Source: a virus. Taken from it: DNA of 27,899 nt. A program made the position numbers and the translations under genes. Shown piece after piece: positions 1 through 27,899 of the stretch. The notes under the pieces were generated by a model. That model did no database searches, was not told the origin of the DNA, and worked only from the letters and a program-made list of their open reading frames with translations. The DNA lies in IMG/VR virus record IMGVR_UViG_3300045912_000014, positions 1 to 27,899 of that record, one strand, 5' to 3'. Each line of letters opens with the position of its first letter. Position 1 is the stretch's first letter.

Positions 1-32
1 GCGCTGCGCGCCAGAGCCGAGGAGGCCCCGTC

Positions 33-200
33 ATGACCTACATCCTAATTATCCTCTGGACCACCTCCGCCTTCGGCGACCCGCGAGAACTCCGCTACAC
101 CTTTGAGTCGGAGTTCATGTGCCAGCGGGCACTGGCCGTGGTCCTGGCATCCGAATACGCCCAGGAAGCAAGATGTGAGAAGAAGGAACCGAGCCGATGA
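33..200 (+). CDS. small membrane or exported protein, 55 aa
   Basis: A 55-residue ORF starts at the ATG at 33, after a strong GAGGAGG ribosome binding site, and ends in TGA overlapping the next gene's ATG (ATGA). Residues 3-14 (YILIILWTTSAF) form a short hydrophobic stretch at the N-terminus, which suggests a signal or membrane anchor. Two later cysteines (about 32 and 50) could form a disulfide if the protein is exported. The function is not recognised. A lysis-associated role is possible because a secreted protein is encoded nearby, but nothing in the sequence proves it. Confidence 0.6.
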   Translation: MTYILIILWTTSAFGDPRELRYTFESEFMCQRALAVVLASEYAQEARCEKKEPSR

Positions 201-397
201 CCGAAAACGAAATCAAGACTATCTACGTGGCCGTCGGCGGCCAAGAGTTCGATGACAAGGAGGAGGTTACCCGTTACCAGCGGCTTCTTCAACACACGGA
301 TTGCTGGAACGGCATGGCTAAGGAGGAAATCCGGTATTTCTTAGTTCAACATGCGAGAACCTTACATGACGTTTTTACAACTTATGTAGAGGATTGA
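197..397 (+). CDS. hypothetical protein, 66 aa
   Basis: The start codon overlaps the previous stop (ATGA at 197-200), so the two genes are probably translationally coupled. The 66-residue product is charged, with no membrane segment and a helical, acidic middle (FDDKEEVTRYQRLLQ). It ends just before a promoter, so it is likely the last gene of its transcript. No family is recognised. Confidence 0.6.
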   Translation: MTENEIKTIYVAVGGQEFDDKEEVTRYQRLLQHTDCWNGMAKEEIRYFLVQHARTLHDVFTTYVED

Positions 398-414
398 CAA
401 TCATATGGCACCTA

Positions 415-443
415 TTGCTCGACGGGGCCATGTGTGGTATGAT
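415..443 (+). promoter_or_regulatory. sigma70-like promoter (TTGCTC, 17 bp, TATGAT)
   Basis: The -35 element TTGCTC (415-420) and the -10 element TATGAT (438-443) are separated by exactly 17 bp, with TGG (extended -10) just before the -10 box. The same architecture, with CATGTGTGG before TATGAT, recurs at 2908-2936. It lies 37 bp upstream of the secreted-protein gene at 481. Confidence 0.7.
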
Positions 444-480
444 ATCTAGGACGCCCAATTCAACCCACAGGAGTACGCTT

Positions 481-1083
481 ATGACGCGACTTATCCTTCT
501 CGCTTCCGCCCTTGCCCTTGCGCTGCCGACGACCGCCGCGCTTGCGACGCAGCCCAACCCGCCGCCGTTCCAGGGTGGCACGTCCAACGCCTCGGCGTCC
601 GCGTCTGCCGCCGCTGCGGCATCGGCGAAGTCGAGCGCAGTCGGTATCGGCCAGGGCGGACACGCTGCAGCGGTTGCTGGTGGTGGCGCTGGCGGCAGTG
701 TCGGCAACATCAGCGTCGGCGCGCCGAGCCTCAACATCGGCGGCAACACCGTGCGAACCTACGCCACGATCCCTCCAGGCCTGATGGCTGCTGCCTCCGG
801 TCCGTGCGTCGGCGCGTCGCGCAGCGTGTCGATCGGCATCGGCCCGGCGGCCGGCGGCTTCGGTGAGAGCACGATCGAGCGTGAATGCCAGGTGCGCGAG
901 GCCGCGCGGCTGCTCGGCACGCTCGGCGATGTGGAGACGGCGCGCGCGCTGATCATGTCGCTCGCGAGCGTGCGCGAGGCACTGGCACCGGCCGCCGCCA
1001 CTCCCGCCGCGCAGCCCGTGGCCACAGCGGCGCAGCCCGCCCCCGCGCCCGCCGCCGTCTGGCGTAACGGCGTGATGCCGTGA
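481..1083 (+). CDS. secreted Ala/Gly-rich protein, 200 aa
   Basis: The ATG at 481 follows AGGAG with 8-nt spacing and sits behind the promoter at 415-443. The earlier in-frame start at 394 lies upstream of that promoter and is rejected. Residues 1-23 form a classic signal peptide (MTRLILLASALALALPTTAALA). The mature part is low-complexity Ser/Ala/Gly, followed by a more ordered part with two cysteines (GPCVG near residue 107; ECQVREAARLLGTLGD near 135) and an Ala/Pro-rich tail. The cysteine/ECQ-R-A-LL region resembles exported phage proteins often found near lysis genes; this is family-level memory, not a match I could test. DNA here is very GC-rich compared with the replication genes. Confidence 0.75.
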   Translation: MTRLILLASALALALPTTAALATQPNPPPFQGGTSNASASASAAAAASAKSSAVGIGQGGHAAAVAGGGAGGSVGNISVGAPSLNIGGNTVRTYATIPPGLMAAASGPCVGASRSVSIGIGPAAGGFGESTIERECQVREAARLLGTLGDVETARALIMSLASVREALAPAAATPAAQPVATAAQPAPAPAAVWRNGVMP

Positions 1084-1298
1084 CCACGACGCTCCGCCCC
1101 GCGCAACTGCACGCGATCGCGACGCAACTCTGTCAGATCGCACACCGGCTCGCGCGGGGCGGCTTCGCGACAGAGGCCGCTATCCTGCTCACGCTCGCCG
1201 AGCGCGTGGAGGAAATCGCGCTAGCGACGAGATCGAAGGATCGCACACCGAAGGATGGCACGTGCTCGCCGCCGCAGGAGGAGAAGAGCGATGAGTGA
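1080..1298 (+). CDS. hypothetical protein, 72 aa
   Basis: It begins with GTG at 1080, overlapping the stop of the secreted-protein gene (GTGA). The product is a small, probably helical protein (LHAIATQLCQIAHRLARGGFATEAAILLTLAERVEEIA) with a polar C-terminal tail. No transmembrane segment is obvious. Function is unknown; the coupling suggests co-expression with the secreted protein. Confidence 0.55.
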   Translation: MTTTLRPAQLHAIATQLCQIAHRLARGGFATEAAILLTLAERVEEIALATRSKDRTPKDGTCSPPQEEKSDE

Positions 1299-1341
1299 CG
1301 CTGCGAAGCCAGATACCATTGCCGAGGAGCCCGAGTCATGA
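1291..1341 (+). CDS. possible 16-aa leader ORF
   Basis: The tiny reading frame MSDAAKPDTIAEEPES starts at an ATG preceded by AGGAGG-like sequence (about 1276-1283). Its stop overlaps the next start (ATGA at 1338-1341). It may be a translational relay between the flanking genes rather than a functional protein. Confidence 0.25.
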   Translation: MSDAAKPDTIAEEPES

Positions 1342-1544
1342 CCGAGCACCCGACCTGCGCCTCGTGTCGGTGGTGGGATTCGAGCGGGCGCGGCGTTCGC
1401 GCAGACCCTCCTTACGTCGGGTTGTGTCGTGTCAAGCCGCCTGTCCGCGCTTGGGATAGAGCATCTCTAACGCACGGGGGACATGAGTTGTGGCCTGAGA
1501 CCTCGCGTTCGGACTGGTGCGGCGAGCACGCAAACCGTGGCTGA
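1338..1544 (+). CDS. small cysteine-rich, possibly zinc-binding protein, 68 aa
   Basis: The 68-residue product has CASCRWW near the N-terminus, a third Cys in GLCRVKPP and a fourth in DWCGEH. This C-x2-C...C...C spacing is typical of small phage proteins that bind zinc. The start overlaps the preceding mini-ORF stop. The role is unknown and there is no catalytic motif. Confidence 0.6.
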   Translation: MTEHPTCASCRWWDSSGRGVRADPPYVGLCRVKPPVRAWDRASLTHGGHELWPETSRSDWCGEHANRG

Positions 1545-1582
1545 GTGTGTGGAAGATGCGGCACTAGAGAAGGAGCAGTCCG

Positions 1583-1786
1583 ATGACTGACGCGCTCGAC
1601 AAGTTCAATGAACTGCGTGAGGCGCAGGTGTTAATCACAAACGTACGGTGGTGGATCAACCACGGCAAAGTGGAGACTGCCGAGGCCGCAATAGCAGAGT
1701 ATTGGCGCGGATGGGCTGAACGTTGCCGATGCGCGTCGAAGGGAGGTAGGATGAGCGGTGACGCACCACGCGTCGAAGGGAGGTAG
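1583..1786 (+). CDS. hypothetical protein, 67 aa, 3' end altered by duplication
   Basis: The start at 1583 has AAGGAGCAG upstream. The product is helical (ALDKFNELREAQVLITNVRWWINHGKVETAEAAIAEYW). Its last ~18 residues are encoded by the first copy and part of the second copy of a 37-bp tandem repeat (1732-1812), and it stops at TAG inside the second copy. If one repeat copy is removed, this frame runs without a stop into the next gene (1788-2075). The C-terminus is therefore a product of the duplication. Confidence 0.5.
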   Translation: MTDALDKFNELREAQVLITNVRWWINHGKVETAEAAIAEYWRGWAERCRCASKGGRMSGDAPRVEGR

Positions 1787-1812
1787 GATGAGCGGTGACG
1801 CACCACGCGTCG
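1732..1812 (+). repeat. 37-bp tandem duplication (2.2 copies) with RBS and start codon
   Basis: Positions 1732-1768 and 1769-1805 are identical 37-bp units, followed by seven more matching bases (1806-1812). Each unit carries GGGAGGT followed by ATGAGCGGTGAC, that is, a ribosome binding site and start codon. Because 37 is not a multiple of three, the duplication shifts frame and introduces the TAG that ends the upstream gene. Confidence 0.95.
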
Positions 1813-2075
1813 GCGAAATCGTGAAGGTGAGCCTGCCGGGTGAAACCCCGTGGGTTGTCGTTGTCGCGATTGAGGCGGACGGCACATGGCACGGTCGGAT
1901 TTCGAACGTCACCGTCGCCCAGCGCAGCGATGAGGATCGGCTGCTGATCGCGCAGCGGTTCGGCAGCGACAAGCTAGTGCCGTCGCTGCACGGGTGGAAA
2001 CACGGCGACGTGGTGTGCTTCGGTCGCACGGATCGCGGCTGGGAACCGATTGAGACGACAGGAGGACGGGCATGA
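1788..2075 (+). CDS. hypothetical protein, 95 aa
   Basis: The second-copy ATG at 1788, with GGGAGG at 1778-1783, is chosen; an upstream in-frame start at 1758 lies inside the repeat. The product begins MSGDAPRVGEIVKVSLPG and looks beta-rich (VVVVAIEADGTWHGRISNVTV), ending with HGWKHGDVVCFGR before a Gly-rich tail. It may be a small beta-barrel. No family is recognised. Its stop overlaps the start of the HNH gene (ATGA). Confidence 0.6.
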   Translation: MSGDAPRVGEIVKVSLPGETPWVVVVAIEADGTWHGRISNVTVAQRSDEDRLLIAQRFGSDKLVPSLHGWKHGDVVCFGRTDRGWEPIETTGGRA

Positions 2076-2494
2076 CTGACGCGCGCCTTGCCGTTGAGCA
2101 CGATGAGAGCGGGACGCTGCCGATCGAGTGGATGATGAAGCCGCGCCCTGTGTCCCGACCTTCAGACCGTCGGGAAAGAATCATTGAATCAATTAAGAAG
2201 CGCATCACAGTGAACCAAAACAACTGCTGGGTATGGGGTGGACCCCACTCTGGTAACGGAAGGGGCGGCGGGTATCCTAGAATGTCGCTGGAAGGCCACA
2301 CAGTGGCGGTGCATAGAGTAATGTATGTGTGTCATCATGGGTACGTGTCAAGCAGAAAGCACCTAGATCACACGTGCAAGAATCGGATGTGTGTGAATCC
2401 GGAACATCTAGAAGTTACCACCCGTAAAGAAAACTGCAAGAGGAGAGATAAGAATGGCAAAGATATATCTGGCATCGTCGTGGAAGAACAATGA
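2072..2494 (+). CDS. HNH endonuclease with N-terminal extension
   Basis: Residues 51-123 form an HNH_3-type nuclease: CWVWGGPHSG...GYPR (52-70), HRVMYVCHHG (81-90), then LDHTCKNRMCVNPEHLEV (98-115), with Cys102/Cys107 and the D99-H100, N109, H112 residues expected for the beta-beta-metal fold. Such free-standing phage endonucleases nick or cut DNA and drive their own spread (homing). The first ~30 residues (MTDARLAVEHDESG...) are not part of the nuclease, and their codons are GC-rich like the upstream genes. The nuclease part is AT-richer. This suggests the nuclease gene inserted into, and fused with, the start of another gene. It overlaps the next gene by 41 bp. Confidence 0.85.
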   Translation: MTDARLAVEHDESGTLPIEWMMKPRPVSRPSDRRERIIESIKKRITVNQNNCWVWGGPHSGNGRGGGYPRMSLEGHTVAVHRVMYVCHHGYVSSRKHLDHTCKNRMCVNPEHLEVTTRKENCKRRDKNGKDISGIVVEEQ

Positions 2495-2888
2495 TCAACC
2501 CCAAATACTTCAACGGCTAATGGGTGAGGGTCACGAGGTGTACGATTTTAGAAATCCACCTTGCCGTAATCGGGGATTTTCATGGAGCAGTATAGACGTA
2601 GATTGGAACACTTGGAGTTCCGGTCAATATTTATCAAATTTATTGTACCGACCAGAATGTAGTCATGGGTATTTGGCTGATCTTAGAGGTATGGAATGGG
2701 CTGATACATGTGTACTACTTCTTCCGTGCGGCAGGTCAGCCCATTTAGAGGCAGGTTATTGTAAGGGTAGAGGAAAGCGTCTCATAATTATGCTAAACAA
2801 TAACTTTGAACCGGATCTGATGTATCTAATGGCTGATCATATTGTAAACCACCCGCATGAATTGACAGAAGTACTTGGGCAGCGTTGA
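2454..2888 (+). CDS. nucleoside 2-deoxyribosyltransferase-like protein
   Basis: The 144-aa product has the hallmarks of the nucleoside deoxyribosyltransferase/Rcl-like Rossmann fold: an N-terminal KIYLASSWKN strand-loop, GHEVYDFRNP (26-35), FSW, an LADLRGMEWADTCVLLLPCG segment (74-93), and GRSAHLEAGYCKGRGKRLIIM (93-113), where Glu99 is in the position of the family's catalytic Glu. Family members cleave or exchange the base-deoxyribose bond of nucleosides or deoxynucleotides in the cytoplasm. The start follows AAGAGGAGAG and lies inside the HNH gene. Given the 2-aminoadenine module downstream, a role in the deoxynucleotide pool is plausible but unproven. Confidence 0.75.
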   Translation: MAKIYLASSWKNNDQPQILQRLMGEGHEVYDFRNPPCRNRGFSWSSIDVDWNTWSSGQYLSNLLYRPECSHGYLADLRGMEWADTCVLLLPCGRSAHLEAGYCKGRGKRLIIMLNNNFEPDLMYLMADHIVNHPHELTEVLGQR

Positions 2889-2907
2889 GACTAATTAACA
2901 AAGGATC

Positions 2908-2936
2908 TTGCCTAGTGCGCGCATGTGTGGTATGAT
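2908..2936 (+). promoter_or_regulatory. sigma70-like promoter (TTGCCT, 17 bp, TATGAT)
   Basis: TTGCCT (2908-2913), 17-bp spacer ending ATGTGTGG, TATGAT (2931-2936). The nine bases before the -10 box match those of the promoter at 415-443. It precedes the gene at 2965. Confidence 0.75.
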
Positions 2937-2964
2937 GTGGGATCGGATGGAGAGGAGACCAGTG

Positions 2965-3222
2965 ATGGCCGATAACAATGCCTTAACCCCCACCACGCAG
3001 GTGCGTGTGTTCTCGGTCCCGCCGAAGATTAGGGACATCGACAGTGCCCTCCGCAAGGGAGAGATTACCGCAGAGCAACATGACCGCATGTGCGGCCAGC
3101 TTGTGCGGTCACGCGAAGGAAAGTTTTGGGATGTGGCCGTGACCGTGGTCCGTCAGAGCGACGGCGTAACCCTTGCCCATTTTCATACCACGGCTTCGGC
3201 TCCCACATTCGGAGATCTGTGA
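2965..3222 (+). CDS. hypothetical early protein, 85 aa
   Basis: The ATG at 2965 (MADNNALTPTTQ) follows GAGAGGAGA and lies 29 bp after a -10 box. An upstream in-frame ATG overlaps the promoter and is rejected. The product has a helical, charged centre (KIRDIDSALRKGEITAEQHDRMCGQLV) and a beta-like end. No family is recognised. The first-gene position after a strong promoter suggests early expression. Confidence 0.6.
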   Translation: MADNNALTPTTQVRVFSVPPKIRDIDSALRKGEITAEQHDRMCGQLVRSREGKFWDVAVTVVRQSDGVTLAHFHTTASAPTFGDL

Positions 3223-3223
3223 C

Positions 3224-3466
3224 ATGGCAATCCTCACTGAGGGACTCAAGCAACAGATCAGAGACCTCAGGTCTCGCGGGGCAACATACGCGGAAATAGA
3301 GAAAGAATTGGGAGTCAACTCCTGTAATATAAATAGGGCGCTAGACCCAGAGAGGGTGAAAAGGAATGTCGTGGAAGGTGCTCGTAGACATCGTATAAAA
3401 AGCAAGATGGTGGCTAAGGGTCAGGACTTCTACGCATGGCAAGAAAAGCTGGGAGAGCACCAATGA
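3224..3466 (+). CDS. helix-turn-helix protein, 80 aa
   Basis: Residues 6-46 read as a homeodomain-like/resolvase-type helix-turn-helix: LKQQIRDLRSRGATYAEIEKELGVNSCNINRAL, with the typical G-x-(T/S)-Y-x-E-I-x-x-x-L-G-V-x-x-x-x-I spacing. It is followed by a basic stretch (ERVKRNVVEGARRHRIKSK), consistent with DNA binding. GGAG upstream supports the ATG at 3224. It could be a transcription regulator of the early region. It is coupled by ATGA to the next gene. Confidence 0.65.
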   Translation: MAILTEGLKQQIRDLRSRGATYAEIEKELGVNSCNINRALDPERVKRNVVEGARRHRIKSKMVAKGQDFYAWQEKLGEHQ

Positions 3467-3807
3467 CTGATAGGATCATGTTTATCCTGCGTGCTGATAC
3501 CGACCTTCGCGCGCTGGTTTCCAGGGCATTCGATATGAGTAACCCCCAGGGAATGGGATATCTGCACCACAAGCCCGGACCGATTACTGAGGAGGAGATC
3601 AACTCCGTACTCCAAGACAGCAATAAACCAGGGGAATTGGCTGTACGCGCGGATTATATTCGCGGAAGATCAGTCAAGCTGACCGTCTGGAAGGATGAGG
3701 ATGGCAAATATCTCATCTACGGCCCGGACTGGCTGGATCACTCGCCCGAGGATCTTAATGAACTCGTCCGACCGTACGTGACGCGGACGGTTCACATGGC
3801 GGATTGA
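3463..3807 (+). CDS. hypothetical protein, 114 aa
   Basis: The start overlaps the preceding stop (ATGA, 3463-3466) with GGGAG upstream. The product begins MTDRIMFILRADTDLRALVSRAFDM and contains ITEEEINSVLQDSNKPGELAV and LTVWKDEDGKYLIYGPDWLDHSPEDLNELV. It is soluble, acidic and of mixed alpha/beta character. No family is recognised. It is the last gene before a long hairpin-rich non-coding stretch. Confidence 0.6.
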   Translation: MTDRIMFILRADTDLRALVSRAFDMSNPQGMGYLHHKPGPITEEEINSVLQDSNKPGELAVRADYIRGRSVKLTVWKDEDGKYLIYGPDWLDHSPEDLNELVRPYVTRTVHMAD

Positions 3808-4070
3808 CATTAACTAATGTTTGAGATGCACACGGCAAACACCTCCGTTTCCTCCCCGGAACAGGGAAGCCGTGTCATGGCGTCCGCCCGAGATGGACGT
3901 CTAACTTGGCCGGGTGTCGTCGCTACGCGGTACCCGGCCACATATACCGCCCCGGCCGGGCGCTGAGTAGCCCGTAGGGCTAGATAGGCAGGCCGCTATA
4001 GATATAGCGGGACGTACCCATACCCTCTCCCCGTGCCTCTCGCGGCCACGGAGAGCATACCAGGAGATAC
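3808..4070 (+). ncRNA. hairpin-rich non-coding stretch (possible structured RNA or origin)
   Basis: About 260 bp without a plausible gene hold a series of inverted repeats: ACACGGC (3830-3836) with GCCGTGT (3869-3875); CGTCC (3881-3885) with GGACG (3895-3899); TGGCCGGGT (3907-3915) with ACCCGGCCA (3932-3940), nine perfect pairs; the palindrome CCCGGCCGGG (3951-3960); TAGCCC-GTA-GGGCTA (3968-3982); CCGCTAT-AGAT-ATAGCGG (3993-4010); and CCGTG (4031-4035) with CACGG (4047-4051), flanked by CTCT/AGAG. This density is not expected by chance. It could be a phage non-coding RNA, a replication origin or a regulatory leader for the gene at 4076. No tRNA fold or known riboswitch is recognised. Confidence 0.5.
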
Positions 4071-4075
4071 GACCG

Positions 4076-4300
4076 ATGACAACAGATTATGAAGGTATCA
4101 TGGGGGATCGCCCCCTTTCGCCCGTCGAGGTCAGCCTAATCAATTCAATACGTAAATTAGGTATGCTAATAAATGATCATGTTAAGACGATTCATAACGA
4201 TCCTAATGCGGACCCCAGATGGGCTTCTATTGCAAGTACTCATTTTCAGCAAGGACTGATGGCGTTGGAACGGGCCGTGGCTCGACCGCATACTTACTAA
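4076..4300 (+). CDS. acb2: probable Acb2-family anti-CBASS cyclic-nucleotide sponge, 74 aa
   Basis: The C-terminal half, LINSIRKLGMLINDHVKTI...DPRWASIASTHFQQGLMALERAVARP (residues 21-71), matches the pattern I know for the Acb2/Tad1 hairpin family: N-x-I-R-x-L-G...RW-x-x-I-A-x-T-x-x-Q-Q-G-x-M-A-L-x-R-A-V-x-x-P. Acb2 proteins are small helical-hairpin hexamers that bind cyclic di- and trinucleotides and so block CBASS immunity. Length and two-helix layout fit. AGGAG lies upstream of the ATG. It follows the structured non-coding stretch, and its early-region location suits an anti-defence gene. Ligand specificity cannot be read from the sequence. Confidence 0.7.
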   Translation: MTTDYEGIMGDRPLSPVEVSLINSIRKLGMLINDHVKTIHNDPNADPRWASIASTHFQQGLMALERAVARPHTY

Positions 4301-4314
4301 CGTCTACCCATATC

Positions 4315-4343
4315 TTTCCCACAGACGCCTATCGTGATATCAT
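4315..4343 (+). promoter_or_regulatory. sigma70-like promoter (TTTCCC, 17 bp, TATCAT)
   Basis: TTTCCC (4315-4320), exactly 17 bp, then TATCAT (4338-4343), preceded by TGA (extended -10 TGN). It sits in the short gap before the gene at 4368 and fits the window's recurring promoter pattern, although its -35 is weaker. Confidence 0.55.
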
Positions 4344-4367
4344 GGAGAGACAGACGAGGAGATGCGC

Positions 4368-4583
4368 GTGAGTATTGACCTAAAGAGCCTAAAAAATGTC
4401 AGCGCCGCCGTGGCGGTGATCGAGCTTCAATCCATGATTAATGAGCAAAAAAAGATTCTTCGTACATCAGGCACACATAATAGCCTCGTGGAGTGCAAGA
4501 TTGATGTGTTAAGGGAAGCGATTCATCGCATCACAAATCCGAAACCAGTTAGAATCGTAAATGAAAGAGAATATGTGTCATGA
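4368..4583 (+). CDS. hypothetical protein, 71 aa (GTG start)
   Basis: The GTG at 4368 is preferred: AGGAG (4357-4361) stands 6 nt before it, whereas the in-frame ATG at 4362 would abut the ribosome binding site. The product is mostly helical with a lysine-rich centre (SAAVAVIELQSMINEQKKIL...ECKIDVLREAIHRI), possibly a coiled coil. No family is recognised. The TGA overlaps the start of the next gene. Confidence 0.5.
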   Translation: MSIDLKSLKNVSAAVAVIELQSMINEQKKILRTSGTHNSLVECKIDVLREAIHRITNPKPVRIVNEREYVS

Positions 4584-4744
4584 TGTACGCAGTATTAATA
4601 TGGGCGCACAAGACACGTCGATGGAAGGTTTTGGGATTCTTTGACACCAGAGAAGAAGCAGCGGAGTACTGTAAGACAGTAAGTAAGAAAGACTCACATT
4701 ACCCGCCCACTATCTGGTATATGACGGAATGTGGACAGGCATGA
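4580..4744 (+). CDS. hypothetical protein, 54 aa
   Basis: A short frame starts ATGATG at 4580, overlapping the previous stop, and ends TGA at 4744, overlapping the next ATG (4741). It encodes MMYAVLIWAHKTRRWKVLGF, then FDTREEAAEYCKTVSKK and a WYMTECG end. The FDTREEAAEYC pattern is common in small phage proteins whose helix follows two beta strands. Without this gene the interval would be empty, and the stop/start overlaps on both sides support it. Confidence 0.55.
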   Translation: MMYAVLIWAHKTRRWKVLGFFDTREEAAEYCKTVSKKDSHYPPTIWYMTECGQA

Positions 4745-4983
4745 CGCGTACTAGTTATGACATATCAAAGGCTAGCAGCGACCCGATGGCCCAGGTAGTG
4801 TCATTGGCCTCCGATTCCATGTATAGCGTGTTTAAGGAGATGACTGACGGTATGGATCGTAATGCCAAGCGTTCGGTGCTCATGGCGCTGCTGGACCGGC
4901 ATTACGAGGATACGCATGGAAATATTGGGTACATATTTATGACCACCGACGTCTTGTCATGGGGGAAGACCGATGAAGACTAA
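4741..4983 (+). CDS. hypothetical protein, 80 aa
   Basis: The ATG at 4741 overlaps the preceding stop (ATGA); the in-frame ATG at 4729 lies within the previous gene and is less likely. The product MTRTSYDISKASSDPMAQVV... is helical (ASDSMYSVFKEMTDGMDRNAKRSVLMALLDRHYED) with an acidic end. No family is recognised. Confidence 0.55.
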   Translation: MTRTSYDISKASSDPMAQVVSLASDSMYSVFKEMTDGMDRNAKRSVLMALLDRHYEDTHGNIGYIFMTTDVLSWGKTDED

Positions 4984-5200
4984 CGCATATAAGCGGTACG
5001 CCGTCAGCGTCGTGATCAAGCCCGATGACACTCTAGGGAATAAGAAAGTGGGGGCTCGGTACGTTGATCACGTTTCCGCTCTATCTGAAAGTTCGGCCGA
5101 GGCTATCGCTAGGTTAAACGCTGTAAAAAAGGGGGTGCCAGAGAGGAGGGTGTCGGTAAAGGCAGTCGAATATATTGCCTCGGACGTCAAGATGTGCTAG
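4973..5200 (+). CDS. hypothetical protein, 75 aa
   Basis: It overlaps the preceding gene by 11 bp, with GGGGGAAG upstream of the ATG. The product looks like beta-beta-alpha-beta (AVSVVIKPDD..., SESSAEAIARLNAVKKGVPERRVSVKAVEYI), reminiscent of small proteins that chop a signal into repeats of strand-helix-strand, but no family is recognised. Its stop codon TAG is also the start of a -10 box (5198-5203). Confidence 0.55.
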   Translation: MKTNAYKRYAVSVVIKPDDTLGNKKVGARYVDHVSALSESSAEAIARLNAVKKGVPERRVSVKAVEYIASDVKMC

Positions 5201-5203
5201 AGT
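5175..5203 (+). promoter_or_regulatory. sigma70-like promoter (TTGCCT, 17 bp, TAGAGT)
   Basis: TTGCCT (5175-5180), 17 bp ending GATGTGC (extended -10 TGC), then TAGAGT (5198-5203). It is embedded in the 3' end of the upstream gene and drives the gene at 5261. Confidence 0.55.
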
Positions 5204-5260
5204 GCGTCTGCCTTGATAAAAGGCTGAAACATTAACCCATAGGAATGGATTGAGGTTTAC

Positions 5261-5680
5261 ATGGCTAAGCGAAAGACTTCCACCACCCCCACCAAGGCTG
5301 CCGCTCCGGTTAAGGCCGCCAAGGCTTCCAAAGTCACTGTTCCGGTTAAGGCCACCTCGGCCCCCCGGGTTCGCTCTAATGGGGCGGACTCCGGGAAGGT
5401 TACCATTGATCGTAGCCGGTACAATTACGTCACACATGACGTCAAGACCGTTTCTGGTCGGCGCGCAGTGGATAATGCCGACGAGGTAGCAGAGGCCCTG
5501 CGCGGGCTTACGCTCCCCGAGGTTCGGTCCATCCTGACTGAAAACGGCATCGAGTGGCGTTGGGATCATCTTAATCCCGGCATGCAGCGTATGAATGCTG
5601 GAAATGCACTTAGGGGCAAGTTCAAGTCCCAGGGCAAGATGGTGGTCCTTGGCAAGACTGTCCACAATCAGAACGCCTGA
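5261..5680 (+). CDS. basic protein with Lys/Ala/Pro-rich N-terminal tail, 139 aa
   Basis: Residues 1-37 (MAKRKTSTTPTKAAAPVKAA...) form a Lys/Ala/Pro/Thr tail resembling histone H1-like or other nucleic-acid-binding disordered tails, with the repeat APVKA/VPVKA. The remaining ~100 residues are globular (VTIDRSRYNYVTHDVKTVSGRRAVDNADEVAEAL...LTLPEVRSILTENGIEWRWDHLNPGMQRMNAGNALRGK). This C-terminal part looks like a conserved phage domain, but I cannot name it. It has its own promoter 60 bp upstream. DNA or RNA binding is inferred from charge only. Confidence 0.65.
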   Translation: MAKRKTSTTPTKAAAPVKAAKASKVTVPVKATSAPRVRSNGADSGKVTIDRSRYNYVTHDVKTVSGRRAVDNADEVAEALRGLTLPEVRSILTENGIEWRWDHLNPGMQRMNAGNALRGKFKSQGKMVVLGKTVHNQNA

Positions 5681-5687
5681 TACGGCC

Positions 5688-6149
5688 ATGAGCGTTGCAG
5701 ACACCCCCATAGGGGTCTATCCAGACTCCCGAGTGTTTGTAGCGTGCAAGACGCATAAGCACGATCTCGACGGTCTTAAAAGATTCGGAGAGATCGTGCC
5801 GATGTCTACCCGTTCTATCTTCCCCGACTGGTCAGAGTTGGCGGTCGAAGCCCATCTGGACAAGATGTATGATGTGCTGGTGGATTATCGGTATCGGGCT
5901 GGCCGAGATTGGATAGCCCTGACTGGTGATCCGATAGCAATCGCATATGCCGGAATTCTGGCATCTGGGATGGCGGTTGAACGCGTAAGATTCCTAAAGT
6001 TTGACGCGAAGGCGGGGGAATACTACCCCGTTATAATCCGTGTACGAAACCAAATGATAGGAGATCGTGATGCCCCCAAGGCAAAGTCTAACTCAATCCT
6101 TGGAATCATGGGTAGCCAAGGAAGTTTCTACGATCCGGGAGAAGACTGA
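5688..6149 (+). CDS. hypothetical protein, 153 aa
   Basis: The ATG at 5688 (MSVADTPIGVYPDSRVFVACKTHKHDL) is 8 nt after the previous stop; the longer frame starting at 5595 overlaps that gene and is not supported. The sequence reads like an alpha/beta fold (SRVFVACKTHKHDLDGLKRFGEIV; DVLVDYRYRAGRDWIALTGDPIAIAYAGILASGMAVERVRFLKFDAKAGEYYPVIIRV). No family is identified with confidence. Its last 80 bp overlap the next gene, which is long for this genome. Confidence 0.6.
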   Translation: MSVADTPIGVYPDSRVFVACKTHKHDLDGLKRFGEIVPMSTRSIFPDWSELAVEAHLDKMYDVLVDYRYRAGRDWIALTGDPIAIAYAGILASGMAVERVRFLKFDAKAGEYYPVIIRVRNQMIGDRDAPKAKSNSILGIMGSQGSFYDPGED

Positions 6150-6543
6150 TTCGGCCAGTCTGGCCGACGCATACGCCGGTCTGGTAGACCGATTTGAAGT
6201 CATCACCGGAATCCTTAAGCCCCTCAAGGAAGAGATCGAGCTTACCAAGACAGTTCGAATTCCTGAGGCTTTTGCGCGCGACAAGGTTAAGACCCTGACC
6301 ACTGAATCCGGATACCGGGTTACAGTGAGTATGAATGTGTATGCCGGATTTCGCGAAGGTCAGCGAGAGGCCGCGTATGAGTGGCTTCGAAATAACGGTA
6401 TGGGAAGCATCATCATCGAGACTGTTAATTCATCGTCCCTGTCAAAGCTTGCTCGGGAAACTCTTGAAGCGGGTAAGGAATTACCTGATGAGCTATTTAA
6501 TGTCGCGCTTGTACCGGGTGTGTCCAAGACAAAGGTGAGGTAA
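6070..6543 (+). CDS. conserved phage protein, 157 aa
   Basis: The ATG at 6070 has AGGAG (6059-6063) 6 nt upstream; a GTG directly before it is an alternative. Residues 20-60 are helical (TDSASLADAYAGLVDRFEVITGILKPLKEEIEL). The C-terminal part, IIETVNSSSLSKLARETLEAGKELPDELFNVALVPGVSKTKV, resembles a pattern I associate with phage proteins of unknown function encoded near single-strand-binding proteins and polymerases. No catalytic motif is visible. It lies directly upstream of the replication genes and overlaps its neighbours on both sides. Confidence 0.6.
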   Translation: MPPRQSLTQSLESWVAKEVSTIREKTDSASLADAYAGLVDRFEVITGILKPLKEEIELTKTVRIPEAFARDKVKTLTTESGYRVTVSMNVYAGFREGQREAAYEWLRNNGMGSIIIETVNSSSLSKLARETLEAGKELPDELFNVALVPGVSKTKVR

Positions 6544-6770
6544 TGAGTGGCGGTATAAACGAGTATCTGATGAACTGCACTGACAAGGATCTGGCCGAAC
6601 GGCTTAAGGTCCTGATAGAGAGCGCCAATAACATTATTCATGAATTGGATCGACGAAAGTTTGACGTTGGTATCAATGTGGTGGACGTTAATGACATGTT
6701 TACCATTAACCGAGCGACGGAAATAAATATAAGATCGATAACCAAGTCTGAGGTCATCAGTCTTTTGTAA
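6543..6770 (+). CDS. hypothetical protein, 75 aa
   Basis: The start overlaps the previous stop (TAATG). The N-terminal half is helical and charged (KDLAERLKVLIESANNIIHELDRRKFD), and the C-terminal half is beta-like (VGINVVDVNDMFTINRATEINIRSITKSEV). No family is recognised. It is the last gene before the replication promoter at 6789. Confidence 0.55.
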   Translation: MSGGINEYLMNCTDKDLAERLKVLIESANNIIHELDRRKFDVGINVVDVNDMFTINRATEINIRSITKSEVISLL

Positions 6771-6788
6771 GGAACCACACCGGTACAT

Positions 6789-6817
6789 TTGACACCGGGT
6801 ACCGGATGTGATAGCAT
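6789..6817 (+). promoter_or_regulatory. sigma70-like promoter (TTGACA, 17 bp, TAGCAT)
   Basis: A consensus -35 TTGACA (6789-6794), a 17-bp spacer ending GGATGTGA, and TAGCAT (6812-6817). It precedes the replication/nucleotide genes starting at 6846 and could be their main promoter. Confidence 0.7.
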
Positions 6818-6845
6818 GGTGTCGATAAAGGCATAGGAGAACCCC

Positions 6846-7679
6846 ATGGCTAAGCGTGAGTCCACTGAGGTAGCACCAGTGTCAGGGTCCGTTCCAGCAG
6901 TTCCCGACTTTATGAAGAAATACGCCGGACAAGGTACAGAAAAGTTACAGTCCCGCGACATCGCTCTTCCATTTATTCGACTTACCCAGGCAACTAGCCC
7001 ACAGGTTGCAGAGCACGGAATTACACCGGGTCATTATTGGCACACACTGGCCGAGAGAGATCTGGGTAAGGAGGTACGCGTGGTCGGCATCTTCTCGGAC
7101 GCCCGCGCGATCCTGTGGCGTCCGCGTGAGGCGGGAGGGGGCATCCTGGCACGGTCGGATGACCTGCAGCGGTGGACCCCTTCCAACGCCGTGTTTGAAG
7201 TCCCGATCAACAAGAATACCAAGACCGTGAAGTGGGCCACACGGGGTAGTGTTGACGAGTCCCGTCTTCTGGAATGGGGTACGTTCGACCCCGATGACCC
7301 CAAGTCGCCTCCGGCGGGCACTTACATGTATAATCTGGTGGTGTGTCTCCCTGATTCCGGGGATCTGCCACCGGCCGTCATCTCTATGCAACGGGCCTCG
7401 ATCCGGGTGGCTCGAAAGTTGTTTGGTAAGCTTAAGATGACCGCCGCCCCGATGTACGGCATTTATCTTAAGATGCGCAGCGTGACGGAGACCGGACAAG
7501 GCCAGACCTTCTATAACTATAAATTCGAAATGGATGGATTCGTAGAGTCTCAGGCTGAATTCGACAAGTATCAGGAATGGTATCATATCTTCTCGAAGCA
7601 GGGCATCAATATTAAGGAAGAGGATCTCCAGCCCGAAGATACCCAGGCTGCTGCTCCCAATGAAAAGTCCGAATACTAA
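6846..7679 (+). CDS. conserved phage replication-region protein, possible ssDNA-binding protein, 277 aa
   Basis: The ATG at 6846 follows AGGAG with the strong promoter just upstream. The protein has a polar N-terminus, a core with beta-rich segments (DIALPFIRLTQATSPQVAEHGITPGHYWHTLAERDLGKEVRVVGIF; GTYMYNLVVCLPDSGDLPPAVISMQRASIRVARKLFGKLKMTAAPMYGIYLKMRSVTET) and an acidic tail (KEEDLQPEDTQAAAPNEKSEY). An acidic C-terminal tail, abundant-protein expression signals and the position upstream of the polymerase fit a single-strand DNA-binding protein. No OB-fold signature can be confirmed by eye, so this role is an inference. Confidence 0.7.
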   Translation: MAKRESTEVAPVSGSVPAVPDFMKKYAGQGTEKLQSRDIALPFIRLTQATSPQVAEHGITPGHYWHTLAERDLGKEVRVVGIFSDARAILWRPREAGGGILARSDDLQRWTPSNAVFEVPINKNTKTVKWATRGSVDESRLLEWGTFDPDDPKSPPAGTYMYNLVVCLPDSGDLPPAVISMQRASIRVARKLFGKLKMTAAPMYGIYLKMRSVTETGQGQTFYNYKFEMDGFVESQAEFDKYQEWYHIFSKQGINIKEEDLQPEDTQAAAPNEKSEY

Positions 7680-7694
7680 CAATTGAGTAGGGTA

Positions 7695-7720
7695 AGGCGG
7701 GGTCAACGCAGGTCCCGCCT
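7695..7720 (+). terminator. hairpin, possible weak terminator or attenuator
   Basis: AGGCGGG (7695-7701) and CCCGCCT (7714-7720) form a perfect 7-bp GC-rich stem with a 12-nt loop, 15 bp after the stop of the 277-aa gene. Only CATCTTATT follows, not a run of T, so read-through into the polymerase genes is likely. It could set different levels of an abundant upstream protein and the polymerase. Confidence 0.45.
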
Positions 7721-7751
7721 CATCTTATTCGTCCGGAGGAGGTCAACCCCG

Positions 7752-7946
7752 ATGGCTACCATAACGCTCTCAACGGATGAGGAATTCACTGTCATTCAAG
7801 TCCGACGTGAGAATTTTAACGTGTTAATTGATTTTCGAACACGTGATTTTACACGGATAACGGTATGTTTGTCTAAAGATGAAGCCAAGAGCATCGGGAA
7901 TGCTCTGATCGGCGCAGCAGGAGGGCTTAACTTTGACTCTAAGTAG
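7752..7946 (+). CDS. hypothetical protein, 64 aa
   Basis: The ATG at 7752 (MATITLSTDEEF) is chosen because GGAGGAGG lies upstream; the longer frame from 7683 would run through the hairpin with a non-conserved Arg-rich sequence. The product is beta-rich (FTVIQVRRENFNVLIDFRTRDFTRITVCLS) followed by a helix (KDEAKSIGNALIGAAGG). No family is recognised. It overlaps the next gene by 14 bp. Confidence 0.55.
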   Translation: MATITLSTDEEFTVIQVRRENFNVLIDFRTRDFTRITVCLSKDEAKSIGNALIGAAGGLNFDSK

Positions 7947-8157
7947 CGAACAGGAAGAGTATCTGTCGGCGATATTCGATTATCTTGATGATGAGGCGGG
8001 CAAGCTCACTGAATGGGAGGATGGGTTTATTAGGGACCAGTTAGTTAGGTATAATACCTATAAATCCGAAATGAGACTGTCGCCTAAGCAATGGGCCATC
8101 ATTTATAAGATAGGCGATAAGTTCGGATTGGATCGGCCTGACGGAGATGCGGGATGA
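7933..8157 (+). CDS. hypothetical protein, 74 aa (TTG start)
   Basis: The start is TTG at 7933, supported by AGGAGG (7919-7924) eight bases upstream and by the lack of another suitable start. The product is helical and acidic (LSSEQEEYLSAIFDYLDDEAGKLTEWEDGFIRDQLVRY) and ends with LSPKQWAIIYKIGDKFGL, a pattern common in small phage proteins encoded beside polymerases. The stop overlaps the polymerase ATG (ATGA), indicating translational coupling. Confidence 0.55.
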   Translation: MTLSSEQEEYLSAIFDYLDDEAGKLTEWEDGFIRDQLVRYNTYKSEMRLSPKQWAIIYKIGDKFGLDRPDGDAG

Positions 8158-10022
8158 CGCCTGATAAATCAGCTGAAGAAGTAATCAAGCGGCTGGCCGA
8201 CTCGTCTACCCAGGAATCCGTAATTGATGTGGAAACTTCCGGGCTGGACTGGCGAAAGAACAGCATCGTCGGATGGGTGTTCACGTTTGGACCACGCCCA
8301 GACGATTCTTATTATGTGCCGGTCAGGCATGGAGGGGGAGCTAATCTAAACAATTGGCCCGGATTGAAGGATGCTGAACAGAAGGACGATATTCACCCAT
8401 TTGAGATAGAACTCCAAAAAGTATTGACTCGACGCGGTAAAACCCTCAGGAACATATACCACAATGCAATGTTCGATACCATGATGGCCAGTGGTCAGGG
8501 GTTGGACTTAAGCGTTAATCTAATGGAAGATACTTCAGTTAATCAGCCGATGTTAAACGAGTATGCGCGGTCGTACAGCCTGTCGGCGTGCTGCATTGAA
8601 ATGGGCGTCCAAGAAAAGAAAGGGGAAGATCTCTACAAGCATTTGGCTAATTTATTTGGCGGCGAGCCCACCAGGGATCAGATGGGAAATTTCTGGCGGT
8701 TAGCCGGGGATGACGTAATCGGTGTTGATTATGCCGTTGGCGACGGTACTTCAACTTGGCAACTTCTCCAAGCTCAGCGCGCTGAAATTAACCGACAAGA
8801 TATGGCTAAAATTCACGATATTGAGAGGCGTCTTACGCGAACCTTGTACCGGATGACTCGCCGGGGAGTTCTGGTTAACGAAGAAAAATTACATGACACC
8901 ATCGTAGAGGTGGAGCGTCGGCTTGAGGAAGCCAGGGGTCACCTCCCGAGTGACTTTAATGAAAAGTCGCCTAAGCAAGTAGAACAATTTATGCGTAAGC
9001 ATGGGATTACCAATTGGCCCAGAACTCCTAAGGGTAAACCGTCCTTTAATAAGGAATGGCTTGAAACGAATGAACCGGGTAGGATCATCATTACCGCTCG
9101 TAAGTTTAGTCATATGCTAAATTCATTCCTGCTGCCACTCCGGGACCGGCACTTACATAACGGATACGTTCACCCCATATATCATCAGCTTCGAGACGAC
9201 GATTTTGGAACCATTACGGGCCGACTATCGTGCACCAACCCTAATTTACAGCAGGCCCATAAGAGGAACAAAGAACTAGGAAAGATTCTTCGGGCGTTAT
9301 TTCATGTTCCCCAAGGATACAAGTGGCGGTCTGCCGATTACTCTCAGTGTGAGCCGCGACTCCTAGCCCATTATGGGAAGGTTAGAGTATTGCTGGAGGG
9401 GTATTGGGCAGACCCCCCTGTTGACGCGCATAGCGCAGTCGCTGCAGAGGCGGGCATCGATCGTCAGGCCGGTAAGACCTTAAACCAGTCATTAATAACC
9501 GGGGCTGGTCGACGAAGGATTGTGTCTGAATTAGGAGACCGGGGTGATGAGATCTACGACCGGTATTTCATGGCGATGCCAGAGGTTAAGGTATTACAAG
9601 CACAGGCATCGGCCAGAATGAGGGCTGTCGGGTATATCGTCAGTCTATTGGGTAGACGGGTTCGACTTGAACCCCCTCGATACGTGGACGGAATTTATAA
9701 AGAATTTAGTTATAAGGCTGTAAACAGACTGCTGCAGACTGGTAACGCAGACATCATTAAGAAAGCCATGGTTGATATTGACGAGTATTTTGAATCAGAA
9801 GGCGATCTATGTCGGCTTCTTAACAATGTTCATGATTCGCTCGATTTCGAATATCCGGAAGACGAGGCAGGTGGACGATTAATGCAGGAGGCCATGCGGC
9901 TTATGGTAGATTACGGCCCCGGTAAGTCCGTTGAACTTCGGGTACCGATGGGGATTGAGTATGGTGACGGGAACAATTGGGCTGAGGCTACTTGGCCCGA
10001 CGAGGAGCATTATCTCCAATGA
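8154..10022 (+). CDS. dpoZ: PolA-family DNA polymerase, DpoZ type
   Basis: The 622-aa family A polymerase has an N-terminal 3'-5' exonuclease and no 5'-nuclease domain. Exo residues are intact: VIDVETSG (D25, E27), HNAMFD (D108), YAVGD (Y193, D197). Polymerase motifs: TGRLSCTNPNLQQ (355-367), motif A ADYSQCEPRLLAH (D395), motif B RQAGKTLNQSLITG (R437, K441), QTGNADIIKKAM (528-539), motif C NVHDSLDFE (D561). In motif B the positions equivalent to E. coli Pol I F762 and Y766 are Gln445 and Thr449, and motif C has Ser where Glu883 normally sits. Its place beside purZ and datZ marks it as a DpoZ candidate, the replicase that prefers dZTP over dATP. Preference itself cannot be read from the sequence. 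ATGA overlaps on both sides. Confidence 0.9.
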   Translation: MTPDKSAEEVIKRLADSSTQESVIDVETSGLDWRKNSIVGWVFTFGPRPDDSYYVPVRHGGGANLNNWPGLKDAEQKDDIHPFEIELQKVLTRRGKTLRNIYHNAMFDTMMASGQGLDLSVNLMEDTSVNQPMLNEYARSYSLSACCIEMGVQEKKGEDLYKHLANLFGGEPTRDQMGNFWRLAGDDVIGVDYAVGDGTSTWQLLQAQRAEINRQDMAKIHDIERRLTRTLYRMTRRGVLVNEEKLHDTIVEVERRLEEARGHLPSDFNEKSPKQVEQFMRKHGITNWPRTPKGKPSFNKEWLETNEPGRIIITARKFSHMLNSFLLPLRDRHLHNGYVHPIYHQLRDDDFGTITGRLSCTNPNLQQAHKRNKELGKILRALFHVPQGYKWRSADYSQCEPRLLAHYGKVRVLLEGYWADPPVDAHSAVAAEAGIDRQAGKTLNQSLITGAGRRRIVSELGDRGDEIYDRYFMAMPEVKVLQAQASARMRAVGYIVSLLGRRVRLEPPRYVDGIYKEFSYKAVNRLLQTGNADIIKKAMVDIDEYFESEGDLCRLLNNVHDSLDFEYPEDEAGGRLMQEAMRLMVDYGPGKSVELRVPMGIEYGDGNNWAEATWPDEEHYLQ

Positions 10023-10462
10023 AAGAGATCGACGCCCAATCCATGCTAATTAAGTCGATAAAGTTAAATAACGGGTACGGCCATAAGTCGTCCAATCCAT
10101 TTATACAAGGTCTTCCAGACATCTTCATCGCTCACCCCGATGCAGGTCAATATTTCAGTGAAGTTAAGATTGGAAAGTTACTTCGAACCGGGGATGTGTC
10201 TTGGACGGGTACTGATCCTCAAAAGAGATGCCTGCGTGACATGGTTAATGCCGGTCAATGGGCCTTTTGGACCATCATATGGAAGGATGACAAGTCATGG
10301 ATGCTCCGCGCTGCCCATCCGGTCACTCTAGAGTGGTTGACTCCGACATCGATGACGATATCGCCCGTTGGGTTACCGAAGGGGTGGCCAACTCTCGAAT
10401 TGATGATAGAAGTTCGGAGGGCGCTATTAAATTTGACGCGAACAAGACCCCATATCACTTAA
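10019..10462 (+). CDS. VRR-NUC-like PD-(D/E)XK nuclease, 147 aa
   Basis: The ATG at 10019 overlaps the polymerase stop (ATGA); an earlier frame start at 9992 lies within the polymerase gene. MKEIDAQSMLIKSIK opens the fold, and GLPDIFIAHPDAGQYFSEVK (31-50) supplies the nuclease core D34...E48-x-K50 with the glycine-loop typical of VRR-NUC proteins. Such phage nucleases act on branched or structured DNA during replication and recombination. A later helix (QKRCLRDMVNAGQWAFWTIIWK) matches the family layout. Its last 166 bp overlap the next gene's longest frame. Confidence 0.75.
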   Translation: MKEIDAQSMLIKSIKLNNGYGHKSSNPFIQGLPDIFIAHPDAGQYFSEVKIGKLLRTGDVSWTGTDPQKRCLRDMVNAGQWAFWTIIWKDDKSWMLRAAHPVTLEWLTPTSMTISPVGLPKGWPTLELMIEVRRALLNLTRTRPHIT

Positions 10463-10716
10463 TTTCACCGCTGTTTCTTGAGGGTCTTGCCTTGGTTCTC
10501 AAGGACGGCGCTGATAAGTATGGGGAAAGGAATTGGGAAAAGGGTATGAATTGGAGCCGGCTATATCGGGCATCATTTGGACATCAGCTTGACTGGTACA
10601 TGCGACGTGGACCGGATTCAGAAAGTGGCCTCAGCCACTTGCTGCACGCAGCGGCCTGTCTTATGATGCTGTACGAGTACGAGGTACGACGGCTCGGTAA
10701 TGACGATCGCCCCTGA
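10297..10716 (+). CDS. dATP/dGTP diphosphohydrolase-like protein (DUF5664 / dGTP_diPhyd_N family)
   Basis: Residues 42-131 match the family pattern as I know it: GAIKFDANKTPYHLISPLFLEGLALVL, KYGERNWEKGMNWSRLYRA, GHQLDWYMR, DSESGLSHLLHAAACLMMLYEYE. This is an all-alpha MazG-like fold; members in Z-phages (sometimes called MazZ) hydrolyse dGTP to dGMP, the substrate of PurZ, and also dATP. The conserved part starts only near residue 42. The first 40 residues overlap the nuclease gene by 166 bp, so the true start may lie downstream, for example at a GTG near 10333 or 10381. Immediate proximity to purZ (14 bp) supports the role. Confidence 0.8.
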   Translation: MDAPRCPSGHSRVVDSDIDDDIARWVTEGVANSRIDDRSSEGAIKFDANKTPYHLISPLFLEGLALVLKDGADKYGERNWEKGMNWSRLYRASFGHQLDWYMRRGPDSESGLSHLLHAAACLMMLYEYEVRRLGNDDRP

Positions 10717-10730
10717 TAGGAGAAGAACCG

Positions 10731-11951
10731 ATGGCTAGCAAGCTGTTAAAAACAGAATGGATCGTGCCGGGCAAGGCATCCGTATTGGTAGGCGGCCAGT
10801 TCGGGTCCGAGGCAAAGGGGCTGGCCGCCGCTTGGTTGGCGCATGAATTCATACCGGATTTTGCAAACACAGACAGCACCCTGATTTGCACCACTAATGC
10901 TGGAGCACAGGCGGGACACACAACCCAGTATGAGAATGGCTTAAAGTTTGTGTGTTATCACCTGCCAACTACCTACGTAGTCGCGCACAGCGTGGGGCTT
11001 AGAGCAATCGGATACATTAACGCGGGGGCTATAATTGATATTGAATCTTTATCGAAGGAATTAACTAGTCATAGTGGGTATATCCGTGAACGAAATCAGC
11101 ATACACTTGATGGCGGCAGCACATTTGATCATTACTTTATAAAAAATTTATGGGTGAGTCCTTTTGCTGCCACCATTGCTGATACGGACGTCGATAACGA
11201 ACGTACGGCTGGACCCAATAAGATTGCGTCCACCGGGAAGGGAGTCGGGTCCGCTCTGGCCAGTAAGATCCTAAGATCGCCGACGTTTAAAAACTATGAA
11301 AAGGCATACAAGGGTTTAGACCCGTCGGTGTCTTCACGTCTTCCAAGTGTTGGCAAAATTAGTCTAAACCATCATATGGATATAGGTCACGCGGTCATCG
11401 TGGAGGTTCCGCAAGGGACCGGCTTAAGCATCAATCATTCAGGAATGTATCCGTTTACTACTAGTCGCGATTGCTGGGTGGGATCGGGTCTCAACGATGC
11501 CGGCATACATCCGTCGTTTCTTGGGCCGGTATGCATGGTGGTGCGTACTTTTCCCATCAGAGTAGGTAATACAGTAAACGACGACGGTTCAATTAATTCA
11601 TCTGGCCCTTTCTACCCGGGGTCCGAAGAACTCGCCTGGGGTTATTTTGGCGACGATATCGTGCCAGAAAAGACAACTGTTACTAAGCGTATACGTCGCA
11701 TTGCCACGTGGTCCAGACACCAGTATCGGGAAGCGCTCTGGCTCAACCGACCTAACATAGTGTTTCTAACTTTTGTTAACTATCTAAAAAGCGTCAATGA
11801 CCTATGTGAGTTGGTTCAATGGATGGGAGAAGATGAAGAGGCAGAGGGTATTTATCCCGAGAGGATATACTCATGGGGTCCTAATGTGGAGGATTGTGGG
11901 TCATTTCATCAGGCGGTTGCTTGGCTCGGTAAGAGAGGTCCAATCCGATGA
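10731..11951 (+). CDS. purZ: PurZ, 2-amino-deoxyadenylosuccinate synthetase
   Basis: The 406-aa adenylosuccinate synthetase homologue is predicted to join dGMP and L-aspartate to give N6-succino-2-amino-dAMP; host PurB then releases dZMP. Visible PurA landmarks: VGGQFGSEAKG (20-30, PurA G-x-W-GDEGKGK), NAGAQAGHT (56-64, His63), TGKGVG (168-173), EVPQGTGLSINHSGMYPFTTS (225-245), RTFPIRVG (272-279), TKRIRRIATW (318-327). The PurA catalytic Asp (E. coli D13) is Ser26 here, the substitution known to mark PurZ. The PurA guanine-recognition KLD near the C-terminus is replaced (LTFVNYL, 346-352), consistent with ATP/dATP rather than GTP as cofactor. AGGAG precedes the ATG. Confidence 0.95.
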   Translation: MASKLLKTEWIVPGKASVLVGGQFGSEAKGLAAAWLAHEFIPDFANTDSTLICTTNAGAQAGHTTQYENGLKFVCYHLPTTYVVAHSVGLRAIGYINAGAIIDIESLSKELTSHSGYIRERNQHTLDGGSTFDHYFIKNLWVSPFAATIADTDVDNERTAGPNKIASTGKGVGSALASKILRSPTFKNYEKAYKGLDPSVSSRLPSVGKISLNHHMDIGHAVIVEVPQGTGLSINHSGMYPFTTSRDCWVGSGLNDAGIHPSFLGPVCMVVRTFPIRVGNTVNDDGSINSSGPFYPGSEELAWGYFGDDIVPEKTTVTKRIRRIATWSRHQYREALWLNRPNIVFLTFVNYLKSVNDLCELVQWMGEDEEAEGIYPERIYSWGPNVEDCGSFHQAVAWLGKRGPIR

Positions 11952-12808
11952 CTAACATAGTAATTCCCACTCCCCCTAGCATGCAGGTATATCGAGAACA
12001 TCTGCGGGAATTCTTTGCAGGTATGATGAGAAAATTAGATATGAATTCGCATAAATCAACCCCCCAAGAAAGCGATATTCCAACTATGATTAACCTATTA
12101 ACTGGGGAATTACAAGAGTTCAGAGATCAATTCATAAGTAATTCCCGTGATCCTAATGTATTAGTTGAATTGTATGATGTGGCTAATTATGCATTTTTAA
12201 TGACTGTAGCCCTTAGAAATGCGGGAACCCAAACTACTAAAGAACATTTAATTAATGAGTGGTTGGACATTCGCCCCGACGAAGGTAAAATTTTTTGTAA
12301 AAAGACGCGAGCAGGATCTCAATACAAGGTCGGGGAAGAAATTCGTGGTACGAACCGTAATGGATATATAGACATTAGACTTCAATCCGCGGGATACAAT
12401 GGTCGGGGGCTTATTATACCTAGATCGCATTTAATATGGTGGAAACACACGGGGTCGTGGCCCATTGGTGTTATTGATCACATCAATAGAAATCGGTCAG
12501 ACGACCGAGCTATAAATCTTAGAGATATTAATTTTTCACAAAATTCATTTAATTCAGACGCATCAAAGAAAAGACTTTTACCAAGGTACGTGACCCGTTA
12601 TCTTCCTTCTGGACGGCAGCATTTAAAGCATTACGGGAAATACGTGTATCAACGAAATTTTCGGGGGACTACAATTCGAGCCGCGTATTATGATACACCC
12701 GAGGCAGCATCTATTAAGGGGTCGGCCGCATGGAGGAGTAAGGTGCTTTCAAAGTTTACCGGTTTACGTCTATCGGACTTAGAATATGAGCTAGGAAAGG
12801 AAGAATAA
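11948..12808 (+). CDS. MazG-type nucleotide pyrophosphohydrolase fused to an HNH endonuclease
   Basis: The 286-aa protein starts with ATGA overlap to purZ. Residues 13-92 are a MazG-like all-alpha NTP pyrophosphohydrolase: AGMMRKLDMNSHK (24-36), LLTGELQEF with E54-x2-E57, and VELYDVANYAFLM with E74-x2-D77, the Mg2+-binding ExxE...ExxD set. Residues ~104-205 are an HNH_3-type nuclease: EWLDIRPDEGKIF, SHLIWWKHTGSWP (160-172), VIDHINRNRSDDRAINLRD (175-193), SQNSFN. The tail (YYDTPEAASIKGSAAWRSK) resembles the DNA-binding end of phage HNH proteins. The MazG part probably serves the dGTP to dGMP step (MazZ-like) or pool cleaning. The fusion probably arose when a homing endonuclease landed at the 3' end of the mazG-like gene. 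The HNH part is noticeably AT-rich. Confidence 0.85.
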   Translation: MTNIVIPTPPSMQVYREHLREFFAGMMRKLDMNSHKSTPQESDIPTMINLLTGELQEFRDQFISNSRDPNVLVELYDVANYAFLMTVALRNAGTQTTKEHLINEWLDIRPDEGKIFCKKTRAGSQYKVGEEIRGTNRNGYIDIRLQSAGYNGRGLIIPRSHLIWWKHTGSWPIGVIDHINRNRSDDRAINLRDINFSQNSFNSDASKKRLLPRYVTRYLPSGRQHLKHYGKYVYQRNFRGTTIRAAYYDTPEAASIKGSAAWRSKVLSKFTGLRLSDLEYELGKEE

Positions 12809-12811
12809 GTC

Positions 12812-13408
12812 ATGATACCACGTGAATGGAGAGAGTTGTCCTTCGTACCACGGTGGGGCATACTTCGGCGAGTAAATGATCAAAGCGTGGCCGAGCATTC
12901 CTATTACGTGGCGGTGTACGCCATGTTATTGGGTCGCGGTATGGGTCACCATGAATGGATTGTAAATGAAGCTATCCGTATGGCCTTAATCCACGACACT
13001 GAGGAAATAGTTACGGGGGATATACCCGCTCCGGCTAAGAAATACCTTGATCCAGACGACAAAAAATTTTTAAATTTTAAGAATAGGGCACACGAATTAT
13101 TAAAAATTCGGGCATCCGGAATGCCGAATGAGATATCAGTGCACATAGTTAAACTGGCTGACTTTATGGACGCGCTGGCGTACCTCGCTACAGAGATTCA
13201 AATGGGCAACCAGTCTGTATTAAAAATTCTACAGGAAATTCGTATACGTGCTGAGTTGCTGATCAAAGAAATGGACCAGCGTAACATGCTCGGTCGATGG
13301 GATCTGCCGTCCATGATGAGTATGTTGTCTAATTTTATAGAGGATCATCGTAATGGACTAAGCAACACCTTGGTGCACCCGGCGGCACGCGGACCCTTTG
13401 ATAAATGA
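12812..13408 (+). CDS. datZ: DatZ, HD-domain dATP triphosphohydrolase
   Basis: The 198-aa HD phosphohydrolase is of the YfbR/DatZ type: FVPRWGILRR (11-20), QSVAEHSYYVAVYA (24-37, His29), LIHDTEEIVTGDIPAPAKK (59-77, His61-Asp62, Glu65), KLADFMDAL (114-122, Asp117). These give the H...HD...D metal site. In Z-phages DatZ strips triphosphate from dATP specifically, clearing the competitor of dZTP so that adenine is excluded from phage DNA. The Arg-Trp pair (R14-W15) lies where the nucleotide sugar/base is contacted in known structures. It sits between the MazG-HNH gene and the helicase, with an ATGA overlap to the latter. Confidence 0.92.
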   Translation: MIPREWRELSFVPRWGILRRVNDQSVAEHSYYVAVYAMLLGRGMGHHEWIVNEAIRMALIHDTEEIVTGDIPAPAKKYLDPDDKKFLNFKNRAHELLKIRASGMPNEISVHIVKLADFMDALAYLATEIQMGNQSVLKILQEIRIRAELLIKEMDQRNMLGRWDLPSMMSMLSNFIEDHRNGLSNTLVHPAARGPFDK

Positions 13409-14823
13409 GCGACGCTACCAGATGGCACCTTAAGGGACGCCCCTATGCGGTCCAGGTGGAGGCCCTGCGCCGGTCTTTTTTAAGACGCGGGTATGGGTGG
13501 GGGATGGAGCCCGGCCTAGGAAAGACGGCCACGGCCTTAAATGAATTCATAGACTTACATTTGCGGGACAAGGTAGATTTCATAGTAGTCGTGTGTCCAA
13601 AGCACAATATGAAGACTTGGGCGGGTCAGGCAGATACATGGGGGTGGAAGAACCCTGTATTTCTATGGCCGACTAGACCCAGTGGGTCACCTCCGTACTT
13701 ATGGATAGTCAATTATGAAGCCTTGATGTATGGTGCCGATCGGGCTATCATTGAAGCCGGAAGTAAGGACGACTTCTATCTAGTTGGTGATGAAAGCCAC
13801 TGGTTTAAAAATTATAAGTCGGTATATGCAAAAAAGATGCTGATGTTGAGGGCCTACGCAAGTTTTACTAGGGCATTGACCGGAACCCCTCAGACCCGTG
13901 TTCCTCTTGACTGGTGGCCCCAGCTTAGATTTGTCCATTCAAGCATGCGTGATTCCCCCATAGTATTTCGTAACAATTTTTGTAAAGTCGGCGGCTTTAT
14001 GGGCAAGACTGTCTTAAAGGAACCTAAGGACCCGGAGGGTCTTGCCAAAGTAATAGCTGAGTGTTTCTTCATAGCGACAAAATCCGAATGGGCTAAGGAT
14101 TTACCACCTAAGCTGCCGCCTATCACTATTCAGACCGACCTGGAGGGCGTGTTGCTTAAGCACTACAAAAGTATGATGGACGATCTAATAGTGTACATTG
14201 AAGGATTCAGTAGCGCAGAAAGCATCGATGAAGTTGAGACTAAAAATATAATGGGGAGGATGAATAAGTTACAACAAATCTCCAGTGGGTTCATACGGGA
14301 TACCGACCAGGGTAGAGACATAAGGTTATTTGATATAAAGGACGTTCCTAAGACCAAGGCTTTAATAGATATACTAAATAATGCCCCGGGGAAGACTATA
14401 GTATTTACGTATTACAACGAGACTACCCGAGCCTTGTCGGGTTTGATTGAAGGGTCGGCGTGTATTCGGGGCAATCGGGACCCTTTATCACAATATAACA
14501 ATGAAAACATAAATCGATTTAACAACGACCCTGAGTGTAGAGTTCTGATAGGTTCCCTGGCAGTCACCAGTACGGGCCATACTTTGTTGGGGGACGTGTC
14601 TAAGCCGGAAACCACGTGTTCGACTACCGTGTTTTTTGAGAACTCATACGCCCTCGGTGATCGCCGTCAGGCCGAGGACAGAAACCATCGGTTCGGACAG
14701 ACTCTACCGGTAACCTATTACGATCTGGTGTCATCTGATGCAGAATGGGCCATTATCAAGTCGCTACAACAAAAAACCGATATAATCAATAATATCATCG
14801 ATTTTGTCAGAAGCTATCGCTGA
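13405..14823 (+). CDS. SNF2-family DNA helicase/translocase
   Basis: The 472-aa superfamily 2 ATPase: Walker A MEPGLGKTATALNEF (34-48), motif Ia VVVCPKHNMKTW, motif II VGDESHWFKN (DESH, 129-132), motif III LTGTPQTR (158-165), motif IV-V region KTIVFTYYNETTRAL...VLIGSLAVTSTGHTLLG and motif VI QAEDRNHRFGQTLPVTYYDLV. The HRFGQ-x-x-x-V-x-x-Y-x-L-V ending is typical of SNF2-like phage helicases. It probably supports replication or recombination by translocating on dsDNA. It overlaps datZ by ATGA, so it belongs to the same transcript. Confidence 0.88.
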   Translation: MSDATRWHLKGRPYAVQVEALRRSFLRRGYGWGMEPGLGKTATALNEFIDLHLRDKVDFIVVVCPKHNMKTWAGQADTWGWKNPVFLWPTRPSGSPPYLWIVNYEALMYGADRAIIEAGSKDDFYLVGDESHWFKNYKSVYAKKMLMLRAYASFTRALTGTPQTRVPLDWWPQLRFVHSSMRDSPIVFRNNFCKVGGFMGKTVLKEPKDPEGLAKVIAECFFIATKSEWAKDLPPKLPPITIQTDLEGVLLKHYKSMMDDLIVYIEGFSSAESIDEVETKNIMGRMNKLQQISSGFIRDTDQGRDIRLFDIKDVPKTKALIDILNNAPGKTIVFTYYNETTRALSGLIEGSACIRGNRDPLSQYNNENINRFNNDPECRVLIGSLAVTSTGHTLLGDVSKPETTCSTTVFFENSYALGDRRQAEDRNHRFGQTLPVTYYDLVSSDAEWAIIKSLQQKTDIINNIIDFVRSYR

Positions 14824-14826
14824 GTC

Positions 14827-14855
14827 TTGCCCCCGTGGCCGCGATGCGGTATGAT
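14827..14855 (+). promoter_or_regulatory. sigma70-like promoter (TTGCCC, 17 bp, TATGAT)
   Basis: TTGCCC (14827-14832), 17-bp spacer, TATGAT (14850-14855). It begins three bases after the helicase stop and drives two small genes at the end of the plus-strand block. Confidence 0.7.
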
Positions 14856-14874
14856 GAGTGCGAAAGGACACACC

Positions 14875-15117
14875 ATGAATCGCGTATCAATTGACAAGCT
14901 CATACAGTTGGGGCTATCGTTAACCGGGCACTACGGCTCCCATCCCTTAAACATAAATGGTCGGCCTGCTTTAACCAACCCATGGAGTAAAAACTCCGAG
15001 TCAAGCTACATATTCATATCAGTTGAACTAGGCCGAGTACGATGTGGCCCCTCGGTGTCGAAGGGGTTTGTTATGTCGGAGCGAATGATTGATAAAATCA
15101 TTAGAAAGGAAATATGA
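14875..15117 (+). CDS. hypothetical protein, 80 aa
   Basis: The ATG at 14875 (MNRVSIDKLIQLGLSL) follows AAAGGA and the promoter at 14827; an in-frame start at 14827 overlaps the promoter and is rejected. The product has a central beta-like part (SSYIFISVELGRVRCGPSVSKGFVMS) and a basic helical end. No family is recognised. Its own promoter suggests expression independent of the replication genes. Confidence 0.55.
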   Translation: MNRVSIDKLIQLGLSLTGHYGSHPLNINGRPALTNPWSKNSESSYIFISVELGRVRCGPSVSKGFVMSERMIDKIIRKEI

Positions 15118-15118
15118 C

Positions 15119-15391
15119 GTGGACGATTATTTGATAAATTTTGATACTCTTCCTGCCATCTATCAGCACCGGATGCGTCAGTATATAAGAATGAAGGAGC
15201 ATCCAGGAGAGTTTTTGTCCGCAGTATTAAGCAACGATCTTATTGGTACATATGTACATGCCGGGGACATGGACCGAGATTCAGTATGGGATTTAATAGG
15301 GTGGATCGGGGATAATTTAGATAACGACCGCCACCAGGATAAGTTCGGGTCCAGGGTTATTGTGGAGAGATATCTGAGCTCTGCTGACTGA
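15119..15391 (+). CDS. hypothetical protein, 90 aa (GTG start)
   Basis: The GTG at 15119 (MDDYLINFDTLPAIYQHRMRQYI) is preferred over the TTG at 15089, since GAAAGGA lies upstream at suitable spacing and it begins just after the previous stop. The product is helical and acidic (HPGEFLSAVLSNDL..., MDRDSVWDLIGWIGDNLDN). The last 35 bp overlap the 3' end of the convergent minus-strand ejection-type gene. No family is recognised. Confidence 0.55.
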   Translation: MDDYLINFDTLPAIYQHRMRQYIRMKEHPGEFLSAVLSNDLIGTYVHAGDMDRDSVWDLIGWIGDNLDNDRHQDKFGSRVIVERYLSSAD

Positions 15392-17258
15392 TATCATCGG
15401 CGGCGGCTATTGGACCAGCCAAGCGCGGCCCGATCATACCGATAAGTCGCCCGACCTTATTGGCGTCTTGTGCCGCTCTCCTGGACATTAGTTCCTTCAA
15501 GAAATCCGGGTTAGTGATAGCTTCGGCCAGAATTGATTGAAGAACTTCTTCCTCTGTCTTACGAAAAGTCCTCATCGCCTCGCCAGCCGCATGGCGTATC
15601 ATACCAATTGGCGTGTATGGATTGAGGGGACGCCTAAATACGCGGTTTATATTTTCCCACTTTCCGGGTACGTGTAAATTAGGAGCGGCGGCTCCTGGGG
15701 GGATCATGGACGACGTGTCCAAGCGAGACATAATATTTGTGATAGCGCGTACCCGATTAGCATGGTCCTTTCCGAATGCCTCTTCAATTAGTTCCATGTT
15801 GTTTTTGTTATTCACAAACGATCTGGCCCGAGACGGGTCAAACGCTCCCTGGGAATTAACAACCGATTGGATCATTCGATGTTCGAGTATGTCACGGGCG
15901 GCATCCATCGCCTGAGGGTTATTCCCCATCAAGGTCCGTAATTCGCGGAAAGATGTTGGAGTGTCTATGAACTGATTTACAACATCACTGCCGCCCGACC
16001 TAGCCACCGGGCCATACGATTGACTAATAACACTTAAATTATCGTCGGCATTAATGAAAGCCTGATACCGATCACCAGATCGGCTATTGGTTAGTATCGC
16101 GTCGTCTATATCCCGTATTAATATTTGCGAGCGCTCACGCAACGCCTCCGTAGCACCCGGCTTATTCATTTCCCTTTGAAGTTCGCGTCGGAAGTTAATG
16201 AGCGTATCCACGCTATATCGGTTATGTAGACCGGATTTGCTTCTGTCCAGATCCCGCACGATACGACGTGCCACCGCTGGTATATCCGTATTGGCAGTTC
16301 CAGGGTCTACGTGGTTTAGTATAAGTCGGGCATTGTGGGACAATCTCGGAGCCACAATGCGCTCATTAACATCTAGTGCTGCTCTGGCGCTTTGAGCCGC
16401 AGTAGCCGCTTCACGTATTTTGTCTGCGGCTATGTTGCGGACTGATTGAGATGCCTGAGCAGGATCGGCGGCCCCTGTCCCAGCCCTGATGCCCGCTAAC
16501 GCGGCATCGCTTTGACCTTGGCGCACACGAGCAAGGCGTGATGCGTCCCCCAGGCTGATTCGAGCAGCATTCTCTACATTTGCCAGACCAGGGTTGTTAA
16601 GCGCCTGGGCTGCTGTAATGTCAACAGAAGGCCCTAGCACCCTTTGAACTTCGGACCTTGTTGCATCAACCGATCGAGGAATTGTATTGGGGTCTAAGGA
16701 TGGGTTAGCTTCTCGTACGATCGTGTCGGCCACCCGGCGATGAGACCCCGGCTGTGTACCAATGCTAGTAAATGGTCTGGACGCCAGCGATCCCCCGATA
16801 CCCCCCATGATGGCTCCGACTGGTTCGGAATATTCATGCCAAGGAACTTCCTCGGGGACCATATCAGGCAGGACACCCGCCCCTACCCCCGCTCCGAGGG
16901 TACCGCCGCCGGCCGCGACGGCGGTACGCGCGGGGTGCTGGCGCGCGGTAGCTACCATCCTACGTGCCCACCGACCTGCCCTACCGGGCATACCGGCCAG
17001 CGCCAGGAGCGCGGCCATCGACACGCCCGTACCGCCTACGGCCTCCGGTATGGTACGCTGCAACCGTTCCGCCGACCCGGACTCCGGGGGTACGTCTGCC
17101 CCGAATCCTAGAGTAGCCCCCCGGACTAAGCCCGTAGTTGCTCGTTCAACAGGTCCGGGGCTTGGATCCATGGGTCCAGTTGGAACTGAGACCCCACTTT
17201 TAGCCTCGGATAAGAGACGTTCGGCCTCTTCCGGGGTGATGTCCCTAACGGTTGCCAT
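15357..17258 (-). CDS. large internal virion (ejection-type) protein, 633 aa
   Basis: The last gene of the minus-strand virion unit. N-terminus MATVRDITPEEAERLLSEAKSG; then RATTGLVRGATLGFGADVPPESG and a Gly/Ala-rich hydrophobic region (about 75-160: GGTGVSMAALLALAGMPG, RTAVAAGGGTLGAGVGAG), followed by a long helical, Arg/Asp/Asn-rich part (ARRIVRDLDRSKSGLHNRYSVDTLINFRRELQREMNK...). This layout, and the place after tail genes in a podovirus-like cluster, fits an internal protein ejected with the DNA. No lytic transglycosylase motif is seen. The 14-bp overlap with the upstream gene supports operon structure. Confidence 0.7.
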   Translation of the reverse strand: MATVRDITPEEAERLLSEAKSGVSVPTGPMDPSPGPVERATTGLVRGATLGFGADVPPESGSAERLQRTIPEAVGGTGVSMAALLALAGMPGRAGRWARRMVATARQHPARTAVAAGGGTLGAGVGAGVLPDMVPEEVPWHEYSEPVGAIMGGIGGSLASRPFTSIGTQPGSHRRVADTIVREANPSLDPNTIPRSVDATRSEVQRVLGPSVDITAAQALNNPGLANVENAARISLGDASRLARVRQGQSDAALAGIRAGTGAADPAQASQSVRNIAADKIREAATAAQSARAALDVNERIVAPRLSHNARLILNHVDPGTANTDIPAVARRIVRDLDRSKSGLHNRYSVDTLINFRRELQREMNKPGATEALRERSQILIRDIDDAILTNSRSGDRYQAFINADDNLSVISQSYGPVARSGGSDVVNQFIDTPTSFRELRTLMGNNPQAMDAARDILEHRMIQSVVNSQGAFDPSRARSFVNNKNNMELIEEAFGKDHANRVRAITNIMSRLDTSSMIPPGAAAPNLHVPGKWENINRVFRRPLNPYTPIGMIRHAAGEAMRTFRKTEEEVLQSILAEAITNPDFLKELMSRRAAQDANKVGRLIGMIGPRLAGPIAAADDISQQSSDISPQ

Positions 17259-18531
17259 CAGGTGTCACTTCCTTAAAACTGCCGTCTGGGGCTCTGAATA
17301 TAATTGTGCCTGTCGAAGTAGTGCCTCTATAAGTTGACCCCGGCGGCACCCCCTCTGGCAACGCCCCTGACCACTGTCCACGTACAACCCGTCCAGTCTG
17401 ACCCGGAGAAGCGGGTGTTTGATTAGTTAGTGCGTCTATCCGTCTGCGCTGCGCGTCCGTTATAACATTTTCGTTTTGGCTGTCCCATTCGGATAGGCGT
17501 CGGCTTATCTCGTGGAAATCAGTCCCGTATTGGGCTTCCAGACGGCGGACATGCTCGGCCCGACGTTGATCATGTCTTGCGAAGTCACGTAGAATTTCAA
17601 TAATTAACCTATTACCTTCGGGGGTATTACTGATCGATGGTGCCATGGCCTGAATGAATGACCTGTCAGCATTGGACACCCCAACCCCAAGCCGACCACC
17701 AAGCATATCCATCGTGATGGCATTTATAAGAGCGGATGCCTGCTCGATCGCCCCCATGTTGTTTAGGCTTGGGACTTCAACACCGAAGGAGCTAAATAGA
17801 CGCGTAAAATCTCGTAGTACTGGGGTTGCCAAGCCAGTCGGCCCGGCTCGATCAAGAGCGGTTTCAAGGGCTCCAAGCCGAGACAACAGGGTGGGGGCGT
17901 TGCGTCCAGCTTCAAGGACCGAATTAACCGCCTCTCCAGTGGCCCTTCCGCGAGTACGGCCATACTCGGTTTCCGCGCGATTAGTTATGCTAACGTTGGT
18001 GCCGCTCGCTCGTCTTAATGCCTGTATGTACGCGGCTGCTTCCGGGGTACCCGGCTGAATGCCAGCCGCTCTTAATAATTCGGCATACCGACCGCCTGCA
18101 CCAAGAGACGCCAGTCTTAGAGCATTTTGGGCCTCAGCGTTAATTGCCCCCAGGGTAAGACGATCAATTCTGTCCTGGGATTCGCGTTGTCCGGCTCCGA
18201 CCTTGGATACGAATGGAGCCGAAGCCCCTAGTCCCTGACCAAGCGCTTCCCCGAGGGATCCCGATTTGGTTGGAGACAGCAGGCCCGATCCTAACGCAAA
18301 TAGCGCGGCGGCCTTATCGGTATTGTCGGATAAGCGGGACATACCCCGTTGAATGGCGTTCATATAAACTTGACGCCGCATGGTGTTAATGTTGTCAAGC
18401 GTATTCGCCGCGCCAGACGCGGGTGAATTATGCCCCACGATACTTAGAAATCCAGACGACCTACTGGGGGCCGACCCCGTACCCTCTTCAGAAAACATCG
18501 GGTCTTCTTCGTCTTCAATCATGTCAATCAC
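17245..18531 (-). CDS. internal virion protein, 428 aa
   Basis: It starts with GTG overlapping the upstream stop (GTGA); an in-frame ATG nine bases later is an alternative. It has an acidic N-terminus (MIDMIEDEEDPMF), a helical Ala/Gly-rich body (DKAAALFALGSGLLSPTKSGSLGEALGQGLG; RIDRLTLGAINAEAQNALRLASLG) and a C-terminal segment RVVRGQWSGALPEGVPPGSTYRGTTSTGTIIFRAPDGSFKEV resembling a small beta domain. Structural role is inferred from position among virion genes and composition; no specific family is named. Confidence 0.65.
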   Translation of the reverse strand: MIDMIEDEEDPMFSEEGTGSAPSRSSGFLSIVGHNSPASGAANTLDNINTMRRQVYMNAIQRGMSRLSDNTDKAAALFALGSGLLSPTKSGSLGEALGQGLGASAPFVSKVGAGQRESQDRIDRLTLGAINAEAQNALRLASLGAGGRYAELLRAAGIQPGTPEAAAYIQALRRASGTNVSITNRAETEYGRTRGRATGEAVNSVLEAGRNAPTLLSRLGALETALDRAGPTGLATPVLRDFTRLFSSFGVEVPSLNNMGAIEQASALINAITMDMLGGRLGVGVSNADRSFIQAMAPSISNTPEGNRLIIEILRDFARHDQRRAEHVRRLEAQYGTDFHEISRRLSEWDSQNENVITDAQRRRIDALTNQTPASPGQTGRVVRGQWSGALPEGVPPGSTYRGTTSTGTIIFRAPDGSFKEVTPDGNR

Positions 18532-19418
18532 TCGAACAATTTCTTAACACCGGTGGCTCCAGCCGCGAGGCCCAGAAGGCTTGCCAAGGGGTTCACTCCA
18601 CCAGATTGCTGTTGAGTCGTAATCTGACTGGTGCTAGTTGGAACTGGAGTTCCACGCAACAGCGAGCTAAGGAACCCAAGCTGCGTCTTTGGGTACTCAG
18701 CCTGCCTAAGGAACTCTTCATAGCCCAGGTCCATGCCGCGTTGTGAAAGTTCTCGCTGAAGAGCCCCGCTACTAAGCAGAGCGGTAGAATCGGTTAAGCC
18801 AGAAGCCTGCTTCATCTGACCTAGAGCGCCGAGTTTCTCTCCGGCAAGAACCCCTCTGTTTTGAGCCGCGTTGTACGCGTCCAACGAAGTTTCAAATCCA
18901 GCCTGCAGGGCTTGTGCTTGCTGCCCCAATATGGACTCATTGGCATCTCTTACCGCACGACCAGTAAAATCTGCGTGTCGACCCGACCCGAACTGACCCG
19001 CGCCAATAAAGGTATCATTAACTGATGGAAGAAGATTTTCCGAAAGGTTTCTTCCCCCTAATTCAGCGATGCGGTTAACCACACCGGTCAGGTGGGGAGA
19101 CGTATAAGTATTAAATATATCCTGATTAAGACCGGGTGCCCCGGCTTGAGACACCATGCTTATACCGCTATTGATGGCGGGGTTCGCCGCGCCAACGTTA
19201 GACCTTATCCCGGCTAGGCCGCTCTGCTCGTCTGCAGTGAGATCGGCTACTCTTGGACCGGGGTAGGCCGGATAAGGAGAAGATACTACCGCGTTGGCCT
19301 TGGACAGAATGCCCTTTACATAATCGGTATACCAAGCGGGAAAGAACTGATCAGTAGTTGCAGTCCCCGTCACAGTGGATGGGCTATTTCCACCCCACAG
19401 GAAATCACTTACCGCCAT
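18528..19418 (-). CDS. virion-associated protein, 296 aa
   Basis: The ATG follows GGAG at 8-nt spacing. The pattern QFFPAWYTDYVKGILSKANAV...YPAYPGPRVADLTADEQSGLAGIRSNVG, then DIFNTYTSPHLTGVVNRIAELGGRNLSENLLPSVNDTFIGAGQFGSGRHADFTGRAV, is one I know from structural proteins of podovirus-like phages, usually encoded next to other internal proteins. It ends with a short hydrophobic stretch (LASLLGLAAGATGVKKLF). It is probably an internal or ejection protein. The stop overlaps the next start. Confidence 0.7.
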   Translation of the reverse strand: MAVSDFLWGGNSPSTVTGTATTDQFFPAWYTDYVKGILSKANAVVSSPYPAYPGPRVADLTADEQSGLAGIRSNVGAANPAINSGISMVSQAGAPGLNQDIFNTYTSPHLTGVVNRIAELGGRNLSENLLPSVNDTFIGAGQFGSGRHADFTGRAVRDANESILGQQAQALQAGFETSLDAYNAAQNRGVLAGEKLGALGQMKQASGLTDSTALLSSGALQRELSQRGMDLGYEEFLRQAEYPKTQLGFLSSLLRGTPVPTSTSQITTQQQSGGVNPLASLLGLAAGATGVKKLFE

Positions 19419-19430
19419 CGTGTATCTCCA

Positions 19431-21293
19431 TTAACGCAGGTATGCCTCGGGACGCTTGGCCGCATCGGGCACCCTCTTTTTGCGACCCTTGTGCCGAGCG
19501 ATGTTGTTACGCATTTGATCTAATTTACGAGCCCCGGCTTCGCTGTTACCGTCCCCTAGGTCTGCTACAGTTGTGGCATCCATAACATATTCACCTGGGG
19601 ATGCCGCGATAAGGCGAGTATCGTCTTGACCCCCTTCGCTACCCCTAATGTATGGTTGGCCGCCCTTGCTCGGACTCAATTGAGCCACAGAATTCATGAT
19701 AGAATGACGCCGACGCCCAGATGTAGTAGTGGGTCTGGTTGTGCGCTTTAACGGATTAACCGACCCTCCTCTAGCCATTGGGGTATACTGACCCCTTGGA
19801 TCGTCAAAGAACATAATTGGTCCAGGATCTCGACCGATACGGTACCAATTTAATCGGGGATTAATTTGTGTTCGATCAAACGACACGGGGGCCAACGGAT
19901 TGTTAAATCCTGGAGACATACCCCCACGATTATTGATTTGGTCATTGCGAGGCGACGAAGGTGTAGCAGCCCCTGCCAGGGCCAGAGCACCAAGACCCGC
20001 GCCCACCAATCCAGAATTACGATCTATCCAGGACCCTTGTGGCGAAGCGGGGGCTGGGGGTCGGACCGGGGGAATGCCACTGGCGAGATTCGATCCTTCC
20101 CCCGGCCATTCGTATAGCTGCGGAGCGGAACCTGTGCCGAACATACCTAATATGTCCCCCCGCGCGAGATTTCCGCCGAGACCAGCTAGAACCCCACCCA
20201 ACGGATCACGCCCACCTAATCCAAGTAGAGCCCCAATTGCCGCATCGCCGACACCCCCGGCAATCTTACTACCACCTAGGCCAACTAGGTCGGCCAAGAA
20301 TCCACCGGGGGTAGTCCCAAAAGCCGCCTCACCAATAACAGGCGCCGCAAATGCAGCTATTGGGGCTGCGTACTTAAGAAAGTCTTTAAGTTTGAATGCT
20401 TCGGGCAGACCGGTCCTAGGGTTTATTGTTAGTCCACCGGGGGTCAAGCGATTTAAATCTCGAAGTTCATTACTCGACACGTGCATCAGGCGATTGTCAC
20501 CGTTTCTGCCGGCTCTGGCTAGTTTATTAATAAATCCGCCCTTCTTAAACCTCATGTTGCCATACAACTCCCTTAAAGCCCAATCTGGAGTGGTTAATCG
20601 ATTAACCTCCATACCGGATGCCGATGGAGTCGGAGTATCTTGCCATGTATCTTGCCATGTGTTGTCGTTTAACCCGACGTTTTGATCTGGCGTTCCACTT
20701 AGCGCTGCAGCCCGACCTTCGGGGTCTGGCTTTGCACCCAACGCCTGAGCCATCGCGTTTAGACCGAATCCTAAAGCCGTTGGCCCACTTAATGCAGCCA
20801 TGGCCCCCATACCGGCCCGGGCCGATTGATCAGGATTAATTGCGGCCGCCAACATATTCCCCAGGAACCCACCAACCGCCGGCCCAACTCCTAAGATATT
20901 GGAAGCAGTACTACCCAAAACTCCTAGTCCAGCCGGGCTTGATAGTCGTGACCCTAGGTTATCAAATAGGCCGCCACCCTCTTGAATTCCCGGGCCAACC
21001 GGTGAGCCCCACCCTAAACTTTCAGGGCCATACCCCGCTGCGATAGCCGCATCCGCCATACCGAGTCCATCATTACCGACGCCAATGCCTCCGCCAAGAT
21101 TACTAGAAGACCCCGCCCCTTCTTCCCCCATACTGGCGTCGTAGAACTCAAGTGCGCCAGTGTCAGGATTAATTGTTCCGGCCCCGCCTAACCGTTTTAA
21201 CAGCTTGGCTTCCTTCGGATTGATATGCGCTAGCACGGTGTCGCCCCGGCGACCACGCTTGCGTACTTTATTAGCCATGGATTTAATGTTCAT
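19431..21293 (-). CDS. large internal virion protein with duplicated module, 620 aa
   Basis: A basic N-terminus (KVRKRGRRGDTVLAHI) starts a module that recurs near residues 258-303: RRGD...LAHINPKEAKLLKRL...GTINPDTGALEF versus RNGD...LMHVSSNELRDLNRL...LTINPRTGLPEAF. Gly/Ala-rich hydrophobic stretches lie between and after. The C-terminal part, GGQDDTRLIAASPGEYVMDATTVADLGDGNSEAGARKLDQMRNNIARHKG, matches a motif shared by many podovirus internal or tail proteins. A 12-bp tandem repeat encodes TWQDTWQDT. It is probably an ejection protein with membrane-active segments; this is inferred. Confidence 0.7.
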   Translation of the reverse strand: MNIKSMANKVRKRGRRGDTVLAHINPKEAKLLKRLGGAGTINPDTGALEFYDASMGEEGAGSSSNLGGGIGVGNDGLGMADAAIAAGYGPESLGWGSPVGPGIQEGGGLFDNLGSRLSSPAGLGVLGSTASNILGVGPAVGGFLGNMLAAAINPDQSARAGMGAMAALSGPTALGFGLNAMAQALGAKPDPEGRAAALSGTPDQNVGLNDNTWQDTWQDTPTPSASGMEVNRLTTPDWALRELYGNMRFKKGGFINKLARAGRNGDNRLMHVSSNELRDLNRLTPGGLTINPRTGLPEAFKLKDFLKYAAPIAAFAAPVIGEAAFGTTPGGFLADLVGLGGSKIAGGVGDAAIGALLGLGGRDPLGGVLAGLGGNLARGDILGMFGTGSAPQLYEWPGEGSNLASGIPPVRPPAPASPQGSWIDRNSGLVGAGLGALALAGAATPSSPRNDQINNRGGMSPGFNNPLAPVSFDRTQINPRLNWYRIGRDPGPIMFFDDPRGQYTPMARGGSVNPLKRTTRPTTTSGRRRHSIMNSVAQLSPSKGGQPYIRGSEGGQDDTRLIAASPGEYVMDATTVADLGDGNSEAGARKLDQMRNNIARHKGRKKRVPDAAKRPEAYLR

Positions 21294-21332
21294 GGTGACC
21301 TATTATATCACATGTCGCGGACGGACGCTATA

Positions 21333-21545
21333 TTAGTCGCAATTAGAATCTACCCACGATCTCCAATCGTTGTATACGGTAGGGTCAGTTAAACTAAGAT
21401 CGGGACTCTCTCCCATTAAATTCCAAGCCCACAGAATCCAGTCATCTTCGTTGTACACCGCGCTGTAATTAAGGTCCGGATTTTCTATATTAAATTGATT
21501 AATAAATTCATCCCATGGCAGGTTCTTTCGGTCGGGCCAAAACAT
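21333..21545 (-). CDS. small acidic Trp-rich protein, 70 aa
   Basis: The start overlaps the stop of the upstream tail gene (TAATG), with AGGAG 9 nt before it. The product is acidic and rich in Trp and Asn/Asp (MFWPDRKNLPWDEFINQFN...DDWILWAWNLMGESPDLSLTDPTVYNDWRSWVDSNCD). No family is recognised. The context suggests a virion or assembly accessory. Confidence 0.55.
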   Translation of the reverse strand: MFWPDRKNLPWDEFINQFNIENPDLNYSAVYNEDDWILWAWNLMGESPDLSLTDPTVYNDWRSWVDSNCD

Positions 21546-23068
21546 TATGCATTTCTCCTACGCGATCCCGGACCAATGTATATCAATGGCTTGCCCATAT
21601 GATAATCCCCGTCTAAGGTGTTGGATTCAAATCGAACACGAGCATGCTTTAATTCTTGCTTAAACTCAACGCTTGGGTCATTTGGGCCGAATAGGATCGG
21701 GTCTTGATACACATCGGCATCTCGGGACGCCACACGTCCAATTAATTGAACCGACATGCTGTTACTTTGATGGAAATCTAAATCAATCCAGTCTACGCGC
21801 ATGTTGCGGTCTTCTCCGGCCTCCTGTATATTAAATTCACCGGTTTCAAAGAATGACCGAATAGACAATGTTTGATTAAAATGCTGCTCATTGAGTCCTA
21901 TTTCGTGTGCCCATACGGTCGTCTTGCTATTGTCGGTGTAATCTGCCGAAGTCATTAACGGAGTATTTATAATTTTAGAATTGACCGCGCCGTACCTAAA
22001 TCCTCTTGGTAAATCAGTATCATACCATATCTTATATTTATGGTTGTATATGATTGCTTTATTAGGTTCTTGCGACTTTCCAAAGGGAAAACACCACCAA
22101 GTTTCTCCCCACCGGGGTACGCTAAACCCAAATACGGTCTGACGCCGACTCATGTTGATGTTGGAGAAAAACCAATTGCTATTAAATTCGTTAGGCAATT
22201 CCTGGACCGTGCCATTATACATGTAGAATTTATCAATCCCAGGCCATACGATGATCCCGTCGTATTCAACGATCCCGGCAGTTGACATCACTGACGTGTG
22301 ATTCGACACGGTATTAAAATTCCACACGGCCGCGCCACCCACCCATTGGGCGCGTATGACGCTATTGAGCCCCCAGAATACTCCGGCGGGTCCTTGGCCG
22401 CTGCGAAAGGGCATACCCTTGATGATCTTGGTGGATGCGATGCGGGCACCGGCCATCCCGCCACCGCCTGAGCTTATTGTAAAGGTAAAAGGCGTGTTGG
22501 GGCCGCTCCACGTCACGAAGCCACTGCTGCAATATACAAATAAGTATGGATGAATGACGCATATCCCTCCGCATACGGCTGACGGCCCATCAGCCGGGTT
22601 TAGCGCCGCAAAAGCGCTGTCGTTTGCATTAGACCCATAGTATATGGTATAATTATTGGTGCTGTCGATGTTAGTTAAATTCAAATTTGGATGGCCGATG
22701 TATAACGAATTAGACCCGGCGGCGTCAAACATTTGATCAATCTGCCATAGCCGGTTCGGCTCATTAGTCATACCGGCGGGGGACCGATCTATGATAGTAT
22801 TTACCGCGAATGAAGCGTTAAATCCAAATTGATACACGCCAGCGGTGCTACCAAGCAAAGCAGTTGTTGTTCCGTTTCTGGGATCCACATGAACCGTCCT
22901 GGCAACACCGGGTACCTCGTTAATCAATGCACGATACCCGTTGATCTTCTTGGGGCGACCCTGGTAAAATCGACACCATTGTCCATCGGCATATCTAGTG
23001 TTCTCAAGTCGAGTTGAGTCTCTATCAAATCCGGGCTGGCTTTGGATCGGGATGGGTTTGGTATTCAT
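21545..23068 (-). CDS. P22 gp10-like tail/DNA-stabilisation protein, 507 aa
   Basis: The N-terminus, IPIQSQPGFDRDSTRLENTRYADGQWCRFYQGRPKKINGYRAL, is the typical opening of P22 gp10-like and related podovirus tail hub proteins, which have a beta-propeller-like body and close the head-tail channel after packaging. The body has repeated beta stretches with aromatic residues (TALLGSTAGVYQFGF, NSLYIGHPNLNLTNI, GIIVWPGIDKFYMYNG, WWCFPFGKSQEPNKAIIYNHKYKIWYDTDL), consistent with the fold. It is followed by a TAATG-coupled gene. The assignment rests on pattern memory. Confidence 0.7.
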   Translation of the reverse strand: MNTKPIPIQSQPGFDRDSTRLENTRYADGQWCRFYQGRPKKINGYRALINEVPGVARTVHVDPRNGTTTALLGSTAGVYQFGFNASFAVNTIIDRSPAGMTNEPNRLWQIDQMFDAAGSNSLYIGHPNLNLTNIDSTNNYTIYYGSNANDSAFAALNPADGPSAVCGGICVIHPYLFVYCSSGFVTWSGPNTPFTFTISSGGGGMAGARIASTKIIKGMPFRSGQGPAGVFWGLNSVIRAQWVGGAAVWNFNTVSNHTSVMSTAGIVEYDGIIVWPGIDKFYMYNGTVQELPNEFNSNWFFSNINMSRRQTVFGFSVPRWGETWWCFPFGKSQEPNKAIIYNHKYKIWYDTDLPRGFRYGAVNSKIINTPLMTSADYTDNSKTTVWAHEIGLNEQHFNQTLSIRSFFETGEFNIQEAGEDRNMRVDWIDLDFHQSNSMSVQLIGRVASRDADVYQDPILFGPNDPSVEFKQELKHARVRFESNTLDGDYHMGKPLIYIGPGSRRRNA

Positions 23069-23099
23069 TAGGCGGTTCTCCGAGTCGCCTTTAAATGAA

Positions 23100-23127
23100 C
23101 AATTATTGACCGACTTGTGTGTCGGGC
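23100..23127 (-). terminator. short hairpin after tail chaperone gene
   Basis: On the minus strand CCGAC and GTCGG (23121-23125 and 23110-23114) form a 5-bp stem with a 6-nt loop, followed by TCAATAATTGTT. It lies in the 69-bp gap between the GC-rich tail-tip genes and the 507-aa tail gene. The stem is short, so at most a weak terminator. Confidence 0.3.
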
Positions 23128-23137
23128 GCGCCTTTCA

Positions 23138-23551
23138 TCACAGGCGGACGATGAGCGCTAGCTCCGGATCGTCGTCAAATGCAAGTAATTCAGCCACGCG
23201 CGTAGTTGACCATCCAAGTGCCTGTGTGGCCGAGATGATGCGCGGATCGTCCGACCAGAACCACCTGATGGCATGCCATAGCTCCCGCTGCCGCAATGGT
23301 AATGTCGTAAGCAGCGCGTCCAGCGCGGCAAGCTCTTCGTCGGTCAAGCGGTTGATTAGTGTTGACTTGAGCAACGGCCATCGTTCAGGCGGCGGCGGAG
23401 GCGGCGGCGGGGGCGGCGGAGTGAATGCGCTACCGTCATACGACCAGCCAATGTCCGCCGCGTCGGTCGGCACCATCGTCAGCCCGGCGATCGGCGCATC
23501 GGCCTCTATTACATTGATTACCTGACCCTGGTTGATGACGGCCCATCTCAT
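23138..23551 (-). CDS. tail-fibre assembly chaperone-like protein with polyproline hinge, 137 aa
   Basis: Residues 1-45 (MRWAVINQGQVINVIEADAPIAG...MVPTDAADIGWSYDGSAFTPP) have the N-terminal layout of phage tail-fibre assembly/chaperone proteins: a Y/W-A-V-I-x-x-G-x-V-x-N-V-I opening and an IGW-x-YDG-x-F-xPP close. A run of eleven prolines follows, then a helical domain (RWPLLKSTLINRLTDEELAALDALLTTLPLRQRELWHAIRWFW). Its location after the fibre genes supports a fibre folding or attachment role. The DNA is very GC-rich compared with flanking virion genes. It overlaps the upstream gene by 4 bp. Confidence 0.65.
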   Translation of the reverse strand: MRWAVINQGQVINVIEADAPIAGLTMVPTDAADIGWSYDGSAFTPPPPPPPPPPPERWPLLKSTLINRLTDEELAALDALLTTLPLRQRELWHAIRWFWSDDPRIISATQALGWSTTRVAELLAFDDDPELALIVRL

Positions 23552-23964
23552 ATGATGAACTCCCAGATCTCGACGTAGCCGCTGCCGCCATTGCCGCGAT
23601 TATTAACGGCTGTGCCATCGCCGCCGTTGCTACCACCGGTTCCGCCGCCTGCCGAAACAAGCGAGCCAAGCGACGTTGCGCCACCATTTGCGCCAGCGGA
23701 TGCGCCGCCAGCGCCGATGGTGATCGTTACGCCTCCATGCGGCACATCGGAGCCAGTGATCCATGCCTCGGTGATGCTTCCGGCGCTGCCGCCACCACCA
23801 CCGATGCCGGGACCATCAGCGCCGCGTCCCCCACCACCGGTATTGGTTTGCCCGTTTGGTGAACCCGACCGGCCACCACCCTCGCCGCCACCGCGCCCAC
23901 CGGTTGTGCCATTTGCAGAACGGCCATCAAGTCCACGCGCAGTATAGATGATTGATACAGGCAT
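23548..23964 (-). CDS. glycine-rich tail-tip protein, 138 aa
   Basis: The product is almost entirely Gly/Ser/Ala repeats (GTTGGRGGGEGGGRSG, TNTGGGGRGADGPGIGGGGG) with ordered parts ITEAWITGSDVPHGGVTITIGAGGASAG and GNGGSGYVEIWEFII. This matches the C-terminal glycine-rich domain of receptor-binding tail fibres, yet it is encoded as a separate gene. The ATG overlaps the fibre stop (TGATG), and AAGGAG stands 7 nt upstream, so it should be translated on its own. It probably assembles on or caps the fibre and may contact the host receptor. Confidence 0.65.
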   Translation of the reverse strand: MPVSIIYTARGLDGRSANGTTGGRGGGEGGGRSGSPNGQTNTGGGGRGADGPGIGGGGGSAGSITEAWITGSDVPHGGVTITIGAGGASAGANGGATSLGSLVSAGGGTGGSNGGDGTAVNNRGNGGSGYVEIWEFII

Positions 23965-25691
23965 CAGTTTTCTCCTTCGCCGCCGCTACCACCGCCGGTG
24001 CCGGAACCGCCGTTGCCGCCCGCTCCCCCGCCGCCGCGCAGCCGCACCCATATCGCGGTCACGCTAGATGGCGTCGTATACGTCTGTGACGTCTTAAAGA
24101 CGCGTACCGCCGCTAACCGACCGGTGATTGCTGCGACGGCAGCGTTAAGTTGACTTAGGTTGATTGCATCGTTGGTTAACGTGCCGTTGGCCAGATCGGT
24201 GATTTTGTACCCACTCATCGTGAGTGACCGTCCAGCCGTCAACGTTGACGTACTGACTGTAAAGCGATCCGCCCCACCGGCAACAATCGCAACCTCATTG
24301 TCGGCCGGACGCCGGATGCCGGTATTGGAGTCACCCGTAAAGGAAAAGCTCGGCTCACTTGCGCTCGCATTCGCTAAGCCGCGCAATTGGCCGGTCATGT
24401 CATCGCCCGCCTTAGCCACACTTCGTTCAGCCGTCCTCAGCGGCGTCATGATCTTGGTATTATTGGTTCCGGCTAAGGCTTCCGCGTTAGAAGCTCTTAG
24501 ATCCGCGGTAGTTGCGGCTGTCAGTCGCCCGTACGCATCGACGGTAAATCCAGGAAACGTCGTGATGCCTCCGCCATAAGATCCGGCTGAGACCCCCGTA
24601 GTCGCCAAGTCAATGGTTCCGGATGATGTGATGGGGCCGCCCGTCAACCGAGGACTTGTACCGACGCTGGTGACGGTGCCAGCCGAAGGTGATGCATAAG
24701 TGACGGCATTTCCATCGTTGATGATGACGGCAGTAAAGCCAGATCCAGGAGTGACCCCCGCATCGGCAGTGCTGGCCTTCATTGTAATCAGCTTGCCGCC
24801 CGTCGTCCCATCCCGCACAAACCATACGCCTACTGAATTGCCATACTCTACCGTGACTGAATTGGTTAACGCCCCGGTAAATGTTTGTATTTCAAACGAC
24901 TTCTCGAATGGTGTTAATACCTTGGTACCAGACGCGGGCAAGGACACCGAGCCAGCATTAAACACTAATGGAGGCGCGATATTGTCAAGGAATGTCTTCC
25001 ACTCGGTACCATCAAAAGTAACTACCACCGACTCCCCCACGCTCAACGTGTAGTCGGAAGATGAGCCATTTAAATTGACGCCATCCGGCCGTATGGCCAG
25101 CGTAGAGGTTCCTTTATTTCGGATGTAAGCGTAATATCCGCCGGGCCAAGTGGTAGCATCAGGTAGACTAAGTACGCCGCCCCCGCCGGTCCAATTGTAT
25201 AATTGAGCCCGCCGGTTCACGTCCATGGCTTGATCGACATTAAAGTCGTATGTCAGGATGGAGGGGAACAGCTTTGCATTAGACGCGCCCATGCCAGGGC
25301 CAATTAAGTCATTGGCGGTCGCTTGGGAAGGGGCTTCACCCACTTCAAAGAATGACCACAAGTTAGACACGGTATCTTCAAGAATTGCCGATACGATGAC
25401 GCCGGGTAGTAACACCCTTATTTCTTGATTCGCGCTATTTAAGATCGGGACGTCGGCATCGGATCGATTAATGAACACACACGAGGACCCCGCCGAGCCC
25501 GACCGGCCGTCGGGAAGGCGGATGCTTCCACTGCTGCCACCCTCGATAATAAAGAAGTCCGGAAGAAGACCCATCTCTTGAATGCTGGCGGCAGGCCATT
25601 GTAAATCATATATACCATCTAATTCAACCTTAATCAGTCGCCGCGACGCCGCTCCGACACCGACCTGAGTAATAAAATCCTGATAACTCAT
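23964..25691 (-). CDS. tail fibre protein, 575 aa
   Basis: The N-terminal part (MSYQDFITQVGVGAASRRLIKVELDGIYDL...) is probably the virion-attachment region. The middle is beta-rich with phage-fibre elements (NWTGGGGVLSLPDATTWPGGYYAYIRNKGTSTLAIRPDG; GTVTSVGTSPRLTGGPITSSGTIDLATTGVSAGSYGG; TPLRTAERSVAKAGDDMTGQLRGLANA). The end, IWVRLRGGGGAGGNGGSG..., is the start of a Gly-rich tip that continues in the next gene. DNA is moderately AT-rich at the 5' end and GC-rich at the 3' end, suggesting a recombination point inside the fibre gene. Host-range determination is the expected role. Confidence 0.8.
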   Translation of the reverse strand: MSYQDFITQVGVGAASRRLIKVELDGIYDLQWPAASIQEMGLLPDFFIIEGGSSGSIRLPDGRSGSAGSSCVFINRSDADVPILNSANQEIRVLLPGVIVSAILEDTVSNLWSFFEVGEAPSQATANDLIGPGMGASNAKLFPSILTYDFNVDQAMDVNRRAQLYNWTGGGGVLSLPDATTWPGGYYAYIRNKGTSTLAIRPDGVNLNGSSSDYTLSVGESVVVTFDGTEWKTFLDNIAPPLVFNAGSVSLPASGTKVLTPFEKSFEIQTFTGALTNSVTVEYGNSVGVWFVRDGTTGGKLITMKASTADAGVTPGSGFTAVIINDGNAVTYASPSAGTVTSVGTSPRLTGGPITSSGTIDLATTGVSAGSYGGGITTFPGFTVDAYGRLTAATTADLRASNAEALAGTNNTKIMTPLRTAERSVAKAGDDMTGQLRGLANASASEPSFSFTGDSNTGIRRPADNEVAIVAGGADRFTVSTSTLTAGRSLTMSGYKITDLANGTLTNDAINLSQLNAAVAAITGRLAAVRVFKTSQTYTTPSSVTAIWVRLRGGGGAGGNGGSGTGGGSGGEGEN

Positions 25692-26314
25692 TTCTTGGGC
25701 GTCCTTGTTGTGGCGTCGATCTGAGTCAGTCCGTCGCGCTGAATTACGGTTGGAACTATACTCATGTATTCCTTATCAAATACGGCCGCGTCTTCCCAAT
25801 TTTTTAAGAACAGGGCAGCCTCCTTTAAACACGCCTTAAGAAGAAGATTCGGCGCGTGTAGTGAAATCCAAGTATTAGAATTAGTCGGGCTTAGTCCGAT
25901 GGGCTTAGCTTGGTAGCTGATGATCGCGTCGTATTCCTGATCAGGTATGGGGCCGACAATCCAATGAGTTGCATCGTGGTTGCCGTAGAATCTGGGTTGA
26001 CCCGTACTGCTTGGCCCGACATAGATTCGAATATACTCGGGGGTGCGCGGGCTCAATCTAATGGTAGCGCTCCCCGTGTTCAATAGGAATGAGTCGTTAC
26101 CAAGCCAATCGACCGGCTTGGCGATGATCTGTTCGCCTTGATTGATGGTTCTAGTGACTACCTTTTTTTGACGGTCAACCATGAGATCGGTAGCTATCCT
26201 ATCCTCCGCCGATAGGATCATGGTCGGGATCATGCTAATAAATTTCAAATCAGAGGCCAGGGTCCCCCTCTCCGCGTATGTCTTAATATTGTTAACCAAT
26301 TCGTCGTAATTCAT
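25688..26314 (-). CDS. head-tail adaptor/tail protein, 208 aa
   Basis: The ATG at 26314 (MNYDELVNNIKTYAERG) is chosen; a TTG at 26326 overlapping the previous stop is an alternative. The layout YDELVNNIKTYAERGTLASDLKFISMIPTMILSAEDRIATDLMVDRQKKVVTRTI...QIIAKPVDWLG, then PEYIRIYVGP, WIVGPIPDQEYDAIISYQAKP and HAPNLLLKACLKEAALFLKNWEDAAVFDKEY, is typical of an adaptor-like protein found in podovirus-like structural clusters. It starts next to the zinc-ribbon protein and ends 4 bp into the fibre gene, as expected for a connector/tail module. Confidence 0.7.
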   Translation of the reverse strand: MNYDELVNNIKTYAERGTLASDLKFISMIPTMILSAEDRIATDLMVDRQKKVVTRTINQGEQIIAKPVDWLGNDSFLLNTGSATIRLSPRTPEYIRIYVGPSSTGQPRFYGNHDATHWIVGPIPDQEYDAIISYQAKPIGLSPTNSNTWISLHAPNLLLKACLKEAALFLKNWEDAAVFDKEYMSIVPTVIQRDGLTQIDATTRTPKK

Positions 26315-26322
26315 TGGCCTTC

Positions 26323-26634
26323 TCAAAATGCCATGGGTTCGCCGTCACCCCAGAGTATTTCTTCACCATCGCCCCAAAGCCAGAGTTCAAATTCTGGTTC
26401 ATCTGGAATTCTTAATGCTATATCTGGCCTCGGGTACTCAAGTGTTATATTTTCGTTTGGTAATGCAGCGTAAGTCCACGGGTCCTTCAAATCCACGCAT
26501 AATTCACACACCCTAATTCCTGGAATATTTGGGTCTGACTTCATATCTGGTAAGAAATGCTTGGTATTGCATCGATCGCATATTCCTATACCAAATGTGG
26601 GCGCGCCCTTTTTTGGAATCAGATATTGAGGCAT
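26323..26634 (-). CDS. zinc-ribbon-like structural-cluster protein, 103 aa
   Basis: CDRCNTKHFLPDM (near 19-31) and RVCELCVDLKDPW (near 41-53) form two C-x2-C knuckles, as in small phage proteins encoded among head-tail connector genes (CDRC...CxxC...DP). The rest is acidic and Trp-rich (FELWLWGDGEEILWGDGEPMAF), with a repeated WGDGE unit. It is probably a virion accessory or assembly protein. The gene sits between the gp4-like and adaptor-like genes. Confidence 0.65.
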   Translation of the reverse strand: MPQYLIPKKGAPTFGIGICDRCNTKHFLPDMKSDPNIPGIRVCELCVDLKDPWTYAALPNENITLEYPRPDIALRIPDEPEFELWLWGDGEEILWGDGEPMAF

Positions 26635-26637
26635 AAG

Positions 26638-27303
26638 TTACCTAGTATAAGGCGAAATATTGGGTAAGAGATTAATAACAGTACCGTCCGATTCCGTGTT
26701 TAATGCCTTTACAAACTCAGCCTCCGACTCCATCTTTAATAATTGAAATCTATCCTTATTAATTTGGTCGGAGGGCAACTCCAGCATAAGCCGATATGCT
26801 AAATCCGTAACCATAGCCGATTCCCATTTAGGTGGAATATCGGTGATGTCCGAAACCGTGGTAACCGAATTAATGTACTTCTTAGTCCACACGACCATGG
26901 TAAATTCGTTGGAGTCTGGAACAGGCCACAAGATTAACTCAATCTTATCGTGAGAAAATCGCTGCCAATATTGAAGAGGTCCACCCGGGAATAATTTATT
27001 TGGAAGATTAACGTATTGATCCCTGTTTAGTGCTGTCATAGGGATTTCGTATCCATTGGCATCCCTCCGCTGAACATTTAAAACTTCAACTGAGGATGAA
27101 TTTAATTCATAATCCGACTGACCGCTGACACAGGGTATTTCTTCCGTCTTAATTTGCCAAAGAAGAAGACCCCTAGATACCCAATCTGCGTAGATTTGAT
27201 TTGCAATTATTAAGGCAGCGTCAATTTGTTCCCCATTTATATATGGAGTTGGAATACCGGCTCGTCGGTATGCCTGATCCAGCAATATACTAAATTCCTT
27301 CAT
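26638..27303 (-). CDS. P22 gp4-like head-tail connector protein, 221 aa
   Basis: The ATG overlaps the upstream small gene's stop (ATGA). The N-terminal helical part (LLDQAYRRAGIPTPYINGEQIDAALIIANQIYADWVSRGLLLWQIKTEEIPCVSGQSDYEL) has the layout of P22 gp4-like tail accessory proteins (helices, W-x-x-x-GL-x-x-W/Y, then T-x-G-x-x-x-Y-x-L). The C-terminal half includes FTMVVWTKKYINSV and PPKWESAMVTDLAYRLMLELPSD. gp4-like proteins attach to the portal and extend the DNA channel. The role is inferred by pattern. Confidence 0.72.
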   Translation of the reverse strand: MKEFSILLDQAYRRAGIPTPYINGEQIDAALIIANQIYADWVSRGLLLWQIKTEEIPCVSGQSDYELNSSSVEVLNVQRRDANGYEIPMTALNRDQYVNLPNKLFPGGPLQYWQRFSHDKIELILWPVPDSNEFTMVVWTKKYINSVTTVSDITDIPPKWESAMVTDLAYRLMLELPSDQINKDRFQLLKMESEAEFVKALNTESDGTVINLLPNISPYTR

Positions 27304-27440
27304 TTCTTGGTAATCTTACCGCCGCATTTCATAGGCTTTGGAACAGATCTTGTATGTGGTTTAACTGTTATCGTTCGATTCGAAGGTTGATTAGTTCTAT
27401 CATACTTCTTAAACCCCGGAGGACAAGGGTACTTTTTCAT
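27300..27440 (-). CDS. small basic protein, 46 aa
   Basis: A short frame reads MKKYPCPPGFKKYDRTNQPS...TVKPHTRSVPKPMKCGGKITKK. It starts at 27440 with AAGGAG upstream and stops at 27300-27302, overlapping the next gene's ATG. It is very basic, with two Cys. The overlap, ribosome binding site and promoter just upstream support a real gene, the first of the minus-strand virion unit visible here. Function unknown. Confidence 0.6.
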   Translation of the reverse strand: MKKYPCPPGFKKYDRTNQPSNRTITVKPHTRSVPKPMKCGGKITKK

Positions 27441-27472
27441 CGCGACCCATCTCCTTGTTTCATTGCTATCTT

Positions 27473-27501
27473 ATCATATGATACTAGGGTCAGTCAATTA
27501 A
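27473..27501 (-). promoter_or_regulatory. putative promoter for the virion genes (TTAATT, 17 bp, TATGAT)
   Basis: On the minus strand TTAATT (27501-27496), 17 bp, TATGAT (27478-27473). An overlapping alternative is TTGACT with an 18-bp spacer and TAAGAT. The region is AT-rich and lies between a GC-rich gene and the 46-aa gene at 27440. Confidence 0.5.
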
Positions 27502-27533
27502 CCGAGATTACTTTATAAACCCGCTCAGCCACA

Positions 27534-27848
27534 TTATGGTCTTCGATCCCGCTCAATCGCGCCCTTCAAGTCCCGCACTGCCTCGGCCATCGCATCGTTC
27601 GAGCGGCGCACATCCTGGAGCGCCACGGTGTTGGCGTTGAACGCGGTCAGCACCTCGCGCAGCAGCAGCGCATCGCGATCGCGCGTCTGCGCGTGCAGCG
27701 CCTCGAATGCCTCGGAACGCTTGGTCAGCCGCGTGAACAGGATGCCGACCGCGCCAAGCAACGAGACGATCGCGAGGATCGCCAACATTAGCGCCGCCGC
27801 TTGGCTGCGCGAGATGTTATCGGCGAGCTCAATCGCAGCAGGTGTCAC
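27534..27848 (-). CDS. single-pass membrane protein with coiled-coil tail (holin- or spanin-like), 104 aa
   Basis: The start is GTG at 27848 with TAGGAGG upstream. Residues ~16-40 (AAALMLAILAIVSLLGAVGILF) form one transmembrane helix, followed by a basic boundary (TRLTKRSEAF) and a long helical, charged part (LHAQTRDRDALLLREVLTAFNANTVALQDVRRSNDAMAEAVRDLKGAIERDRR) that should form a coiled coil. This is the layout of phage holin-accessory or Rz-like proteins of the lysis cassette, but no family is certain. The DNA is strongly GC-rich compared with the adjoining virion genes. Confidence 0.6.
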   Translation of the reverse strand: MTPAAIELADNISRSQAAALMLAILAIVSLLGAVGILFTRLTKRSEAFEALHAQTRDRDALLLREVLTAFNANTVALQDVRRSNDAMAEAVRDLKGAIERDRRP

Positions 27849-27857
27849 CGGCGCCTC

Positions 27858-27899
27858 CTAAATCCACATGATCCGCGAGCGACCTACAGCCGGCGGCGG
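27858..27899 (-). CDS. 3' end of a further minus-strand gene (partial)
   Basis: The last 13 codons of an open frame (...PPPAVGRSRIMWI, stop TAG at 27860-27858) run in from beyond the right edge and end ten bases before the GTG of the membrane-protein gene. The identity cannot be told; a lysis enzyme would be plausible by position. Confidence 0.3.
   Translation of the reverse strand, partial: PPPAVGRSRIMWI

Follow-up and report, generated by a model that had tools for sequence, protein, structure and literature searches.

The stretch of viral DNA analysed here, referred to as the window, comprises 27,899 nucleotides of IMG/VR record IMGVR_UViG_3300045912_000014. The initial annotation had described an apparently complete 2-aminoadenine (Z) genome module at positions 8154-13408, and the five genes named in it (PolA, DUF5664, PurZ, MazG-like and DatZ) were all found there, contiguous and on the plus strand. 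The features of the region and the evidence for each are as follows:

8154..10022, plus strand: PolA-family polymerase with 3'-5' exonuclease (DNA_pol_A 1e-50; NCBIfam DpoZ as best match, 290 bits against a cut-off of 500; tree; residues)
10019..10462, plus strand: small nuclease-like ORF (phrog_93 endonuclease 0.0015; PD-(D/E)XK-like GLPDIF...SEVKIG by eye; ATGA-coupled to the polymerase gene)
10297..10716, plus strand, start codon uncertain (domain from about 10423): free-standing putative DUF5664 (PF18909) dATP/dGTP diphosphohydrolase (PF18909 7e-25)
10731..11951, plus strand: PurZ, predicted 2-aminoadenylosuccinate synthetase (phrog_1211 8e-55; tree; residues)
11948..12235, plus strand: MazZ-2 domain, residues 1-96 of a fused protein (OH MazZ-2 E 6e-9; invariant acidic residues; model; gene tree)
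12236..12808, plus strand: HNH homing-endonuclease-type part, residues 97-286 of the same protein (HNH_3 7e-9; phrog_99 4e-25; alignment and tree; GC3 0.36)
12812..13408, plus strand: DatZ, predicted dATP triphosphohydrolase (phrog_7076 3e-26; S-2L residue comparison)
13405..14823, plus strand: SNF2-like helicase (PF00176 3e-12; ATGA-coupled to datZ)

The gene order was corrected to PolA-nuclease-DUF5664-PurZ-MazZ-2::HNH-DatZ-helicase, the nuclease-like ORF having been overlooked in the original gene list. The genes had also been described as mostly coupled by ATGA overlaps, which holds only in part. Such overlaps were seen at polymerase/nuclease (10019-10022), purZ/mazZ (11948-11951) and datZ/helicase (13405-13408), whereas DUF5664 and purZ are separated by a 14-nt gap and mazZ-HNH and datZ by a 3-nt gap. 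The matches to DNA_pol_A, PF18909, phrog_1211 and phrog_7076 (values listed above), together with synteny with Ochrobactrum phage vB_OspP_OH, put the module beyond chance.

The window was largely syntenic with the Z-cluster (p28-p36) of vB_OspP_OH (Wolominvirus; hereafter OH). The order PolA, nuclease, PurZ, MazZ-2, DatZ and helicase is shared, followed by structural genes on the other strand, and the nuclease-like ORF takes the position of OH p30, a 'putative nuclease'. Protein identity is 30-37% for most cluster genes. MazZ-2 of OH is free-standing (97 aa) and a small ORF lies ahead of DatZ, whereas MazZ-2 of the window is fused to HNH; the window also has a DUF5664 gene, while none was found in the region of OH compared. 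The purZ-mazZ-2-datZ-helicase synteny recurs in OH and dozens of IMG/VR loci, and the helicase, found in the same place in OH and most of the IMG/VR loci, is conserved in OH-like phages as the gene that comes next in the cluster. A DNA-level search of phage records for relatives of the window gave no match.

The family matched by the synthetase, phrog_1211, is named 2-aminooxy adenylosuccinate synthetase. The loop of the protein reads GSEAKG, as in PurZ0, and not GSTGKG; Ser26 (codon 10806-10808, in QFGSEAKG) replaces the catalytic Asp13 of PurA, and NY takes the place of LD at the guanine site. The curated cut-off of NCBIfam model NF038379 for PurZ (300 bits) was not reached by the window protein (183 bits), nor by the PurZ of OH (241) and of a further phage, L108 (219). 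It was passed by phiVC8, S-2L and SH-Ab, but also by the PurZ0 of Wayne, so that the cut-off depends on which sequences were sampled and does not delimit PurZ itself. Taken by themselves, the GSEAKG loop and the low score could point to a PurZ0- or PurA-like synthetase using GTP or IMP, and the module would then not be of the PurZ type. This is considered very improbable. Grouping with PurA or PurZ0 had been named beforehand as the result that would speak against a Z module, and the tree placed the window protein in PurZ (SH-aLRT 98), separate from PurZ0 and the bacterial PurZ-like proteins (98) and from PurA (100). The NY and Ser residues argue in the same direction, as do the partners DatZ and MazZ-2, which are typical of PurZ phages (PMC12884076). 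A scan of IMG/VR with the single PurZ protein gave no match and an alignment was required as query; at least 554 confirmed PurZ relatives were then found.

DatZ was identical to S-2L DatZ at 13 of the 13 positions compared, including the HD metal ligands, R19, W20, I22, P79, K81 and K116. The defining residues checked in DatZ, MazZ-2 and PurZ were all kept, in line with the Z-module reading of the initial annotation. The DUF5664 gene it listed as part of the module is present and is not diagnostic, being common outside Z-phages: matches were found in 219 phage records, mostly phages absent from the PurZ match list (Propionibacterium/Cutibacterium, Roseobacter and others), and the closest relatives among those records had 47-50% identity.

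PurZ, MazZ and DatZ are also adjacent in the Z-clusters of phiVC8, SH-Ab 15497 and S-2L, which share the pathway logic and the DatZ and PurZ residues with the window (PMC8342488, PMC12884076). They differ in belonging to another PurZ subclade and another PolA clade, and in having MazZ-1 or a free MazZ-2 and no HNH; S-2L uses a PrimPol (PMC8342488, PMC12884076). The PurZ0 phages Wayne and Ghobes/Sapo share the Z pathway and the GSEAKG loop, and Wayne a DUF5664 protein, but they have a PurZ0-clade synthetase, DutZ/DmtZ in place of DatZ/MazZ and a DpoZ-1 polymerase (PMC12884076). Based on the synteny with OH, the placement of PurZ and the identity of DatZ with that of S-2L, the window very probably derives from a phage with a Z genome that belongs to an OH-like clade, a large one in IMG/VR. 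Z itself is invisible in the sequence because it is read as A. According to the published pathway scheme (PMC8342488, PMC8065100, PMC12884076), MazZ-2, perhaps aided by the DUF5664 protein, would convert dGTP to dGMP, PurZ would join dGMP and aspartate using ATP to give succino-dZMP, and host PurB and kinases would complete dZTP. Removal of dATP by DatZ would then let the phage polymerase put Z opposite T. As far as the literature was searched, no biochemical assays on members of the OH-like clade were found.

The polymerase had been called DpoZ-like, which holds in a broad sense only. In the tree it fell in the OH-like clade and outside the characterised phiVC8/SH-Ab clade of DpoZ. The marks of phiVC8-like DpoZ (insertion 2, L455, F459 and G548) are lacking; the window has Q445, T449 and N524, and no insertion 2. 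The DpoZ score was discarded as evidence of Z specificity, since the window polymerase is outscored by one from a PurZ-less record. Thr449 (codon 9498-9500) occupies the position of the O-helix tyrosine, Y766 in E. coli, and the OH-like clade mostly has Thr there. To our knowledge, this tyrosine is described as universal in family A. In a polymerase-seeded scan PurZ was present at all 47 Thr loci with enough flank, compared with three of eight Tyr loci, and in a second scan at none of 17 Tyr loci. A phylogeny-corrected test of non-Tyr against PurZ gave four independent contrasts, on average 2.7 of them concordant and none discordant (p 0.25), and the association is suggestive only. The polymerase may, with a probability somewhat short of even, be an ordinary PolA that does not favour Z; as in S-2L, Z purity would then depend solely on DatZ and the dNTP pool. 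This would fit its place outside the characterised DpoZ clade, the absence of the marks, the higher score of the polymerase from the PurZ-less record, the existence of Tyr polymerases alongside PurZ and the fact that the polymerase of S-2L is non-selective (PMC8065100). The pairing of Thr with PurZ argues against it, though not significantly once phylogeny is taken into account.

The 'MazG-like' gene does encode a MazZ-2-type pyrophosphohydrolase domain, but the gene as a whole (11948-12808) is a MazZ-2::HNH fusion, and the previously unnoticed HNH part makes up two thirds of the protein. The MazZ-2 domain, between purZ and datZ, has the acidic residues E54, E57, E74 and D77, which are invariant in all fusions; R90, near the expected place, may be the counterpart of S-2L MazZ R83, but the domain end aligns loosely there. 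Pfam gave no match for the MazZ domain, and a sequence search of solved structures with MazZ-HNH gave nothing credible. Judged from its sequence, the HNH part is a complete HNH homing-endonuclease-type protein joined in frame after MazZ-2. Its motif (residues 177-199, about 12476-12544; D177 H178 ... N199) and domain layout match those of phage homing-type HNH proteins. Free-standing endonucleases of this type from YF01, ECML-1 and Rambo show full-length similarity (about 28-34%), the DH/N motif and the AP2-like tail, whereas the fused HNHs are joined to the MazZ-2 end, share an insertion and form a separate clade. ShiLan also carries an HNH mobile element, lacking a splicing element, inside a phage DNA-metabolism gene (a methylase), but that insertion is internal and out of frame, in contrast to the in-frame C-terminal fusion of the window (PMC11855218).

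The fusion was found in five phages: the window, L108, L027, L029 and L036. Patterns from the window and L108 revealed no further fusions in IMG/VR, and an alignment of four fusions revealed only the three already known. No report of a MazZ-HNH fusion was found in the literature, papers behind subscription being outside the scope of the search. The gene set for Z is known, but here one of its genes is fused to HNH, and the polymerase comes from a lineage that is uncharacterised and has an unusual residue in the active site.

The fused HNH parts form one clade (support 100/99). Between the window and L108, identity is 61% for MazZ and 60% for HNH, compared with 41% for PurZ, 37% for DatZ, 37% for the helicase and 44% for the polymerase. 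With groups picked after the first trees were seen, the PurZ tree rejected a grouping of the window with L108 (p 2e-80) and the MazZ tree rejected a grouping of the window with the phages that are its sisters for PurZ (p 9e-8). The base composition of mazZ-HNH is foreign to its surroundings (GC3 0.31-0.36 against 0.48-0.54), and the HNH part is present in some related loci and absent from others, moving independently of its neighbours. The fused HNHs thus group together although the phages that carry them do not do so for PurZ, and the conclusion is that the mazZ-HNH unit moved between Z-phages. The lineage's own mazZ would have been replaced by an acquired one whose 3' end was fused to a complete HNH gene. 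Spread was most likely by homing: the HNH would cut the HNH-less mazZ locus of a co-infecting phage, repair would copy mazZ-HNH in, and the fusion would leave MazZ functional. We consider it likely that the module is functional and gives an uncultured OH-like phage its Z genome, with a horizontally acquired homing mazZ-HNH of this kind.

Three of the five fusions (L027, L029 and L036) no longer have the catalytic residues of HNH; these residues are missing with the domain and its conserved AP2-like tail retained (the AP2 structure match is weak). The motif is intact in the window and L108; the window HNH may nevertheless be inactive. The losses would also fit a module that makes Z but in which HNH invasion damaged mazZ, leaving a decaying selfish element, with dGMP supplied by the DUF5664 protein or host enzymes. 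A second candidate dNTP pyrophosphohydrolase, DUF5664, does lie next door, and the DUF5664 enzyme of Wayne makes dGMP (PMC12884076). The invariant acidic residues of MazZ, the open ORFs and the persistence of the fusion over a large divergence (MazZ parts 43-61% identical among three fusions) make such damage improbable. Retention of the tailed domain after loss of the HNH residues could instead mean that it was domesticated by MazZ as a nuclease or as a module for binding DNA, which might degrade A-containing host or competitor DNA or tether dGMP supply to replicating DNA. Domestication may apply to the three dead-motif fusions; as a general account it is rather unlikely, and for the window and L108 homing is a better fit to the moving unit, the intact motif and the resemblance, over the full length, to homing-type HNH genes of phages.

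If mazZ-HNH homes between Z-phages, the HNH must cut Z-DNA, which is protected against some host restriction enzymes. A bolder proposal, advanced tentatively and at present doubtful, is that Z adaptation arose independently a third time among PolA enzymes, in the OH-like polymerases, with Tyr to Thr as part of the adjustment to Z:T pairs, and that mazZ-HNH is a homing element there that cuts Z-DNA and spreads by replacing a Z-pathway enzyme. As a single-residue change, T449Y would probe how a preference for Z may arise in a polymerase, the Tyr relatives from PurZ-less records serving as natural controls. Only a few isolates underlie current knowledge of Z-genomes. The window gives access to an OH-like clade that is large and uncultured, and in its nearest members PurZ and the polymerase score too low for the annotation cut-offs now in use. 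It also shows a mobile nuclease taking over a Z-pathway enzyme.

Elsewhere in the window, an NDT gene (2454-2888) was considered as a DmtZ and rejected, as it had no sequence match to the Sapo or Wayne NDT proteins (BLAST E >= 1.6). Its relatives sit in phages of Rhizobium and Mycobacterium.

The genes assigned to a Z-genome module in the initial annotation were found at 8154-13408 of the window, all on the plus strand, and that reading was right in substance.

Gene cluster of the window
8154-10022, plus strand, PolA polymerase
10019-10462, plus strand, nuclease-like ORF
10297-10716, plus strand, DUF5664 protein
10731-11951, plus strand, PurZ
11948-12808, plus strand, MazZ/HNH protein
12812-13408, plus strand, DatZ
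13405-14823, helicase, directly after DatZ

ATGA overlaps were present at the polymerase-nuclease, purZ-mazZ and datZ-helicase junctions. The window, a virus record 27,899 bases long and seemingly a fragment from IMG/VR, gave no match to phage records at the DNA level. The nearest phage by protein was Ochrobactrum phage vB_OspP_OH (OH), with 33-37% identity for PolA and PurZ and a gene order largely that of the window. Judged by its sequence, the block is predicted to be a Z-genome module and is very probably functional. The module as such is of a known kind; its variant features are a mobile MazZ-2::HNH fusion and a Thr-type polymerase clade.

The protein annotated as a MazG-like pyrophosphohydrolase did contain a MazZ-2 domain, but residues 97-286 constitute a fused full-length HNH protein of the phage homing endonuclease type (HNH_3 7e-9, phrog_99 4e-25), matched by 916 phage records. 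In the AlphaFold model (mean pLDDT 87) the N-terminal part was all-helical. The best PDB match was 2p06 (AF_0060), which belongs to the all-alpha NTP pyrophosphatase superfamily, with MazG entries further down the list and a weak AP2 domain match; because the E-values were weak, the fold match was used as supporting evidence only. The MazZ part aligned with OH MazZ-2 (E 6e-9) and retained E54, E57, E74 and D77, here equated with the acidic quartet known from MazZ-2 (PMC8342488). The joint lies close to where free MazZ-2 proteins end. The same fusion was found in L027, L029, L036 and L108, the last being a contig that binning placed in a Gottesmanbacteria MAG and that also encodes PolA, PurZ, DatZ and helicase. 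The five fused HNHs have a short insertion in common and form one clade versus free phage HNHs (100/99). The HNH motif was intact in the window and L108; L027, L029 and L036, which are 39-54% identical to one another in the C part, have lost the DH and downstream N residues and retained the ORF and C-terminal tail.

Window and L108 were 61% identical in MazZ and 60% in HNH, compared to ordinary identities for the neighbouring PurZ (41%), DatZ (37%), helicase (37%) and polymerase (44%). The PurZ tree rejected a grouping of the window with L108 (p 2e-80) as well as a clade made up of all five fusions (p 3e-57). The MazZ tree rejected the window together with its PurZ sisters L008, L009, L010 and L012 (p 9e-8) and was compatible with monophyly of the five fusions (p 0.53); all these groups were picked after the first trees had been seen, making the p-values optimistic, but the margins were very large. 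GC3 was 0.31-0.36 in mazZ-HNH versus 0.48-0.54 in the flanking genes. The simplest reading is a single origin of the mazZ-HNH unit, which moved among Z-phages. An incoming unit would displace the resident mazZ, and homing is likely to drive the spread; an HNH element concealed within the methylase gene of a phage is a near precedent (PMC11855218).

The window PolA, in which the exonuclease triad and the HD dyad are both intact, falls in a clade with OH (47 rows, 100). This OH-like clade stands apart from both the phiVC8/SH-Ab DpoZ clade (99) and the PolA of non-Z phages, with a weakly resolved branching order of the three. Insertion 2, L455, F459 and G548, the marks of the phiVC8 polymerase (PMC8599892), were absent. 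The position of E. coli Y766, described as universally conserved in family A (PMC4882331), is Phe in phiVC8-like enzymes (PMC8599892 and the present residue comparison) and Thr in the window and most of the OH-like clade. In a polymerase-seeded IMG/VR scan counting only loci with >3.5 kb downstream, PurZ was present in all 47 Thr loci (window included), in 3 and absent in 5 Tyr loci, and present in 2 and absent in 1 Asn loci (Fisher 1e-5, uncorrected for phylogeny; p 0.25 after correction, with only 4 contrasts). Six Tyr or Asn relatives had no PurZ in their whole records, which may be fragments, and a second scan with Tyr-polymerase seeds gave PurZ in 0/17 long Tyr loci. Thr is not required, because Tyr polymerases occur with PurZ (L027, L029, L036, L038, L049 and L163). 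The NCBI DpoZ model cannot decide, since L155, from a record without PurZ, scores above the window.

The initial annotation had named grouping with PurA or PurZ0 as evidence against the Z-genome reading. In a tree of 110 PurZ, PurZ0, bacterial PurZ-like (genome contigs) and PurA sequences, the window synthetase fell in the PurZ half (SH-aLRT 98), separate from PurZ0 (98) and PurA (100). It has Ser26 at the PurA Asp13 position. The guanine-recognition site, TKLD in PurA, reads TFVNY as in other PurZ, which fits with use of ATP; the Asp is mostly retained in the PurZ0 proteins compared. The loop, GSEAKG in place of the usual GSTGKG, is that of PurZ0 and is common to several relatives. The window (183), OH (241) and L108 (219) scored below the 300-bit cut-off of the NCBI PurZ model, but phiVC8, S-2L and SH-Ab reached it, as did the PurZ0 of Wayne; this places the OH-like clade beyond the range that assayed enzymes cover. 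PurZ-like synthetases with QFGSEGKG or QYGSEGKG, grouping near PurZ0, were observed in bacterial genome contigs L103, L104 and L105, which encode a separate PurA as well. Another Z-cluster fusion, an apparent single ORF of PurZ (8-349) and MazZ-2 (403-470), was seen at L038 8010-9443.

DatZ was identical to S-2L DatZ at 13/13 compared positions, including R19, W20, I22, P79, K81 and K116, which in S-2L bind the triphosphate and set dATP specificity (PMC8065100). Eleven loci (L062, L064, L070, L074, L078, L080, L081, L083, L084, L099, L100) had PurZ, MazZ-2 and helicase, and DatZ was not detected in the fetched stretch; it was either lost, moved or too divergent. DUF5664 proteins of Z-phages hydrolyse dATP and dGTP (PMC12884076), and the domain is widespread among phages absent from the PurZ hit list. 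In the window it is free-standing and occurs alongside MazZ-2, an arrangement shared with L027 and, more loosely, with a few other loci. This combination seems uncommon, as PurZ phages mostly have DatZ plus either MazZ-2 or DUF550, the latter often fused with DUF5664 (PMC12884076). L025, L032, L033 and L034 carry a MazZ-2-like gene upstream of the polymerase instead of in the purZ-datZ interval, and their DUF5664 gene immediately precedes purZ.

Positions 1-2000 of the window have a GC content of 0.63-0.65 versus 0.42-0.61 in the remainder, and the longest ORF checked there had no match in PHROGs or Pfam. A free-standing HNH endonuclease gene (2072-2494, plus strand; HNH_3 3e-11), not close to the mazZ-fused HNH, overlaps the start of a nucleoside deoxyribosyltransferase-family gene (2454-2888, plus strand; phrog_12607, 2e-48) in this PurZ-type phage. 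The latter showed no relationship to DmtZ at the sequence level; its relatives are found in Rhizobium phage RR1-B and mycobacteriophages.
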